Source of the DNA: Sulfurovaceae bacterium
GTDB taxonomy: Bacteria > Campylobacterota > Campylobacteria > Campylobacterales > Sulfurovaceae
DNA length: 64,000 nt
Assembly (NCBI GenBank): GCA_028714675.1
Contig: JAQTLV010000001.1
Span: 103,507 to 167,506, forward strand
Direction: 5' to 3'
Shown here: positions 1 through 64,000 of the stretch, piece by piece
Position numbering within the stretch: the first letter of the stretch is position 1
How the letters are laid out: each line of letters begins with the position of its first letter
Notes under the pieces: generated by a model
What the model saw: the letters and a program-made list of their open reading frames with translations, nothing else
The model's database searches: none
Told to the model about the DNA's origin: nothing
Position numbers and translations under genes: made by a program

Positions 1-2
1 AT

Positions 3-2123
3 CTTTACCATAAGGTAACTGGTTTTACAGGATATAATCATTTAAGAGATTATATGACAAAAGGCGAAAACGAGGGTAGAATAGTTTTAGGGCTTAAAGA
101 CAAGTATGATCTTGATGACCTAAACAACTACATAAAGCCTGAGAGAGATTTGCAGTTTACATATCTAGGCATTAGAACACTATATGACAGATATTTGATA
201 AAAGACAGAAGTGGTAAGCCTATAGAGCTTCCTCAGCAGTTATTTATGGGTGTAGCTATGTTTTTGGCTCAAAACGAGTTTGATTGTCAAACATGGGCTA
301 AAAAGTTTTATGATGTAATTAGTAGTTTTGAAGTCATGGTGGCTACCCCAACGCTCTCAAACGCTAGAACACCAAGACATCAATTAAGCTCATGCTACAT
401 AGGCTCAACACCTGATAATATAGAAGGTATTTTTGACAGCTATAAAGAGATGGCATTGTTGTCAAAATTTGGTGGTGGTATAGGTTGGGATTGGTCGCTT
501 GTTAGGGGCATGGGGTCATCAATTGATGGTCACAAATTAGCAGCTGGAGGGATTATCCCATTTCTAAAGATTACAAACGATATAGCAGTTGCTGTTGACC
601 AACTAGGGACTAGAAAAGGGGCAATTGCGGTTTATATAGAACCATGGCATGTAGATATTAAAAACTTTTTAGATCTTAAGAAAAATTCAGGCGAAGAGAG
701 AAGAAGAACTCATGAGCTTTTTCCTTCATTGTGGCTAAATGATATATTTATGAAAAGGGTAGAAGAAGACGGAAGGTGGACGCTGTTTGACCCATTTGAA
801 GTTCCAGAATTAGCAACTTTATATAAAGAAGATTTTGAAAAGAGATATATAGAGCTAGAATGTGATGATTCGGTATCAAAAGAGGTTGTGTCTGCAAAAG
901 CATTATGGAAAGACATTTTGAGATCTTATTTTGAAACTGGCAGCCCATTTTTGACATTCAAAGATACAGCAAATGCAACAAATCCTAATAAACATTTTGG
1001 TGTTATTAGAAGTTCAAATCTTTGTACAGAAATATTTCAAAATACATCGCCAAACACATACAAAACAAGAGTTACATATATTGATGGCACCATAGAGTCT
1101 TTTGATGAAGAGATTATTATTAGAGTTGACAATGGTATGCAAAAACCAGCTAAAAAAATTACTGCACTTGATAGTATAAATGGTAAACAAATTTGGATGG
1201 TTGACAAAGAGATGAGTGATGGGGATACTGCAGTTTGTAATCTAGCATCTATAAATCTATCAAAAGTCAACACACTTGAAGACATACAAAGAGTTGTTCC
1301 AACTGCAGTTAGAATGCTTGACAATGTGATTGATTTAAATTTTTATCCTTTAGCAAAAGTAAAAAAGACAAATGAAAAAACAAGAGCTATCGGACTTGGA
1401 GTAATGGGCGAAGCTCAAATGCTTGCCGAAAGCAAAATAGAATGGGGCAGCAATGACCATTTTTATAAGATAGATGAGATTATGGAGTCTGTTTCGTATT
1501 TTGCTATAAGAGCATCGAGTGATTTGGCACTTGAAAAAGGAAAATATCCTAACTTTGAAGGGTCAGAATGGAGCAAAGGGGTATTTCCAATCGATAAAGC
1601 AAACGAAAATGCTTGTAAGCTTGTAGATCGTGGTGGATTGTTTGGCTATACACACGACTGGAATGCCTTAAAAGAGAAAGTAAAAAGCAATGGCATGAGA
1701 AATGGTTATCTTATGGCTATAGCACCAACAAGCTCCATCTCTATACTTATAGGAACAACTCAGGCAATTGAACCAATCTATAAGAGAAAATGGTTTGAGA
1801 AAAACCTCTCAGGCATGATACCTGTTATCGCTCCAAATTTAAGTCCAGACACATGGGCTTATTACACACCAAGCTTTGAGCTTGATCAAAAACTTTTGAT
1901 TCGCGCAGGGGCAATTAGACAAAAATGGATAGATCAAGGGCAAAGCTTGAATATATTTATAACACTTGATAAAGCGAGCGGAAAATATCTAAACGATATT
2001 TATATGGAGGCATGGAAATTTGGATTAAAATCCACATATTACCTAAGAAGCGAATCCCCAGATACCGCCAAACAAACGGAAGGTGTAGCAGACAGAAGTA
2101 TAGAGTGTCAAAGTTGCCAATAA
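3..2123 (+). CDS. nrdA: Ribonucleoside-diphosphate reductase alpha subunit, class Ia (5' end outside window)
   Basis: Reduces ribonucleotides to deoxyribonucleotides in the cytoplasm with NrdB. The frame is open to the window edge, so the gene begins upstream; the ATG at 54 is internal. Counting from that ATG, the active-site cysteine is in SSCYIGS (C114), the N-C-E radical triad is in SSNLCTEIF (N322, C324, E326) and the second redox cysteine is in AVCNLAS (C395). The tyrosine pair is in STYYLRSESP and the C-terminal redox pair is CQSCQ at the very end. About 70 residues separate the catalytic Cys from the second redox Cys, far more than in E. coli (23), so there is an insertion of roughly 45 residues; from memory this also occurs in Campylobacter and Helicobacter NrdA. 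nrdB follows after 265 bp. Confidence 0.97.
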   Translation, partial: LYHKVTGFTGYNHLRDYMTKGENEGRIVLGLKDKYDLDDLNNYIKPERDLQFTYLGIRTLYDRYLIKDRSGKPIELPQQLFMGVAMFLAQNEFDCQTWAKKFYDVISSFEVMVATPTLSNARTPRHQLSSCYIGSTPDNIEGIFDSYKEMALLSKFGGGIGWDWSLVRGMGSSIDGHKLAAGGIIPFLKITNDIAVAVDQLGTRKGAIAVYIEPWHVDIKNFLDLKKNSGEERRRTHELFPSLWLNDIFMKRVEEDGRWTLFDPFEVPELATLYKEDFEKRYIELECDDSVSKEVVSAKALWKDILRSYFETGSPFLTFKDTANATNPNKHFGVIRSSNLCTEIFQNTSPNTYKTRVTYIDGTIESFDEEIIIRVDNGMQKPAKKITALDSINGKQIWMVDKEMSDGDTAVCNLASINLSKVNTLEDIQRVVPTAVRMLDNVIDLNFYPLAKVKKTNEKTRAIGLGVMGEAQMLAESKIEWGSNDHFYKIDEIMESVSYFAIRASSDLALEKGKYPNFEGSEWSKGVFPIDKANENACKLVDRGGLFGYTHDWNALKEKVKSNGMRNGYLMAIAPTSSISILIGTTQAIEPIYKRKWFEKNLSGMIPVIAPNLSPDTWAYYTPSFELDQKLLIRAGAIRQKWIDQGQSLNIFITLDKASGKYLNDIYMEAWKFGLKSTYYLRSESPDTAKQTEGVADRSIECQSCQ

Positions 2124-2233
2124 ATACAGCCATTATTGTAAATTATCACAATTATTACACAATTATAAATTAAAATACAATTACGAAAGCAGATAAATTA
2201 ATTAAAAATTATATCCCCCTTAAGAAAAGCTTT

Positions 2234-2376
2234 CTAGATACTTCCCATCATTATTACATCCCCCAAATGTCCTTCTTGAAAAAGTTTAATTGGGGAGTAT
2301 CGCAACTCACTTTTAAACTCCCAATATAGATATGTCTTTAAGCCATAAGTAGTATAATTTAAAAATATAAAACTTT
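2234..2376 (-). other. Intergenic space with a short antisense reading frame, possible gene relic
   Basis: The 265 bp between nrdA and nrdB hold no full gene. On the minus strand one frame stays open for about 45 codons and ends at a TAG at 2234; its residues (for example YWEFKSELRYSP, KLFQEGHLGD) look more protein-like than the AT-rich surroundings. No start or ribosome site was seen, and the nrdB leader occupies the other end. It may be the tail of a decayed gene or chance. An imperfect inverted repeat ATTGGGGAGT...ACTCCCAAT lies at 2289-2325. Confidence 0.15.
2353..2358 (+). promoter_or_regulatory. Candidate -10 box of nrdB
   Basis: A perfect TATAAT lies about 30 bp before the nrdB start, in an AT-rich context with no clear -35 box, as is usual for sigma-70 promoters of Campylobacterota. 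It suggests nrdB has its own promoter in addition to read-through from nrdA. Confidence 0.4.
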
Positions 2377-2388
2377 GGAGAAATGCTT

Positions 2389-3408
2389 ATGGAACGCAAA
2401 AAAATATATAATCCAAATTCAGATGAACAAACAAGAGATCGTAAAATTTTTGGTGGAAATCCAACAGGAATTTTCGAGCTAAATGACATAAAATATCAGT
2501 GGGCATATAATCTTTGGGAAGTTATGTTAAATAATACATGGTTTCCTAAAGAAGTTGACATGACCAGAGATGTAAGTGACTATAAACAACTCACAGATGC
2601 CGAAAAAACAGCATATGACAAAGTTTTGGCACAACTCATATTTATGGATAGCTTACAGACAAATAACCTTATAGATAACGTAAACCCATTTATAACATCG
2701 CCAGAAATTAACTTGATATTGGTTCGTCAAGCTTTCGAAGAAGCTCTTCATTCACAAAGTTATGCGGTTATGGTTGATAGTATTTCAACGAACTCAGCAG
2801 AGATATATGAGCTTTGGCGAAGAGATATGATGTTGAAAAGTAAAAATGATGCAATAGCCGCAGTTTATGATGAACTTTCTGAAAACCCAACAGATGAAAA
2901 TATAGTAAAAGCAATGTTTGCTAACCAAATACTTGAAGGAATCTATTTTTATAGCGGATTTACTTATATATATACGCTTGCTAGAAGTGGTAAAATGCTA
3001 GGATCTGCCGATATGATAAGATTTATACAAAGAGATGAGGTAACGCATCTTGTGCTATTTCAAAATATGATAAATTCAACCAAAAAAGAGAGACCAGAAC
3101 TATTTACCAAAGAGTTGCTTGATGAAGTTTATGAAATGTTTAGAAGTGCAGTTAAGCTTGAAAGTGATTGGGGTAAATATATAACTGGCGGTCAGATACT
3201 CGGACTTACAAATGACATCATAGAACAGTATATCAAATATCTAGCAGATGAAAGATTAAAAGCTGTTGGAATGGAGAAACTTTACAATGTCGAGCATCCT
3301 ATAAAATGGGTAGATCAATTTTCTAAATTCAATGACCAAAAGGCCAACTTTTTTGAATCAAAAAACACAAATTACTCTTTAGGTAGTCTTGATTTAGATG
3401 ATTTCTAA
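2389..3408 (+). CDS. nrdB: Ribonucleoside-diphosphate reductase beta subunit, class Ia
   Basis: Carries the diiron-tyrosyl radical cofactor that activates NrdA. Iron ligands can be picked out: Asp in IFMDSLQT, Glu and His in EEALHSQSY (the Tyr of this motif corresponds to the radical Tyr122 of E. coli), Glu in ILEGIYFY, and Glu and His in [10 protein letters not shown]. The acidic, Phe-ending C-terminus (LGSLDLDDF) fits the NrdA-docking tail. Length is about 339 residues, typical for the family. Two ATGs compete at 2383 and 2389; GGAG at 2377-2380 is only 2 nt from the first but 8 nt from the second, so 2389 is preferred. It overlaps the next gene by 11 nt. Confidence 0.97.
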
Positions 3409-4111
3409 GAGAACAAACATTGATGTTAGGTTTGTGGGGTTAGATGATAGTTTTGTTACATACGAAGATCGCCTAAAACATTTAATTAATATTGCCGTAG
3501 ATTGTCCAAATTCACTTATAGTTGCTTCTGAAGTATATCTAAGTGATTTTGATTATGACAATATGGAAAAAGCTTCATCTTTTAGTGAGGTTGCTATAGA
3601 AAAACTTTGCAAAATAGCAGAAAATCAAATAATAATCATAACAGTTATTAGAAAAATTGACAATGCTTTTGTCAATCAAGCCATAGCCATTAATAAACAT
3701 AAAATTGTTCACACTCAAGAGAAATCAAAACTTTTTAAACTTGGAGGGGAAGATAAATATTTTATATCAGGAGAAGATACTAAAATCAAGCCTTTTGAGA
3801 TAAATGGTATAAATATAGGAATACTGATATGTTTCGAACTTAGATTTAAAGAGCTTTGGAAAGTTTTAGAGGGGTGCGATGTGATTATTGTTCCAGCAAA
3901 ATGGGGATTGCTTAGAGAACTACATTTTAGAGTATTGTCAAATGCGCTTGCAATAATAAATCAATGTTTTGTAGCGGCACATAGCAGCGGCGGAAAAGAT
4001 ATAGTAAATAGTTCTATGATTTATTCACCAAATGGAGTTATCGTAAAAGATATTGATATGGCAGAAATAGCAAAAATACGAAGATATATAAATGTGGGGC
4101 AAGTATGTTAA
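3398..4111 (+). CDS. Carbon-nitrogen hydrolase (nitrilase superfamily)
   Basis: Probable cytoplasmic amidase of the nitrilase/omega-amidase superfamily, 237 residues. The Glu-Lys-Cys triad is visible: E45 in VASEVYL, a Lys in TQEKSKLF (K109), and C145 in ILICFELRF, which matches the usual CYDLRF active-site signature. The substrate cannot be told from sequence; C-N hydrolases of this size act on small amides. It overlaps nrdB upstream by 11 nt and pcm downstream by 7 nt, so the three are translated from one transcript. The overlap with nrdB implies translational coupling rather than a shared pathway. Confidence 0.85.
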
Positions 4112-4737
4112 AAAAAAGACTTTTACAAAGAATGATAGAAGAAATTGAAAAAGGATTTAAGTTAGACGATAAAGTCAAAAATGCGATTATGTCAGTCGAT
4201 AGAGAAATTTTTGTGCCACAAGTTTTTAAACACCTTGCATATCAACTTGATGCTCTTCCGCTTAGTGACAACCAATGGATAAGCTCACCATTGACAGTTG
4301 CTAAAATGACACAATATCTAGAAGTGGATGGTGTTGACAGTGTGCTTGAAATAGGATGCGGAAGCGGTTATCAAGCAGCAATTTTGAGTAAAATGTGTAG
4401 ACGGATTTTTACCATAGAGAGGATAAATGATCTTCTAAGAGAAGCCAAAAATAGATTTAGTCAACTTGAGATACAAAATATATTTACGAGATTTGATGAT
4501 GGGCAGTTGGGATGGAAAGATTATGCACCATATGATAGGATACTTTTTTCTGCAACTGCACAAAAGATACCAAATATTCTTTTTGACCAATTAGCAGAAG
4601 GCGGTATCATGGTAGCTCCGCTACAAGAAGGTTCATTGCAGATATTAACGCGATTTTATAAGATAAATGGCAAGATTACAAGTGAAGCGATAGAACAATG
4701 CCTTTTTGTACCAATTATCGACGGTAGGCAGAGTTAA
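4105..4737 (+). CDS. pcm: Protein-L-isoaspartate O-methyltransferase
   Basis: SAM-dependent repair enzyme that methylates L-isoaspartyl residues in damaged proteins. The SAM-binding glycine loop VLEIGCGSGYQ lies at residues 80-90, preceded by the PCMT substrate region (ISSPLTVAKM). The length of 210 residues is normal for bacterial Pcm. It starts inside the end of the nitrilase gene and closes the nrdB operon. About 60 bp of AT-rich sequence then separates it from the two-partner secretion locus. Confidence 0.93.
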   Translation: MLKKRLLQRMIEEIEKGFKLDDKVKNAIMSVDREIFVPQVFKHLAYQLDALPLSDNQWISSPLTVAKMTQYLEVDGVDSVLEIGCGSGYQAAILSKMCRRIFTIERINDLLREAKNRFSQLEIQNIFTRFDDGQLGWKDYAPYDRILFSATAQKIPNILFDQLAEGGIMVAPLQEGSLQILTRFYKINGKITSEAIEQCLFVPIIDGRQS

Positions 4738-4804
4738 GGTACCCTAAAGCCTTATTAAGCTATTATATATCCATTTTTTAAATTAAACTTAAGGAATGGG
4801 GATA

Positions 4805-6589
4805 ATGAGCATAAATACAAGGTATATTTTAAGGCAATTGTATTTTATTGTATTTTTATTTGTTGCTTTTAGTTTGCCAAGCTTCTCAGCTTCTGTATTG
4901 TCTGATTGGCAAATACAAAGAGAAAAAGATTTAAACCTCCAAAACCAAAAAAATATTCCAAAAGCTCCAGATATTCGTACGGATATAAACACAAACAAAA
5001 GTGATACCAAACTAGAGACCGAAAGTCCATGTTTTGATATAAAAAAGATAGAACTACAAGGTAGTAAAGGATTTGAATTTGCACTTACTCAAACTCTTGA
5101 GATTCTAAACATAAAAGATAAAGTAAATAATAACAATAACGACGGAATCTGTGTAGGACAAAAAGGTATTGTGACTATATCCAACACTTTACAAAATTCA
5201 ATCATCGCAAAAGGTTACACAACTACAAGAGTACTTTTAAAAGAACAAGATTTAAAGTCAAAAGTATTAAAAATAGATATCGTTGCTGGCATGGTTGATA
5301 AGATTAGATTTGAAGATAATTCTGGATTAAAACCTCATGAACAAAATTCTTTACTTTTTAGTGCTATGCCACTAAATAGCGGAGATATACTCAATATTAG
5401 ACCAATAGAGCAGGCACTAGAAAATTTTAAAAGAGTTCCAGGTTTTGATGCATCATTTGATATCGTACCATCATCTAAGCCATCATATTCAGATATTGTC
5501 ATAAAATACCAAAAATCAAAATTTCCTTTTAGAATAGGGTTTTCTATTGATGATAGTGGGTCTACAAGTACTGGTAAATATCAATTTGGCACAACACTAA
5601 GCGGAGACAATCTTCTTGGGTTAAATGATATCTTTTATCTTTCATATAGCAGAGACATGGCAGGTTATGATAAGACAAATATCACTGATAACAATGGAAC
5701 TGTCAATGGTAGCACAAATGGAAAGTCTGATAATTTCGCATTAAACTATTCATTCCCTGTGGGTTACTATTTACTCTCTTTTGGCAAATCAAAATATCAT
5801 TATGATCAAGCAGTAGCAGGAACAAACCAAGTTTATAGATATGCTGGAAACTCGGAAACATTCGATATAGGCATAAGTAGAGTTATATATAGAAGCGACA
5901 AAGGAAAAACAACCTTTAGTTTAAAAGGATTAAAAAGAAGTAGCGATAATTATATAGATGACGCAAGAATAACAGTGCAAGATAGAAAAACAACAAGCAT
6001 TGAATATGGTCTAGCTCATAAGCAATTTATAGATAATGCTACTTTGGATATGTCACTTAAGTACAAAGTGGGTATCGGTGCATTTGATCCACTAAGAGCT
6101 CCAGAAGAAGCATTTGGAGAAGGTGTAAGTAAACCTAAAATATGGATTGCTGATATATCATTTGTAAAACCTTTTTTACTACAAGAAAAACAGTTAAATT
6201 TTACGAGCACACTTCATACGCAAACAACAGCAACTCCTCTTGTTCCACAAGATAGACTTGCAATTGGCGGTAGATATACAGTTAGAGGATTTGATGGTGA
6301 TTATTCACTATCAAGCAATAAAGGCTTTTATCTACAAAATGAACTATCATTTAGTTATTTGCCATCGCATCAATTTTATATAGCTATTGACGGTGGAAAG
6401 GTTTATGGGCAAAGCGTTGATACTCTCATAGGACAAAGCTTAGTAGGAACAGCCCTTGGGGTTAGAGGTGTTTTTATGAATTTTGGTAATTTAAATTATG
6501 ATTTATTTGCTGGAACTCCTATATACAAACCTCAAGGCTTTGATACTGCAAAAGTATCTTGCGGATTTAACATAAACTATTCATTTTAA
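4805..6589 (+). CDS. Two-partner secretion outer-membrane transporter (TpsB, ShlB/FhaC/CdiB family)
   Basis: Omp85-type pore that exports the large exoprotein encoded next to it. It has an N-terminal signal peptide ending near SFSAS, a periplasmic linker, two POTRA-like domains (about residues 75-235) and a 16-strand barrel to the C-terminus. The family motif VRGF is present in RYTVRGFDGDY near residue 490, and the chain ends in the aromatic outer-membrane signature NINYSF. AAGGA at 4791-4795 directly abuts an ATG at 4796 but lies 9 nt before the ATG at 4805, so 4805 is preferred. The exoprotein gene begins 11 bp after the stop. Cognate partner: the 2751-residue TpsA. Confidence 0.92.
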   Translation: MSINTRYILRQLYFIVFLFVAFSLPSFSASVLSDWQIQREKDLNLQNQKNIPKAPDIRTDINTNKSDTKLETESPCFDIKKIELQGSKGFEFALTQTLEILNIKDKVNNNNNDGICVGQKGIVTISNTLQNSIIAKGYTTTRVLLKEQDLKSKVLKIDIVAGMVDKIRFEDNSGLKPHEQNSLLFSAMPLNSGDILNIRPIEQALENFKRVPGFDASFDIVPSSKPSYSDIVIKYQKSKFPFRIGFSIDDSGSTSTGKYQFGTTLSGDNLLGLNDIFYLSYSRDMAGYDKTNITDNNGTVNGSTNGKSDNFALNYSFPVGYYLLSFGKSKYHYDQAVAGTNQVYRYAGNSETFDIGISRVIYRSDKGKTTFSLKGLKRSSDNYIDDARITVQDRKTTSIEYGLAHKQFIDNATLDMSLKYKVGIGAFDPLRAPEEAFGEGVSKPKIWIADISFVKPFLLQEKQLNFTSTLHTQTTATPLVPQDRLAIGGRYTVRGFDGDYSLSSNKGFYLQNELSFSYLPSHQFYIAIDGGKVYGQSVDTLIGQSLVGTALGVRGVFMNFGNLNYDLFAGTPIYKPQGFDTAKVSCGFNINYSF

Positions 6590-6600
6590 AGGGACTATAA

Positions 6601-9600
6601 ATGAACCACATATTTAAAACAATCTCTAAAAAGATAAAAGGTCGTGCAAATACAACAGTAGTTGTGAGTGAAAATGCTTCAAGTTTAGCTAAAGCTTGTG
6701 ATGATAGATCTGCTATGAGCAGCTCAGATACTTACTCTATAACTTTATTTAGTACTATAAAACAAACTCTAAATTTATCTTTAGCACTTTTTATATTTGC
6801 TTCATCGACTCTCCAAGCAGATATTATTGCTGATACCAATGCACCAACAAACACACAACCTATCATTTTAAATACCCAAAGTGGAGCAACACAAGTAAAT
6901 ATACAAACTCCTACAAGTTCAGGAATATCTGTAAATAACTATAGCCAGTTTGATACTGGTACAAATGGAACAATTTTAAATAATTCGAGAACAAATGCGA
7001 ATACTGTTACTGCAGGATGGGTAGAAGGAAATCCATTTTTAGCAACTGGCAGTGCAAAAGCTATAGTAAATCAAGTAAACTCATCAAATCCAAGTAACTT
7101 AACAGGTAACATAGAAATTGCAGGAAGCAAGGCTGATTTAATCATTGCAAATCCAAGTGGAATAAGTATAGATGGAGCAACCATCATCAATGCTGGTACT
7201 TCAACGCTAACTACAGGTACACCTATCATAAATAGTGGAGATTTGAGTGGATTTAGTGTTAATGATGGGACAGTAACCATACAAGGTGCTGGATTAAATG
7301 CATTGGGCTCAGATTATACCAATATACTTGCCCGTTCAGCAATTATAAATGCTGGTATATGGTCAAATGAATTGAGTATCGTTACAGGAGTAAATACTAT
7401 TTCGCGTGATAACTCAAACATTACAGCAGGTACTGGTGCAACTCCAGCTCCACTATTTGCTATTGACAGCTCAGCACTTGGCGGAATGTATGCAAATAAA
7501 ATTAATCTAATTGGCACTGAAGCTGGTGTTGGTGTAAACAATACAGGAGTTGTAGGTGCAAATGATAATATATCTATAGATATAAATGGAAAGCTTACAA
7601 ATAGTGGAACCATCACCTCAAAAGGCGATATCTCGGCAACCACAACAAGCGATATAGTAAATAATAACAGCATTAGTGCAAGTAAAGAAGTTAAGTTGCA
7701 ATCTGTCAATATTGACAACACGGACGGAGAGATAACTGCAGGTAGACTAGATATATCAGCAGACAATTTAAATAATACAAACGGAAGCATAACACAAGCA
7801 GGTATCCAAGATTTAGTAGTCAACGCAACGAATCTTGATAATAGTAATGATGGTTTAATCGGATATGAACCTATAGATAGTAGTGGCGGTGTTGATACAA
7901 ATTCAACAACTGGCGGTGGAAGTACAGGAGGTGGTAGTACAGGGGGAAGCACAGGAGGTGGCACCACAACACCTACGATAACACTTGCTACAGGCAATAT
8001 AAATATTACAAATACCTTATTGAATGACGATGGTAAGCTTGTAGCAAATGGTGCAACTACATTAAATACTACAGGTACATTAACAAATAGTTCTACTATA
8101 GATGTAGAAAATCTAAATGCAAGCGGAAGCTCTTTAAATAATGATAGTGGCACAATAAATGCGAACAATATAAATGTATCTACAATGGATATTATAAATA
8201 CAAATCAAATACAATCAAACTCTAAAACAACCATAAATAGTTCATCTATGTCTGGAGATGGTGAGATAATATCAAATGGTGATATAGATATAGACCTTGC
8301 AAACAATTATGCCAATGCTATGAAAATAAATGGACTTAATATATATTTAGATGTTATAGGAGAGCTTTCAAACAATGGAGAAATAACATCATTAAATACA
8401 ACTAGCCTAAAGGCAACCGACTCTATAACAAATAGAGGTTTGATAGATGGAGTATATACGGATATACAAACTGATACTCTTAACAATTTTGGAACAGGAA
8501 GGATTTATGGTGATTGGGTGTCAATTAAGACTGATACGCTAAATAATACAAAAGAAAATGACAAAAGTGCAGTAATAGGTGCGAGAGAAGAGTTAAATAT
8601 AGGTGCAAACATCATTAACAATGTTGATGGCGCCACAATACTAAGTATGGGCGATATGTATATAGGTGGAGGCTTAGATGAAAATGGATTTGCTATAGGC
8701 AAAGCAAAAGAGATAAACAACTTATCTGCTACAATTGAGAGTGGCGGATATATGAGTTTAGCAAGTGATGAGATAAATAATAAAACACTTACCCAAGTAG
8801 TTAAAAGCGTAAATACACTTAATAGTGATATTGTGACATTTGATGAAAAATATTCTCAGCTTTCAAATGGTTCTATTAAAACAAGTTATGTTGTAAGCGA
8901 TGCTGATGTTAAAAGCATCACGAGTAGCTTACTTAGTCAATACATACAAGATGGTAAAACAAAACAGATAACAATATCATTGGAAGATTCTTTAGATGGA
9001 TATGTATTATTAAATGGCAAACAATATCCGATAGTCAATAATCCAAATATTAGATATGTTCGTTCTAGTGGAAGTGATAAAATTTATATAGTACCAAATG
9101 ATATAGAAATATTTATTGATGAAGTTACTGCAGCACTAAATGAAAAATATTCAAAATTTGATATAGAAGTACACTATACTATTCCTACGCCCATAAGTCA
9201 ATGGGTAACATTTTATAAACCAGATAGTGGTTACAGAGTGGATTTTTCTTTGTACTCAGAAGAGAAACAAAGAGAATATAGTGATATTACTACAGAGGAG
9301 TATTTTTCTTCCTTGCCAACCAACCCTAGTTTAATTAGTAGTGGTGGTAATTTAAACATAAGTGCCAACAATGTTACAAATTATCTAAGTACTATTTTAT
9401 CTGCTGGAGATATGAAATTTGATATAACAGATACATTAAAAAATCAAAGTGAAGTATTGTATCGTTACAATGAAATAAGTGGTAGATTTCAATACTGTTA
9501 CAAAGAGTGTAATGATATGTTTCATAGCCCAAACTATACCTGGGCTCCATTAGGCATTGCACAAGGGAGTGTAGAACAAATAGGATCTTTGAATTCTGTT

Positions 9601-12600
9601 ATCACGGCGGGAGGGAGCATAACTGGCAACTTTGGAACTCTGCAAAATGGCATGGAAGCTAATACTCCTTTTACTCATCAAAGCTCATCTGTATCAGAAA
9701 ATGATACAAATGGTTTTACAACAGGAACTCCAAATACATCTTTACCAAACTCAAGTCTTTTTGCGCTGAATCCAGATAGTCCTAATTATTTTATCCAAAC
9801 AGATCCTCGTTTTACAAACTATAAAAACTTTATAAGCAGTGACTATATGCTTTCTCAGCTCTCACTTGATCCAACAACACTACATAAAAGACTTGGCGAT
9901 GGGTATTATGAACAAAAGCTTGTCCGTGAACAGGTAATGCAACTAACTGGTAAGAGATTTCTTGAAGGTTTCAATAGCGATGAAGAACAATATATGGCAC
10001 TACTAAATAGTGGTGTTGAATATATGAAATCATTTGATATAAGTGTGGGCGTAGCACTAAGTAGTGAGCAGATGAAAAATCTCACAACCGATATAATCTT
10101 ATTGGTAGAAAAAGAAGTAACACTAAGTGATGGCACAAAAACCACAGCACTAGTTCCACAACTCTATACTGCTGCTTCAAAAGTCAATACTAACGGTTCA
10201 TTAATAGCCGCTAACGCTATAAATGTAAAGGTAGCAAATAATGTAATAAATAGTGGAACAATGTACTCAGATACCACTATAGATATAACTTCTGATAGTC
10301 TAAAAAATACAAATGGCTCTATAAGAGCTAATGATGCTTTGAATATAACTACTACTAATGATATCCAAAATCTATCAGGCAGCATAGAAGGGAGCAATGT
10401 AAAACTAACAAGCACAAATGGTTCTATAATCAACAAAACCCTCACGCAAACAAATACTACAGAACATGAAGTAGGACTTGAGAGTTATACTATAGTAGGA
10501 GAAAAGGCTACTATCATTGCAACAGGTAACAACAATACACCAACTATCAGCAATGAACAATACAATAAAGCTATGGCAATGCCAATAAAGACAGACCAAC
10601 CAATAAGTAAAAACAACGAAACAGAAGGAAGTGGCAATGTAGTACTAAATGCTAAAAATGATATTGTAAACAGCGGAGCTAATATCTCTGCTACAAACTC
10701 CATACTGCTAAAGGCTGGAAATGATATCAAGATTGATACTTCAGTAGATGGGGCAAGTCATGACTTTAAACTAAAAAATGGATATATGAAGGGAGAGAGT
10801 ACAACAAATATCACTTCAAATATAACAAGTGGCGAACATATAGTTATACAAAGTGGCAATGATATCACACTAAAAGGTGCTAATATCAATGCCAAAGAAA
10901 CTGTTGCTCTTACAGCTGGAAGTAATTTAGATATCTTAGCAGCAGTTGATAGTGATTATGATGAGAGTAAGTTTGTAGATAAAGGTTCATTTGGTAAGAA
11001 AAAAACTAAACAAGATATGACTTTAGAGCAAAGTGTAGTATCCACTAACATTGATGGTAAAAATGTCATACTTGATGCAAATGATGATATAACCATTCAA
11101 GGCTCAAACATACATGCCACAGACAATATAGTAGCAACTACCAAAGAAGGGGATATAAATGTAGAAGCTACTGTTTATCAAGAGAGTGAACTCCATCAAA
11201 TAATTAAAAAAGGTACATTTGGACTTAGTAGAAGTATGGATCTCAAATCAGTAGACTCACAAAAACTATATGAATCTCTACTAAAAACAGATACAGCAAA
11301 TATTGTTTTAAATAGTGGAAAAGATATAAATATCATTGCTAGTAATGTTGACTCAGCATCAGATGTGCAACTCAAAGCATTTGATGGACTAAATATCTTA
11401 GCAGGCGAAGAGTTGAGTAGTTCTACAAATAAACATGAATCCTCAAAGCTTAATCTGCTAAATTTATTTATTGGCGTAGCAAGTGCAGGATTAGTACCAA
11501 CGGGCTCTGTTTATACCCAAACAATTAAGGAAAAAGGCAATTATGATACTGATGCTAAATCATCAAATATACAAGCAGGTGGAAATATAATTGCAGACAC
11601 AGGCACTACAAATATAGTTGGCTCAAATCTTGAAGCTGGAGAAAATATAGTAATATCAGCAGATACCGGCGGTATCAACATCACTACTGCCCAAGAGCTT
11701 ATGCAAGCTCATGATAGAGAAAAAGAGATAGATGTAAAATTATCAAGTATGTTTGACATGGTAAAAAGTGCCTCAGAACAACAAGAAAATCAAGAATCAT
11801 CCATTAAGCTAAAAATAGCAACAGCAACTTATGATGATAGCAAAACAGATGCCAAGGGCGTAGAGAATGTATCTTCAAACCTAAATGCTAAAAACGGATC
11901 AGTGATACTAGATAGTTTTGATGATATAAGCATAACAGGCTCAAATATAAAAGCTACAGATTTACTTTCTCTAAATTCTGAGATAGGCAACATAGATATC
12001 ACAAATGCCACAGATACCAAAGAGGTTAAAAACGAAGAGACTCATGGAGAAGCCGATATAAGTGTAACAGTTAGAAATGAATATGTAGAGATAGCAACAG
12101 CTATAAAAAACGCAGCCGAAGCTGCTGAGCAACTCAAAGATGTAAAAGACCAATATTCTAAATATAAAAAAGAGGTTAAAAAATTAGAAAATACTCTAGC
12201 TCAACTAAAAGCTGACTATAAAAATGGAGTAATTGGTGTTGATTTTGAAGATATAGGAGATCTAGAAGATCTTATAGACAATGTCAAAGATCAAGAAAAA
12301 TATCAAATAGCGGCAGTTGCAGCAGCTACTGCTAATTTAGCTTCCGCTAATCTCGCAGTAGCTAAACAAATAGCAACCGCAGCGGCTAGTAGTGGTACAT
12401 GGGGTTTTAATGTAGGATTGGCTCTAGATGTGGAAGGGTCTAAAACAAAAACAAACACATCAAGTACCACTTCTCTTGCTTCAAATCTAAATGCAGATAC
12501 TATCGCTATGTTTACAGACAACACTATGGCTACCCATACAACCATACAAGGTTCCAATATAGAAGCAAGCAATCTTGTTATTGATACACATGATTTAAAT

Positions 12601-14856
12601 GTTTTAGCTTCACAAGACACCTATGCTCAAGAAATGGATAACAAATCCATAAATGGCTCTATAGCGATGACAGTTTATGGTGCAGCTACTGGTCCAAATA
12701 TATCTTTAGGATATGGAGAGCAACATAATAACATAGACAGTACTACAAATAATAACTCCAATTTATTAGCCGATAATATGCTTTTAAATGTAAGTAATGA
12801 TGCTACCTTTAAAGGTGCAACTGTGAGAGCTGATAATCTAGATATGTATGTAGGAAATAATCTCAATGTAGAATCCCTTAGAGATGAATATAGCTCTAAT
12901 TCTAATGGCTATAATATAAGCGTAGGAACTAGTTTCGGCAATGATAGCGATTATACAGGAAGTACAGTTTCGGAACAAAAGAATCTAAACAACACAGTAG
13001 GAGCAAGAACAAGCTCTAACATAGCAGGTGGCAATATAGGAGGAGGGGTAAATAGTGGCTCTACAACTTCTAAACAAGTAGTCCTAACAAGCATAACAGC
13101 AAACAATGCAGATATAACAGTAGGTGGTAACACCAACCTCAAAGGCTCACTTATAGCCGCAGGATATTATGACGAGAATGGCAACTTCATAGACAATGGC
13201 AATCTAAATCTCACTACAAACACTCTAACATTTAGCAATCTAAACTCTAGCTCTTATAGTACCAATACTTCTATAGGTGGCGGAGCATCTCTTAATCAAA
13301 ACAAAGAGGGAGAAGTATTACCAAACGCATCAAATGTAACCTATAATGCTTCAAGCGCTCTAAGCTATAGTGCTTCCAAAACACTCGCAACTGTAGGAAG
13401 TGGTAATCTAAACATAACAGATAAAGAAAACTCTGATGATATATCTAAACTAAACCGTGATACTTCTAAGATAAACAAAGAACTATACTCTGGAGGAGTA
13501 AGTTCTGATGTAAGTGCTACTATTGATATGAGGATGTTTACAGAAGATGGAAGGAAGGATATAGCAGAGGATATCAAAAAAGCAGGAATGGTTGTAAGCA
13601 CTATAGAAATGATAGCAACCAATGCAACCGTAGATGCCACAGACTTCTTTAAAGAAGTAGAGAAAAAAGACATTACATACGAAACTATAAAACAAAGAAT
13701 ACAAACAGACCCAGAGTTAGCAAAAGTACTTTCAAACCCTGCATTGAGCGAAGAAGCAAAAAATGTCATTATAAATGAAGTAGTTAGTCAGGTAATGATA
13801 GAGCTTGGGTATACTCCAACAACAAACAACCTCATAGCCACTACCGAAGCTGGTCGTGATGGACTTCAAATTAAGGGTTTCTATTCACTTGAAACAGGAG
13901 AAGGTTATATAAATGATTTATATAACCTTAGTAACTATGATCTTTTATCCACTGCAGGAACAGAAACACAAAGAGCTATAGATGCCATAAATGGTTGGGA
14001 TTTTAGCGATGAGAGCTTAAGAGGAGATAGAAGCCTTTATGCACAAGATTTTGGAAATACCATAGCAGACTATACAGACTTCATACTCTCACAAAATGAC
14101 TATGGTTCACTTTCGACTACTATCAATCCTATTGTAACTTCTAGCGATACAATCATAGCTAACAATGCAGAGTTTGCAGCATTAAACAAGGTTTTTGGAG
14201 ATAACGAAGGTTCATATATATTTGCCAATCCTATTTCAACAGATAAAGAGGAGTGGAAAAGAGAAATAAATAGGATGCAAGAAGGCGTTAAAAGCGGCGT
14301 AATAACAACAGTAGAGTATACGAAGATATTGGGAAAAGTTCTATATGTCTTATCGCCAATGCAAGATTATGATGACTTTGAAGAAGCTCAAAGTGTTGGA
14401 GAAAAGTTTTTTATAGTTGCTATGGCTATGCCTTGGGCTAAGATTGGTAAAATTGATGATGCTTATGATGCCTACAAAGAAGCAAAAGCTGCAGGTGATA
14501 TTAAAGGGATGCAAAAGGCTATCAATGAGGCGAAAACAGATATTACATTATTTCGAGGTGGAAATAAAGTAACTATAAGACCTAGAGATGTTGATTATAA
14601 TGCTGATGGTTTAGTGGATACATTAAATAAACAAGGCAAACCACAAGGACTTTCTGTTAATATTGATCCCAATGAAAAGTATATACAAAGTTTTGGAGGT
14701 GCATTCCCTGTGAATAGCTTACCTGATGGACTAGTTGCAATACAGTCAGGCAAAGCGGGGCATTATGTTATTGCTCCTGCAAAACCTATGACCTTAGATG
14801 CGTATCAGCAACTTTTAAATAAAATAGATTTAGGAAAATTTAATAAACTACCATGA
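6601..14856 (+). CDS. CdiA/FHA-like TpsA exoprotein with C-terminal toxin candidate
   Basis: Secreted filamentous adhesin/toxin of 2751 residues. Order: an extended signal region (MNHIFKTISKKIKGRANT start, hydrophobic core near 55-70); a TPS domain at about 76-330 with the NPSG motif (LIIANPSGISIDG) used for TpsB recognition; a Gly/Ser/Thr-rich linker at about 430-458; long beta-helix repeats; an unusual helical, coiled-coil-like insertion at about 1825-1930 rich in Ala, Lys and Glu; then a pre-toxin segment. From about 2645 a distinct domain of roughly 105 residues starts (TLFRGGNKVTIRP ... HYVIAPAKPMTLDAYQ), which resembles C-terminal toxin domains of Rhs/CdiA proteins; an ADP-ribosyltransferase-like fold is possible but unproven. 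There is no VENN motif in this protein. Its stop overlaps the start of an ankyrin-repeat gene by 4 nt, the classic toxin-immunity arrangement. Confidence 0.9.
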   Translation: MNHIFKTISKKIKGRANTTVVVSENASSLAKACDDRSAMSSSDTYSITLFSTIKQTLNLSLALFIFASSTLQADIIADTNAPTNTQPIILNTQSGATQVNIQTPTSSGISVNNYSQFDTGTNGTILNNSRTNANTVTAGWVEGNPFLATGSAKAIVNQVNSSNPSNLTGNIEIAGSKADLIIANPSGISIDGATIINAGTSTLTTGTPIINSGDLSGFSVNDGTVTIQGAGLNALGSDYTNILARSAIINAGIWSNELSIVTGVNTISRDNSNITAGTGATPAPLFAIDSSALGGMYANKINLIGTEAGVGVNNTGVVGANDNISIDINGKLTNSGTITSKGDISATTTSDIVNNNSISASKEVKLQSVNIDNTDGEITAGRLDISADNLNNTNGSITQAGIQDLVVNATNLDNSNDGLIGYEPIDSSGGVDTNSTTGGGSTGGGSTGGSTGGGTTTPTITLATGNINITNTLLNDDGKLVANGATTLNTTGTLTNSSTIDVENLNASGSSLNNDSGTINANNINVSTMDIINTNQIQSNSKTTINSSSMSGDGEIISNGDIDIDLANNYANAMKINGLNIYLDVIGELSNNGEITSLNTTSLKATDSITNRGLIDGVYTDIQTDTLNNFGTGRIYGDWVSIKTDTLNNTKENDKSAVIGAREELNIGANIINNVDGATILSMGDMYIGGGLDENGFAIGKAKEINNLSATIESGGYMSLASDEINNKTLTQVVKSVNTLNSDIVTFDEKYSQLSNGSIKTSYVVSDADVKSITSSLLSQYIQDGKTKQITISLEDSLDGYVLLNGKQYPIVNNPNIRYVRSSGSDKIYIVPNDIEIFIDEVTAALNEKYSKFDIEVHYTIPTPISQWVTFYKPDSGYRVDFSLYSEEKQREYSDITTEEYFSSLPTNPSLISSGGNLNISANNVTNYLSTILSAGDMKFDITDTLKNQSEVLYRYNEISGRFQYCYKECNDMFHSPNYTWAPLGIAQGSVEQIGSLNSVITAGGSITGNFGTLQNGMEANTPFTHQSSSVSENDTNGFTTGTPNTSLPNSSLFALNPDSPNYFIQTDPRFTNYKNFISSDYMLSQLSLDPTTLHKRLGDGYYEQKLVREQVMQLTGKRFLEGFNSDEEQYMALLNSGVEYMKSFDISVGVALSSEQMKNLTTDIILLVEKEVTLSDGTKTTALVPQLYTAASKVNTNGSLIAANAINVKVANNVINSGTMYSDTTIDITSDSLKNTNGSIRANDALNITTTNDIQNLSGSIEGSNVKLTSTNGSIINKTLTQTNTTEHEVGLESYTIVGEKATIIATGNNNTPTISNEQYNKAMAMPIKTDQPISKNNETEGSGNVVLNAKNDIVNSGANISATNSILLKAGNDIKIDTSVDGASHDFKLKNGYMKGESTTNITSNITSGEHIVIQSGNDITLKGANINAKETVALTAGSNLDILAAVDSDYDESKFVDKGSFGKKKTKQDMTLEQSVVSTNIDGKNVILDANDDITIQGSNIHATDNIVATTKEGDINVEATVYQESELHQIIKKGTFGLSRSMDLKSVDSQKLYESLLKTDTANIVLNSGKDINIIASNVDSASDVQLKAFDGLNILAGEELSSSTNKHESSKLNLLNLFIGVASAGLVPTGSVYTQTIKEKGNYDTDAKSSNIQAGGNIIADTGTTNIVGSNLEAGENIVISADTGGINITTAQELMQAHDREKEIDVKLSSMFDMVKSASEQQENQESSIKLKIATATYDDSKTDAKGVENVSSNLNAKNGSVILDSFDDISITGSNIKATDLLSLNSEIGNIDITNATDTKEVKNEETHGEADISVTVRNEYVEIATAIKNAAEAAEQLKDVKDQYSKYKKEVKKLENTLAQLKADYKNGVIGVDFEDIGDLEDLIDNVKDQEKYQIAAVAAATANLASANLAVAKQIATAAASSGTWGFNVGLALDVEGSKTKTNTSSTTSLASNLNADTIAMFTDNTMATHTTIQGSNIEASNLVIDTHDLNVLASQDTYAQEMDNKSINGSIAMTVYGAATGPNISLGYGEQHNNIDSTTNNNSNLLADNMLLNVSNDATFKGATVRADNLDMYVGNNLNVESLRDEYSSNSNGYNISVGTSFGNDSDYTGSTVSEQKNLNNTVGARTSSNIAGGNIGGGVNSGSTTSKQVVLTSITANNADITVGGNTNLKGSLIAAGYYDENGNFIDNGNLNLTTNTLTFSNLNSSSYSTNTSIGGGASLNQNKEGEVLPNASNVTYNASSALSYSASKTLATVGSGNLNITDKENSDDISKLNRDTSKINKELYSGGVSSDVSATIDMRMFTEDGRKDIAEDIKKAGMVVSTIEMIATNATVDATDFFKEVEKKDITYETIKQRIQTDPELAKVLSNPALSEEAKNVIINEVVSQVMIELGYTPTTNNLIATTEAGRDGLQIKGFYSLETGEGYINDLYNLSNYDLLSTAGTETQRAIDAINGWDFSDESLRGDRSLYAQDFGNTIADYTDFILSQNDYGSLSTTINPIVTSSDTIIANNAEFAALNKVFGDNEGSYIFANPISTDKEEWKREINRMQEGVKSGVITTVEYTKILGKVLYVLSPMQDYDDFEEAQSVGEKFFIVAMAMPWAKIGKIDDAYDAYKEAKAAGDIKGMQKAINEAKTDITLFRGGNKVTIRPRDVDYNADGLVDTLNKQGKPQGLSVNIDPNEKYIQSFGGAFPVNSLPDGLVAIQSGKAGHYVIAPAKPMTLDAYQQLLNKIDLGKFNKLP

Positions 14857-15353
14857 ATGAAATAAAAACTATTGACGAACTAATAAAGATTATAAGAGAA
14901 AAATCATCAGTTGATAAAATAAAGTTGTGTGATACACTTAATCTTAACGAAAGAATTGGCGATGATCTAAGAACCCCACTGACATACGCAGCTGCTTTTG
15001 GTACGATTGAAATGATTGATTTTTTACTAAAAAACGGTGCTTTAATCAACTATACAAGAGCTTGGTCATCTCCACTTCATGAAGCTTCAGCTTGGGGGAG
15101 AGTGGATATCATAAAATATCTCATAGAACATGGGGCACAAGTTAATTTACAGTTAGATACTGGAGATACCCCATTGATGTGTGCGGCTGCACATGGGGAA
15201 ATGGACGCAGTGAAGCTGTTGCTAAGTTATGGTGCAAACATATATATACAAGACGATAGAGGCGGAAATGCCATTGATGTGGCAGGCGAAAAGGGAGAAG
15301 AAGAAGTAGAAAACTTTTTATTATCCTGTCCCATTCCACCATCCAAAATATAG
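14853..15353 (+). CDS. Ankyrin-repeat protein, candidate immunity protein for the TpsA toxin
   Basis: A 166-residue protein of about four ankyrin repeats, seen as TPLTYAAAFGTIEMIDFLL, SPLHEASAWGRVDIIKYLI and TPLMCAAAHGEMDAVKLLL. It has no signal peptide, so it should be cytoplasmic. The ATGA overlap with the exoprotein stop shows translational coupling. Ankyrin-repeat proteins are an established class of immunity proteins in polymorphic toxin systems, so the position suggests that it neutralises the adjacent C-terminal domain. Binding is inferred only from position and repeat type. Its stop codon lies in a 13-bp tandem duplication (15346-15371) that joins it to a fragment of another toxin. 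Confidence 0.8.
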   Translation: MNEIKTIDELIKIIREKSSVDKIKLCDTLNLNERIGDDLRTPLTYAAAFGTIEMIDFLLKNGALINYTRAWSSPLHEASAWGRVDIIKYLIEHGAQVNLQLDTGDTPLMCAAAHGEMDAVKLLLSYGANIYIQDDRGGNAIDVAGEKGEEEVENFLLSCPIPPSKI

Positions 15354-15371
15354 GTGTCAAATATAGGTGTC
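15346..15371 (+). repeat. Perfect 13-bp tandem duplication at a module junction
   Basis: AAATATAGGTGTC occurs twice back to back (15346-15358 and 15359-15371). The first copy contains the stop codon of the ankyrin gene; the second lies in the frame of the nuclease-toxin fragment. It marks the point where two toxin/immunity modules were joined. Confidence 0.9.
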
Positions 15372-15467
15372 GGTTATCCCGCTGGCGGTGGGGTAAGACC
15401 GAATGAGTTTACGGTGAATTATACGATTGATGGCAAAAAACAGCTTCCAAAAACTTTTAACCAATAA
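15360..15467 (+). pseudogene. C-terminal fragment of a DNA/RNA non-specific endonuclease toxin
   Basis: The frame after the ankyrin stop (NIGVGYPAGGGVRPNEF ... NYTIDGKKQLPKTFNQ, stop at 15465) has no start codon of its own and reads as the last 35 residues of a polymorphic-toxin endonuclease of the DNA/RNA non-specific family, whose members end with an RP-x-F-x-V-x-Y-x-I-D-G pattern. It directly precedes the YezG-like immunity gene, as the toxin end should. The missing upstream part seems to lie downstream at 15907-16035, beyond the immunity gene. Confidence 0.7.
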
Positions 15468-15476
15468 GGAGAAGAA

Positions 15477-15905
15477 ATGAATAACGATATATTGAGTTGC
15501 TTTAAAAATGATTTAATTTCATTTTCAAATAGTAGGTTATGGGATAAATTAACTGGAAGTTATGAAATAATCAATCGAGCTGGTGGTCCTACCAAATATA
15601 TTCTTAGTTTTAATGGTGCTGACGATGATGAGTATTATGAAATACCAACGGAGATAGTTCGTAAAACTTTTAATGCTTTAGAGTCTCTCCGCGACCAAAT
15701 CCTCGCAGAAACAGGAAAACGGATATGGGGACTAACCTTTACCCTCTATCCCGATGGAAGACATGAGATAGAGTATGACTACAATGTTCCGGAAGGATTC
15801 AATGAACAAGGCGAGTATATAGGCGAAGAGTGCGCCAACGAAGCAGTAAGCGGCTTTTTTGACAACATACGAAAAATAGGTACGGATGAGTTTGAGTTGA
15901 AGTAA
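15477..15905 (+). CDS. YezG/DUF600-like immunity protein (orphan)
   Basis: A 142-residue cytoplasmic protein with a strong ribosome site (AAGGAGAAGAA before the ATG). The region around residues 80-105 (RIWGLTFTLYPDGRHEIEYD) resembles the YezG/DUF600 immunity family, which in Bacillus pairs with YeeF-type nuclease toxins. This agrees with the endonuclease fragments on both sides. The family call is from memory of the motif and is moderately sure. The gene is intact although its toxin is broken, so it may give protection against sibling strains that still carry the toxin. Confidence 0.65.
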   Translation: MNNDILSCFKNDLISFSNSRLWDKLTGSYEIINRAGGPTKYILSFNGADDDEYYEIPTEIVRKTFNALESLRDQILAETGKRIWGLTFTLYPDGRHEIEYDYNVPEGFNEQGEYIGEECANEAVSGFFDNIRKIGTDEFELK

Positions 15906-15906
15906 A

Positions 15907-16035
15907 ATCAGCCTAGGCGGAGCAGGAGATAAAATCAATCTTGTTCCGATGGACAAGGTTTTAAACAACGGAACATGGAAAACAATGGAAGCAAATCTTG
16001 CAAAAGCATTAGAACAAGGCAAAAGCGTAAGTGTG
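15907..16035 (+). pseudogene. Internal fragment of the endonuclease toxin, displaced
   Basis: Immediately after the immunity stop, a frame without a start reads ISLGGAGDKINLVPMDK, then LNNGTWKTMEANLAKALEQG and KSVSV. This matches the GG-x-GD-x-x-NLVPMD ... LNRG-x-WK-x-ME core of DNA/RNA non-specific endonuclease toxins. At GTGTC it runs into unrelated sequence (to a TGA at 16069). The fragment would precede the 15360 fragment in a complete toxin, so the two halves are in swapped order around the immunity gene. It is not functional as it stands. Confidence 0.7.
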
Positions 16036-16232
16036 TCCCGTCCCACCGTCCCAACATACTTTTTAGTCTGAATTTAGTTTAAACTTGATGATTTTTTCTC
16101 TTCTTTTGCCAATTTTTGAAAGAAAAAGTCATCTAAAAAGTTAAATTCTCATAGCTATTTTAGTTTTTTGTTTATAAAAAGGTATGAATTTTACATTTTT
16201 GGCATACATATCTTCTTTTTCTTTGGGACGGT
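16033..16232. repeat. Noncoding stretch bounded by inverted ACCGTCCCAA / TTGGGACGGT
   Basis: A 10-bp perfect inverted repeat (ACCGTCCCAA at 16045-16054; TTGGGACGGT at 16223-16232) brackets about 190 bp of AT-rich noncoding DNA. The left end is a GTCCC-rich run of a kind seen at the borders of REP/RAYT-related elements. The stretch starts where the endonuclease fragment loses homology, so it may be a small non-autonomous element or the remains of one. No gene is seen from 16072 to 16384. Confidence 0.35.
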
Positions 16233-16384
16233 TTGATTATTCTTGTTTTTTATCTTATATCTAAAAATTTCATCTCCTCATATAAAATCCACTTACAGGT
16301 AAATACTTACCTTTAAAACTATATATATCATTTGTATCTTTTGAGAATTATCCCATGCTTCAGATGGAGTTTTGAAATGAAAAT

Positions 16385-16412
16385 TTAGGGTCAGGTGATG
16401 AAAGTAAACCAT
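16385..16412 (+). repeat. Left 28-bp inverted end of the RAYT element
   Basis: Pairs with 17218-17245 at 27 of 28 positions; the variable base is the G in GAAAGTAAAC (A in the other copy). Such ends can fold in single-stranded form and are the likely substrate of the tyrosine transposase. Confidence 0.9.
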
Positions 16413-16415
16413 GAT

Positions 16416-16421
16416 ATAATA
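16416..16421 (+). promoter_or_regulatory. Candidate -10 box of the RAYT transposase
   Basis: TATAAT sits just inside the left inverted end and about 25 bp before the transposase ATG, so the element carries its own promoter. Confidence 0.4.
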
Positions 16422-16446
16422 TCCCAATTTGTCATAAGGAAAATAT

Positions 16447-17217
16447 ATGCCAAGAAAACCAAGATTAGATCTTTGTGGATTTCATCATATTGTCAATCGT
16501 GGAGTCGATAAGAATAAAGTCTTCAAATCAAATGAAGATAAAGACAAATTTTTAGAGATACTTTGTAAAGCTTGTCATATATACAAAGTTAATTTACATG
16601 ATTATTGTCTTATGGACAACCATTTTCATATACTTATAGAAACCACTAGCCAAAACCTCTCACTATTCATGCGACAAATTAGCTCAAACTATGCAATCTA
16701 TTTTAATAAAAAACAGAAACGAACAGGTCATCTATGGCAAGGACGATACAAGTCGTGGTATATCATAAATGAAACATATCTCTATTCTCTTTTTAGATAC
16801 ATAGAACACAATCCAATTAAAGCAAAAATATCAAAAAAGATAGGAGAATATCCTTATACATTATTATCAACTCTATTGGATACAAACAAAGAGATAATAT
16901 CTTGTGCGAAACACTCTAAACTTACCAAAGAACTTAATTATGAAGGCATACAAGAGCTTCTAGAAACCAAACTCACAAAAGAAGAACTTCTTGAGCTTGA
17001 GGCAGAACAAAAAAAGAAAATAGTACAAAAAGAACATGAATTTAGACAAGAAAAAAACAAAACACTTGACGAGCATTTTAAAGATAATAAAGATTTAACC
17101 AAAAGAAACTTAGCTATAATAAATGCATTGGATGATGGTTATAAACAAGCAGATATAGCAAGATATCTTGGTTTGAGTCCATCTGCTATAGCAAAAGTAA
17201 GGAAGAATTATGAGTAG
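16447..17217 (+). CDS. REP-associated tyrosine transposase (Y1_Tnp family)
   Basis: Single-strand transposase of 256 residues. The fold signatures are visible: an N-terminal strand with HHIVNRG, the metal-binding HUH motif in DNHFHILIE (about residues 58-66), and the catalytic-tyrosine helix (SSNYAIYFNKK) followed by the RAYT signature GHLWQGRYKSW. The C-terminal part is basic, coiled-coil-like (residues 165-215) and ends in a helix-turn-helix (QADIARYLGLSPSAIAK), probably for recognition of the ends. The ORF is intact and within the usual size range, so the element may still be active. Confidence 0.92.
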   Translation: MPRKPRLDLCGFHHIVNRGVDKNKVFKSNEDKDKFLEILCKACHIYKVNLHDYCLMDNHFHILIETTSQNLSLFMRQISSNYAIYFNKKQKRTGHLWQGRYKSWYIINETYLYSLFRYIEHNPIKAKISKKIGEYPYTLLSTLLDTNKEIISCAKHSKLTKELNYEGIQELLETKLTKEELLELEAEQKKKIVQKEHEFRQEKNKTLDEHFKDNKDLTKRNLAIINALDDGYKQADIARYLGLSPSAIAKVRKNYE

Positions 17218-17245
17218 TGGTTTATTTTCATCACCTGACCCTAAA
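17218..17245 (-). repeat. Right 28-bp inverted end of the RAYT element
   Basis: Reverse complement of the left end at 16385-16412 with one mismatch. It begins directly after the transposase stop codon (TAG ending at 17217) and ends in CACCTGACCCTAAA. Confidence 0.9.
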
Positions 17246-17246
17246 G

Positions 17247-17375
17247 TTTGATGGGGACAAGAATTTAGTTAAATATTTGTGGCATTATTTTTATTTTTTG
17301 ACTGCCGTTACATTTGTAACAACAATTATTGTTATATATTCAGTCTACAAAGAATATCAGCTAACAAAGGAGTAA
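17247..17375 (+). pseudogene. 3' remnant of a small membrane protein, probably an immunity gene
   Basis: Directly after the RAYT element a frame without a start runs 42 codons to TAA at 17373. It encodes one hydrophobic segment (YFYFLTAVTFVTTIIVIYSV) and ends in QLTKE. Its last codons AAG GAG TAA open the 37-bp repeat that also closes the immunity gene at 18272-18625, so it is most likely the tail of another membrane-type immunity gene cut by the element. Confidence 0.55.
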
Positions 17376-17403
17376 AACTTGAGTTGTCATCTTTCTTTTA
17401 CTC
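17367..17403 (+). repeat. 37-bp module-end repeat, copy 1 (hairpin)
   Basis: Identical over 37 bp to 18617-18653. It starts with AAG GAG TAA, the end of the truncated gene. In this copy AAAGGAGTAAAA (17366-17377) pairs with TTTTACTCCTTT (17396-17407) around an 18-nt loop, a 12-bp stem that could act as a terminator. The TTG used as possible start of the orphan toxin lies inside it. Confidence 0.9.
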
Positions 17404-18275
17404 CTTTATCTTCTCATACTAAAAACCTCATAGTAGGTTCAGTATCAGGACAATCAAACACACAACTAACAACCAATGCTCTAGCTCCTTATGCATCTGC
17501 ACTTATAGGAGATACATTTGACCATACAGATGATCCAAACAAAGCAGCACAACTATTGTCACATGCAATACTTGGTGCTATCATAGCAAGAGCAAATGGA
17601 GGGAATGAATATTCAGGAGCCACATCAGCAGTAGTAAGTGAAGAAACATCTATGATATTGGCTAAAGAGTTATATCCTAATGCATTTGATGATAATGGTA
17701 ACTTTGATAGAAGTAAACTTAGTGAAGAACAAGCCAATGGTATATTGGCACTTAGTAGTGCTATCGGTGCATTTACATCTGGGCTTAGTGGCGGAAGTGT
17801 TTATGATGCTAGTGTAGGTGGGTTTATAGGACAGAATGCAGTGGAGGAGAATAATTTAAGCAAAGACGAGTTGGCATTAAAAAAATTTAGGATTGCAATG
17901 TGTCATGGAGAATCATTTTGTACCGGATATGAAATAATGAAATTTGATACACTATCAGACTATAATCAAATGCTAAGCGTTGGTAATGGAGCAGTTAATA
18001 TTTATAATGGATTAGATAATAGTATAACTAGAATGTGGAACAATAGCCCTTGGTACGCTAAAGGTACACTCATAACAGCTGGTGGAATAGTGCTTTTGCC
18101 GGCGGTTGAAATTGTTGGTGGAAGAACAATAAACTATGCTTATATGAATCCTGATAAGGTTTTATTAGGTTATGGGGTGATAGGAGTGTTAGATGGTGCT
18201 TATGGCGGTACAGCTCCAAATGACACAGCTAGTAGCTTGGGAAAACTTTTAAATGAATTAGGAATATTGCCATGA
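17379..18275 (+). CDS. Orphan CdiA C-terminal module with VENN pre-toxin domain
   Basis: A 298-residue ORF that corresponds only to the C-terminal end of a CdiA-like protein. Residues up to about 155 are the pre-toxin VENN region (SAIGAFTSGLSGG ... GGFIGQNAVEENNLS). The rest is a variable domain with two Cys (MCHGESFCTG) and two hydrophobic stretches (GTLITAGGIVLLPAVEIVGG and VLLGYGVIGVLDGAYGG), which hint at a membrane-active toxin. No signal peptide or TPS domain is present, so it cannot be secreted alone; it is a silent reservoir that recombination could place on a full-length exoprotein. The only start in frame is TTG at 17379 with AAGGAG 6 nt upstream, and it may not be used. It overlaps its immunity gene by 4 nt. 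Confidence 0.75.
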   Translation: MSCHLSFTPLSSHTKNLIVGSVSGQSNTQLTTNALAPYASALIGDTFDHTDDPNKAAQLLSHAILGAIIARANGGNEYSGATSAVVSEETSMILAKELYPNAFDDNGNFDRSKLSEEQANGILALSSAIGAFTSGLSGGSVYDASVGGFIGQNAVEENNLSKDELALKKFRIAMCHGESFCTGYEIMKFDTLSDYNQMLSVGNGAVNIYNGLDNSITRMWNNSPWYAKGTLITAGGIVLLPAVEIVGGRTINYAYMNPDKVLLGYGVIGVLDGAYGGTAPNDTASSLGKLLNELGILP

Positions 18276-18625
18276 TATATTCCAATAAATTTTTAAATTT
18301 TTTACTTGGTCTATTATCTGTTATTGTTGGAATAAAAATTATGTATACAAAAAAAATGTCCCAAGGCAATGGTGGCATGGGTGGTGGAGATATATTTCTT
18401 GGGAATACAGCATATATTATAGGTAGTATTTTTATTTTATTTGGCATGCTCGCATTATATTTTAATAAGAAATATCAAAAAGATATAGCTGTCAAATGCC
18501 CAAAATGCAAAGAAACATTTAACTACAAAGATACACTTAATGGCAAATGCCCACATTGTAAAGATGTGGATACAATAGAGTTAAAAGAGTATTATGATAA
18601 ATTTCCTGATGAAAAGAAGGAGTAA
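18272..18625 (+). CDS. Membrane protein with zinc ribbon, candidate immunity protein of the orphan toxin
   Basis: A 117-residue protein with two hydrophobic helices (FLNFLLGLLSVIVGIKIM and YIIGSIFILFGMLALYF) and a C-terminal zinc ribbon (CPKC ... CPHC, residues 75-96). It overlaps the toxin ORF by 4 nt (ATGA) and ends in KKE with its stop in the 37-bp repeat. Inner-membrane immunity proteins usually guard against pore-forming or membrane-entry toxins, which fits the hydrophobic toxin domain. The function is inferred from position; no family was recognised. Confidence 0.6.
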   Translation: MIYSNKFLNFLLGLLSVIVGIKIMYTKKMSQGNGGMGGGDIFLGNTAYIIGSIFILFGMLALYFNKKYQKDIAVKCPKCKETFNYKDTLNGKCPHCKDVDTIELKEYYDKFPDEKKE

Positions 18626-18653
18626 AACTTGAGTTGTCATCTTTCTTTTACTC
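18617..18653 (+). repeat. 37-bp module-end repeat, copy 2
   Basis: Exact copy of 17367-17403, 1250 bp downstream. Here AAG GAG TAA is the end of the immunity gene. The flanks differ from copy 1 on both sides, and the stem is shorter (GAGTAAAA/TTTTACTC, 8 bp). Two identical module ends could support homologous exchange or deletion of the toxin/immunity module between them. Confidence 0.9.
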
Positions 18654-18738
18654 TATCGCATTTTAATATAACCCACATTTAAACCTGAAGTGCAAAAGAC
18701 ATGAAAGAGAGAAATGAATTAATTGAAAAATGTAGATG

Positions 18739-18772
18739 ATACAAAAAAGCAACAATAGCTACTTTTTTGTAT
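18739..18772. terminator. Bidirectional terminator hairpin
   Basis: ATACAAAAAAG (18739-18749) pairs perfectly with CTTTTTTGTAT (18762-18772) around 12 nt. It lies between the end of the toxin region on the plus strand and the end of a minus-strand gene, with T-runs on both strands. Confidence 0.6.
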
Positions 18773-18786
18773 TTATAGAGTAAAAA

Positions 18787-19185
18787 CTAAAGCTTCATAC
18801 CTTTGAAAATATTATAATCATCTTCGCCTAAAATCTCTTTTTGATAAAAACTATAATTCGCTATCATGCCTGCGAGCATACCAAAAGCGATACGAAAACC
18901 TGTTGCAGCACTGTGTGAACCAAGTAATGATGCTATAATGCTAAGCACAACAAAGATACCAAGTAAAACTAATCCTTTTTTCCACATACCTTTTATAAAA
19001 AAGTAGATAAATGAAAAGAAAAATGCCCAAAAATTCATTCCTATGGTTATTCTTTCACCAAATGTTAACTGTTTAAAAGCATCTTTAAAAGTTTGTGTAT
19101 TTGGGGCTCCATTTTGTTTGAAAAAATCAAATCTTTTTGTCCAAGTTTCACTATATGGGTTTTCGTTAACTTCGTTTTCTGCCAT
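18787..19185 (-). CDS. DUF2628-type small membrane protein
   Basis: A 132-residue inner-membrane protein with an acidic N-terminus, a conserved soluble patch (TWTKRFDFF) and about three hydrophobic segments (residues 45-112, including FWAFFFSFIYFFIKGMWKKG). This layout, W-rich with FFF-x-x-YFF-x-KGMW-KKG, is that of the DUF2628 family, whose function is unknown. It is preceded by AAGGAGTAAT and stands alone, divergent from the next gene. Confidence 0.7.
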   Translation of the reverse strand: MAENEVNENPYSETWTKRFDFFKQNGAPNTQTFKDAFKQLTFGERITIGMNFWAFFFSFIYFFIKGMWKKGLVLLGIFVVLSIIASLLGSHSAATGFRIAFGMLAGMIANYSFYQKEILGEDDYNIFKGMKL

Positions 19186-19330
19186 TGGTATTACTCCTTA
19201 AATTATTTTTTATTTAGCCAACATTATACATTAATTTTATAATAAACATAACTATTTATCATTAAAAATATATATTCAAGAGGATTATATATTTCAATTG
19301 GTATGCCAATGCTTTTTGAAATATTTTTTG

Positions 19331-19336
19331 TATAAT
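19331..19336 (+). promoter_or_regulatory. Candidate -10 box
   Basis: TATAAT 30 bp before the start of the 202-residue membrane-anchored protein, after an AT-rich tract. Confidence 0.4.
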
Positions 19337-19365
19337 AAGTCTATCGAAATAAATGTGGAGCAAAA

Positions 19366-19974
19366 ATGGGTGGTTTAAAAACTATACTAAAGATGGCATT
19401 CATTGTTTTGTTGGCATTTTTGCTTTTGCGCTCTTGTGAAAACAGAAAATCATATCCAACACAGCCATCCCAAGCGATACAACTCGAACCAATACAAAAA
19501 TCTCCAAGTAAAAAAACTTTTGCATTTAAAGGATATACCATTACTCCTTTGGCTGATTTTGAAATTACAGCAAAGATTTTATCTCGTGAAAAATACTATT
19601 TGGGCGAAGAATCAGATATCTCCCCTATTGATTTGGTATTGGGCTGGGGGCGTATGGCAGATGACAATGTGCTAAAAACCATTAGCATCTCTCAATCAAA
19701 TCGTTGGTATTATTGGGAAACCAAAGAATTGCCCATACCTCAAAGAGAAATAGAAACACATAGTGCAAATATGCACATGATTCCTCAAGATGATAGATTG
19801 AAATCTGTATTACTCAATGCAAAAAAAGGTGATATTGTCAATATCAAAGGAGCATTGGTAAGAGTTGACAAGGGTGACAATTGGCATTGGCAAAGTTCAT
19901 TAAGCAGAGATGATACTGGTGATGGAGCTTGTGAAGTTATTTTTGTTGAATCTGCAAATATAGAACATTTATAA
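19366..19974 (+). CDS. Membrane-anchored conserved hypothetical protein
   Basis: Unrecognised 202-residue protein. One N-terminal helix (MAFIVLLAFLLLRSC) anchors it, followed by a periplasmic domain. The core has features of a conserved family: SPIDLVLGWGRMAD near residue 88, RWYYWET near 112, SANMHMIP near 130 and a DNWHWQSSLSRDDTGDGACE segment near 172. The HWQSS-x-x-S-x-D-x-x-x-GAC pattern recurs, from memory, in membrane-bound hypothetical proteins of other proteobacteria. It stands alone with its own promoter; no function can be given. Confidence 0.75.
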   Translation: MGGLKTILKMAFIVLLAFLLLRSCENRKSYPTQPSQAIQLEPIQKSPSKKTFAFKGYTITPLADFEITAKILSREKYYLGEESDISPIDLVLGWGRMADDNVLKTISISQSNRWYYWETKELPIPQREIETHSANMHMIPQDDRLKSVLLNAKKGDIVNIKGALVRVDKGDNWHWQSSLSRDDTGDGACEVIFVESANIEHL

Positions 19975-20003
19975 AATAGTTTCCTTTTTTCTTATAAAAA
20001 AGT

Positions 20004-20009
20004 TATAAT
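20004..20009 (+). promoter_or_regulatory. Candidate -10 box
   Basis: TATAAT 28 bp before the start of the repeat protein, with AAGG as ribosome site at 20027-20030. Confidence 0.35.
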
Positions 20010-20036
20010 TTTAAAAATTTATCAACAAGGCATTTT

Positions 20037-21128
20037 ATGAAAAAAATACTTTTTTTATTTTCCACCATTATATTTTTAATGACAAATTTGTATGCAGATA
20101 AAACATACCAACAAGAACAATTAGCAATCGCTATGTACAGCAAAGGTTATGACCTTGGGGAAATTGATAAATACAAAGAGGCTATTGTGGTTTTTGATAA
20201 GCTTATAGCAAAATTTAAAAACTCTAAAAATGAAAAAATAAGAGAACAAGTAGCTTTTGCAATGTATAGCAAAGCTTATGACCTTGGAGAACTTAGTAAA
20301 TATAAAGAAGCGATTAGGGCTTACGACAAATTGGTAGAAAAATTCAAAAATTCAAAAAATGATGAAATAGTAGAACAGGTAGCTATGGCAATGTATAGCA
20401 AAGCTTATAATCTTGGAGAGCTTGGTAAAAACAAAGAGTCAATTGAAGCTTGTGATAAGCTTATAGAGAAATACAAAAACTATCAAAATGAAGTTGTACA
20501 AGGAGAAGTAGCAAAGGCGATATACAGTAAAGGTTATGACATTGGAAATTTTGGAAAACATGAAGAGGCAATTGAGGTTTATGATGGACTCATAGCAAAA
20601 TTCAAAAATTCCCAAAATGAAAAAATACAAGAACAAGTAGTAATGGCTATGTATAGTAAAAGTTACGAGTTTGGAGAACTTGGTAAACACAAAGAGGCAA
20701 TTGAGGTTTGCGATGAACTTATAGCACTATATAAAGATCATCAAAATGAGACCATACAAGGAGAGGTAGCAAAGGCTATATGCAATAAAGGTTATGAGCT
20801 TGGAGAGCTTGGAAAATATAAAGAATCAATAAAAGTATATGATGAACTAATGGCGATGTCCAAAGACTCTCAAAATGAAGTGGTGCAAGAACAAGTAGCA
20901 ATGGCTATGTACAACAGAGGTTATGACTTTGGAGAACTTGGCAAAAAGAAAGAGGCAATCAAGGCATACGATGAGCTTATAGAAAAATTTCAATATCACA
21001 AAAATAGTGCTATACAAGAACAAGTGGCAAAAGCTATAAATAGCAAAGGCTATGAACTTGGGGAGCTTGGAAATCACAAAGAAGCAGTCAAAACATATGA
21101 TGGACTTATAGAAAAATTTAAAGATTAA
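20037..21128 (+). CDS. Exported TPR-like repeat protein
   Basis: A 363-residue protein with signal peptide (MKKILFLFSTIIFLMTNLYA) and about seven and a half tandem repeats of 43 residues. The consensus is Y-S-K-G-Y-x-L-G-E-L-G-K-x-K-E-A-I-x-x-Y-D-x-L-I-x-K-F-K followed by N-E-x-x-Q-E-Q-V-A-x-A-M. The helical pattern is that of tetratricopeptide (tol-pal YbgF-like) repeats with an enlarged unit. The repeats are close copies at DNA level, so unit number may vary among strains. It is probably a periplasmic scaffold; partners are unknown, and neither neighbour belongs to an obvious pathway. Confidence 0.85.
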   Translation: MKKILFLFSTIIFLMTNLYADKTYQQEQLAIAMYSKGYDLGEIDKYKEAIVVFDKLIAKFKNSKNEKIREQVAFAMYSKAYDLGELSKYKEAIRAYDKLVEKFKNSKNDEIVEQVAMAMYSKAYNLGELGKNKESIEACDKLIEKYKNYQNEVVQGEVAKAIYSKGYDIGNFGKHEEAIEVYDGLIAKFKNSQNEKIQEQVVMAMYSKSYEFGELGKHKEAIEVCDELIALYKDHQNETIQGEVAKAICNKGYELGELGKYKESIKVYDELMAMSKDSQNEVVQEQVAMAMYNRGYDFGELGKKKEAIKAYDELIEKFQYHKNSAIQEQVAKAINSKGYELGELGNHKEAVKTYDGLIEKFKD

Positions 21129-21251
21129 AATAAAAATTACATATACAATAATATACTCTAGACAATAAGACGATAGATAACTATGATATTTTAGTCGTTT
21201 TTTAGCTCTTTGGTTATATCATTATGCTAAATTCTATCAAAGGAGCATTTT

Positions 21252-22205
21252 GTGTTAAAGTGTTATGTTAAAACTGGACATAGACTTGAAATCATAAAAA
21301 GTCTTGAAATGCTTCAAGAAGAAAAACAACAAAAAAATGTTGTATGGATAGATATGCTTCGTCCCACTAGAAAAGAGGTCTTAGAGATAGAAGATATGTT
21401 TGGTATCACATTCCCTACCAAACAAGAGAGTGAAGAGATAGAAATAAGTTCTAGATATTGGGAAGAGAATGATAGAATAGAGATAAATAGTTACTTTTTA
21501 ATATCCAATGAATCAAATCCATACAATGAAACCGTATCTTTTGTTTTGCAAAAAAAACTTCTTTTTTCCATAAGATATAAAGAGTTAAATACATTTGATG
21601 AGTTTAGTAAACGATTTTTGTCAACTCCAAAAGAATTTAAAAATGGATTTGAGATATTTTCTCAAATTCTAGATATTAGAATAGATGCAGATGCAGATGC
21701 TATTGAAAATCTATCAAAAGAAGTCGTCAAATTAAGACGACATGTGTTTTCGGACTATACAAATGAAGACGAAGAGATATTGGAAAAAATCTCCATATTT
21801 GAAGATTTGAATATGAAAATTAGAGAAAATTTGACAGATAAACAAAGAATATTGACATCTCTTTTGAAATCAACAGAATATAGATTGCAAACCGATGATT
21901 TACTAATTATGCTCAAAGATATAAAGTCTCTTATAGAACATACTGATTTTAACTTCGATCGACTTGACTACTTGCAAAGTATATTTTTGGGTATGCTTAA
22001 CATAGAACAAAATAAGACCGTTAAAATCTTTACAATTGTAAATGTTATCTTTTTGCCACCAACATTAATTGCAAGTATATATGGAATGAATTTTCAGTTT
22101 ATGCCAGAGTTGGGATGGAAATATGGATATGCAATAGCTGCTTTATTGATGATTTTATCTTCTGTAACCCCTTTGTATATATTTAAGAAAAAAGGCTGGA
22201 TGTAG
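21252..22205 (+). CDS. corA: CorA family magnesium/divalent cation transporter
   Basis: Inner-membrane Mg2+ channel of 317 residues: an N-terminal cytoplasmic alpha/beta domain, a long helical stalk (about 150-255) and two C-terminal transmembrane helices. The signature GMN is present in IASIYGMNFQFMPELGW, and the chain ends in a basic tail (IFKKKGWM). The start is GTG at 21252, with AAGGAG about 7 nt upstream. The DedA gene starts two bases after the stop, so both are co-transcribed. Confidence 0.95.
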   Translation: MLKCYVKTGHRLEIIKSLEMLQEEKQQKNVVWIDMLRPTRKEVLEIEDMFGITFPTKQESEEIEISSRYWEENDRIEINSYFLISNESNPYNETVSFVLQKKLLFSIRYKELNTFDEFSKRFLSTPKEFKNGFEIFSQILDIRIDADADAIENLSKEVVKLRRHVFSDYTNEDEEILEKISIFEDLNMKIRENLTDKQRILTSLLKSTEYRLQTDDLLIMLKDIKSLIEHTDFNFDRLDYLQSIFLGMLNIEQNKTVKIFTIVNVIFLPPTLIASIYGMNFQFMPELGWKYGYAIAALLMILSSVTPLYIFKKKGWM

Positions 22206-22207
22206 TT

Positions 22208-22876
22208 TTGAACATTTTTTTTAAATGGCTTCAAGCTAATTCAGGCAAATTACTATTTGCCACAGTATCTATTTTTATAGTTTTTCTAATATACACTCTA
22301 AATAATGTTCCAGTAAGTGGACTTGAAAATAAGCTTTTATATCTATTAAAGAAATATGGATATGTGATACTTTTTATTTGGAGTATACTAGAAGGAGAGA
22401 TGGGGCTTGTTATGGGGGGGCTTCTTTGTCATTCTGGGGATTTGAATCTGGCAATCGCGATATTTGTTGCTGGACTTGGTGGGTTTGTGGGAGATCAAAT
22501 ATATTTTTATATAGGAAGATATAATAAAGAATACATTGCTAAAAAATTTCCCCACCATAGCCGTAAATTTGCACTCGCCACGCTTCTGCTTAGAAAATAT
22601 GGAATGGGGATTGTATTTATACAAAGATATATGTATGGAATGAGAACAGTTATACCAATAGCAATAGGATTAACAGGATATAGCTCCAAAAAATTCGCAA
22701 TCGTTAATCTTATAAGTGCTTGGTGTTGGGCAGCGCTTACTATAGTGCCTGTTTGGTATTTTGGTAAAGAGATAATAGATTTATTCCATAAATTATTGGC
22801 AAATTGGTATTATGTTTTGCCAATCGTTGTTATAATTTTATTTTTTATTTATAAAAAAATCAAAAAAAACTATTAA
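22208..22876 (+). CDS. DedA family membrane protein
   Basis: A polytopic inner-membrane protein of 222 residues in the DedA/SNARE-associated family, now linked to flipping of undecaprenyl phosphate or phospholipids. Family features seen are the acidic ILEGEMGLVMGG region (about 62-72), the GDQIYFYIGR motif near 95 and the conserved Arg in FIQRYMYGMRTVIPI. The start is TTG at 22208, two bases after corA, which implies coupled translation. It converges on mlaD with a 4-bp gap. Confidence 0.85.
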   Translation: MNIFFKWLQANSGKLLFATVSIFIVFLIYTLNNVPVSGLENKLLYLLKKYGYVILFIWSILEGEMGLVMGGLLCHSGDLNLAIAIFVAGLGGFVGDQIYFYIGRYNKEYIAKKFPHHSRKFALATLLLRKYGMGIVFIQRYMYGMRTVIPIAIGLTGYSSKKFAIVNLISAWCWAALTIVPVWYFGKEIIDLFHKLLANWYYVLPIVVIILFFIYKKIKKNY

Positions 22877-22880
22877 AGTA

Positions 22881-23732
22881 TTATTTACCCCAAATAATAC
22901 TACTAGGTTTCTCTTCTAATTGTTTGCCTAACTTGTCATAAGTTTCTACAGTTTTATGCATTTCATCAATTAGAGCATTTGTTTTGGTTAAAGTTTCTTG
23001 ATTTATAGTATTCATAGCAGTATCACTTTTATCTAAAAGTTTTTCTGTTTTTTTCATAACCACATCAAATTTTTTAGCACTATTTTGTACTGCCGTACTT
23101 GCATCACCAACTTTATCAATATTTTTAGATGTTTTCACTATCAACGCATTAAGTTCTAGTCTAGTTTGTTTTAAATCATTTGTTGCTTGTGCTAAATTTT
23201 CTAAAGTTTTTTCTATATTTTTACTATTTTTTTCATTTAAAACTCTGTTTAGTCCATCAAGAAGTATTACAGATTTTTCGCTCAAAGTCGCGATGCTATC
23301 TGTGATTAGTGTAATTTGTGATTTTTTTGATTCTATAACTCTTTTGCCATCAGAACCAGCTTTTAAAATAGGCGCTTTATTTGTTCCACCAGATAATTCT
23401 ATAAATGTGAGCCCAGTAAGACCAAAAACTTTTAATTCAGCTTTAGTGTCTGTTTTTATAGGCGTTGCGTTTTTTACCTTCATGGTTATTTCAACTTCTT
23501 CGCTGTTTTTTGGGTTAATTTTAATAGAACTAATTTGTCCAACATCAACACCCATATATCTTACTGTTGAATCATCTTGTATGCCAGCTACTGACTCTCT
23601 CATATAGACTGTATAATTGGTATAATTACCACTAGTTCCAATTTGCCCCATCCAAATCAAGAATGTTACTATTCCAGCTACCAATGATAAAACAAAAAAA
23701 CCAATCAAAAATGTATTATTCTTGCCTTCCAT
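22881..23732 (-). CDS. mlaD: MCE-domain lipid-binding protein (MlaD family)
   Basis: Substrate-binding component of the Mla-type phospholipid ABC transporter. It has an N-terminal transmembrane anchor (residues 8-28), one MCE domain (about 38-118, with VRYMGVDVGQISSIKINP), then a long helical, Lys-rich coiled-coil region to the C-terminus. It is the last gene of mlaE-mlaF-mlaD on the minus strand, 14 bp after mlaF. Full length (283) is in the range for Campylobacterota. It maintains outer-membrane lipid asymmetry by analogy with E. coli MlaD. Confidence 0.88.
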   Translation of the reverse strand: MEGKNNTFLIGFFVLSLVAGIVTFLIWMGQIGTSGNYTNYTVYMRESVAGIQDDSTVRYMGVDVGQISSIKINPKNSEEVEITMKVKNATPIKTDTKAELKVFGLTGLTFIELSGGTNKAPILKAGSDGKRVIESKKSQITLITDSIATLSEKSVILLDGLNRVLNEKNSKNIEKTLENLAQATNDLKQTRLELNALIVKTSKNIDKVGDASTAVQNSAKKFDVVMKKTEKLLDKSDTAMNTINQETLTKTNALIDEMHKTVETYDKLGKQLEEKPSSIIWGK

Positions 23733-23746
23733 GTATGTAAACTCCT

Positions 23747-24499
23747 TTAAGTTTTATTGTTATAGTCTAATTTAGTAAAAAATTTTGTTACAAGCGGGTT
23801 CGTGGATATTTTTACCTGTTCTAAATTTCCTTCAATCAAACTTTTTCCATCACCTATTATGACCATACGATCTAAAACAGTTTGAATTGAGTCAGGATCA
23901 TGCGTTATCATTATAACAGTAAGTCCTAACATATTCCTCAAGTTTACAATTAGCTCATCAAAAGCTCTAGCGCCTATTGGATCTAAGCCACTTGTAGGCT
24001 CATCTAAAAATAGTATTTTTGGATCCATAGCCAATGCTCTAGCCAACGATGCTCTCTTCTTCATCCCCCCAGATAATTCTCTAGGATACAAATTAGCAGT
24101 ATAATCAGGGAGACCAACCATTCTAATCTTTAGTCTAATTATATCATTTATCAGGGCGGGGGATAGATTTGTGTGTTCTTTTAATATTACTTCAATATTT
24201 TCTGCAACCGTTAAAGATGTAAAAAGTGCTCCAGATTGAAATAATACACCCCATTTTAGTCTTAGCATATTCGAAACCTCATCGGTTATGTGACCTAAGT
24301 CATATCCCAAAATTTCTATATTTCCTTTTTGAAATTTTCCAAGTAGTGTCATAGCTCTAAGTACAGTACTTTTCCCACTACCACTACCCCCTAGAATTCC
24401 AAAAATTTCTCCTTCATTTACACTAAAAGAAAGCCCATCATGAATAATTCTTCCACCAAGTATAGTTACTAAATCTTTCACTTTTACTAATAGCTTCAT
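23747..24499 (-). CDS. mlaF: Mla ABC transporter ATPase
   Basis: Cytoplasmic ATPase of the lipid transporter, 250 residues. It contains Walker A (ILGGSGSGKST), the signature (RELSGGMKKRASLARAL) with the GMKKR variant typical of MlaF, Walker B (ILFLDEPTSGLDP) and the switch His (MITHD). It starts directly after the MlaE stop, and mlaD follows. Confidence 0.93.
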   Translation of the reverse strand: MKLLVKVKDLVTILGGRIIHDGLSFSVNEGEIFGILGGSGSGKSTVLRAMTLLGKFQKGNIEILGYDLGHITDEVSNMLRLKWGVLFQSGALFTSLTVAENIEVILKEHTNLSPALINDIIRLKIRMVGLPDYTANLYPRELSGGMKKRASLARALAMDPKILFLDEPTSGLDPIGARAFDELIVNLRNMLGLTVIMITHDPDSIQTVLDRMVIIGDGKSLIEGNLEQVKISTNPLVTKFFTKLDYNNKT

Positions 24500-25618
24500 T
24501 TATATATCCATTCTAGTAAGTATTATGGAGAAAATAGCATCACAAAAAATTACAGCAAAAATCGAATCTACAACACTGCGAGTTGTAAAGATGCCTATAC
24601 TTTGAGAATCCCCAGTTACCTGAAATCCTCTATAGCAACCAATTGTTGCAATAATAAGTGCAAAAAAAGGTGCTTTTACCATGCCAATATAAAAATGCTT
24701 CAACGCAAATGCTTCATATAATCTTTGAGCAAATGCATGATATGATATGCCTAACTGTAGATTTGCTACAAACGCACCTCCTACCATAGCTATCATATCT
24801 GCAAAAAAAACAAGTAATGGCATAGCAAAAATAAGACCTATTATCCGAGGCAAGACAATAAATCTAAAAGGCTCAAACCCTAAAACTCTCATAGCATCAA
24901 GCTCTTCTGTAATTTTCATTACCCCTATCTGAGCAGTATATGAAGATCCACTTCTTCCAGCAACAATTATAGCTGTTATAAGAGGAACAAGCTCACGCAT
25001 GGATGAGATAGAAATCATATCAACAATAAAGATATTTGCCCCAATTTTTTCGATTTGTACACCAACTTGATATGCTATAACAAGTCCAACTAAAAAGGCA
25101 CTAAGACCTACTATGCCAACAGCTTTTGCTCCAGTTTGTTCAACTTGCTTCCCCACTTCTTTAGCTCTCCACAAAAGTGGATTGAGAAATTCTTTAAATA
25201 TATTAAGTGTTATCTCTCCAAAAAAGCCAACAAATAAAACAAATCCATCAATCAATGACCTAAAAGGACTCTCCGGTTTTTTTTCTATAGGCGTAGACTC
25301 CGGAATAACAGGCGTATCAAAAATAGCAACAAACTCACGAAGTTTTTTAAATATTATACTCTCTATATCGGGCTTGTCTATTTTGATTTTTTGTAAAAAC
25401 TCTCTAATAACTAACATACCAATAGTATCAATATATTCTATTTTAGACGCATCTACTTTTTTTATTGATTGTGCATTAAGATTTTGAAGTTGTGTTTGTA
25501 GCACATTGGCGTTTGTAATTTGCCATTCCCCTGATAAAAATAGCGTTTTAGTCTCTCTTTCTAAATATACCATTTTTTGTGACAATGTATTTGTATCTAC
25601 CGTATTGACTTTTTGCAC
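24500..25618 (-). CDS. mlaE: Mla ABC transporter permease with N-terminal STAS domain
   Basis: MlaE-type permease of 372 residues. Residues 15-105 form a STAS domain (VDASKIEYIDTIGMLVIREF), which in E. coli is the separate protein MlaB; here it is fused to the permease. The MlaE domain (about 150-372) has five to six helices and the family block SSMRELVPLITAIIVAGRSG. It is the first gene of the operon. The fusion means no separate mlaB is needed, as in many delta- and epsilonproteobacteria. Confidence 0.92.
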   Translation of the reverse strand: MQKVNTVDTNTLSQKMVYLERETKTLFLSGEWQITNANVLQTQLQNLNAQSIKKVDASKIEYIDTIGMLVIREFLQKIKIDKPDIESIIFKKLREFVAIFDTPVIPESTPIEKKPESPFRSLIDGFVLFVGFFGEITLNIFKEFLNPLLWRAKEVGKQVEQTGAKAVGIVGLSAFLVGLVIAYQVGVQIEKIGANIFIVDMISISSMRELVPLITAIIVAGRSGSSYTAQIGVMKITEELDAMRVLGFEPFRFIVLPRIIGLIFAMPLLVFFADMIAMVGGAFVANLQLGISYHAFAQRLYEAFALKHFYIGMVKAPFFALIIATIGCYRGFQVTGDSQSIGIFTTRSVVDSIFAVIFCDAIFSIILTRMDI

Positions 25619-25745
25619 TTTTGTCCTCTACTTAGAATAGGTCATTTTAGCATTATTTTATTGTAAAACAAATACATTAACAAGCGTTTAAACAGTTTTT
25701 GACTAAAATTGACAATAACCTTTGAAAAAAATACAAGGAACCAAT

Positions 25746-26126
25746 ATGAATTTAGATAAAGTAATTTCAGGATTTTTTATAATATTAGCCATGACGCTTA
25801 ATTTCGGTTTTTTTTATGGAGATTTGGCTGATATTGGACTTCATGATAAATATGAACTTTTTGCTGCAATTGTTGTAAATGTTATAGCAACAATATTGAA
25901 ATTAGGCGATAGAACACAAATGGGTTCAGTTCTCTTGGCAACAAGTCTTGTTGCAGTAATCCAGCTAATCGCAGCAGCTTCTGTGTGGACGATAGGCATA
26001 AATACTGTTGGCATTATAGATTCTGGACTATCTTCAATCATAGTTAGTTTAAGTGGCGGGGCATTGTTGGCAAACATTACAAGCGTGTTTCTTTATATTG
26101 GAGACACATTAAAATCTAGAAGATAA
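25746..26126 (+). CDS. DUF6394-like small membrane protein
   Basis: A 126-residue protein with four hydrophobic segments. The start is set at the ATG 25746, which has AAGGA 7 nt upstream, rather than at a TTG at 25722 that lacks a site. It lies 7 bp before a two-pore-half potassium channel gene. This pair is recurrent in Campylobacterota (family call DUF6394, from memory), so it may be a channel accessory subunit. Its function is unknown. The motif IATILKLGDRTQMGSVLLAT lies in a cytoplasmic loop. Confidence 0.65.
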   Translation: MNLDKVISGFFIILAMTLNFGFFYGDLADIGLHDKYELFAAIVVNVIATILKLGDRTQMGSVLLATSLVAVIQLIAAASVWTIGINTVGIIDSGLSSIIVSLSGGALLANITSVFLYIGDTLKSRR

Positions 26127-26133
26127 GCAAATA

Positions 26134-27837
26134 ATGAAAAATAGCTCTCTTTGGATAATTTTACAAAGAATGAGAACACCATTTTTGGTGATTGTTATTA
26201 CATATACTATTTCTATATTGGGGATGGCTATAATCCCAGGAATTGATAATAATGGTAATACATACCATATGAGTATCTTTGATGCTTTTTATTTCATAAC
26301 CTATACTGCAACTACTATTGGCTTTGGTGAAATTCCGTATACATTTACATATCCACAAAGAATGTGGGTAAGTTTTTCTATATACTTTGATGTTTTAGGG
26401 TGGTTTTATAGCATAGGTTCGCTTGTTGCTTTGTTGCAGGATAAACTTTTTATTCAAGAGCTTGCTAAAAATAGATTTAAAAGACAAATAAATAATCTAA
26501 AAGAAAAATATATACTTGTTTTGGGCTACAATCTAATAACAAGTGAAATTATAAAAAAAGCAATTGAAAGTGGAATTAGAGCTGTCGTTATAGAAAAAGA
26601 TCAAGCAAAAGTTCATGAGCTGATGTTAGAAAATTTTACACCTCAAGTTCCAGTTTTAAATGCAGATGCTTATAACCCGCAAGCACTGGAGATGGCAGGA
26701 ATTAATTCTATTTATTGCAAAGCTGTAGTTTCTCTTTTTCAAGATGATGCATTAAATCTAAGAATAGCCCTAACGGCAAAATTATTAAATCCAAAAGTAA
26801 GATTAGCGGTAAAAGCGACAACTCAAAGCGATGTCGAGAATTTACAGGACTTTGGCGTTGACATCATAGAAAATCCATTTGATATCATAGCATCACAGAC
26901 AAATAAAGCATTAAATTCACACCACTTGCTTAGACTTGAAAGATGGATATATGGTTCGATAAAACTTACCGATCCTTTCATGAAATTCCCAGTAGGTAAA
27001 TATGTAATGTGTGGATTTGGACGAATGGGAGAAGTTATATATAAAGTTCTAAAAGAAAATAACTTAGAGGTAAAATGCATAGAAAAAGATGCCTCAAAAC
27101 TCAAATATCTTAAAGAAGATGAAAAAAACGATGTTTCATATGTTGAAAGTTATGATAAAAAATCTTTGATAAATGTAGGTGTGCAAGACGCTAAATATAT
27201 CGTAATAGGAACCAAAAATGACACTACAAATTTATCTGTTGCTTTAACAGCAAAAAAATTAAACCCAAATATAACTACCATAGTTAGGGAAAATGAGATG
27301 GAGGATTTTTCTATATTTCAGACAGATAAGATTGACCATATTTTGATGCCATCACGGATACTTATAGATAAAACCATTAATGCAATTATTAGACCAAGTG
27401 CAGATTTGTTTGTAAAAAATTTAGACACTCTAAGTGATAAAGATGCACAAGGCATTATAAAAACTCTTTTAGAAATAGATAATGAGCCTATACTTTTTGA
27501 ACTGAAAGTCACAAAAAATGAGAGCTTCGAGTTGTATAAAAGAATAGGCAAAAAACTAAATGTAACGCTTGATTTGCTAAGACAGTCTTTAAAAGACAAA
27601 GATCATTTAAACAATGTTTTTATATTTATGATATATAGAAAAAGTGGAGAGATTATGTTACCTTCTTGGGATGAAAAACTTCACAAAGATGATGTTGTTT
27701 TAATCGGATGTGATAAAAATGCCCTTGAGGAAATAGAGCTTATGGCAAATAATTTCAACGAGTTCGAATTTGCTTTTTTTGGCAAAGAGTATTCAGTGCT
27801 TAAAAATTTATTTAGTAAAACACAAGACAATATTTAA
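26134..27837 (+). CDS. Potassium channel with tandem RCK/TrkA domains
   Basis: A 567-residue ion channel: two transmembrane helices flanking a pore loop with selectivity filter TIGFGE (in TATTIGFGEIPYTF, about residues 56-69), then two TrkA-N (RCK) domains (about 123-250 with LVLGYN, and 287-400 with VMCGFGRMGE), each followed by TrkA-C-like sequence. The second glycine loop is closer to the NAD-binding consensus than the first. It probably gates K+ flux in response to nucleotide or ions. It follows the DUF6394 protein closely; the stop is 2 bp from a convergent gene. Confidence 0.88.
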   Translation: MKNSSLWIILQRMRTPFLVIVITYTISILGMAIIPGIDNNGNTYHMSIFDAFYFITYTATTIGFGEIPYTFTYPQRMWVSFSIYFDVLGWFYSIGSLVALLQDKLFIQELAKNRFKRQINNLKEKYILVLGYNLITSEIIKKAIESGIRAVVIEKDQAKVHELMLENFTPQVPVLNADAYNPQALEMAGINSIYCKAVVSLFQDDALNLRIALTAKLLNPKVRLAVKATTQSDVENLQDFGVDIIENPFDIIASQTNKALNSHHLLRLERWIYGSIKLTDPFMKFPVGKYVMCGFGRMGEVIYKVLKENNLEVKCIEKDASKLKYLKEDEKNDVSYVESYDKKSLINVGVQDAKYIVIGTKNDTTNLSVALTAKKLNPNITTIVRENEMEDFSIFQTDKIDHILMPSRILIDKTINAIIRPSADLFVKNLDTLSDKDAQGIIKTLLEIDNEPILFELKVTKNESFELYKRIGKKLNVTLDLLRQSLKDKDHLNNVFIFMIYRKSGEIMLPSWDEKLHKDDVVLIGCDKNALEEIELMANNFNEFEFAFFGKEYSVLKNLFSKTQDNI

Positions 27838-27839
27838 CT

Positions 27840-28127
27840 TTAGCATTTACTACCACAATCGCAACCGTTTTTTGTAAGCTTATCAGAATTCGTACCATTA
27901 ATAAAAGCTAAAACATCATCTATACTTAAAAGTTTGCCAGCACTTTTTACCATACCATCAATTACAAGTGCTGGAGTTGAAACGACATTGTATTTCATGA
28001 TTTCTACGATATCTTCCACTTTTGTAACCTCATGAAAACCACCAACTTTACTAACCGCTTCTTTTACTACAGCCTCTAAAGCTTTACATTTTGCACAACC
28101 AGTTCCCAATATTTCAATTTTCATCAA
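27840..28127 (-). CDS. Thioredoxin-like redox-active disulfide protein
   Basis: A small 95-residue thioredoxin-fold protein with active site GCAKCKAL near residue 9 and cis-Pro motif STPALVIDG. The C-terminal CDCGSKC is an added Cys cluster that may bind metal. It overlaps the ArsP-type permease gene by 4 nt. Such 'permease plus thioredoxin' pairs are common; here it closes the arsenic operon and could reduce disulfides in ArsC or bind trivalent arsenic. No signal peptide is present. Confidence 0.85.
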   Translation of the reverse strand: MMKIEILGTGCAKCKALEAVVKEAVSKVGGFHEVTKVEDIVEIMKYNVVSTPALVIDGMVKSAGKLLSIDDVLAFINGTNSDKLTKNGCDCGSKC

Positions 28128-29092
28128 TTGCCTCCCAAAATAAAATTAAATAGATACCCAACAATGAGTATTCCAAGTCCAACTATACCAAAAAATATAG
28201 CTATAAGCCTAATATGGAGAATACGTTTAAGTATCATCGCTTCAGGTAGCGATAAAGCAGTAATAGCCATCATAAAACTAAGGGCCGTACCCATAAGCAT
28301 ACCCTTAGACGTTAAAACTTCGATAAGCGGCATAACACCAGATGCATTGCTATACATTGGTATTCCAAGTAAAACAGCAAGCGGCACAGCATACCAACTA
28401 TCGCCTCCAGCATAATAAGTGATAAATTCAGTAGGAATGTATCCATGTATAAATGCACCAATTCCGACTCCTATCATCACATAAATATATATTTTATTAA
28501 AAATATCTTTAGTATAATTCCAAGCTTCTTTAGCTCTTTGTTTAACGCTCAATTCAATTTTAATGTCTGATAATTCTCCTTCCATAGGCGTGACTGGGAT
28601 GAGAACATATTTTTCAAGATTCATTTTGCCTATGACATATCCGCCAATTATTGAAACACTAAGCCCCAAAGCAATATATAGTGCTGCTATCTTCCATCCA
28701 AAAAGACCAAATAGCATTGCAATGGCTATTTCATTATTCAACGGAGCAGATATAAGAAAGCTAAAAGTTATTCCCATTGGAATTCTAGCCTGCATAAAGC
28801 CTAAAAATAATGGGATAGCAGAACAGCTACAAAATGGGGTTATAATTCCAAATAAAGAAGCCAAGATATTGCCACTAAATTCACTTTTGCCTTGCAGATA
28901 AACCCGTACTTTTTCGGTATTAAAATATGTACGTAAGAAACTTACCATAAAGATAATAGTAACCAAAAGTATAAAAATCTTTAGCGTATCAAAAATAAAA
29001 AAATGCATTGCTTCGCCAAGTTGACTTTTTGGATTCAACCCTATGAAGTCAAATGTTATTTTACCACTCAATTTTTCCCACCAGCTAAACAT
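28124..29092 (-). CDS. arsP: ArsP-type permease (DUF318)
   Basis: A 322-residue inner-membrane permease of about eight helices. It has the DUF318 hallmark TPFCSCSAIPLF (about residues 87-98), whose Cys pair fits binding of trivalent (organo)arsenicals in ArsP. A second half-repeat (YSNASGVMPLIEVL) is near 255. It sits between arsC (8-nt overlap) and the thioredoxin-like gene (4-nt overlap) in an arsR-led operon. The substrate is inferred from position; members of DUF318 elsewhere have other cargo. Confidence 0.8.
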   Translation of the reverse strand: MFSWWEKLSGKITFDFIGLNPKSQLGEAMHFFIFDTLKIFILLVTIIFMVSFLRTYFNTEKVRVYLQGKSEFSGNILASLFGIITPFCSCSAIPLFLGFMQARIPMGITFSFLISAPLNNEIAIAMLFGLFGWKIAALYIALGLSVSIIGGYVIGKMNLEKYVLIPVTPMEGELSDIKIELSVKQRAKEAWNYTKDIFNKIYIYVMIGVGIGAFIHGYIPTEFITYYAGGDSWYAVPLAVLLGIPMYSNASGVMPLIEVLTSKGMLMGTALSFMMAITALSLPEAMILKRILHIRLIAIFFGIVGLGILIVGYLFNFILGGN

Positions 29093-29486
29093 CTAAAACC
29101 TCTTTTATCTTTGGAAGCAGCACCTTTTCCACCTCTTTATAAGTTTCCACAAATGCTTCATAATCTTTACCGTCAGGATCCTCAAATCCAACATGAATTT
29201 TTTTGACGGGTTTTGGAAACATTGGGCAGGTTTCATGAGCATGATCACATACTGTAACTATTAGGTCAAAGTGTTCGCTTATCACTTCATCTAAATTTTT
29301 CGAGTGATAGCAGTCTTTCCAGATACCATTATCTTCCAATACTTTTTTGGCATTTGGATTGACTCTGCCGCTAGGAGATACACCGCAGCTCATTGCCCCA
29401 ACTCCTACAAGTTTGGCGTTGATAAGCGCTTCACCTATGATACTTCTGCAACTATTTCCCGTACACATCACTAATACTTTTTTCAT
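29085..29486 (-). CDS. arsC: Arsenate reductase, thioredoxin-coupled
   Basis: Low-molecular-weight phosphatase-like ArsC of 133 residues that reduces arsenate to arsenite. It has the nucleophile P-loop CTGNSCRS at 8-15 and a redox Cys pair in VTVCDHAHETCP (about 80 and 87), the Cys10-Cys82-Cys89 relay of the Bacillus/Staphylococcus type. It is the third gene of the ars operon, 11 bp after arsB. Confidence 0.95.
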   Translation of the reverse strand: MKKVLVMCTGNSCRSIIGEALINAKLVGVGAMSCGVSPSGRVNPNAKKVLEDNGIWKDCYHSKNLDEVISEHFDLIVTVCDHAHETCPMFPKPVKKIHVGFEDPDGKDYEAFVETYKEVEKVLLPKIKEVLDV

Positions 29487-29497
29487 AAAATCATTCC

Positions 29498-30766
29498 TTA
29501 AAATAGATATAGCGAAATCAATACCACCAATAAAACTGGAGGTGTGACCATAAGCCCAAATTTACTATATTCCCAAAATCCTATTTTCACTCCTTTTTTT
29601 TCAAGTACATGAAGCCAAAGTAGTGTTGCTAGGCTGCCAAATGGTGTCATTTTGGGTCCGAGATTGCAGCCGATGATATTAGCATAAGCTAATGACTCAT
29701 TGTGTATTCCATGTAGTGAAATATCCATTATCATGATTGTAGGCATATTATTCATGATAGCACTTAAAAATGCACTTATAAACCCTGTTCCTATAATAGC
29801 AACCATATCGCCTTTACTTGACAACTCTTTTAAGACAATATTTAAATAATCTGTCAACCCCGCATTTTTAAGCCCATAGACTACTATATAAAGTCCTATG
29901 CTAAACCATACAACTTGCCATGGAGCTGTGCGTATGATATGTAGTGGTTCTACATTTTTTGTTATACCCGATATCCCTAAAAATATCAAAGCTCCTCCAA
30001 GGGCAAAAAGCGAAATCGGCAGATGGTAAGCATCCCCTATAAAATAAGCCATTAAAAGAAGGGCTAAAAATATCCAAGATATATAAAAAAGAGGTTTACT
30101 TTTTAAAGCATCGTCTGGATTTTTGAGTAGTCCGACATCAATAGTTTTTGGAATATCATTTTTAAGCACTAACCACAAAATAACAATTGATATGATTACA
30201 CTCGTAACAAAAGGCATCATCATTACACCTAGATATTTACCAAATCCTATATTAAAGTAGTTTGCCGTGACAATATTTGTCAGATTTGAAAATACAAATG
30301 GCAGAGACGCACTATCGCTTATAAATCCACCCGCTAGTAAAAATGCAATGATTGTTTTTGCATTTAATTTCAAAATTCTCATTTTGGCTAGCAGTATAGG
30401 AGTAAGAATTAGTGCAGCTCCATCGTTTGCAAAAAGAGCAGAAACACCAGCACCAAGAAGTAATGCATATACGAACATCAAGTTTCCATTGCCGCCACTA
30501 AGTTTTGCCATTTTAATGGCACACCATTCAAAAAAGCCTATTTCATCAAGTACCATAGAAAGTATAATGATACCTATGAATGCCAAAGTGGCATCCCACA
30601 CAATATTTGTGACATTAAGGACATCGTCAAAGTTGACAACGCCCAATATCAAAGCAACAAAAGCCCCGATGAGGGCAGATGTGCCTATCTGTAAACCTCG
30701 CGGTTGCCATATTACAAAAACAAGCGTAAGCAGAAAGATCAAACTAGCAATTATCATACGCTGCAT
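29498..30766 (-). CDS. arsB: Arsenite efflux transporter ArsB
   Basis: A 422-residue ArsB/NhaD-type transporter with about eleven to twelve helices that extrudes arsenite. Features: a conserved N-terminal WQPRGL motif, LFANDGAALILTPI near 115 and SLPFVFSNLTNIVTA near 158, as in ArsB. It overlaps arsR by 13 nt and precedes arsC, which fixes its role. Confidence 0.93.
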   Translation of the reverse strand: MQRMIIASLIFLLTLVFVIWQPRGLQIGTSALIGAFVALILGVVNFDDVLNVTNIVWDATLAFIGIIILSMVLDEIGFFEWCAIKMAKLSGGNGNLMFVYALLLGAGVSALFANDGAALILTPILLAKMRILKLNAKTIIAFLLAGGFISDSASLPFVFSNLTNIVTANYFNIGFGKYLGVMMMPFVTSVIISIVILWLVLKNDIPKTIDVGLLKNPDDALKSKPLFYISWIFLALLLMAYFIGDAYHLPISLFALGGALIFLGISGITKNVEPLHIIRTAPWQVVWFSIGLYIVVYGLKNAGLTDYLNIVLKELSSKGDMVAIIGTGFISAFLSAIMNNMPTIMIMDISLHGIHNESLAYANIIGCNLGPKMTPFGSLATLLWLHVLEKKGVKIGFWEYSKFGLMVTPPVLLVVLISLYLF

Positions 30767-31062
30767 CCTTTTGCGAGTTTGGGAATTTTTAAATCCAAAT
30801 GCTCTAATTCTTTCAAAATAGATTGTCTAAAAATATCTAGCGGAGAACGAATACTATAATATGCCCACACACCTCTTCGCTCGACTCTCAAAAATCCACC
30901 ATCTTTCAAGATTTTAAGATGTCTTGATATGCGCGACTGAATCATATCAAATGAATTTTCTATATCGCAGACACAAACTTCGCCATTTTCATTTATAAAT
31001 CTAAGAATTTTAACTCTTGTCTCATCATTTACAGAGCCTACGGTTTGCAGAAAATTATCCAT
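30754..31062 (-). CDS. arsR: ArsR family arsenic-responsive repressor
   Basis: Winged-helix repressor of 102 residues. The metal site is in EVCVCDIENSF (the CVC motif of E. coli-type ArsR) and the recognition helix in QSRISRHLKILKDGGF. The start is set at ATG 31062 (MDNFLQTV), which has AAAGG upstream; a longer frame to 31122 would run through the operator. It heads the minus-strand operon arsR-arsB-arsC-arsP-thioredoxin and should be autoregulated through the palindrome at 31113-31138. Confidence 0.93.
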   Translation of the reverse strand: MDNFLQTVGSVNDETRVKILRFINENGEVCVCDIENSFDMIQSRISRHLKILKDGGFLRVERRGVWAYYSIRSPLDIFRQSILKELEHLDLKIPKLAKGCSV

Positions 31063-31112
31063 AAAACTAACCTTTGAGATTTTTATATGGAGGAGTATAA
31101 CATAATATTTAT

Positions 31113-31138
31113 AATATATCAAGATATATTGATATATT
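31113..31138. promoter_or_regulatory. ArsR operator palindrome
   Basis: AATATATCAA and TTGATATATT form a perfect 10-bp inverted repeat around a 6-bp centre, about 50 bp upstream of arsR. The ATCAA-N6-TTGA core is the usual ArsR/SmtB operator form. Confidence 0.8.
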
Positions 31139-31155
31139 TATGATTGAAGTTTAAT

Positions 31156-31186
31156 AAAGCCACATCTATATAAATAGAGTGGCTTT
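31156..31186 (-). terminator. Terminator of the Spy-like gene
   Basis: AAAGCCAC (31156-31163) pairs with GTGGCTTT (31179-31186), extended by an inner TCTA/TAGA stem past a bulged A. On the minus strand it follows the stop of the Spy-like gene by 11 nt and leads into a T-rich run. Confidence 0.65.
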
Positions 31187-31197
31187 GTATATCTAGA

Positions 31198-31692
31198 TTA
31201 CATTGGAGGCATTTTTTTATTATTAGAATTACAACCGTTTTGCATCATTGATTTGTTGTTTGAAGAATTTTTTTGCATCATTTTTTGCATATTAGATTCC
31301 CTATCTTTCATTAGTTTAGCAAATTCACCTTTTTGAGCTGGTGTTAAGACATTGTAGATTTTCTCAAAATTATCTGCCATTCTAGATGTTTTCATCTCTT
31401 CTTGTGCTAGTTTGTCTTTTATAAATTTTGCTTTATCAAAACTATTTCCACTAAGATAAGAGCTAAATTTTACTCTATTTTGACCCATCATAGCTTGTCT
31501 AGTTTCCATGTTTGTTTGTCTGATAGTTGCAATCTCTTTTTTCTGAGCATCTGTTAGATTGAGTTTTTCAACAAGCATTGTTTGATCCATTGGTTGTTTG
31601 TTTTGACACCCCTTAAAATTCATAGGAGAGGCAAAAGCCAAAGCACCGATAGCTAAAATACTAGCAACCGTAATTATTAATCTTTTTTTCAT
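31198..31692 (-). CDS. Spy/CpxP-like periplasmic protein
   Basis: A 164-residue periplasmic protein: signal peptide (cleavage near AFAS), two LTxxQ motifs (LNLTDAQKKE near 46 and VLTPAQKGE near 115) and a Met/Asn/Gln-rich tail with many Met and two Cys. The LTxxQ repeats mark the Spy/CpxP chaperone and metal-resistance family. The Met- and Cys-rich tail suggests metal binding. It has its own transcript, with a terminator at the 3' end, beside the ars operon but upstream of its promoter. Confidence 0.85.
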   Translation of the reverse strand: MKKRLIITVASILAIGALAFASPMNFKGCQNKQPMDQTMLVEKLNLTDAQKKEIATIRQTNMETRQAMMGQNRVKFSSYLSGNSFDKAKFIKDKLAQEEMKTSRMADNFEKIYNVLTPAQKGEFAKLMKDRESNMQKMMQKNSSNNKSMMQNGCNSNNKKMPPM

Positions 31693-31850
31693 ATATTATC
31701 CTTTTGTAAATATTCTTACAATGCAATTATGAAACAAAAAAGTCAACCGAAGTTTAACAGCTAAAAAGTAATAGATTTAATATATAGGTGCTGAAAAATT
31801 AATTTCACTAAAAATTTAGTAGTTGTATGTTATGATTAATTTATATTAAG

Positions 31851-31925
31851 TGGTGACCCCACGGAGACTCGAACTCCGGTAACATGGATGAAAACCATGG
31901 ATCCTAACCGCTAGACGATGGGGCC
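31851..31925 (-). tRNA. tRNA-Glu (TTC), copy 1
   Basis: 75 nt on the minus strand. It has acceptor GGCCCCA/TGGGGTC with one G-T pair, anticodon arm CATGG-TTTTCAT-CCATG giving anticodon TTC, T-arm GTTCGAGTC and an encoded CCA end. It is identical to the copy 15 bp away. Confidence 0.95.
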
Positions 31926-31940
31926 GATTTAAGTTGCAAG

Positions 31941-32015
31941 TGGTGACCCCACGGAGACTCGAACTCCGGTAACATGGATGAAAACCATGGATCCTAACCG
32001 CTAGACGATGGGGCC
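31941..32015 (-). tRNA. tRNA-Glu (TTC), copy 2
   Basis: Identical over all 75 nt to 31851-31925; spacer of 15 bp (GATTTAAGTTGCAAG). It is the first in the direction of transcription, so both are probably cut from one precursor. Confidence 0.95.
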
Positions 32016-32079
32016 ATTTGACTTAAATGGACGAAATTATAATAATTTTGTACTTAAAAAATACTTAAAAGAAGCAAAA

Positions 32080-32565
32080 ATGATTAGATATGGCATAAGT
32101 TTATTGGTGTTTATATTTTTGATGTCTGGCTGCGCCACAAAAGATATAAGAGAGCAAAAAAGTAAATTTATAGTCATAAAAACACCAGAAATAAAATTTG
32201 CAGATATGGGATTTGTGTCAACCTTTGACAATAGATTAAATATACAAATATATTCAAGCGGAGAAGCTGTATTGTCTTTGGATATATATAAAGACAAGAT
32301 ATGCACAAGCACTTTTGAGTGCATGGATAAAAAAAAGTTTAATGCAAATTTTTTTAATACCACATATTACTCTAACGATACTCTAGAAAATATATTTTTA
32401 GCCAAGCCAATATTCAATGGTGGAAGTGTCAAAAAAACAGACAGGGGCTTTACACAAAAGATTTTTCTTTACGAAAGATATGATATAAGCTATACAGTCT
32501 CAAATGACGATATAATTTTTATTGACAAAACAAACAATGTTTTAATAAAGGTACAAAATAGATGA
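32080..32565 (+). CDS. Lipoprotein of unknown function
   Basis: A 161-residue lipoprotein. The signal peptide [18 protein letters not shown] has lipobox LMSGC, cysteine at position 18. The mature part shows no known domain; it is beta-rich and contains [13 protein letters not shown]. The frame is open further upstream into the tRNA-Glu gene, so the ATG at 32080 with AAAAGAAG upstream is chosen. It overlaps nfo by 4 nt. The link with DNA repair is positional only. Confidence 0.75.
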
Positions 32566-33452
32566 AGTTTGTAGGAGCTCATGTAAGTGTTGCTGGCGGA
32601 GTACATAATGCACCGCTTAATGCTATGAAGATAGGAGCAAAAGCATTCGCACTATTTACAAAAAATCAAAGACAATGGAGTGCAAAACCACTTTCAATAT
32701 TAGAAATTGACGAGTTTAAGATAAATTTAGCAACAAGCCAAATAAGCCCCAAATATGTATTACCACATGATAGTTATCTTATCAATCTTGGACATCCAGA
32801 AATCGACAAGAGAAAACAATCGCTTGATGCTTTTATAGATGAGCTTGAAAGATGTGAACAGCTTGGGCTTTTGATGTTAAATTTTCATCCAGGGAGCCAT
32901 TTAGAGAAATTTTCAAAAAAAGAAAAAGAAGATATAAACTATATTGAAAAAATAGAAAACGGTTGTTTGGACGCTATAGCTGATTCCATGAATATAGCTA
33001 TAGACAAAACAAAAGACAGTAGCGTTAAGTTGGTTATAGAAAATACAGCGGGGCAAGGAAGTAATTTAGGATATAAGTTTGAGCATCTAGCTTATATTAT
33101 TGAAAGAGTTGAAGACAAGAGCAGAGTTGGTGTGTGTTTAGATACTTGCCATACATTTACTGCTGGATATGATTTAAGAACCAAAAAAGCATATGAAAAA
33201 ACAATGCAAGAATTTGGGGATATCGTGGGCTTTAAATATTTAAGTGGAATGCATTTAAATGATTCGAAACCACCACTTGGTGCAAGAGTTGATAGACATC
33301 ACTCTCTAGGCAAGGGTGAGCTTGGCTGGGAGCCATTTAGATTTATCATGAATGATAGTAGAATGGATGATATTCCATTAGTCTTAGAGACGATAGACGA
33401 AACCATCTGGAGCGAGGAGATAGCAAATCTATATGCTTTAGTGGGGACATAA
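32562..33452 (+). CDS. nfo: Endonuclease IV (AP endonuclease)
   Basis: Zn-dependent endonuclease that cuts 5' to abasic sites in base excision repair, 296 residues. Visible zinc-site motifs are [11 protein letters not shown] at the start, NFHPGSHL near 108, VIENTAGQG near 161, [13 protein letters not shown] near 193, GMHLNDSK near 227 and [12 protein letters not shown] near 243. Length is normal. It begins in the end of the lipoprotein gene. Confidence 0.96.
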
Positions 33453-33474
33453 AACAATCAAAAGGGGAGAAGGA

Positions 33475-34695
33475 ATGAAAAAAGGGATAATGTTAAGCAT
33501 AGCTGCTTCAACAATTGTAATGGCTGCTGGATATAAGATTCCAGAACAATCAGTAAATTCAACAGCATTGAGTGCGGCATACATCGCACACACTATGGGT
33601 GCTGATACAGCGTATTATAATCCAGCAGCTATGAGTTTTATGGATGATAAATCTTATCTTGAGGGCGGTATGACATTGGCACATTTGCCATCTATTGAAT
33701 TTACAAGCGATCTAAACCCTGCATATAATGGTAAATCAAAAGTAGAAAATATACCTATACCTTATGGGCATTTTGTATCTAAACCATATGGTGACTGGAG
33801 ATGGGGTATTAGTTTGACCGCACCAGGAGGACTTAGTAAAAGATGGGATACCCCAGCTCAAAAAGCAAGTGCTGAGGAGTTTACACTAAGAGTTGTTGAG
33901 CTTAGTCCTTCATTTTCATATAAATTGAGTGATAATTTTAGTTTGGGTGGAGGAGTGAGGTTGATATATAGCGACGGGGTTGTAAAAAGTGATGCTGGAA
34001 CAATAGCCAGAGATATGGAGGGCGATACATTAACAGCAGGATATAATCTAGCAATGCTATATAAACTTCCAAGTGATATAAATTTAGCAGCAACATATCG
34101 TTCAAAAGTAAATTTAAACGAAAAAGGAAATGCAAAATTATACTATCTAGGATCCCTTGTATATAATGGTGGTGCAAATGTAGAAGTACCACTGCCAGCT
34201 ACTTTGACAATTGGGGCTAGTAAAACTTGGAGTGATAAATTAACTGTTGAGGTTGATTGGGAGAGAGCATATTGGTCTGCATATAAAGAGCTTGATTTTG
34301 AGTATGATTCGGCCATTCCAGCTCCATTAGTGCCATATTTTGATAATCCAGTGGCAAAAAATTGGAAAGATTCTGATACTTATAGACTTGGCATAACTTA
34401 TAAAATGGATGATGCTCTTACGCTTATGGGTGGTTATGCCAAAGGAGATTCACCTGTGCCAAATAATACTATAGGTTTTGAACTTCCAGACAGTGATGCA
34501 ACTTATTATAGTGCAGGATTTAAATATAAATATAATGATAAATTATCTTTAGGCGCAGCAATTTTGTATGCAGACAAAGATACTCTTCATATACCAGCAG
34601 GATCTGGTAATGCTAATGCAGCAATAAATGCAGGTGGAACTTTTGATAAGGGCGGAGCTATACTTACAACAGTAGGAGCATCTTACGAATTTTAG
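33475..34695 (+). CDS. FadL/OMPP1/TodX family outer-membrane transporter
   Basis: A 406-residue beta-barrel for uptake of hydrophobic compounds such as fatty acids. It has a signal peptide (cleaved near MAAG) and the conserved N-terminal plug block GYKIPEQSVNSTALSAAY plus YYNPAAMSF, typical of the family; the chain ends in TVGASYEF with terminal Phe. A good ribosome site, GGGGAGAAGGA, precedes the ATG. nagA follows after 21 bp, so it may be the first gene of the nagA transcript. Confidence 0.88.
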   Translation: MKKGIMLSIAASTIVMAAGYKIPEQSVNSTALSAAYIAHTMGADTAYYNPAAMSFMDDKSYLEGGMTLAHLPSIEFTSDLNPAYNGKSKVENIPIPYGHFVSKPYGDWRWGISLTAPGGLSKRWDTPAQKASAEEFTLRVVELSPSFSYKLSDNFSLGGGVRLIYSDGVVKSDAGTIARDMEGDTLTAGYNLAMLYKLPSDINLAATYRSKVNLNEKGNAKLYYLGSLVYNGGANVEVPLPATLTIGASKTWSDKLTVEVDWERAYWSAYKELDFEYDSAIPAPLVPYFDNPVAKNWKDSDTYRLGITYKMDDALTLMGGYAKGDSPVPNNTIGFELPDSDATYYSAGFKYKYNDKLSLGAAILYADKDTLHIPAGSGNANAAINAGGTFDKGGAILTTVGASYEF

Positions 34696-34716
34696 CAAAA
34701 CCAATATGGAGAAAAA

Positions 34717-35859
34717 ATGCTCAAAGCGATTGTAAATTCAAAGATTATATTTGAAGATAAGATAGCAGATGATTTGATTGTGATATATGACAAAAATATA
34801 TCACAAATCATCACAAAAGATGAGCTTTTAAAATTTGACAACATTGAGACTATGGATGTTAATGGAGCCTACTTAAGTTCAGGCTTCATTGACATACATA
34901 TACATGGAATCGGTGGAGCCGATGTTATGGATGCAACACCTGACGCACTTAAAACTATAAGCAAGACTTTACTATCTACAGGAACTACATCTTTTTTGGC
35001 AACCACCATGACAATGTCAAAAAAGTCAATTGTCAGTGCACTTGAAAATATTTTAGATAATATAGATAAAGTTAATGGAGCTAAAATAATTGGCGTACAT
35101 ATGGAAGGACCATATATAAATCCTGATATGTGTGGTGCACAAGATGCAAAGCATATACAGAAACCTTCATTTGAAATCATTGAGGACTATAGTGATATTA
35201 TAAAAATGATAACTCTTGCACCAGAAATTGAAAATGGATATGAATTCATAAAAGAGCTTATAGAAAAATATCCGCATATAGTTTTAAGTATTGGGCATAG
35301 CAAAGCAAATTATGACGAGGCGTTGGAAAGTTTTGAATGTGGTATATCGCATGCAACTCATCTGGGCAATGCGATGAGTGGTTTTCATCATAGAGAACCT
35401 GGAGTATTGGGAGCAACACTAAATAGTGATGTAACATGTGATGTGATTGCTGATTTGATTCATACTCATAAAGCAAGTTTAGAGCTTTTTTGGAAAGTAA
35501 AAAAAGACAAATTAATTTTAATTACTGATTCCATGAGAGCAGGGTGTATGAAGTGTGGAGAATATGACCTTGGTGGACAAAGAGTGAGAGTAGGAGATGA
35601 CAAGGCAACGCTTGATGATGGAAGACTTGCGGGAAGTGTTCTAAAAATTAATGTTGCACTTAAAAATATGAGAGATAATACAGATATGAGCTTGATTGAT
35701 GTTGTTAAGAGCGTAACAACTATCCCAGCAAAAAAATTAGGACTTAACTCTGGAAAAATAGAAGTTGGATTGAGTGCTGATATGGTTGTTTTTGATGAAA
35801 GTTTCGATATTCTTATGACAATTGTTGATGGAGATATAAAATATTTAAGGGGAAGATAG
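34717..35859 (+). CDS. nagA: N-acetylglucosamine-6-phosphate deacetylase
   Basis: A 380-residue amidohydrolase that removes acetate from GlcNAc-6-P. Metal and substrate motifs are IDIHIHGIGGADVMD (about 59-73), HMEGPYINP near 128, IGHSKANYDEA near 190, ATHLGNAMSGFHHREPG near 211 and LITDSMRAGC near 268. The length is typical. The stop overlaps the GTG of the next gene (TAGTG). Its partner here, an EIIA-Glc protein, suggests control of or uptake through a PTS, but no EIIBC or nagB lies in the window, so it may serve cell-wall recycling. Confidence 0.93.
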   Translation: MLKAIVNSKIIFEDKIADDLIVIYDKNISQIITKDELLKFDNIETMDVNGAYLSSGFIDIHIHGIGGADVMDATPDALKTISKTLLSTGTTSFLATTMTMSKKSIVSALENILDNIDKVNGAKIIGVHMEGPYINPDMCGAQDAKHIQKPSFEIIEDYSDIIKMITLAPEIENGYEFIKELIEKYPHIVLSIGHSKANYDEALESFECGISHATHLGNAMSGFHHREPGVLGATLNSDVTCDVIADLIHTHKASLELFWKVKKDKLILITDSMRAGCMKCGEYDLGGQRVRVGDDKATLDDGRLAGSVLKINVALKNMRDNTDMSLIDVVKSVTTIPAKKLGLNSGKIEVGLSADMVVFDESFDILMTIVDGDIKYLRGR

Positions 35860-36323
35860 TGTTTGGGTGGTTAAAAGGTAAAAAGATATCTATATTTGCA
35901 CCAGTAGACGGCGAAATAATTGATTTGGACAATGTTCCTGATGAGGTATTTTCTACTCGTCTTGCCGGGGATGGGATGGCAATAAAACCCACTTCTGATG
36001 TTTTTGCCTCTCCTGTTGATGGAACGGTTTATAGGATTTTTGATACAAATCATGCATATGTGATAAAAAGCAATGAATTAGAAGTAATAGTCCATATAGG
36101 CATAGATACTGTAAATCTAAAAGGCGAAGGTTTTACTAGGGTTGCAAATGTGGGGGATAAAGTTAGTGTTGGCGATCCTATAATAAAAGTTGATTTGCCT
36201 TTTTTGGAATCAAATGCAAAATCAATAATAACGCCAATAGTTCTAAATAGCTCTAAAATTTCGATTAAAGAAAATGGCAAAATAGAACAAGGAAACTTGA
36301 TAATGGAGGTAGAAAATGGATAA
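35859..36323 (+). CDS. crr: PTS EIIA component, glucose (Crr) family
   Basis: A 154-residue EIIA-Glc-type phosphocarrier. The phosphorylated His is in VIVHIGIDTVNLKG (about 84-97). The family loops PVDGEIIDL at the start and FASPVDGTVYRIFDTNHA near 48 are present. The start is GTG at 35859, overlapping the nagA stop. No EIIB, EIIC, HPr or EI is seen nearby, so it may be regulatory, like Crr in other bacteria, or serve a permease elsewhere. It overlaps the following 31-codon ORF by 8 nt. Confidence 0.85.
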   Translation: MFGWLKGKKISIFAPVDGEIIDLDNVPDEVFSTRLAGDGMAIKPTSDVFASPVDGTVYRIFDTNHAYVIKSNELEVIVHIGIDTVNLKGEGFTRVANVGDKVSVGDPIIKVDLPFLESNAKSIITPIVLNSSKISIKENGKIEQGNLIMEVENG

Positions 36324-36411
36324 TTCTTGGAGTAATATATATTCTTATATTGCATATATAGGCGTATTAGTGGTTGTGTTTTTAGTATTAAAAGCACCGA
36401 AAAAGAAATAG
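36316..36411 (+). CDS. Small single-span membrane protein (31 residues)
   Basis: Hidden ORF of 31 codons overlapping the end of the EIIA gene. It has a strong ribosome site (GGAGG at 36306-36310, about 5 nt before the ATG), an N-terminal polar stretch, one hydrophobic helix (IAYIGVLVVVFLVLKA) and a positive tail (KAPKKK), so the tail should face the cytoplasm. It lies 9 bp before the antiporter gene. Many transporters have such small partner proteins; that role here is inference. The family is not recognised. Confidence 0.65.
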   Translation: MDNSWSNIYSYIAYIGVLVVVFLVLKAPKKK

Positions 36412-36420
36412 AGAAATTTT

Positions 36421-37803
36421 ATGGAATATGGAATAATATCCGTCATCATACCTATTTTTACTATCATTGTAGCTATATGGAGCAAAGATGTGGTTGTTTC
36501 GCTTTTGGGCGGTGCATTCTTTGGTTTTCTTGCATTAAATGGTTATAATCCAGCCATAGCATTTACGGCACTTTTTAATGGAATAGTTGGTTTATTTAGT
36601 GAGGGATGGATAGTTAAAACTATTATTTTTATAATGCTAGTAGGCTCTATTATGGAAATACTTAGCCGTAGTGGTGCGGTTGATGAATTTGTAGATTTTT
36701 TATCCCAAAAAGCAGCGAATATAGACTCTCCAAAAGGGGCTATGATGCTTGCTTATATTATAGGACTTGTTATATTTATAGAGTCATCTATTACTGTTAT
36801 GGTTGCAAGTATTGTTTCAAAACCTCTTTGTGATAAAAATGGAGTTAGTAGAGAAAAATTAGCATATATTTGTGATTCTACATCGGCACCTGTTTGTTCT
36901 ATGCTTCCACTTAATGGCTGGGGCGCACTTTTACTAGGACTTATTACTGCTTCTGTAGCTTCTGGCGTTATAGTAGGAGATCCTATAAAAATACTATTAC
37001 AAGCACTACTATTTAATTTTTATGCCATATTTACTATCATTATAGTTTTTGTAGTTATATATAAAGATATAAATATAGGTCCCATGAAGAATACAATGCC
37101 AAGGCCTTATTTTCCATCCATGGATCAAACAAATACGAACCCAAAACCGTGGAATATGGTTTTACCTCTTGTTGTATTGATTGGTGCTGTCCCAGTTGGA
37201 TTATATTTGACTGGCGATGATGGGAATATTTTTAAAGGCAGCGGTTCGACTTCTGTATATTATGCTGTGATTGTAACTTTGATTTTTACATATATATATT
37301 TTGTGCCAAGAAAGCTCATAACACACAAAGGTTATTTTGAGTCATTATATAAAGGACTAGGAGATATGATACCTATCACGATAGTTATGATATTGGCATT
37401 TTTGATAGGCAAAGTTATAGGAGATTTGGGCACTGCAAAATATTTAGCTTCTATGGTAGGAAGCAGTATGTCTGCTGCTATAATACCATTGTTGATTTTT
37501 TTGCTTTCTTCTATTATGGCATTTGCAACAGGAACCAGTTGGGGAACATTTTCTATCATGATGCCGATTGCTTTAGCACTTGGTGGAGCTATGGATATTG
37601 CCCCTGCTCTTATGGTTGGTGCGGTTATGTCTGGGGGCGTATTTGGAGATCATGCATCTCCTATATCAGATACTACTATCATATCATCCATGGCAGCAGG
37701 ATGTGAAAATATAGATCATATTAATACTCAGTTACCATATGCACTTATTGGTGCACTTTTTGCTTCTATTGCATTTTTAATAGCAGGGCTGTTTTTTATA
37801 TAA
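36421..37803 (+). CDS. NhaC-family Na+/H+ antiporter-like transporter
   Basis: A 460-residue inner-membrane transporter with about eleven to twelve helices. It carries family blocks such as FIESSITVMVASIVSKPL (about 117-134), DSTSAPVCSMLPLNGWGALL (about 154-173) and GVFGDHASPISDTTIISSMA (about 410-429). The last, with DHxSPISDTTI, is the NhaC signature. The substrate could be Na+/H+ or an organic ion (NhaC/lactate-malate antiporter group); the linkage to nagA and EIIA would fit export or uptake of a sugar-derived acid. Its stop overlaps the next start by one base. Confidence 0.8.
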   Translation: MEYGIISVIIPIFTIIVAIWSKDVVVSLLGGAFFGFLALNGYNPAIAFTALFNGIVGLFSEGWIVKTIIFIMLVGSIMEILSRSGAVDEFVDFLSQKAANIDSPKGAMMLAYIIGLVIFIESSITVMVASIVSKPLCDKNGVSREKLAYICDSTSAPVCSMLPLNGWGALLLGLITASVASGVIVGDPIKILLQALLFNFYAIFTIIIVFVVIYKDINIGPMKNTMPRPYFPSMDQTNTNPKPWNMVLPLVVLIGAVPVGLYLTGDDGNIFKGSGSTSVYYAVIVTLIFTYIYFVPRKLITHKGYFESLYKGLGDMIPITIVMILAFLIGKVIGDLGTAKYLASMVGSSMSAAIIPLLIFLLSSIMAFATGTSWGTFSIMMPIALALGGAMDIAPALMVGAVMSGGVFGDHASPISDTTIISSMAAGCENIDHINTQLPYALIGALFASIAFLIAGLFFI

Positions 37804-38468
37804 TGGATTTTTTACCAACATATAAACACATAATAAATCCAAAACTAAAAAATATTTATCTCCATATAGATAAAAATGGTGATATTGTAGTTAAGTCGCC
37901 TCGTGTGCCGATGGAAAAAATAGAAAAACTTTTGATATCAAAAGCCAAATGGATAAATAATGCAAGAGAAAAGATTTTAAATAAAAAAGGCAATCCTCAA
38001 CTTGAAAATAACAATATAAATATTTATTATTTAGGAAAACAAATTGAGGTTGTAACAAAAGAGTCAACTGCAAATAAACTTGATTTTATAGATAATGAGT
38101 TTACACTTTTGTTTACTAACTATAATGAAGATGAAATTCATAAAACAATAGACAAGTTTTACATAACAAGAGCGAAATTGACACTACCTATAATTATTGA
38201 AAAATGGTCTAAAACTATTGGGCTAGAACATACAAAATTACGATTTCGCAAAACAAAGAGACAATGGGGAAGCTGTAATAATAAAAATGAGATATGCCTA
38301 AATAGTTCTCTTATGAAGCTTCCACCTTATTTGATAGACTATGTGATTATTCATGAGCTTTGTCATATCAAACACAAACATCATCAAAAGAGTTTTTGGG
38401 ATGAAGTTAGGATATTTTGTCCTAACTTCAAGGAGTATAAAAAAGAGTTAAAAGAGTTTAGCGTTTAA
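37803..38468 (+). CDS. YgjP/SprT-like metallopeptidase (DUF45)
   Basis: A 221-residue predicted zinc peptidase. The HExxH-type motif is in IIHELCHIKHKHHQKSFWDEV (about 180 onward), preceded by RKTKRQWGSCNNKNEICLN, both diagnostic of the M48-like YgjP/DUF45 family. No signal peptide, so cytoplasmic. The start overlaps the antiporter stop (TAATG). It converges with the porin gene, with 4 bp shared. Confidence 0.87.
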   Translation: MDFLPTYKHIINPKLKNIYLHIDKNGDIVVKSPRVPMEKIEKLLISKAKWINNAREKILNKKGNPQLENNNINIYYLGKQIEVVTKESTANKLDFIDNEFTLLFTNYNEDEIHKTIDKFYITRAKLTLPIIIEKWSKTIGLEHTKLRFRKTKRQWGSCNNKNEICLNSSLMKLPPYLIDYVIIHELCHIKHKHHQKSFWDEVRIFCPNFKEYKKELKEFSV

Positions 38469-39589
38469 AAATCATATGTGATGTATGCTCGTAAGTTTTT
38501 CATATCTCCATTTTGGTCATCTTTAATATCGCTATAAACTGCATTAAAGCCCAAATTATTATTATATTCATAACATAAGCCATAATCAATTATTTTAGCA
38601 TCAAGCAAGGCAGATCTATTTAATTTTCCATAGTTTGCTTCTATGGTTAAACCATCAATTATTTCATAACTAAGTCCACCTTTTATCATGTCTCCCTTGC
38701 CTTCAAGTTCGGCAATGGTATAGTGTTCCATACTTGTAACAAACGGTCCTCCGCCAAATAAATTGTCAGCAACTCCATAATCAAAATTTTTATTATAAGC
38801 AATATTAAATCCTAAAGGAATATTTTTAAGCTCCAACTCCGCCCCAATTCCAAAAATACTTGCTTTTGTTCCATCATCATAGTCTTGTAGGGCATATTGA
38901 AGAGTCGTAGAGTATTCAAGCAAATCCGTTTCATTCTCATAAACAGCTTCAAGATAGCCAACATTAACAAAATTATTTGCCATATATCCAAATGCTTTTA
39001 AATCAAAATTTTCAATTCCAGTATATTCAATTCCAGCCAACTCGACACCATCATTGCCATTAATGCGGTTGAAGTTGCCAGCATCATCACTATCAACTCC
39101 ACTCCAGCTTCTAACATGTGCTAGATAAATAGTGCTATCTTTTATATCTTTGTTTGAAAGAACTATAGCTTCAAATCTATTTTCAACAAGACCAAGTCCA
39201 CTATCAGTATCAACAAAAGGCAAATCAATTGCTTGTCTTCCTATAGTAAGTTCACTTTTCCCAAAAGCTCCTTTTACATAAAGTTCATCAACTATCCCAT
39301 ATCCATCATTATTAACATCAAAAAAAGCTATACCTTCTGGTGTTTTCCCATCCCCAATGGCTCCAGTTACCCTAACACCAAATATAAGGTTGTTCCAGCT
39401 ATCACTTTCATATTTTATGCTTGTAGATAGTCCAAATTCACCTGCTGTATTAACAGAATCGTCTGTATATTGGTATCCACCCCTAAGCTCTCCACTCCAG
39501 TTAGATTTTGTAGTATTTGAATCTTCCGCTAAAGCTGTTGCTATAAACAAAGATGTTACCAAAGATATTTTTGAAATATTTCTAATCAT
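38465..39589 (-). CDS. Opr-family outer-membrane porin
   Basis: A 374-residue beta-barrel with signal peptide (cleavage near ATALA) and C-terminal YITYDF. The repeated amphipathic strands and the early motif SWSGELRGGYQY-like stretch fit the epsilonproteobacterial Opr (OprD-like) family. It is the last gene downstream of hypA, but a 140-bp gap and the 20-bp motif at 39656-39675 shared with the cbiM promoter region suggest it has a promoter of its own, with common control. A role in nickel or other cation passage is inference. Confidence 0.8.
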   Translation of the reverse strand: MIRNISKISLVTSLFIATALAEDSNTTKSNWSGELRGGYQYTDDSVNTAGEFGLSTSIKYESDSWNNLIFGVRVTGAIGDGKTPEGIAFFDVNNDGYGIVDELYVKGAFGKSELTIGRQAIDLPFVDTDSGLGLVENRFEAIVLSNKDIKDSTIYLAHVRSWSGVDSDDAGNFNRINGNDGVELAGIEYTGIENFDLKAFGYMANNFVNVGYLEAVYENETDLLEYSTTLQYALQDYDDGTKASIFGIGAELELKNIPLGFNIAYNKNFDYGVADNLFGGGPFVTSMEHYTIAELEGKGDMIKGGLSYEIIDGLTIEANYGKLNRSALLDAKIIDYGLCYEYNNNLGFNAVYSDIKDDQNGDMKNLRAYITYDF

Positions 39590-39655
39590 TTTTTTCCTTT
39601 TTATAATTTAGTAAATATACCCATTTTCAATTTACTATGATATAAAAAAATACAA

Positions 39656-39675
39656 TTCTTATATATTTTAAGGAC
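39656..39675 (-). promoter_or_regulatory. Shared upstream motif, porin copy
   Basis: The 20-bp sequence TTCTTATATATTTTAAGGAC matches 45659-45678 at 19 of 20 positions. It lies 67 bp upstream of the porin start, against 73 bp for the copy upstream of cbiM. Both genes are on the minus strand. A shared regulator site is likely. Confidence 0.55.
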
Positions 39676-39739
39676 CATTATTGTTGAATTAATTTATGAT
39701 TTATATTATTTTATTACCAAGCTGAGAAAAAAATATCTT

Positions 39740-40081
39740 TTAACTCATTTCAAGCTTCATAAGATACATATCTTCTCCATCAATAACCTTGATATTTGAG
39801 CTATCGCAATTACTACACTTGTATTTAACTTCTGTCAATGTTTCGATATGTTTACACTCTTGACACTCGACAACAAGTGGTTGATGAATTATTTCCAAAA
39901 CAGCATCACAACAAAGAGTGTCTTCTTTGAAAGTATCAAATGAAACACTTAGTAGATGTGGCTCCACCCCACTCATAACTCCTATTTTTATTTGAATTTT
40001 TTCTACTTTTGTTGCATCGTTTTGCTGTGCAATATTTTCGCATTGATCTAAGAGTGCTTGTATAATTGAGTATTCGTGCAT
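39740..40081 (-). CDS. hypA: Hydrogenase nickel incorporation protein HypA
   Basis: Nickel metallochaperone of 113 residues. It has the N-terminal nickel site MHEYSI, with His at position 2, and a zinc site with CQEC and CSNC (near 73 and 92). The start is set at the MHEYS Met (40081), since the N-terminal amine and His2 bind nickel; the frame extends five codons upstream without need. It follows hypE by 8 bp. It works with HypB to load Ni into HydB and the second large subunit. Confidence 0.95.
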   Translation of the reverse strand: MHEYSIIQALLDQCENIAQQNDATKVEKIQIKIGVMSGVEPHLLSVSFDTFKEDTLCCDAVLEIIHQPLVVECQECKHIETLTEVKYKCSNCDSSNIKVIDGEDMYLMKLEMS

Positions 40082-40089
40082 AACAGCTC

Positions 40090-41079
40090 CTAGCAAATTC
40101 TAGGCAAAAGTTCGCCAGTTGGAAGTTCTAAAAATCTTTGTGTACCCCAAGCGCTTTTAAGCACTACCTTTCCTTTATATGTACTACTTACCATGCCAAT
40201 AATTGCCGCATTTTCATTTGTTTGTTTTAATATTTCTAGTGTTTTTTTAGTTTCAGTTGCTGGTACTGCCACAACAAAAGTACCTTCGTTTGCAAGCGCT
40301 GTTGCTTCAAACCCCAAAAGTTCACAGATACCTTTTACTTCATCAGATATAGGAATAGAAGCTTCATCAATCTCTATAGCTACACCAGAAGATACTGCCC
40401 ACTCGTTTAGTACAGCAGCTAAACCACCTCTTGTTGCATCACGCATAGCTACAATCGGGATAGATGCATCTACTAATGCCTTAACTTGTGGATATAGTGA
40501 AGCACAATCAGTTTTTAGTTCAGATGATAATGCCATACCTTCTCTAGCGGCGAAAATTACTGCACCGTGAGCTCCTATATCGCGGCTAACTAAAATTGCC
40601 ATACCTTCTTTTAAATGGCTAGCACTAATTCCACTATAATAAATTTCTCCTATACCTGTTGTATTTATAAAAAGTTTATCCACATTCCCTTTTGGCACAA
40701 CTTTAGTGTCTCCACAAACAACCATAGCGTCATTTTTGATAAGTTCATCATGCATGCTTTTTATGATATTTTTAAGTTCATCAATACTAAATCCCTCTTC
40801 TATCATAAATGCCACAGAGAGATATTTTGGTTTAGCCCCCATCATCGCTAGATCATTACATGTACCACAAACTGCTAGCTTGCCTATATTGCCTCCAGCA
40901 AAACTCAGAGGGCTTACTGTAAAACTATCTGTTGTAAACGCTAATTTGCCGTCTTCTATTAAGGCAGCATCTTCACTATTGTTTAAAATAGAATTGCTAA
41001 AAGAGCTATAAAAAAGTTTTTCTACCAACTCCTTACTCTCATATCCTCCATTACCATGAGCTAAAGTAATAGTCTTCAT
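40090..41079 (-). CDS. hypE: Hydrogenase maturation factor HypE
   Basis: Forms the cyanide ligand: its C-terminal Cys is carbamoylated by HypF and dehydrated to thiocyanate. The 329-residue sequence has the ATP-binding AIR-synthase fold (HGNGGYESKELVEKL start, TTDSFTVSPLSFAGGNIG) and ends in the invariant PRIC. It overlaps hypD by 4 nt. Confidence 0.96.
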   Translation of the reverse strand: MKTITLAHGNGGYESKELVEKLFYSSFSNSILNNSEDAALIEDGKLAFTTDSFTVSPLSFAGGNIGKLAVCGTCNDLAMMGAKPKYLSVAFMIEEGFSIDELKNIIKSMHDELIKNDAMVVCGDTKVVPKGNVDKLFINTTGIGEIYYSGISASHLKEGMAILVSRDIGAHGAVIFAAREGMALSSELKTDCASLYPQVKALVDASIPIVAMRDATRGGLAAVLNEWAVSSGVAIEIDEASIPISDEVKGICELLGFEATALANEGTFVVAVPATETKKTLEILKQTNENAAIIGMVSSTYKGKVVLKSAWGTQRFLELPTGELLPRIC

Positions 41080-42218
41080 TTTATATTCCCATATTTATAA
41101 TATGCTGCACATGCACCTTCGCTACTTACCATACAACTTCCAGTTGGATTGCTCGGTTTGCATAGAGTGCCAAATATTGTACAGTCTGGTGGCGTGGCAA
41201 GCCCTTTTAGTATATCACCACAGCGGCAAAGTTTATGATCTTGGCACTCTTTTGTTGGTAAGATTTCACTATAAATTTTCTCTGCATCATACATAGAAAA
41301 TTCATCTCTAAGTTTCCAAGAACTTTTTTCCACTTTTCCTAATCCTCTCCATGAGAAAAAAGGTGCTTTTTCAAAATATTTTTCTATAAGACCTTGAGCT
41401 TTTTCATTCCCATTTTTACTTACTGCTCTTTTATATTCTACTTCTACTTCGCTTCTGCCTTCTATGATTTGTCTTAGTATCATATGAATACTTTGCATAA
41501 CATCAACTGGCTCGAACCCAGACACAACAACGGGTCTTTTGTAGATAGATGCAAAAGGTTCATATATAGCACTACCTGCGATTACACTTACATGACTTGG
41601 TCCTAAAAAAGCATCTATTTTATTTTCAACTGGACGATTTTCACCATCAATCATAAGAGTAGTCATAACCTCAGGCACTGTAACATGGTTTATATGAAAT
41701 AGTACATTATCTATTTTTTGTTTGATTACACTTTCTAAAAGTGCAGCTGTCATAGGAGTTGTAGTTTCAAATCCTATAGCAAAAAAAATAACTTTTTTTG
41801 TGGGGTTAGCTTTAGCAATTTCAAGTACATCCATAGGAGAATATACAAATCTAACATCGGCCCCATTGGCTCTCGCATCTTGCAAAGATCCATTGCTTCC
41901 TGGGACTTTTATCATATCCCCAAGAGTTACTAGTATAACATCTGGTTGCATTGCAAGAGTATAGGCATGGTCTATTCTCTCTTTAGGCATTATACACACA
42001 GGGCATCCAGGTCCATGCACAAAATGAATGTTTTTTGGCATAAGTTGAGGTAATCCATATTTCATTATGGTATGTGTATGACCACCACAAACTTCCATAA
42101 TACCGATATCTCTATCAATTATTTTGGCATCTTTTTCTATTAGCTTGGCATAAGCTTCAATCGTTTTTGGATTCCTGAAGTCATCATATAGATTAGATAA
42201 TTTTATTGACACTTTCAT
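41076..42218 (-). CDS. hypD: Hydrogenase maturation factor HypD
   Basis: Iron-sulfur scaffold on which the Fe(CN)2CO unit is built with HypC. Key motifs: MEVCGGHTHTIMKYG (about 41-55), HGPGCPVCIMP near 69 and FAIGFETTTPMTA near 145. The C-terminal Cys cluster binds a 4Fe-4S centre (CRCGDILKG, PDCTIFGTLC, TGSCMVSSEGACAAYY). The start is placed at ATG 42218; a GTG two codons earlier is possible. It overlaps hypC by 26 nt. Confidence 0.96.
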   Translation of the reverse strand: MKVSIKLSNLYDDFRNPKTIEAYAKLIEKDAKIIDRDIGIMEVCGGHTHTIMKYGLPQLMPKNIHFVHGPGCPVCIMPKERIDHAYTLAMQPDVILVTLGDMIKVPGSNGSLQDARANGADVRFVYSPMDVLEIAKANPTKKVIFFAIGFETTTPMTAALLESVIKQKIDNVLFHINHVTVPEVMTTLMIDGENRPVENKIDAFLGPSHVSVIAGSAIYEPFASIYKRPVVVSGFEPVDVMQSIHMILRQIIEGRSEVEVEYKRAVSKNGNEKAQGLIEKYFEKAPFFSWRGLGKVEKSSWKLRDEFSMYDAEKIYSEILPTKECQDHKLCRCGDILKGLATPPDCTIFGTLCKPSNPTGSCMVSSEGACAAYYKYGNIK

Positions 42219-42483
42219 CCCCACTCTGCAAAGTATTTTTTAACTCTTCTTCTTCAAAAAAATCTATAATTTCTTTATATGTTTCCAAAGACAACTCAGC
42301 CTCTTTGGGGTCAATAGTATTCATAACAAAACCTATATGAATTAGTACAAAATCACCAACTTTTACTTCGCCTTCTTGCATCATTGCAAGACTGGCTTCT
42401 CTTTTTACTCCCATAGTGTCAACTGTACACATTTGTTCCTCGGAATCTATTGACACAACTTTGCTTGGTATAGACAAACACAT
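42193..42483 (-). CDS. hypC: Hydrogenase assembly chaperone HypC
   Basis: A 96-residue HypC/HupF chaperone with the invariant N-terminal MCLSIPSKV (Cys2 binds the iron unit) and the family GDFVLIHIGFVMN block. It is slightly longer than E. coli HypC because of an acidic C-terminal tail. It sits between hypB (gap of 1 bp) and hypD. Confidence 0.96.
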   Translation of the reverse strand: MCLSIPSKVVSIDSEEQMCTVDTMGVKREASLAMMQEGEVKVGDFVLIHIGFVMNTIDPKEAELSLETYKEIIDFFEEEELKNTLQSGDESVNKII

Positions 42484-42484
42484 A

Positions 42485-43264
42485 TTAACCCCTCATTTTC
42501 TTTTTAAACATTATCCAATCAACCAGTTTCTCTATAGAAGCTTTGTCATTTGTATTTATTTCTAATATATCAACATTGGGCTTTAATGATCTAGCCATCT
42601 CTTTTTCTTTTTGTATATCATATTTAAAATAAGGCAATAAATCTGTTTTGGTAAACAATATCAAATCAGCCTTTCTAAACATAACAGGATATTTTGCGAT
42701 TTTGTCTTCACCTTCTGGTATTGAAACCAAAACAATATTTAAGTGCGTTCCAACATCATAGCTTGCAGGACAAACTAAATTTCCAACATTTTCAACGAAG
42801 CATACATCTATATTGTTTAGGTCTAGTTTATGAAGTCCATTGTGAACCATCATGGCATCTAAATGACAAGCAGAACCAGTTTGAATTTGTATAGCGTCTA
42901 TACCTTTGGCTTTTAACCTATCAGCATCTCTATTTGTTTCAAGATCACCTTCAATTACACCAAATTTAAATTTTCCTAATTCAGCTAATGTTTCTAAAAG
43001 AGCTGTTTTACCAGCCCCTGGGCTACTCATTAGGTTTATTCCCAATATACCATAGCTATCTAGATGATTGCGATTATGTATTGCTTCATGGTCATTCTTA
43101 TCTAAAATCTTTTTAATAACTTCAACGGTTTTTGCATCATTTAAATGTGGATTGTTGAAAACAAGACTTTTGTTTTTATTGTCATGGTTGTGATCATGGT
43201 GATGTTCATGATTATGTTCGTGGTCATCAATTCCTCTTATACTGCATCCGCAATCTGTGCACAT
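42485..43264 (-). CDS. hypB: Hydrogenase nickel incorporation GTPase HypB
   Basis: GTPase that drives nickel insertion with HypA, 259 residues. It has an N-terminal high-affinity metal site (MCTDCGCS), a His/Asp-rich nickel-storage stretch at about 13-30, then the G domain with P-loop SSPGAGKTALLE (about 77-88), EGDLETNRDADR, CFVENVGNLVCPA and the NKxD-like TKTDLLP. It is the first hyp gene, 72 bp after cbiO of the nickel ECF transporter. Confidence 0.96.
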   Translation of the reverse strand: MCTDCGCSIRGIDDHEHNHEHHHDHNHDNKNKSLVFNNPHLNDAKTVEVIKKILDKNDHEAIHNRNHLDSYGILGINLMSSPGAGKTALLETLAELGKFKFGVIEGDLETNRDADRLKAKGIDAIQIQTGSACHLDAMMVHNGLHKLDLNNIDVCFVENVGNLVCPASYDVGTHLNIVLVSIPEGEDKIAKYPVMFRKADLILFTKTDLLPYFKYDIQKEKEMARSLKPNVDILEINTNDKASIEKLVDWIMFKKKMRG

Positions 43265-43336
43265 TTTAAATCCTTTTTAGTTATTGTTAATTTTATCTAG
43301 AATATAGTTAAAAATCATAGTTTTAACCTTTATATT

Positions 43337-44086
43337 TCAGTGGCTATGCCACACTCCTAATTTTTTTGAATCATGTATATGTAAAAACCCAGCTTCATGT
43401 AATAACTTATGATTTTGTGTAAAGCCTGTTGTGTTTCCATCATAAATAATTTTTCCTTCTTTTAATACAATAGCTCTACTTCCAAGTTCTTCTGCTAAAG
43501 CCAAAGAGTGGGTTGATATAATAGAAGTGCATTTTAGAGTACGAATATAATCTACCAAATTTTTACTAGTTTGATTATCCAACGAACTTGTAGGTTCGTC
43601 AAGAAGTAAAAGTGATGGTTGTATAAGTAATACACAAGCAAGCGCAACTTTTTGTTTTTCTCCGCCACTTAGCATAAATGGCAAAGAGTCTAATTTATTT
43701 TCTAAACCCAAGATATGAACAATATGTTCAAATAGTTTTTCACTCGAAGTAATATTTAGTAACTCTAATGAAAATAAAAGCTCTTTTTTTACGCTTTCAC
43801 AAAATAACATAGCATCTATATTTTGAAACAGCAAAGAGCACTCTTTTCTAAAGTATGAAAAGTTTTTTTTTATTTTTAAAAAAGGCTGGTTTATAGCATT
43901 ATTATCAAATTTGTATTCTCCAGATTGTGTAAATAATAATCCATTTAAGAGTTTCAATAAAGTACTTTTCCCACTCCCGTTTAATCCAAGCAAAACTACT
44001 TTTTCTCCTTCGTTTATTTTAAACGACAATGAGTCTAGTATAAGGTTTTCATTTTGTTTGTAAATTATATTTTTACAATCAACCAT
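43337..44086 (-). CDS. cbiO: Energy-coupling ATPase of a nickel/cobalt transporter
   Basis: ABC ATPase of the ECF transporter, 249 residues. Walker A LLGLNGSGKSTLLK, signature LSGGEKQKVALA, Walker B LLLLDEPTSSLD and switch STHS are present. The start is set at ATG 44086 (MVDCKN), overlapping the end of cbiQ by 8 nt. The C-terminus has HIHDSKKLGVWHSH, a His-rich end of possible metal relevance. The position before hypB points to nickel, which hydrogenases need, rather than cobalt. Confidence 0.9.
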   Translation of the reverse strand: MVDCKNIIYKQNENLILDSLSFKINEGEKVVLLGLNGSGKSTLLKLLNGLLFTQSGEYKFDNNAINQPFLKIKKNFSYFRKECSLLFQNIDAMLFCESVKKELLFSLELLNITSSEKLFEHIVHILGLENKLDSLPFMLSGGEKQKVALACVLLIQPSLLLLDEPTSSLDNQTSKNLVDYIRTLKCTSIISTHSLALAEELGSRAIVLKEGKIIYDGNTTGFTQNHKLLHEAGFLHIHDSKKLGVWHSH

Positions 44087-44636
44087 GATAGCCCCGCGAT
44101 TTAAGTGCTTGACCATTTTCTTTTGATAGTTGCAATGCTTTTTGAAAAAGCGTTATAGATAAAGATGCAATAAGCTTCAATGTGTCCCCTAAATTTCTAG
44201 TATCCATACCTCTGCTTTTGGCAGCCTCATAACTTTCTTGCAATAAACGCATAAAAAGTTCTTTTTTTGCCAAAAAAAGTACGATAAAAAGCTTTATATT
44301 TGATGTGATACCAAATATGCCTATTATGCCATATCTATTTACAAAAGCAAGCGTCATATATGTCAAAACAAAAGAACGCCAAACAAAAACTATTTGATGA
44401 TTGATATCTATATAGCCATTTATATAATAAGTAAAAATACTATTAGTAAGAGCCAATAAAAATGAGAATATAAAGACTGCAAAAAATGAAAATTTTAATA
44501 CAGATATTTTTTCTTTGGAAATTAAAAAAGCAATAATTGTTAAAATAGCAAGGATTTTTATATTTGATACAGAGGCACTAAAAATAAGTAAAATGCCCAG
44601 TATCGCTAAAAGTATTTTACTTTTCTTGTGCTCCAC
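44079..44636 (-). CDS. cbiQ: ECF transporter membrane component
   Basis: A 185-residue CbiQ/NikQ-type T-component, short for the family. It has about four to five helices in the first 120 residues and the coupling helices with the two Ala-x-x-x-Arg-Gly type motifs (EAAKSRGMDTRN and ALKSRGYHG), which contact the ATPase. The gene lies between the small CbiN-like subunit and cbiO. Confidence 0.88.
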   Translation of the reverse strand: MEHKKSKILLAILGILLIFSASVSNIKILAILTIIAFLISKEKISVLKFSFFAVFIFSFLLALTNSIFTYYINGYIDINHQIVFVWRSFVLTYMTLAFVNRYGIIGIFGITSNIKLFIVLFLAKKELFMRLLQESYEAAKSRGMDTRNLGDTLKLIASLSITLFQKALQLSKENGQALKSRGYHG

Positions 44637-44643
44637 GCAAAAC

Positions 44644-44937
44644 CTATTTGTTTTTAATTTTTATATGTTTTAAGGCAAAGAAAAATCCAAAGCTTACTAC
44701 AATTCCAATTGTAGCACTAATTAGAGTGCTTAAAATAGGGCTTAATCCACCAATGTCATAATCAGGAATAGGTGCTTCTATACCTGCATTTGGCATACCT
44801 TTGGGGATATAGCCCACCATAGTTTGAAATTCTTCAACTCCCCACTCGCCCCATGCTGGATATTCACTAATCAAACCAAATGGAGTTAAAGCTAACATTA
44901 CCAATAGAAATATTATTACTTTTTTACGCATTGACAT
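44644..44937 (-). CDS. CbiN/PDGLE-like small subunit of the nickel/cobalt transporter
   Basis: A 97-residue protein with an N-terminal helix (residues 6-24), a periplasmic loop of about 45 residues and a C-terminal helix ending in a basic tail. This is the topology of CbiN/NikN-type or PDGLE-domain helper subunits. The loop contains IPDYDIGGLSPILST. It overlaps cbiM by 14 nt, which supports the role. Confidence 0.8.
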   Translation of the reverse strand: MSMRKKVIIFLLVMLALTPFGLISEYPAWGEWGVEEFQTMVGYIPKGMPNAGIEAPIPDYDIGGLSPILSTLISATIGIVVSFGFFFALKHIKIKNK

Positions 44938-45586
44938 ATGAGGCTCCTTTTACTTTTTCAAAAAATTTCACAACAGCTACTGTTACCAACCCCTCAATCG
45001 CTCCAAATATTAACATATGAGATCCTACCACAGCAGGAATTGTAACACTAAGATCAAAAGGGAAGTAGAGCGCTTTTCCATTTTCTGCAAACAATGCCGG
45101 TTGTATCCCAAGCACTAGAGCAATAGCTATGCTGGCTGCCACCATGCCTCCATAACCAGAAATAAAAAAAGTTACAGATTTCGAAGCTTTATTGTCTAGT
45201 AATTTATACAAATAATAGGATGCAAAAGAGCCTACAAACCCCATAGCAAGAGAGTTTACCCCAAGTGTCAATATTCCACCATCTCCAAACAAGACTGCTT
45301 GAAAAAACAATACAGCACTAATGGCAATAAATGCTGCCCAAGGTCCAAGCAAGATAGCCAATACCGCCATTCCAACAGCATGACCACTAGTACCACCAGG
45401 GATTGGAACATTTATCATCATTATCAAAAACGAAAAAGCAGCCATAGATGATAAAAAAGTTACAGAGTCTTCGCTGCTCTCTAAAAGCTTTTTAGTTTGT
45501 TTTATTCCATACCACCATAGTGGAATAGCTATAGCCAAAGCAATAATAGAGGTTGAGGGCGAAATGAAACCATCAGGAATATGCAT
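44924..45586 (-). CDS. cbiM: Nickel/cobalt-binding membrane subunit (CbiM/NikM)
   Basis: Substrate-specific S-component, 220 residues with about six to seven helices. The N-terminus is the invariant MHIPDGFIS, in which the amino group and His2 hold the metal. SGHAVGMAVLAILLGPW near 75 provides further His ligands. It leads the minus-strand unit cbiM-small subunit-cbiQ-cbiO-hypBCDEA. Nickel rather than cobalt is inferred from the hyp linkage. Confidence 0.92.
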   Translation of the reverse strand: MHIPDGFISPSTSIIALAIAIPLWWYGIKQTKKLLESSEDSVTFLSSMAAFSFLIMMINVPIPGGTSGHAVGMAVLAILLGPWAAFIAISAVLFFQAVLFGDGGILTLGVNSLAMGFVGSFASYYLYKLLDNKASKSVTFFISGYGGMVAASIAIALVLGIQPALFAENGKALYFPFDLSVTIPAVVGSHMLIFGAIEGLVTVAVVKFFEKVKGASYVNA

Positions 45587-45658
45587 AAATTATCCTTTGA
45601 AATTTAATATATTGATATAGTATATATTCTGGCGTAAAAAGAATATTAAAAAAGATAT

Positions 45659-45678
45659 TTCTTATATACTTTAAGGAC
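45659..45678 (-). promoter_or_regulatory. Shared upstream motif, cbiM copy
   Basis: TTCTTATATACTTTAAGGAC, one mismatch from the copy upstream of the porin. TTATATACT occurs again about 22 bp further (45684-45692), two helical turns away, as expected for tandem sites on one DNA face. It lies between cbiM and the divergent zinc-ribbon gene. Confidence 0.5.
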
Positions 45679-45698
45679 TTAATTTATATACTAACAGT

Positions 45699-46316
45699 AT
45701 GAAATGTATATATTGCAACCATCATCATACTTATTCCCTTTGCGATGGATTAAAAAAGTGTGCCAAATGCAAAAGAAAATTTAGTCCTAAAAAACAACTT
45801 TTTATTCAAAATGCAATAGAGTTATTTTGTCAAAATACAAATGCTTTGCAAGCATCAAAGATATTAGATTGTTCTTACCTCAAAATTTCTAACATATTTG
45901 GTCGCTTTAGACATGCAATATCTGTATTTTTGGAAAATGACTTCGAATCAAACAAGGGTAAAATAGTAGAATATGAAGAATTCGTGTATACCCTTAATAA
46001 AAAAAATATTTATGAAACCCAAAGCATATTATGCTTTAGTGATAATCAAACTATATTTACCATACTAATGCCATCCATTGCACTATCTCAAAAACTTACA
46101 AGCGATGAGATTAAAAAGTTTTTTTTATTTCATAAATTTATCAAACTTCAATCAAACCAAACAAAAATTAATGAATTTCGTAGTTTTTTTTCTTTGCATA
46201 TAAAAAATTATAGAGGCGTGAGTAAGCAAAATCTGTTTTATTATATAAAAGAACTCGAGTTTAAATTTAATTATAATGAGCAAGAGAGGATGAAAATACT
46301 GAGTAAACTAATCTAA
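45699..46316 (+). CDS. Zinc-ribbon protein resembling an IS1595-type transposase N-terminus, candidate regulator
   Basis: A 205-residue protein with no close functional assignment. It starts with a zinc ribbon (KCIYCNHHHTYSLCDGLKKC, then KCKRKF), like the N-terminus of IS1595-type transposases, followed by a helix-turn-helix-like stretch (QNTNALQASKILDCSYLKIS) at about 50-70. The catalytic DDE core is not recognisable in the remaining 130 residues, and no terminal repeats surround it. It is divergent from cbiM with 112 bp between, and converges on hypF with a 9-bp overlap. Position and DNA-binding features suggest a domesticated regulator of nickel or hydrogenase genes; this is inference. Confidence 0.55.
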   Translation: MKCIYCNHHHTYSLCDGLKKCAKCKRKFSPKKQLFIQNAIELFCQNTNALQASKILDCSYLKISNIFGRFRHAISVFLENDFESNKGKIVEYEEFVYTLNKKNIYETQSILCFSDNQTIFTILMPSIALSQKLTSDEIKKFFLFHKFIKLQSNQTKINEFRSFFSLHIKNYRGVSKQNLFYYIKELEFKFNYNEQERMKILSKLI

Positions 46317-48542
46317 ATTCATCATGCTGGCAATTTGCCCTAATGCGATACCACCATCATTTGGCGGAATAGCTTGTGCAAAGTATATATTTGGAAATTT
46401 TTCAATCAACAAAGACAATAAAATACGATTTTGAAACACCCCACCACTCAAAACTAAAGGCATATTTTTATAATCTTGTTGCACAAAATTTATTATCTCT
46501 ACGATAGTTCTAAAAAATTTCGAAACTGCTATTTTTTTATCCTTTTCTCTTAGAATGGATTTTATAATTTTGTCTATTTGTATTTTTTTGTTTATTACAT
46601 CAAATTCATAATACTCTTTTATATTTTTATCAAATAACTCTTCAAGTCTCATCCCACTTTCGCCTTCAAAAGTTATAATTTGACATACATTAAGCATTGA
46701 AGCCACTGCATCAAAAAGCCTTCCCATTGATGATGTTTTTGGAGAATTTATTTTCTTTTCATACATAGTGTAGAAATTTTCTAATTCATTTTTTTCAAAT
46801 GCTGATATGACATGATTATTTAAATTTATAGCTTCCTTGCCATATATATCAAATAAAATAGACAATGCAACCCTTCTTGGTTCTTTGATAGCTTTTTCTC
46901 CACCAAGAAGCAGAAATGGCTCAAGTGACAATACTCTGTCAAATCCATTTTTGTTACAGACTAAAAACTCTCCACCCCATAAAGTGCCATCTTCTCCATA
47001 TCCAGTTCCATCAAAGGCTACGCCAAGAACAGGAAGCTCTATTTTGTGTTCAGCTACAACAGACAATATGTGAGCATGATGATGCCATACACCTTGCGTG
47101 TTTTTATAATTTTCTTTGGCAAATTTTGTTGATTCGTATTGTGGATGAAAGTCATACAGAACAATATCTGGTTTAAAATCATAAAGTTTAGTAAATGTTT
47201 CTACATTTGACTTGAGATAATTTACAGATTCTATGTTGCCCAAATCTCCAATATGAGGGGATAAAACTACATCATTGCCAAAACCAATTGCTATTGTGTT
47301 TTTTTGATTTGCACCAAATGCCAAAATATTTTCTTTAAGTACAGAGGGAAGTTTTATTGATAATGGGGCATATCCTCTTGCGCGACGAAGCATAACAGTT
47401 TTTTCTTTAACAACCATCGCGACGCTATCATCACAACCGTTGACAATTTCTCTGTTGTGATCAAGTATGGCATCATAAACATTTTTAAGTTTTTTTAGAG
47501 ATTCTAAATTTATGCATAATGGTTCATCACTTATGTTCGCACTAGTAGCTATCAGCGGACGATTTAATTTATTCATTAATAAAAGATGCAATGGAGTGTA
47601 TGGTAGAAAAACTCCAATTGTATTTATATTTGGTGCAACAAAAGTAGATATTTCTTTTGATATATCAGGCAATGCTTTGAGCAAAACAATAGGTCTTTGA
47701 GGCGAGTTTAGTAATAGTTCTTCATTTGTAGATATTTCTGCTAAATTTTTTGCCATGTTTATATCATTTGTCATTATGGCAAATGGTTTGCTCGGCCTAT
47801 TTTTTCTATCTCTAAGTGTTTTTACAGCATCACTATTTGTTGCATCACACACCAAGTGATAACCGCCAACGCCTTTTATGGCTACAATTTTTCCATTTTT
47901 TATTGCATCAACCGCTTTATCTATAAAAACAGAATACTCTTTGTCGCTTTTTTGCCAAGTGTCATTTTCAAACCAAGATAGTTTTGGACCACAATCAAAA
48001 CATCCTATTGGCTGTGCATGATATCTACGATTTGTTGGGTCATTGTATTCTTCTTTGCAAGCTTTGCACATTTTAAAACTAGACATTGAAGTAAACTCTC
48101 TATCATATGGTAGATTTGTTATGATGGAGTATCTCACGCCACATTGTGTACAGGTAATGAATGGATAGTTAAATCTTCTATTGTTTGGATCAAATAATTC
48201 TGATTGACACTCTTTGCAAACATATAAGTCAGGCGGAATTTTAACTGTTTTTTCTCCACCACTATCACTTTTTTCTATTGTAAAATTTTCAAAAATTTGA
48301 TTGTCAACTTTAATGTGTATTATGTTGTCAATTTGAGATAGCGATGGTTTATGTTTGTTTATTTTGTCTAAAAATTCTTTTAGCTGGACAGTCGTTGCAT
48401 TTATATATATTTCTACACCACTAGCTCCATTGCTTATTTTTCCTTTTAATCCAAGCTTTGAGGCTAAAGTATATATAAATGGGCGGAACCCAACCCCTTG
48501 TACCACGCCATTTATATTTATTTTATATGTAGAATATGTCAT
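46308..48542 (-). CDS. hypF: Carbamoyltransferase HypF
   Basis: Makes the carbamoyl group used for cyanide ligands from carbamoyl phosphate. The 744 residues show an acylphosphatase domain (GVVQGVGFRPFIYTLA, about 10-25), two zinc fingers (CKECQSE ... CTQCGVRY; CKACKEEY ... CFDCGPKL), a YrdC-like domain (KIVAIKGVGGYHLVCDAT) and a Kae1-like domain with the metal motif VWHHHAHILSVVAEH and VLSGGVFQN near the end. It overlaps hydE by 4 nt and ends the hydrogenase operon. Confidence 0.96.
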   Translation of the reverse strand: MTYSTYKININGVVQGVGFRPFIYTLASKLGLKGKISNGASGVEIYINATTVQLKEFLDKINKHKPSLSQIDNIIHIKVDNQIFENFTIEKSDSGGEKTVKIPPDLYVCKECQSELFDPNNRRFNYPFITCTQCGVRYSIITNLPYDREFTSMSSFKMCKACKEEYNDPTNRRYHAQPIGCFDCGPKLSWFENDTWQKSDKEYSVFIDKAVDAIKNGKIVAIKGVGGYHLVCDATNSDAVKTLRDRKNRPSKPFAIMTNDINMAKNLAEISTNEELLLNSPQRPIVLLKALPDISKEISTFVAPNINTIGVFLPYTPLHLLLMNKLNRPLIATSANISDEPLCINLESLKKLKNVYDAILDHNREIVNGCDDSVAMVVKEKTVMLRRARGYAPLSIKLPSVLKENILAFGANQKNTIAIGFGNDVVLSPHIGDLGNIESVNYLKSNVETFTKLYDFKPDIVLYDFHPQYESTKFAKENYKNTQGVWHHHAHILSVVAEHKIELPVLGVAFDGTGYGEDGTLWGGEFLVCNKNGFDRVLSLEPFLLLGGEKAIKEPRRVALSILFDIYGKEAINLNNHVISAFEKNELENFYTMYEKKINSPKTSSMGRLFDAVASMLNVCQIITFEGESGMRLEELFDKNIKEYYEFDVINKKIQIDKIIKSILREKDKKIAVSKFFRTIVEIINFVQQDYKNMPLVLSGGVFQNRILLSLLIEKFPNIYFAQAIPPNDGGIALGQIASMMNLD

Positions 48543-50401
48543 TTTTGGGCATCAGTATAAATAATTCCAAAACCAATGTTTGCCTCATCGAGAGGAAGTT
48601 CTTTATTAAAACATGTGTTGTAGTTTTTAGATATATTTATATATGAATGTTCTAAAAGTTTTAAAGATTCAAACAATGAACCAGTTATACATACAGCACC
48701 AATTTCATGCTCTGACGATATGTGGTCTACTTGTTTTGATAAAAATTCTGCAAAGCTTTCAACTATTCCATAACAAAGTGTCAAATTATCCATATCAGTT
48801 AGTTTAAAGCTCATTGCTGTGCGTATAGTCCACAATACATCTAAAACCTCTCTATTTGCCATAGCTTTAGTTTTATAATCTATTCTTGGCCCTTTTTTTC
48901 CTCTAAAATCTTGAGCCAATTCAATTACTTTTTGCCCAGCTTTATATAAATCATCGCCATTATATATACCTAACATTATTGCTATGGCACCCCAAATTAA
49001 AAATATTTCACCATTAAATTCTTGTGATTTTTTAAATACTATATTTTCACTAAGACCATATCTATTTTTAAAGTTTTTTACAAGCGTTAGGGCTGTTTTG
49101 TCTTCTTTTTCCAAGCTGTCAAAAATTTCTTCCACACTATTAAATTCAAAAGAAAAAAACATATAATCAATAAGACCAAACTTTGGCGAATTAATCATTA
49201 TTTTATTGGGATATTTTTTACTGCAATATAGTCCAATCGAAGTATTTTTCCATAAATTATTTTGAGCTATTACAGAATAAAAAGCACCATGACATGCTTG
49301 AAATTTAATACTTCCAACAGCATTTTCTTCTTGAAGTTTAAAAAGAACAATATCATTTGGAACGATAACGCTTTTATTATTCTCAATATTTATACTATCT
49401 TCGTTTGTATAGGTTGTATACATATCGGTCATCGCATATAAATTTGGTTGTATTTTCCCATTAGTTTTTGCCGTAAAAGGCAATATGCCTCTATCACCCT
49501 TTAAAACAACATTTATTTTATTATTTAAAATACTAACATATAGTGGCAAAGTAGGGTTTATATGTGTAGAGAAGTCAAGTTCAATAGAATGTTGATTTGA
49601 GTCATCTGGTGCGATAAAAATATAATCAATTTGTATCTTTTTCAATTCTTGACATATAAGCTCCAAAATTAAGTCATCACTCATTTTAACATCTATATTT
49701 ATATCTTGGATATATGGGTGTTTTTCTCTAAAGTCCATAGTTACAAAAGTTCTAATTATTGGTTTTTCAAAACTTCCTATGGCTAAAGCTTGTACTTCAG
49801 ATACATCACAAGCTTTATATACTGATGCCAAATCAACACAAAGTACCGTAAATCCATCTAATAATTTTTTGTAATTGTTTTCTGTAAGCATTCCAAGCAA
49901 TACAAAACCATTCATTGTTTTAACCCTGACAATCGCTCCATTTTTGATGACAAAAGCAATGCTCTCAAAAATCTTTTTATTATCATCTTCTATGGTTTTG
50001 GCAAAATTTTTGAAAACAAGAGGGCTTTTTGCTACATCATATCCACAAACTTCGCATTGGATAAAAGGATCATAGAGAGAAATTGCTTTTTTGAGGCATT
50101 GTGGGCAAAATGGTGACTTTGGTTTGCTATCAGTTGTTGATTCATGTGAAACATCATTAGGATATTCCTCAACCACTACCACAGAACTACTTTTTATAAA
50201 TATAGAATGTGGCAATTCGCTTGAAAGCAAATCTGCAAATTCTACCAATTTTGTTTCACTTTCGGAGTTTATATATAAAGATAAATTATCTCCATTTTTT
50301 ACTATTTTTCCATCAAGCATACTTTCTTTTAGTGTTCTAGCAATTATTTTTTCAACTAATTGTGATGTTGATGTGTACTCAAATGAAAATTTTAAAATCA
50401 C
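48539..50401 (-). CDS. hydE: HydE-like hydrogenase accessory protein, apparently a degenerate HypF relative
   Basis: A 620-residue cytoplasmic protein in the position of hydE of Wolinella and Helicobacter hydABCDE operons, where it is needed for hydrogenase activity. It looks like HypF without its catalytic motifs: an N-terminal acylphosphatase-like alpha/beta stretch (1-85), one zinc finger (CPQCLKK ... CEVCGYD, about 97-122), a middle region and a C-terminal ITGSLFESLKLLEHSY that parallels VLSGGVFQNRILLSLL of HypF. No HHHAH motif is seen. It starts at the hydD stop and overlaps hypF by 4 nt. Its biochemical role is unknown. Confidence 0.8.
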   Translation of the reverse strand: MILKFSFEYTSTSQLVEKIIARTLKESMLDGKIVKNGDNLSLYINSESETKLVEFADLLSSELPHSIFIKSSSVVVVEEYPNDVSHESTTDSKPKSPFCPQCLKKAISLYDPFIQCEVCGYDVAKSPLVFKNFAKTIEDDNKKIFESIAFVIKNGAIVRVKTMNGFVLLGMLTENNYKKLLDGFTVLCVDLASVYKACDVSEVQALAIGSFEKPIIRTFVTMDFREKHPYIQDINIDVKMSDDLILELICQELKKIQIDYIFIAPDDSNQHSIELDFSTHINPTLPLYVSILNNKINVVLKGDRGILPFTAKTNGKIQPNLYAMTDMYTTYTNEDSINIENNKSVIVPNDIVLFKLQEENAVGSIKFQACHGAFYSVIAQNNLWKNTSIGLYCSKKYPNKIMINSPKFGLIDYMFFSFEFNSVEEIFDSLEKEDKTALTLVKNFKNRYGLSENIVFKKSQEFNGEIFLIWGAIAIMLGIYNGDDLYKAGQKVIELAQDFRGKKGPRIDYKTKAMANREVLDVLWTIRTAMSFKLTDMDNLTLCYGIVESFAEFLSKQVDHISSEHEIGAVCITGSLFESLKLLEHSYINISKNYNTCFNKELPLDEANIGFGIIYTDAQK

Positions 50402-50943
50402 TATATACCTCTTTTATATGATAGTTTTGCAATATCTTTCAGTAAACATTCTTTTTTAATATGAGACTTTATACCCAAAGAGGTAAGGTGTTTGATAATT
50501 ATGTCTTCCATTAAAACAGAAGCTTTCATAACTTCATCTGTCATTTCAAATGTAGAATTTTCTCCTATCACATATGGGATTACTCCTACTATTTTAGTTG
50601 GTGGCAAGTCGCCCATGAGTTGAATCATTTGTAATGTTTGCAACATCTCAACTTCGTGAGCACTTCCCTGCCATGTTATATTTTCTGGAACAGCTTCAAA
50701 ATCAAAGAAATAAACATCACCTATTTTACCATCATCTGTGTTTACACAGTCTATTAAAATAGTATAATCATATTGCGTAATAGTTGGAATAAGCAGTTGT
50801 GCCAACGTTCCTCCATCTACAATATCAACGGTATGCTCTTGTGATACAAAATCATATTTTTCATCAAGATAGTTTGCGAGATGTGCTCCGATTCCTTCAT
50901 CACCAAACAATATATTTCCTATCCCCAATATCAAGATTTTCAC
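50401..50943 (-). CDS. hydD: Hydrogenase maturation protease (HyaD/HybD family)
   Basis: Endopeptidase that removes the C-terminal extension of HydB after nickel insertion, 180 residues. Nickel-sensing ligands are present: Glu in NILFGDEGIG (residue 16), Asp in TILIDCVNTDD near 65 and His in QGSAHEVEML near 95. It is 178 bp downstream of hydC, past a stable hairpin, and joins hydE at a shared base. Confidence 0.93.
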   Translation of the reverse strand: MKILILGIGNILFGDEGIGAHLANYLDEKYDFVSQEHTVDIVDGGTLAQLLIPTITQYDYTILIDCVNTDDGKIGDVYFFDFEAVPENITWQGSAHEVEMLQTLQMIQLMGDLPPTKIVGVIPYVIGENSTFEMTDEVMKASVLMEDIIIKHLTSLGIKSHIKKECLLKDIAKLSYKRGI

Positions 50944-51084
50944 CTGTTAGCTCCTGTTGTAAAATATTAAAAAAATCTTCATTATTATAAAATAAAAATT
51001 AGATATTTGGGTAAAAATATTTTTACTTAGTATGTAAAGATATTATTTTGACTATTTTTTTAATATTTTATTTTTGTAGTGGTT

Positions 51085-51116
51085 TTTTAATCTCTCCTAT
51101 TCTGGAGAGATTAAAA
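51085..51116. other. Stable hairpin between hydC and hydD
   Basis: TTTTAATCTCTCC and GGAGAGATTAAAA form a perfect 13-bp stem with loop TATTCT, 5 bp after the hydC stop. On the minus-strand transcript no U-tract follows, so it is more likely an mRNA-stabilising or processing hairpin, or a weak attenuator, than a full terminator. It would make hydABC mRNA more abundant than hydDE-hypF. Confidence 0.7.
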
Positions 51117-51121
51117 TAAAA

Positions 51122-51817
51122 TTAGTGTTTTTTCTTCCATTTGAGTCCACTAAATATAGCATCCATCCCACCTTCTTTGCCAAAGATAGAGTTATAAATT
51201 GCCATATACACATGCACTGTAACAAATAAGATGATACCCCATGTTAAAATGTGGTGAAATAGGCGAACGGTAGATAGTCCCCCAAATAGTGATTCAAAAA
51301 ATCTCATAGGACCATTAATTAAGCCACCAAATCCACTATGATAAACATTAGTATACAGAATTAAACCTGTAAGAATAAGTAAAAAAATCATTATATAAAA
51401 ACTAACATAAGCGACAAATTGCAATGGATTGTATGCACCTTTAATCGCTGGGTGTTTTTCTATCAATAGGTAATATTTTATTTGTGCCATCCAAACCTTT
51501 GGATTTAAAAAATCACCTAGTGAAGTTCTTTCATTAGCATGTTGTTTGCTAAAGAAAAATAGGAAAGTTTTATATAAAATAACAGAAATCAACACAAAAC
51601 CAAATATTTCATGCCAGCTTCTAAAAAGTGCATATAAAAATCCAGTTGGTTCAGCGTTAACTGGCGGCGATAAAAATGGATATGCAAGATAAAATCCACT
51701 TACTGCCAATACAACAATAGATAGGGCTCTAATCCAATGTTGCCAACGAAAAGCAACACCAAACTCAACCTCTTCTTCTTTGCATGGTATTTTAAGAGAT
51801 TCGTTTAATTGTGCCAT
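51122..51817 (-). CDS. hydC: Ni/Fe-hydrogenase b-type cytochrome subunit
   Basis: Di-heme cytochrome b that anchors HydAB to the membrane and passes electrons to menaquinone, 231 residues. Four transmembrane helices carry His ligands: RWQHWIRALSIVV (helix 1), FRSWHEIFGFVL (helix 2) and RLFHHILTWGIILFVTVHVYM (helix 4 with two). It follows hydB by 12 bp. Confidence 0.94.
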   Translation of the reverse strand: MAQLNESLKIPCKEEEVEFGVAFRWQHWIRALSIVVLAVSGFYLAYPFLSPPVNAEPTGFLYALFRSWHEIFGFVLISVILYKTFLFFFSKQHANERTSLGDFLNPKVWMAQIKYYLLIEKHPAIKGAYNPLQFVAYVSFYIMIFLLILTGLILYTNVYHSGFGGLINGPMRFFESLFGGLSTVRLFHHILTWGIILFVTVHVYMAIYNSIFGKEGGMDAIFSGLKWKKKH

Positions 51818-51829
51818 TATAAACCTCCT

Positions 51830-53563
51830 TTATACACTACATTTATCATATAGTGGATCAACTTTATAGGCACCTAGATTATTGCCTTTTGTGTCCATAA
51901 CATGCACAGCACATGCTATACACGGATCGTATGAATGTATGATACGAATTATTTCTAAAGGTTTCGTTAAGTCCTCTATTTTTAGACCAATCAAGTCTGC
52001 TTCATAAGCACCATGTTGACCCTTGGCATCTGTTGGTCCAGCATTCCAAGTTGAAGGAACAACTGCTTGGTAATTTTCAACTACACCATTTTTGATTCTT
52101 ACCCAGTGGCTAAGCATTCCTCTTGGGACATCTCCTATACCACGACCTTTGTACTCTTTGTCTTTATCAATTACATAGTGAGCACATGTTGTTTGATCTA
52201 CTTTTAGGTTTTCTATAAGATTATGGAAAGCCGTAAGAGTATTGTCTGCGATGATTTTTGTTTGAAGCATTCTAGCAGCTGTTCTGCCTAGAGTTGTAAA
52301 AAGTGCAGCAGCAGGCAATCCTGTTTTTTGCAAAAATTCACCAACAGTATCAACAACTTTTTTATTTCCTTTTACATAGTTAACAAGTAAGCAGGCCAGT
52401 GGTCCAACTTCCATAGGTTTGCTATTGTATCTTGGAGATTTAATCCAGCTGTACTTATCTTTTTCATTGATAAGTTTGGTTTGTTCTAGAGTATTTTTTG
52501 CCCCTACGCTTTGACCATCGATATAGCCTGTATAGTTAGGTTCTGTTTTTCCATCATAAGGATGCAATGGACCATTGTCTTTGTACCATGAGTGAGTAGC
52601 ATCTTCTGTGATTAAATCTTCATTAACATCAAATGCTTTTGTCAAATCACCATCAAGGATATAACCACCCTCAAATAGGTAATCATTTTCGCCAACCATG
52701 AACTCTTTTCCGCACATAAAGTTTTTAACGCCAACTGGTTTAACAACAGAAGGCTCTGTTTTGTATGCATCCGCGGCCATCAAAATATCAGCATAATAAG
52801 CATTATCTATAAAATTCTTAGCATTTTGGAATTTTACTAAATATTCACCCATTCTAGATGGACTTAAAAGATCCATTACGCAAGTTACACCACCAACAGT
52901 TAAGCTTTGTGGATGCGGTTGTTTACCACCAAAAATAGCTAACATTTGAGCGGCTTCTCTTTGGAATTCAAGTCCTTTCAAGTAGTGAGAAAGTGCTATG
53001 AGGTTTTGTTCTGGACTAAATTTATATGTTTTGTGCCCCCAATATCCATTTGCGAATGGTCCTAAGCCTTGTGGACTTTTTGCCAATTTCGTGGCTTTTT
53101 CTTGTGCTAGTTTCAATTCCGCTTCACCTGTGGCTATAGGATTGTCACTATATTTGAATGCCAATTCGCTAGCTTTTTTAGGATCCGCACTAAGTGCTGA
53201 AACTATATCTACCCAATCTAGAGCATGTAAGTGATAAAAATGAACTGGATGGTCATGTATAAATAGTGCAGCATTCATCAATGTTCTTGTGAGTTCTGCG
53301 TTTAATGGCGGTTTAATGCCAAGTGCATTTTCAACAGCCATAGTACTTTTTAGAAAGTGTGAATATGTACACACTCCACAAATTCTTTGCATCATAAAAG
53401 GAACATCTCTAGGATCTCTTCCTTTGGCAATAACTTCAAGTCCTCGCCAAAGTGTTGATGACATGTAGGCTTGCTGGACGACATTGTTATCATCAACTAC
53501 AACCTCCGCTCTTAAATGTCCCTCTATTCTTGTTATAGGATCTACGATAACTCTTTTTGACAT
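51830..53563 (-). CDS. hydB: [NiFe] hydrogenase large subunit, group 1 uptake type
   Basis: Catalytic subunit of 577 residues. The NiFe site is ligated by two CxxC motifs: RICGVCTYSH (about 62-71) and the C-terminal DPCIACAVH, followed by a 19-residue extension (from VMDTKGNN to DKCSV) that HydD removes after the His. N-terminal RIEGHLRAEV is the usual first motif. It is exported as a complex with HydA through the Tat signal of HydA. Organisation hydA-hydB-hydC matches periplasm-facing H2-oxidising enzymes of Wolinella and Helicobacter. Confidence 0.96.
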   Translation of the reverse strand: MSKRVIVDPITRIEGHLRAEVVVDDNNVVQQAYMSSTLWRGLEVIAKGRDPRDVPFMMQRICGVCTYSHFLKSTMAVENALGIKPPLNAELTRTLMNAALFIHDHPVHFYHLHALDWVDIVSALSADPKKASELAFKYSDNPIATGEAELKLAQEKATKLAKSPQGLGPFANGYWGHKTYKFSPEQNLIALSHYLKGLEFQREAAQMLAIFGGKQPHPQSLTVGGVTCVMDLLSPSRMGEYLVKFQNAKNFIDNAYYADILMAADAYKTEPSVVKPVGVKNFMCGKEFMVGENDYLFEGGYILDGDLTKAFDVNEDLITEDATHSWYKDNGPLHPYDGKTEPNYTGYIDGQSVGAKNTLEQTKLINEKDKYSWIKSPRYNSKPMEVGPLACLLVNYVKGNKKVVDTVGEFLQKTGLPAAALFTTLGRTAARMLQTKIIADNTLTAFHNLIENLKVDQTTCAHYVIDKDKEYKGRGIGDVPRGMLSHWVRIKNGVVENYQAVVPSTWNAGPTDAKGQHGAYEADLIGLKIEDLTKPLEIIRIIHSYDPCIACAVHVMDTKGNNLGAYKVDPLYDKCSV

Positions 53564-53581
53564 ATTATTTTATCTCCTTTC

Positions 53582-54739
53582 TTATTCTTTTGGTGGCTTA
53601 ACTGCAGAAATTGCGGCATGTGCAGCAATCCCTATAGCTGTTACTGTTAAAAGTGATATCCCAATTTTATCAACTGTCGCATCAGCGCCCAGTCCTCCAA
53701 AAGGACCATGGAACAGATGATCTGCCATAGGCTCTTCAAAAGGTCCCATTTTGTCCCAAAATTGTGGCTCACTACAACCTATGCAACCATGTCCAGCTTG
53801 TATAGGCCAACTTGTATGTTGATTAAATCTCTCTTTTGAACAGTTGTTGAAAGTATATGGTCCTTTACATCCCATTTTATACAAACAATAGCCTTTTTTA
53901 GCGCCTTCGTCTCCAAAGCTTTGCACAAATTCTCCAGCATCAAAATGACCTCTTCTTTCACATAAATCATGAATTCTATTTTCATAAGCCCATTTTGGTC
54001 TGTTGTATGCATCAAGTGCTGGAAGCGTACCATATAAAATATAATGCAATAGCGTTCCAACAATATTTTTTTCACTTGGCGGACAACCTGGTACATTTAT
54101 AACAGGTTTACCAGTTATTTCACTCAATGGCACAGCTCCTGTTGGGTTCGGCGCAGCAGCTTGTATACCACCAAAGCTAGAACATGTACCTATGGCAAAT
54201 ATAGCAGCAGCTCCATCAGCAGCTTCTTTTGCTACATCCTGACCTGTTTTTGCAAAAGCACCAAGAGTTAAAAAGTGTCCATCTAGTTTTGTTGGTATTC
54301 CACCTTCAACCATTAGGATATATTTACCTTTGTATTTTTCAATCGCACCTTCTAAGTTTTGTTCAGCTTGCCACCCTGATGCAGCCATTATAGTTTCATG
54401 ATATTCAAGAGATATATAATCGAATATTAAAGAATCTATCGTTGGAGTATCAGTTCTAAGTAAACTTTCACTACATCCTGTACACTCAGCCATGTGTAAC
54501 CATATGATAGGTAATCTGTCTGCGACCTCTGCAGCTTTTGCAACTGTTGGTACAAAAGACGAAGAGAGACCAAGATAAGCAGTCATATAACTTGCCCACT
54601 TCATAAAATCACGTCTACTAATACCTTTTTCTTCTAAAATATCAACTATGGATTTGTTGTTGTCAATTTTTGGAAGCTTTTGTATAGCTTGCAGACGACT
54701 TTTAAAAATCTTTTTTAGAGATTTATCATAATTTTCCAT
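53582..54739 (-). CDS. hydA: [NiFe] hydrogenase small subunit with Tat signal, group 1
   Basis: Electron-transfer subunit of 385 residues with three Fe-S clusters. The twin-arginine signal (ISRRDFMKWASYMTAYLG) is about 40 residues in. The proximal cluster starts at AECTGCSESLLR, with further ligands in GTCSSFGGI and VPGCPPSEKN; medial and distal clusters lie in the C-terminal third (HFDAGEF, GCKGPYTFNNC, GHGCIGCSEP). A C-terminal helix (about 350-375) anchors it. AGGAGG at 54745-54750 favours the ATG at 54739 over those at 54742 and 54775. Confidence 0.96.
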   Translation of the reverse strand: MENYDKSLKKIFKSRLQAIQKLPKIDNNKSIVDILEEKGISRRDFMKWASYMTAYLGLSSSFVPTVAKAAEVADRLPIIWLHMAECTGCSESLLRTDTPTIDSLIFDYISLEYHETIMAASGWQAEQNLEGAIEKYKGKYILMVEGGIPTKLDGHFLTLGAFAKTGQDVAKEAADGAAAIFAIGTCSSFGGIQAAAPNPTGAVPLSEITGKPVINVPGCPPSEKNIVGTLLHYILYGTLPALDAYNRPKWAYENRIHDLCERRGHFDAGEFVQSFGDEGAKKGYCLYKMGCKGPYTFNNCSKERFNQHTSWPIQAGHGCIGCSEPQFWDKMGPFEEPMADHLFHGPFGGLGADATVDKIGISLLTVTAIGIAAHAAISAVKPPKE

Positions 54740-54759
54740 CATTACCTCCTTAAATATAA

Positions 54760-54781
54760 ATGAATAATCATTCATATTGTA
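54760..54781 (-). promoter_or_regulatory. Candidate hydA promoter with TetR-type operator
   Basis: ATGAAT and ATTCAT form a 6-bp inverted repeat around 4 bp (54760-54775), 21 bp upstream of hydA, the form bound by many TetR-family repressors. On the minus strand it abuts TACAAT (54776-54781), a plausible -10 box, so binding there would block transcription start. A TetR gene lies upstream in the same direction. Confidence 0.45.
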
Positions 54782-54838
54782 AGAGAAGTTACCTTAATTA
54801 AATATAAAAAGATAAAAAATAAATAAAAATATTCATAT

Positions 54839-54860
54839 TAATTATTATCCTTAATAATTA
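54839..54860. other. AT-only palindrome after the second large-subunit gene
   Basis: TAATTATTA and TAATAATTA pair perfectly around TCCT, 11 bp after the stop of the upstream operon. It may be a weak terminator of that operon or another regulator site for hydA; it contains no G-C pair in the stem. Confidence 0.35.
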
Positions 54861-54870
54861 TTATAAGTTT

Positions 54871-56154
54871 TTAATGAGTAGTGCATACAGAACACACATC
54901 AAATGTGCGAAATATAAAAGTAGCTTCCTCTGTGTTTATGCTGCCTTTCATCGCTTTTGTGGCTATTCCAGAGGTTTTTTCTATACCATTTGATAAATTC
55001 CATTGAGTTGGGGTTATTATATTATAGTTTTGTATTTTACCCCCTTTGATAATGCTTTGATGAATCAATGAACCTCTAGCAGCCTCTACGATACCTGTTC
55101 CATTGGCTTCCAAATCTTTTGGAAACTTAGGCAATGTACATGACAACTCTTTTACATTTAAGTTTGCCAATAATTTTTTTGTATATATCAAAAGTTTTAC
55201 AATTTCATCCATTCTCGCACAAACTCTAGTTAAAGCACTGTCTTGATATTTGCTGTGCATATCCATAATAAAATCATTTTTTTCTAATATCGCTCTTGCT
55301 AGTGGTCCAACTTCGTAGCATTTATTCTCATAGGCTACAGATTTTGCTTTTGAACCTGTTTGTATGTGTTCTTTAATATATTCAATCTTGGCAGTACCAT
55401 ATATATTTTGATCATATTGTCCATCTTTAAATACAAGATGTTTTCCTAGTGCTAAAAACCTATTATAGCTTTTGCCTTTTTCTTGCATATTTTGATTGTT
55501 TAGCATATTGAGGATTTCTATCATGTCACCATTTATATTTGAGATTTCTTTTGTTTTGTAATACTCATCAATGCTAATGCCTAAAAATTCTTGTTGTGTA
55601 AATCTTATAATATCATCAATTAAGGCTTCCGCTTGAATAATCTCCTCATAAGTAGGATCACAACTTACGCCGCCAGGAACTACATAACCAGAATGCGGCC
55701 ATTGTCCTGCAAAAATTGCTAATGCTTTAACTGTATTTATGCTAACCCAAGAAGCTTTAAGTATGTGGTTGTCGGAAATTGTTAATTTATTTAAATTTGC
55801 CAATTGGGGCATGGCGACCAAATAAAACCATTTAAAATGACTTTGAATTATTTCACAACATAGTGTAAATTCACGCAAAGATATTGCTTTTGGGGTAAGA
55901 TGGATGTTAACGCCAGCATCTATAAGCCCATTTTCTATAGCCCTTGTGCTAGCTATAAGATGTGCATGATTACAAATTCCACAAACTCTAGGAGTAATCA
56001 CTAGTGCATCTAAAGCATCCCTGCTTTTTAATATTTCTTCTATACCTCTATAAAATGGAAAAATTATATTTACATTATTTACAATACCATTTTTAAAATC
56101 AAATTCAAGCTCTGTTTCACCCTCTACTTTTTCTACAAAATGTTTTATTTTCAT
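54871..56154 (-). CDS. [NiFe] hydrogenase large subunit without C-terminal extension (sensory/group 2-like)
   Basis: A 427-residue large subunit, shorter than HydB. NiFe ligands are in PRVCGICNHAH (about 56-66) and the terminal DVCSVCTTH, with which the protein ends. The lack of a cleavable tail is a feature of HupV/HoxC-type sensory hydrogenases, which mature without a protease. The Pro normally next to the first Cys (DPCxxC) is Val here. It overlaps the small-subunit gene by 4 nt. It is either an H2 sensor or a cytoplasmic uptake enzyme; sensor is favoured because of the TetR gene in the same operon. Confidence 0.85.
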   Translation of the reverse strand: MKIKHFVEKVEGETELEFDFKNGIVNNVNIIFPFYRGIEEILKSRDALDALVITPRVCGICNHAHLIASTRAIENGLIDAGVNIHLTPKAISLREFTLCCEIIQSHFKWFYLVAMPQLANLNKLTISDNHILKASWVSINTVKALAIFAGQWPHSGYVVPGGVSCDPTYEEIIQAEALIDDIIRFTQQEFLGISIDEYYKTKEISNINGDMIEILNMLNNQNMQEKGKSYNRFLALGKHLVFKDGQYDQNIYGTAKIEYIKEHIQTGSKAKSVAYENKCYEVGPLARAILEKNDFIMDMHSKYQDSALTRVCARMDEIVKLLIYTKKLLANLNVKELSCTLPKFPKDLEANGTGIVEAARGSLIHQSIIKGGKIQNYNIITPTQWNLSNGIEKTSGIATKAMKGSINTEEATFIFRTFDVCSVCTTH

Positions 56155-57047
56155 TTTTTATACTTTATAATAGGTTCATTTAAACGTTTTATAGTAAAAC
56201 TTTTAGCAATACCAGCAATTGTTAGATATGCTCTTTTTGGTATACCAATCGGCATGGAAGCTGGTATGCCCATAAGTGTAGTCGTGTGCCATAAATTTTT
56301 TTTAGGAAATGTTGGCTCTGTACATCCAAAACAAGGCGTTCCAACTCTTGTTTTCGAACTTATTTCATTCCAAAGAATTTTGTTGCAATTGGCATGAGTA
56401 AAAGGAGCCTGACATCCATGATCATAAAATAAACATCCTTCCTTGTGCCCATATCTTGATACATCTATCTTCCATTCATAATATTCACTTCTAGAACACC
56501 CAACATGAGCATTATAAGCATAAATTTCCAACGGTCTATGCAACTCATCTAGTGGAATTTGTCTGTGCGTTAAAATCATAGACAATACACTTCCTATCCA
56601 TCTAGGATGTGCAGGACATCCTGGTATGGATATAAGCTTTTTTTTGAACAACTTATATGTTTCATTTGGAAGTTCGCCATCAAAACAAAATCCACCAATT
56701 GATTTTGTATCGTACTGTCTAAATATCCCACCAAAAGTAGCACAACTTCCAGCAGTTATAATATGTTTGGCTTTTTTGGCATATTTTTGTGCTATATCGT
56801 ATATTTCTTTGTTTGCCTTTTTCATACCGGTTTGCCTAAAGGCACCTTCTAATACCAATACATCACATGTTAAGTTTTCATTAGCAACATTCTCTAGTGT
56901 ATATTTAGTATTTAAAATAGGGTGATGTATTATTTCAAATTTTTGCATTAATGCTACGAAGTCTGGATGAGAAAAAAATGAATGAGTATTGCCATTACAT
57001 GTAATTGACTGTAGCCATAATATAGTTGGTTTTTTAAGTTTTGGCAT
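56151..57047 (-). CDS. [NiFe] hydrogenase small subunit without Tat signal
   Basis: A 298-residue cytoplasmic small subunit, with neither Tat signal nor membrane anchor. Cluster ligands seen are SITCNGNTHSFF (CxGN in place of the CxGC of HydA), TAGSCATFGG, SIPGCPAHPRW, HVGCSRSEYYEW, EGCLFYDHGC, HANC and GTPCFGCTEP. From memory, CxGN also occurs in cyanobacterial HupS-like group 2 small subunits, which supports placement outside group 1. It lies 2 bp after the TetR gene and overlaps the large subunit by 4 nt. Confidence 0.85.
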   Translation of the reverse strand: MPKLKKPTILWLQSITCNGNTHSFFSHPDFVALMQKFEIIHHPILNTKYTLENVANENLTCDVLVLEGAFRQTGMKKANKEIYDIAQKYAKKAKHIITAGSCATFGGIFRQYDTKSIGGFCFDGELPNETYKLFKKKLISIPGCPAHPRWIGSVLSMILTHRQIPLDELHRPLEIYAYNAHVGCSRSEYYEWKIDVSRYGHKEGCLFYDHGCQAPFTHANCNKILWNEISSKTRVGTPCFGCTEPTFPKKNLWHTTTLMGIPASMPIGIPKRAYLTIAGIAKSFTIKRLNEPIIKYKK

Positions 57048-57049
57048 TT

Positions 57050-57646
57050 TTATGTTTTTAGTGCATTATATATATTTTGCGTTATATCATCAGTATATTC
57101 TTTAAGCGGACGAGATAATATAGCCTCACCATTTAAGAATGCCATGCCCCCTAAATATCCCATAAAAAGTCCAAAAGCAGAAAAAAAGTCCTGATCTCTA
57201 AGTTCGCCGCACTCTACTCCATCTGAAAAAAATATCATAATCTCGGTTATAAAACCAGCCACACAAACCATTCTTTGACATTCACCCACAAATACTTCTC
57301 GATGAGATAGATAAACGCGTAAAAAATACTCTATCATTTCTGGTTTTTCTATTGCCATCTTAAAATAAACTTCAACTATTTTATGTATTTTTTTGTAGGT
57401 TGTAAGTTTTTTTTGTTGATTTATTTTTCGTATTTCTTCACCTAATACTTCAGATGTATATTTGATAATCTCTTGAGCTAAAATCTCTTTCGACGGAAAA
57501 TAATTATATAAATTCCCAGAACTCATTCCTATTCTTTTAGCAATATTTGGGATTGTTGTTTTGTGAAATCCATATACAGAAAATAGTGTAAGTGCAGCTT
57601 GAATGATGGATTCTTTTTTTTGAACCCTTTTCCCACCTTGAGACAT
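57050..57646 (-). CDS. TetR/AcrR family transcriptional regulator
   Basis: A 198-residue regulator. The N-terminal helix-turn-helix is typical (HKTTIPNIAKRIGMSSGNLYNYF, split here as HKTTIPNIAKRIG and MSSGNLYNYFPSKE, about 29-55). The C-terminal ligand domain has Cys in REVFVGECQRMVC and GVECGE, of possible redox use. ATG at 57646 is chosen because AAGG lies 6 nt upstream; a GTG precedes it. It is the first gene of an operon with the cytoplasmic hydrogenase pair, and hydA behind them has a TetR-like palindrome. Confidence 0.88.
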   Translation of the reverse strand: MSQGGKRVQKKESIIQAALTLFSVYGFHKTTIPNIAKRIGMSSGNLYNYFPSKEILAQEIIKYTSEVLGEEIRKINQQKKLTTYKKIHKIVEVYFKMAIEKPEMIEYFLRVYLSHREVFVGECQRMVCVAGFITEIMIFFSDGVECGELRDQDFFSAFGLFMGYLGGMAFLNGEAILSRPLKEYTDDITQNIYNALKT

Positions 57647-57705
57647 CACTATCCTTTTGCCAAATAATTATTATATTATCGTAGCATAATTTTCAATAAA
57701 CTTTG

Positions 57706-58191
57706 TCAAAATCTTTTATTATATTTGTGACAATATGGAATATGTTTATTTTTGTTATAGTAGTTTTGATGATAATCTTCGGCTTTATAAAAAGGCACAA
57801 GGTCAAAAATTTTTGTTGCTACTTCAAAGCCATTGTTTTTTAATTCTTTTATTAGTTTATTTATGACTTCTTTTTCTTGTTCATCACTTGTAAAAATAGC
57901 CGAAATATACTGATGTCCTATGTCTGGTCCTTGTCCATTTTTTTGAGTTGGATCATGAATCTCAAAAAAATATTTAACCAATTTTTCATAACTTATAATT
58001 TCTGGATTGTAAGCAACTTTGATAACTTCTATATGACCAGTATTGTCATAACATACATTTTTATAAGTTGGATTTTTAGTATCACCACCCATATATCCAG
58101 AAACTACATCTTCGACACCATTAAGTTTTTTGAAAAAATACTCCATTCCCCAAAAACACCCACCTGCAAAATAGGCTTCTTTTAATTTCAC
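57706..58191 (-). CDS. msrA: Peptide methionine sulfoxide reductase MsrA
   Basis: Reduces the S-epimer of methionine sulfoxide, 161 residues. The catalytic motif is GGCFWGMEYFF near residue 10; DPTQKNGQGPDIGHQYIS near 80-97 is the usual substrate block. It has no signal peptide. It overlaps msrB by 4 nt. The C-terminal CHKYNKRF offers a possible resolving Cys. Confidence 0.95.
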   Translation of the reverse strand: MKLKEAYFAGGCFWGMEYFFKKLNGVEDVVSGYMGGDTKNPTYKNVCYDNTGHIEVIKVAYNPEIISYEKLVKYFFEIHDPTQKNGQGPDIGHQYISAIFTSDEQEKEVINKLIKELKNNGFEVATKIFDLVPFYKAEDYHQNYYNKNKHIPYCHKYNKRF

Positions 58192-58574
58192 TTGACACTC
58201 TTTTTAAAATCTATAGACAACGAGTTGACACAATGTCTAGTGTTTTTGTCAGTAAAACCCTCACCTTTAAATACATGCCCGAGATGTCCACCACACGAAG
58301 CACAAATAATCTCAACTCTTCTACCGTCATCGTCTGAAATTTCTTTTATTGCACCAGGCAATGCATCATCAAAACTTGGCCATCCACTATGTGAATTAAA
58401 TTTTGAGTTTGAATTAAAGAGTTCACTACCACATAGTTTGCATACATAAGTGCCACTTTCTTTATTTTCAAGTAATGCTCCACTAAAAGGTCTCTCCGTG
58501 CCTTTGTCTATGATTATATGCTTTTCTTGAGGTGTGAGTTTGGAAATCAATTTTTCTATATTATCATTTTCCAC
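58188..58574 (-). CDS. msrB: Peptide methionine sulfoxide reductase MsrB
   Basis: Reduces the R-epimer, 128 residues. Zinc ligands CKLCGSELF and CASCGGHLGHVF are present, and the catalytic Cys is in RHCVNSLSIDFK. It is the first gene of msrB-msrA. Both are oxidative-damage repair enzymes of the cytoplasm. Confidence 0.95.
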   Translation of the reverse strand: MENDNIEKLISKLTPQEKHIIIDKGTERPFSGALLENKESGTYVCKLCGSELFNSNSKFNSHSGWPSFDDALPGAIKEISDDDGRRVEIICASCGGHLGHVFKGEGFTDKNTRHCVNSLSIDFKKSVK

Positions 58575-58595
58575 AACACATACCTTTTTGAGATA

Positions 58596-58994
58596 TTAGT
58601 CTCTTTTTGCAGCATATTTACCAGAGCCAAAAAACATTATAGCTATAGAGCTTAGTAAATAAAATAGCTGAAGTTCAATTGTCAGACCACCAGTTTCTGA
58701 TATTCGAAGCATTTCATTTGAATGCACTAAAAATAGAGCCATCAACATATTGAATGCTATAATAGCCCCTGCTATACGACTTTTAAATCCTATTAAAAGC
58801 ATTATTGGGGCCACAACCTCCCCTATATATACTCCATAAGCCATCATTTGCGGCAAGCCTTTTGCTATCAATGTTCCTTCTATGAAACCTATACCATGTG
58901 ATATTTTTGCAACCCCATGAAACAACATAAGTCCACCAACCATTACCCTAAGAAGCAGCTTCCCTATATCTACTTGCATAGCAATCCTTTTCAT
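58596..58994 (-). CDS. DoxX family membrane protein
   Basis: A 132-residue inner-membrane protein with four helices. DoxX signatures are seen: LLLRVMVGGLMLFHGVAK (about 14-31), VYIGEVVAPIMLLIGFKSRIAG (about 51-70, in two halves) and FNMLMALFLVH. The function of the family is loosely defined (redox-related membrane component). It sits 21 bp upstream of msrB and may share its transcript. Confidence 0.85.
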   Translation of the reverse strand: MKRIAMQVDIGKLLLRVMVGGLMLFHGVAKISHGIGFIEGTLIAKGLPQMMAYGVYIGEVVAPIMLLIGFKSRIAGAIIAFNMLMALFLVHSNEMLRISETGGLTIELQLFYLLSSIAIMFFGSGKYAAKRD

Positions 58995-59134
58995 TTACAT
59001 ACGCAAAGTATATCATATTTTTATATTTAAAAATTATTAAGTATTATATGTATTGTGACCATTTAAAATTATTATATGTACTATTTAGTATTTTTTCTAT
59101 AAAATATAAAATTATTTCAACATAAAGAGCGCCA

Positions 59135-60580
59135 ATGAATGAATTTTTTTTACAATTTACTAGTTTTTTAGATTCTGTATTGTTTTTTGATATTTTATTT
59201 GGTTTGGTTGAAGGCACAAAAGTTCCTTTTGTTGTTGCTCTGCTTATCTTTGGTGGAGTTTATTTGACTATCAAATTTAACTTCATAAACCTTAAAATGT
59301 TTGCACATTCATATAAGATTATTATGGGAAAATATAAAACAAAAGATGATGTTGGTTTAATAGAACCAAGACAATCTCTTACTACTGCACTTTCTGCTAC
59401 AGTAGGATTGGGAAATATTGCTGGAGTTGCTATCGCCATAGCAGTTGGTGGGCCAGGTGCAACATTTTGGATGATAATAGCAGGGTTCTTGGGTATGACA
59501 CTAAAATTTACCGAAGTCACATTATCTTTAAAATATAGAGAGTTTTTGCCAGATGGAACCATAATAGGCGGAGGTATGGGATATCTTAAAAAAGGATTTA
59601 CTCAAAGAGGATATCCAAAACTTGGAAAAGCATTGGCTGTTATTTTTGCTATATTTTTAATATTTGGAGCGATAGGTGGAGGTAATACATTTCAAGTTTC
59701 TCAAGCATTAGGAGCAGTCAGCAATGAGATAAGTTTTTTTAAAGAATATCCCTGGGTATTTGGCATATCTATTGCTTTCTTGACAGGTTTCGTTCTTATT
59801 GGAGGGGTAAAAAGAATTGCTCAAACTACAGAAAAAATAGTACCACTTATGGTGGGTGTTTATATGATAGCTGCACTTTTTGTTCTTTTTGTCAACATTG
59901 ACAAACTCCCACTTGCCATTAAAGATATTTTTATAGGTGCTTTTGCTCCAACTGCAGTAGCTGGAGGAATAATAGGTGTGATAGTACAAGGGTTTCAAAG
60001 AGCTGCATTTTCAAGTGAAGCTGGTATTGGTTCAGCTCCTATTGCACACTCAACAGCAAAAGTTAAATATCCAGTTCGACAAGGAATGGTTGCACTATAT
60101 GAGCCATTTATTGATACTGTTGTAGTTTGTACAACCACAGCACTTGTGATAATTACAACAAATGTTTGTGATCCTAGCGGAAGTTTTTGTGCTTTGATGG
60201 ATGCAAGAAACGGATCAGCACTTACCGCAGAAGCATTTAGAACAGTTATCTGGTGGTTTCCTGCAATACTTAGCTTTTCGATATTTATGTTTGCATTTTC
60301 AACATTGATTGCTTGGTCTTATTATGGAGAAATAGCATGGGCTTATCTTTTTGGGACAAAAAGTATTATGATATATAAAATTATTTATTTGGCATTTATT
60401 ATTATGGCAACAATTGTAAATACAGGCACAATGGTAGACTTTGGTACTGTGTTATTCTTGGCTCTTGCTATACCAAATATTTTTGGACTTATCGTGATGT
60501 CTAGCGAGGTAAAAATAATGCTAAATGATTATTTGGCAAAACTAAAAAGTGGTGAATTAGACAAAGAGGCACTTAAGTGA
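59135..60580 (+). CDS. Sodium:alanine symporter family protein (AGCS)
   Basis: A 481-residue transporter with about ten to eleven helices that couples uptake of alanine or glycine to Na+. The family motif is SATVGLGNIAGVAIAIAVGG (about 89-108); GAIGGGNTFQ near 180 and FQRAAFSSEAGIGSAPIAH near 287-305 are also typical of AGCS proteins. It overlaps the MFS gene by 4 nt, so both belong to one transcript. Confidence 0.9.
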   Translation: MNEFFLQFTSFLDSVLFFDILFGLVEGTKVPFVVALLIFGGVYLTIKFNFINLKMFAHSYKIIMGKYKTKDDVGLIEPRQSLTTALSATVGLGNIAGVAIAIAVGGPGATFWMIIAGFLGMTLKFTEVTLSLKYREFLPDGTIIGGGMGYLKKGFTQRGYPKLGKALAVIFAIFLIFGAIGGGNTFQVSQALGAVSNEISFFKEYPWVFGISIAFLTGFVLIGGVKRIAQTTEKIVPLMVGVYMIAALFVLFVNIDKLPLAIKDIFIGAFAPTAVAGGIIGVIVQGFQRAAFSSEAGIGSAPIAHSTAKVKYPVRQGMVALYEPFIDTVVVCTTTALVIITTNVCDPSGSFCALMDARNGSALTAEAFRTVIWWFPAILSFSIFMFAFSTLIAWSYYGEIAWAYLFGTKSIMIYKIIYLAFIIMATIVNTGTMVDFGTVLFLALAIPNIFGLIVMSSEVKIMLNDYLAKLKSGELDKEALK

Positions 60581-61797
60581 TAAAAACATTTAAAGAGGTT
60601 TTAGTTTTACCTGTTATTGTCATTGCAATGGGTTATTTTGTCGATATATATGATCTTGTAATTTTTGGGGTTGTAAGAGTAAAGAGCTTAACTGACCTTG
60701 GACTTGCTCCCAATGAAGTCATGGAGTGGGGAACAAATATATTAAATGCTCAAATGCTTGGTATGCTCCTTGGAGGAATTCTTTGGGGCATTTTGGGTGA
60801 TAAAAAAGGAAGATTATCCGTTCTTTTTGCTTCGATTATTATGTATTCAGTTGCAAATATTTTAAATGCATTTATAACAAATGTAGAGCAGTATGCAATT
60901 TTGAGATTTATTGCTGGGATTGGACTTGCTGGAGAGCTTGGCGTTGGTGTTACTTTGATTTCCGAAATACTTCCAAAAGAGCTTAGGGGTTATGGCATTA
61001 TGATGGTTTCAGCCATTGGTGTTCTAGGCGTTGTTATTGCAAATATTGTCGCAACTTCTTTTGATTGGCAAAATGCTTATATCTTTGGAGGAGTTTTAGG
61101 ATTTACTCTACTTTTTCTTAGATTTAAAGTCAGAGAATCAGAGATGTTTGTACATCATGTTAGCGATGATGTCAAAAGAGGCGATTTCATATGGCTATTT
61201 AAGAGAAAAGATTTGTTTGTAAAATATATCAAAGCGATATTAATAGGTGTTCCTATCTGGTATGTTGTTGGTATTTTAGTTATATTTTCTCCTGAATTTG
61301 CAAAAGAGTTATCAATCGTTGGAGAAATAAAGGCTGGCGTATCGCTTACATATTGTTATATAGGGTTAAGTATTGGAAGTTTAGCAAGTGCAATGCTTTC
61401 TCAAAAACTTCAAAGTAGGAAAAAAGCATATAATATTTTTCTTATACTCTCTATGGCAACAGCACTATTTTATTTTAGTTTAGAAGGAGTAAGTGCAAAT
61501 ATATTCTATTTCGCAATATTCTTGCTCGGTATTTTTAGCGGCTATTGGACACTATTTATCACTATGGGAGCAGAACAATTCGGAACAAATATTCGTGCAA
61601 CCGTAGCAACAACTGTACCTAATTTTGTTAGAGGGTCATTAGTACCAGTAACATCGAGCTTTATGCTCCTTAAAGGTCCACTTGGAATTCTTGGCTCAGC
61701 AGTTGTTGTTGGAATAGTTGTATTTGCACTTGGTTTTATAATGCTTTACTACACTAAAGAAACATTTCATGAAGACTTGGACTATATCGAGATATAG
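60577..61797 (+). CDS. MFS transporter
   Basis: A 406-residue major facilitator with twelve helices. The MFS loop 2-3 motif is in GILWGILGDKKGRLSVLFAS (about 67-86), and the acidic YFVDIYDLVIFG in helix 1 is shared with organic acid/sugar permeases of the metabolite:H+ symporter group. The start is GTG at 60577 (GTGA overlap with the symporter stop). The substrate is not visible. Confidence 0.85.
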   Translation: MIKTFKEVLVLPVIVIAMGYFVDIYDLVIFGVVRVKSLTDLGLAPNEVMEWGTNILNAQMLGMLLGGILWGILGDKKGRLSVLFASIIMYSVANILNAFITNVEQYAILRFIAGIGLAGELGVGVTLISEILPKELRGYGIMMVSAIGVLGVVIANIVATSFDWQNAYIFGGVLGFTLLFLRFKVRESEMFVHHVSDDVKRGDFIWLFKRKDLFVKYIKAILIGVPIWYVVGILVIFSPEFAKELSIVGEIKAGVSLTYCYIGLSIGSLASAMLSQKLQSRKKAYNIFLILSMATALFYFSLEGVSANIFYFAIFLLGIFSGYWTLFITMGAEQFGTNIRATVATTVPNFVRGSLVPVTSSFMLLKGPLGILGSAVVVGIVVFALGFIMLYYTKETFHEDLDYIEI

Positions 61798-61818
61798 TCA
61801 AATTTAAATCATTTTTGA

Positions 61819-61824
61819 TATAAT
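61819..61824 (+). promoter_or_regulatory. -10 box of tRNA-Val
   Basis: TATAAT (in GATATAATTTTA) 12 bp before the mature 5' end; fits a stable-RNA promoter. Confidence 0.55.
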
Positions 61825-61836
61825 TTTACCCTTATT

Positions 61837-61912
61837 GATCGCGTAGCTCAGTTGGTAGAGCACTACCTTGACATGGTAGGGGTCGTTGGTTCGAGTCCAA
61901 TCGTGATCACCA
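61837..61912 (+). tRNA. tRNA-Val (GAC)
   Basis: 76 nt. It has acceptor GATCGCG/CGTGATC with one G-T pair, D-arm GCTCAGTTGGTAGAGC, anticodon arm CTACC-TTGACAT-GGTAG giving GAC, T-arm TTGGTTCGAGTCCAA and an encoded CCA end. Confidence 0.96.
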
Positions 61913-61994
61913 TACTCTTCTCAAAAATAAACATATTTATTAAAATATCAAAACATGATGTATAATTATCTAAATTTAGTTTTTAGGATTTGTC

Positions 61995-62546
61995 ATGAAA
62001 GATGTATTGCTCTCTTTGGCTCGCGCTGCTATAGCTGAATCCGTTGGACTATCTCATAATGTTGATTTGCAAAAATTTTTAAAAGAAAACCCATGGCTTA
62101 ATGAAAATGGTGCAGCATTTGTAACTCTTAATACAAAATCAAATCATGCACTAAGGGGATGTATAGGATCTTTGGTAGCACATCAAAAATTATACGAAGA
62201 TGTAATCAATAATGCAGTCTCAGCTGCGAAACATGACCCTAGATTTTTACCATTAACACAAAGTGAATTTGATGAAATTTCTATAGAGGTTTCTGTTTTG
62301 AGTGAGCCGAAAGAGTTATATTATGATGATATTGATGATCTAAAAAATAAAATTCGTCCAAACATTGATGGGGTTATCTTAAACTATGCAGGACATAGGG
62401 CTACATTTTTGCCTCAAGTATGGGAAGAGCTGAGTGATTTTTATGATTTTTTTGGACACTTGTGTCAAAAAGCAGGTTTATCTGGAAATTGTTTAGAAAA
62501 GCATCCTGAGATATCCATATACCAAGTTCAAAAATATAAAGAATAA
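61995..62546 (+). CDS. AMMECR1 domain protein (AmmeMemoRadiSam system protein A-like)
   Basis: A 183-residue AMMECR1 domain protein with GAAFVTLNTKSNHALRGCIGSL (about 38-59, here in two parts: GAAFVTLNTK and LRGCIGSL) as the family signature, and SAAKHDPRFLPL near 75. Its function is unknown; in many prokaryotes it is linked to Memo and radical-SAM partners, which are not found here. It stands alone after tRNA-Val. Confidence 0.9.
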   Translation: MKDVLLSLARAAIAESVGLSHNVDLQKFLKENPWLNENGAAFVTLNTKSNHALRGCIGSLVAHQKLYEDVINNAVSAAKHDPRFLPLTQSEFDEISIEVSVLSEPKELYYDDIDDLKNKIRPNIDGVILNYAGHRATFLPQVWEELSDFYDFFGHLCQKAGLSGNCLEKHPEISIYQVQKYKE

Positions 62547-62560
62547 AAAGGTTTTTTAAA

Positions 62561-62971
62561 ATGATTAAATATACTCAATTTACAAAAAAGTTTTCTCAAA
62601 TAGCTGGCAAATCCATAACTTTTATTTTAGCTATCGCTTTTATCGCTGTATGGTTACTAACAGGACCATTGTTTCATTTTAGTGACACTTGGCAACTTGT
62701 TATAAATACAGCAACCACAATTATAACTTTTATAATGGTTTTTGTTATACAAAATACACAAAATAGAGATACAGAAGCCATACAAGTAAAGCTTGATGAA
62801 CTTATAAATGTAACAAAAAAGGCAAAAAATTCACTTCTTGATATCGAGGATCTCGATGATGAAGAGATTAATATTCTCAAAGAAAAATATGTAAAAATTG
62901 CTAAATCAGCCATTGAAAAGCAGACATTAAGGAACAACAAAAAAACCAAGAATGCAATTAATCAAAAATAA
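62561..62971 (+). CDS. Low affinity iron permease-like protein
   Basis: A 136-residue membrane protein with two N-terminal helices (about 18-36 and 47-67, the second containing FIMVFVIQNTQNRDTEAIQ, which is the family hallmark) and a charged helical tail. It matches the low-affinity iron permease family (PF04120, from memory); the iron-transport function is not well proven for bacterial members. It starts 14 bp after the AMMECR1 gene. Confidence 0.85.
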   Translation: MIKYTQFTKKFSQIAGKSITFILAIAFIAVWLLTGPLFHFSDTWQLVINTATTIITFIMVFVIQNTQNRDTEAIQVKLDELINVTKKAKNSLLDIEDLDDEEINILKEKYVKIAKSAIEKQTLRNNKKTKNAINQK

Positions 62972-62999
62972 ACAAAAAATCACTTTAAAATTTTTTTGA

Positions 63000-63005
63000 T
63001 ATAAT
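63000..63005 (+). promoter_or_regulatory. Candidate -10 box of thrS
   Basis: TATAAT after a T-run, 44 bp before the thrS start. Confidence 0.45.
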
Positions 63006-63049
63006 AAGCCCATTTTTAACAATAAATGAGAATTTAAAAGGGTTCAAGT

Positions 63050-64000
63050 ATGGACAAAATAGTTATAGGTTACAAAGATATAAATGGTAACCTTATAGAC
63101 ACCCAAAGTGCAGATGATATTTCAAAATTGAGCGAAGTTTATTATGACAACAGCCCAGAAGCATTAGAGATTATTAGACACTCAACGGCTCATCTTATGG
63201 CTCAAGCGATTTTAGAGCTTTATGGAAATGTACAATTTTTTGTAGGACCTACTGTTGATGAAGGATTTTATTATGACTTTAGAGTTGAGGGAAAAATAGG
63301 CGAAGAAGATCTCAAAACTATAGAAAACAAAATGAAAGAGATCATCAAGAAAAAAGCCAAAATAGAAAAATATGAAATTTCAAAGAGTGATGCGTTGAGC
63401 AAATTTGCCAATGACGATTTAAAACAAGCAGTTCTATCAAGAATACCTGACGAAAAAGTTTCTATATATAAACAAGGTGATTTTGAAGATCTTTGTCGTG
63501 GACCACATGTGCCAACAACTGGAATGCTGCATAACTTCAAACTAACAAGAGTTGCTGGGGCATATTTAGGTGGAGACGAAAAAGCCGAAATGCTCACTCG
63601 TATATACGGTATAGCATTTGCAGACAAAGAGAGCCTAAAAGCACATATGGATATGATAGAAGAGGCAAAAAAAAGAGATCATAGGAAATTAGGCAATGAG
63701 CTTGAATTGTTTATGTTCAATGAAGAAGCTGGTGGAGGACTTCCATTTTGGTTACCAAAAGGCGCAAGACTTAGAGCTAAACTAGAAGCGATTTTGCACA
63801 AAGCTCATCGTCAAAGAGGGTATGAGCCAGTTCGTGGACCAGAGATATTAAAAGCCGATATGTGGAGAACATCTGGGCATTATGCATGTTATGGTGAAAA
63901 TATGTATTTGACCGAAATTGATGAACAAGAGTATGGTATAAAACCAATGAACTGCATAGGACATATACAGATATTTAAACAATCTGGCAAAAGCTACCGT
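63050..64000 (+). CDS. thrS: Threonyl-tRNA synthetase (3' end outside window)
   Basis: Charges tRNA-Thr. 317 codons are visible. Start ATG 63050 (MDKIVIGYKD) follows an AAAAGGG site. The protein opens with a reduced N-terminal region (the full TGS domain seems absent, as is known for Campylobacter-type ThrRS), then the editing domain with RHSTAHLMAQA and the second half GDFEDLCRGPHVP, then the class II core (LELFMFNEEAGGGLPFW, motif 1 region GYEPVRGPEI, motif 2 region up to KPMNCIGH with zinc Cys). The window cuts it inside the catalytic domain. Confidence 0.96.
   Translation, partial: MDKIVIGYKDINGNLIDTQSADDISKLSEVYYDNSPEALEIIRHSTAHLMAQAILELYGNVQFFVGPTVDEGFYYDFRVEGKIGEEDLKTIENKMKEIIKKKAKIEKYEISKSDALSKFANDDLKQAVLSRIPDEKVSIYKQGDFEDLCRGPHVPTTGMLHNFKLTRVAGAYLGGDEKAEMLTRIYGIAFADKESLKAHMDMIEEAKKRDHRKLGNELELFMFNEEAGGGLPFWLPKGARLRAKLEAILHKAHRQRGYEPVRGPEILKADMWRTSGHYACYGENMYLTEIDEQEYGIKPMNCIGHIQIFKQSGKSYR

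Follow-up and report, generated by a model that had tools for sequence, protein, structure and literature searches.

A TetR-family regulator encoded together with a cytoplasmic [NiFe]-hydrogenase pair (HuaSL) is very probably a dedicated repressor of hydrogenase synthesis, and from sequence comparison we hold it highly likely that it represses the uptake hydrogenase genes hydABC through a palindromic operator. HuaSL itself would be the H2 sensor for this repressor, a reading to which we assign a probability of roughly 0.57. The full proposal, for which we see about an even chance, is kinase-free H2 sensing in which a regulatory [NiFe]-hydrogenase talks directly to a one-component TetR protein, perhaps by passing electrons to a cysteine pair, and so regulates uptake hydrogenase, maturation and the import of nickel throughout Campylobacterota. 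Members of this phylum, among them Sulfurovum, Sulfurimonas, Sulfurospirillum and Arcobacter, are leading oxidisers of H2 in vent and sulfidic-water habitats, and to our knowledge little has been established about how they switch on its use. With a repressor, an operator of 14 bp and a set of predicted target genes now named, the disputed role of the group 2 hydrogenase is open to simple experiments.

The tetR-huaSL module and its distribution

The genes from tetR to hypF, and the promoter elements of hydA described below, lie on the minus strand of the window, the whole 64-kb stretch of DNA that was analysed. The regulator gene, tetR (57050..57649, with GTG at 57649 or ATG at 57646 as start codon), encodes 199 aa and was recognized by a Pfam TetR_N match, an AlphaFold2 model and gene order. 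It is followed after 2 bases by the gene for HuaS/HupS (56151..57047; Pfam Oxidored_q6 and NiFe_hyd_SSU_C), the small subunit of a group 2d-like cytoplasmic [NiFe]-hydrogenase, which in turn overlaps by 4 bases the gene for the large subunit HuaL/HupL (54871..56154; Pfam NiFeSe_Hases). The single operon of regulator and hydrogenase pair proposed in the initial annotation is thus borne out as one compact unit. About 130 bases separate huaL from hydA (53582..54739, starting at 54739 or 54742; TIGR00391, 9.2e-164), the predicted target, which encodes the small subunit of a periplasmic uptake hydrogenase with a Tat leader. Further along are hydB (51830..53563; large subunit with a C-terminal extension), hydC (51122..51817; cytochrome b subunit, TIGR02125), hydD (50401..50943; maturation protease, TIGR00140 and TIGR00072), a gene for a 620-aa HypF-like accessory protein (48539..50401; a weak HypF_C_2 match and its place 3' of hydD in relatives) and hypF (46308..48542; sequence and a position kept in relatives). 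The last two genes probably form one transcription unit with hydABCD. In relatives the HypF-like gene is likewise kept downstream of hydABCD, and some versions have a zf-HYPF finger (L127).

We surveyed 397 Campylobacterota genomes, each at least 90 % complete, and found the small subunit in 113, TetR in 114 and both in 112. The gene order proved to be conserved: tetR was directly upstream of huaS on the same strand in 111 of the 112 genomes with both, at a median gap of 8 bases between matches, and the remaining genome had the two genes on different contigs. In the only genome with huaS and without TetR, huaS was situated at a contig end. TetR and huaS also co-occurred and adjoined among 99 related genomes. 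Named carriers comprised Sulfurovum, Sulfurimonas, Nitratifractor, Sulfuricurvum, Sulfurospirillum diekertiae, S. cavolei and one Arcobacteraceae genome, and plasmid copies were present in Sulfurimonas paralvinellae and Sulfurovum mangrovi. The adjacency itself is already known, as Kruse et al. noted tetR upstream of hupSL (SMUL_1421-1422) in S. multivorans and proposed it as a local repressor of hupSL (PMC5357620). What is new, within the literature searched, is the operator and regulon of this TetR, of which no description was found there.

The operator at hydA and the predicted regulon

The palindrome ATGAAT-N4-ATTCAT at 54760-54775 has one exact match in the window, and the only copy of TGAATRRNTATTCA in the 1.75 Mb genome is the one at hydA; in most genomes lacking TetR, TGAATRRNTATTCA has 0 occurrences. 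Conservation of the site followed the regulator: when the 300 bp preceding hydA were examined, TGAAT-N4-ATTCA was present in 32 of 38 genomes with TetR vs 3 of 20 without it (Fisher p 4e-7, a value that treats the genomes as independent although they are related). Dinucleotide shuffling put the chance of such a site at about 0.2 % per 300-bp upstream region. A chance palindrome is ruled out by the single genome-wide match, the single match in the window and the contrast between genomes with and without TetR set against the shuffle; very probably, then, it functions as an operator. One of the three TetR-lacking genomes with a site (G052) retains a TetR remnant, and several of the six TetR-bearing genomes without the exact site at hydA have versions with one mismatch. 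The operator was also found where hydA is far from tetR (L070, L091-L095), and it precedes two types of hydA, about 52 % and about 73 % identical to that of the window. We give scarcely any credence to the idea that some other TetR-type protein uses the operator, its correlation with this TetR being due to inherited linkage: paralogous TetRs do carry a similar site before their own genes, yet most TetR-bearing genomes have no such paralogue, and the site is mostly absent where TetR is absent.

The position of the site points to repression rather than activation. Its 14-bp core at hydA, TGAATGATTATTCA (54761..54774), identified from genome-wide counts and promoter position, starts 1 base after the -10 box TACAAT (54776..54781; supported by the sequence and by hexamer enrichment across sites) and lies just upstream of the AAGGAGG ribosome-binding site of hydA; a TTAAG element kept in related hydA promoters lies 5' of the -10 box (54793..54797). 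Across genomes the site begins 1-3 bases 3' of the -10 hexamer. Relative to the operator, 27 of 43 sites have such a hexamer beginning at -9 to -7, and no other single position has more than five. The operator probably covers the transcription start of hydA, as the initial annotation had supposed. Many Sulfurovum genomes have a second site 44-45 bp upstream, just before TTAAG, and this pair flanking the core promoter, like the single site over the start, is arranged as one would expect for a repressor. The earlier suggestion that TetR acts on hydA through the palindrome is well supported at the level of sequence: both the order of the genes and the operator are conserved, the operator goes with TetR across genomes and two hydA types, and the site lies on the probable start.

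Exact sites in TetR-bearing genomes were further identified before a NicO-like transporter with hypB, hypC and hypD (L114, L116, L120, L121, L122, L126), hypB operons (L111, L112, L130), hypA (L113), cbiM-type nickel/cobalt uptake genes (L117, L118, L131) and a HypF-like gene (L127), whilst a minority of sites had no evident link. As a predicted regulon, the operator-bearing genes are a coherent set for making [NiFe]-hydrogenase. Promoters of the window's own hyp and nickel genes carried no site, even allowing one mismatch, and the predicted targets in this genome are therefore only hydABC and co-transcribed genes. This bears on another reading, in which HuaSL would report nickel or maturation status and not H2, only matured HuaSL would release (or support) TetR, and the hyd, hyp and nickel-uptake genes would follow nickel supply. 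The sites before nickel transporters and hyp genes agree with it, but a response to H2 predicts the same targets and the window genome has its site at hydA only, so that we consider nickel reporting unlikely.

A separate observation concerns a 205-aa zinc-ribbon, transposase-like protein without a Pfam match (45699-46316), a candidate second regulator. Its relatives occur in 36 of 97 genomes, some of them lacking TetR, and are often divergent from operator-bearing hyp or nickel genes (L111, L112, L117, L118, L120, L122, L126, L130).

The distribution of sites also speaks to the suggestion made for S. multivorans (PMC5357620) that TetR locally represses the huaSL operon to which it belongs. The adjacency of tetR and huaSL is in its favour, as are sites upstream of tetR in one family (L242, L246, L247, L251, L252), but the operator was upstream of tetR in just 3 of 80 loci, being absent from the other 77 and from the window, vs upstream of hydA in 43 of 49. 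Local autorepression as the main role of TetR is mostly ruled out by these counts, with that one family as a possible exception, and we regard the local-repressor reading as highly improbable. The family in question has two hydA operons, most of which have exact or one-mismatch sites, such that both hydA types are covered and some tetR genes too; it is probably Arcobacteraceae, judging from the arrangement described in PMC12286921. In its five loci listed above, the palindrome TGAATTTTCATTCA or a one-mismatch version is situated about 56-59 bp upstream of tetR, which suggests autoregulation of tetR there.

HuaSL, TetR and the signal

HuaS begins with MPKLKKPTILWLQ and has no Tat leader, in contrast to HydA with its leader SRRDFMKWA. 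Nine of its cysteines are invariant across homologues, and its proximal-cluster motif is C-N-G-N (N20), the final N being replaced by D or C in some relatives (L057, L061, L068). HuaL keeps the four active-site Cys and ends DVCSVCTTH without a C-terminal extension. The Tat-less small subunit and the CTTH end described in the initial annotation were both evident here, and every complete homologue of HuaL stops at that point. The end of HuaL resembles that of the sensor HoxC, whereas extensions are present on the 2a-like and 1b large subunits used as comparators. By identity, HuaS is not closest to group 2b (30-33 % to HoxB vs 35-41 % to 2a-like small subunits), and HuaL is 24-26 % identical to HoxC. 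A 2a-type enzyme was rejected, since it would not be expected to have a large subunit as compact as this and left unprocessed, and HuaSL has neither the C-terminal extension nor the dedicated protease of that group. We assigned HuaSL as group 2d-like by matching the locus descriptions in PMC5357620, PMC4149538 and PMC12286921.

Other hydrogenase genes were encountered in the collection. One genome with the TetR module also has, next to hypBCD, a separate group 2a-like pair that carries a C-terminal extension and is accompanied by a small protease-like gene (L234:2001-4825). Two loci (L259:1396-3807 and L261:1399-3819) encode proteins of about 806 aa in which an NAD(P)H-oxidoreductase/BFD-like part is fused to a hydrogenase small subunit; that of L261 adjoins a large subunit gene, and similar long frames are present in several genomes without TetR.

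Residues 15-61 of TetR match the N-terminal TetR helix-turn-helix domain (PF00440, E 2.6e-15), and the AlphaFold2 model (pLDDT 89) has the all-helical TetR fold, with TM-scores of about 0.6-0.8 to solved TetR proteins. The closest of these, BCE_2991, FadR and RutR, are ordinary ligand-binding TetRs. C124 and C129 of the ligand domain were invariant in all 35 sequences of a first set, as was the stretch QDFFSAFGLFMGYLGG, and the pair was kept in 80 of 80 TetRs of a second set (79 by search pattern and L209 by eye). Both residues are in or beside a low-confidence loop between two helices. C147 varies among homologues, and a paralogue outside hydrogenase loci (L235) is without the C124/C129 pair, so that the earlier suggestion of redox input through cysteines of the ligand domain holds up as reasonable for C124 and C129 and does not extend to C147. 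Other paralogues have cysteines at a shifted position. Paralogous TetRs at L137, L138, L143, L144 and L148 are 40-45 % identical, some with an operator-type site at their own promoter; that of L148 adjoins an Ech/Coo-type NuoB-like gene, and at L145 an operator-type site precedes a molybdopterin oxidoreductase gene.

The role of the cytoplasmic group 2 hydrogenase of Campylobacterota has been debated since 2007, almost two decades. Proposals have included a sensor, a ferredoxin reductase and an H2 producer, with the role called speculative (PMC4584964); a possible part in H2 sensing was among the earlier proposals, and an enzyme role for HuaSL was argued from similarity to Aquifex (both in PMC4584964). 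In S. denitrificans there was no soluble H2 uptake activity though the cytoplasmic hydrogenase was transcribed (PMC4149538). In S. multivorans there was scarcely any hupL transcript, hydB being constitutive (PMC5357620), and in A. butzleri with H2 both hynAB sets were up 2.3-6.2-fold and huaSL was down (PMC12286921).

Two genomes bear directly on what TetR responds to. In G216 and G400 (loci L231 and L232) tetR stands upstream of the operator and hydABC, with one opposite-strand gene inserted in L231, whilst huaSL was neither nearby nor detected. Because these TetRs keep operator and Cys pair, TetR can presumably act without HuaSL and may also sense redox via its two invariant cysteines. It is accordingly possible, though clearly less probable than the sensor reading, that TetR represses hydABC and accessory genes on a signal of its own, be it redox at C124/C129 or a small ligand, and that HuaSL is a low-potential cytoplasmic enzyme, e.g. 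one feeding ferredoxin, and merely an operon partner. Consistent with this are the two genomes, the Cys pair invariant with and without HuaSL and absent from the L235 paralogue, and the Aquifex-like enzyme proposal (PMC4584964). Against it, huaSL was not found without tetR, save for the exception at a contig end, soluble uptake activity was lacking (PMC4149538), the huaSL transcript was very low (PMC5357620) and fell with H2 (PMC12286921), and HuaL ends like a sensor HoxC.

HuaSL as the H2 sensor of TetR is the best explanation because, the case at the contig end aside, no genome has huaSL but lacks TetR, and because HuaL is unprocessed like HoxC. The missing Tat leader and the intact active-site Cys are likewise sensor-like, and the published activity and transcript data on S. 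denitrificans, hupL and A. butzleri also favour this reading. Under this model a TetR dimer would bind TGAAT-N4-ATTCA over the hydABC start and block transcription, and in many relatives it would also bind before hyp maturation and nickel-uptake genes. HuaSL would detect H2, probably via a change of redox state at the [NiFe] site and clusters, and relay the signal to TetR, either through direct contact or via electrons handed to C124/C129, such that repression would be lifted when H2, the presumed signal, is present. TetR may have a redox input of its own, in which case HuaSL would provide the H2 branch of the control in most species. Points against the sensor model are the two genomes without huaSL, the constitutive hydB of S. 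multivorans (PMC5357620) and the Aquifex-like enzyme proposal (PMC4584964).

Comparison with known systems

TetR shares its fold with FadR of Bacillus, the operator of which is a similar inverted repeat. Identity to the FadR structures is only about 16-18 %, and the TetR described here differs in its conserved C-terminal domain and in a Cys-x4-Cys in a poorly predicted loop. Among group 2a hydrogenases (Huc, cyanobacterial HupSL), the small subunit of Huc is the closest solved structure to HuaS and the C-x-x-N proximal motif is common to both; the 2a-like comparators have their own C-terminal extension and protease gene, unlike HuaSL. With group 2d HuaSL/HupSL the likeness extends to the type of locus, as in SMUL_1421-1422 (PMC5357620), the Suden_1437 region (PMC4149538) and huaSL of Arcobacter and Sulfurospirillum (PMC12286921). 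The function of those pairs is unsettled in the literature, whereas here the pair is linked to a TetR that has a predicted regulon and a defined operator.

HupUV/HoxBC (group 2b; comparator HoxBC of Afipia carboxidovorans, L236, where a gene for an ATP-binding protein lies immediately upstream) resemble HuaSL in the cytoplasmic, Tat-less small subunit, in a large subunit that stops at its final Cys-x-x-His and in adjoining the uptake hydrogenase that the pair would regulate. The initial annotation had proposed a route different from that of HupUV/HoxBC. The unprocessed C-terminus, being common to HoxC, does not by itself separate the two systems. HupUV/HoxBC use the kinase HupT/HoxJ and the regulator HupR/HoxA, whereas the huaSL loci, including the surroundings of huaSL in the window, carried TetR with hyd and hyp genes and contained no histidine kinase or NtrC-type regulator, and the partner of HuaSL would be a one-component TetR repressor. 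If true, this adds a kinase-free form of H2 sensing to the known routes.
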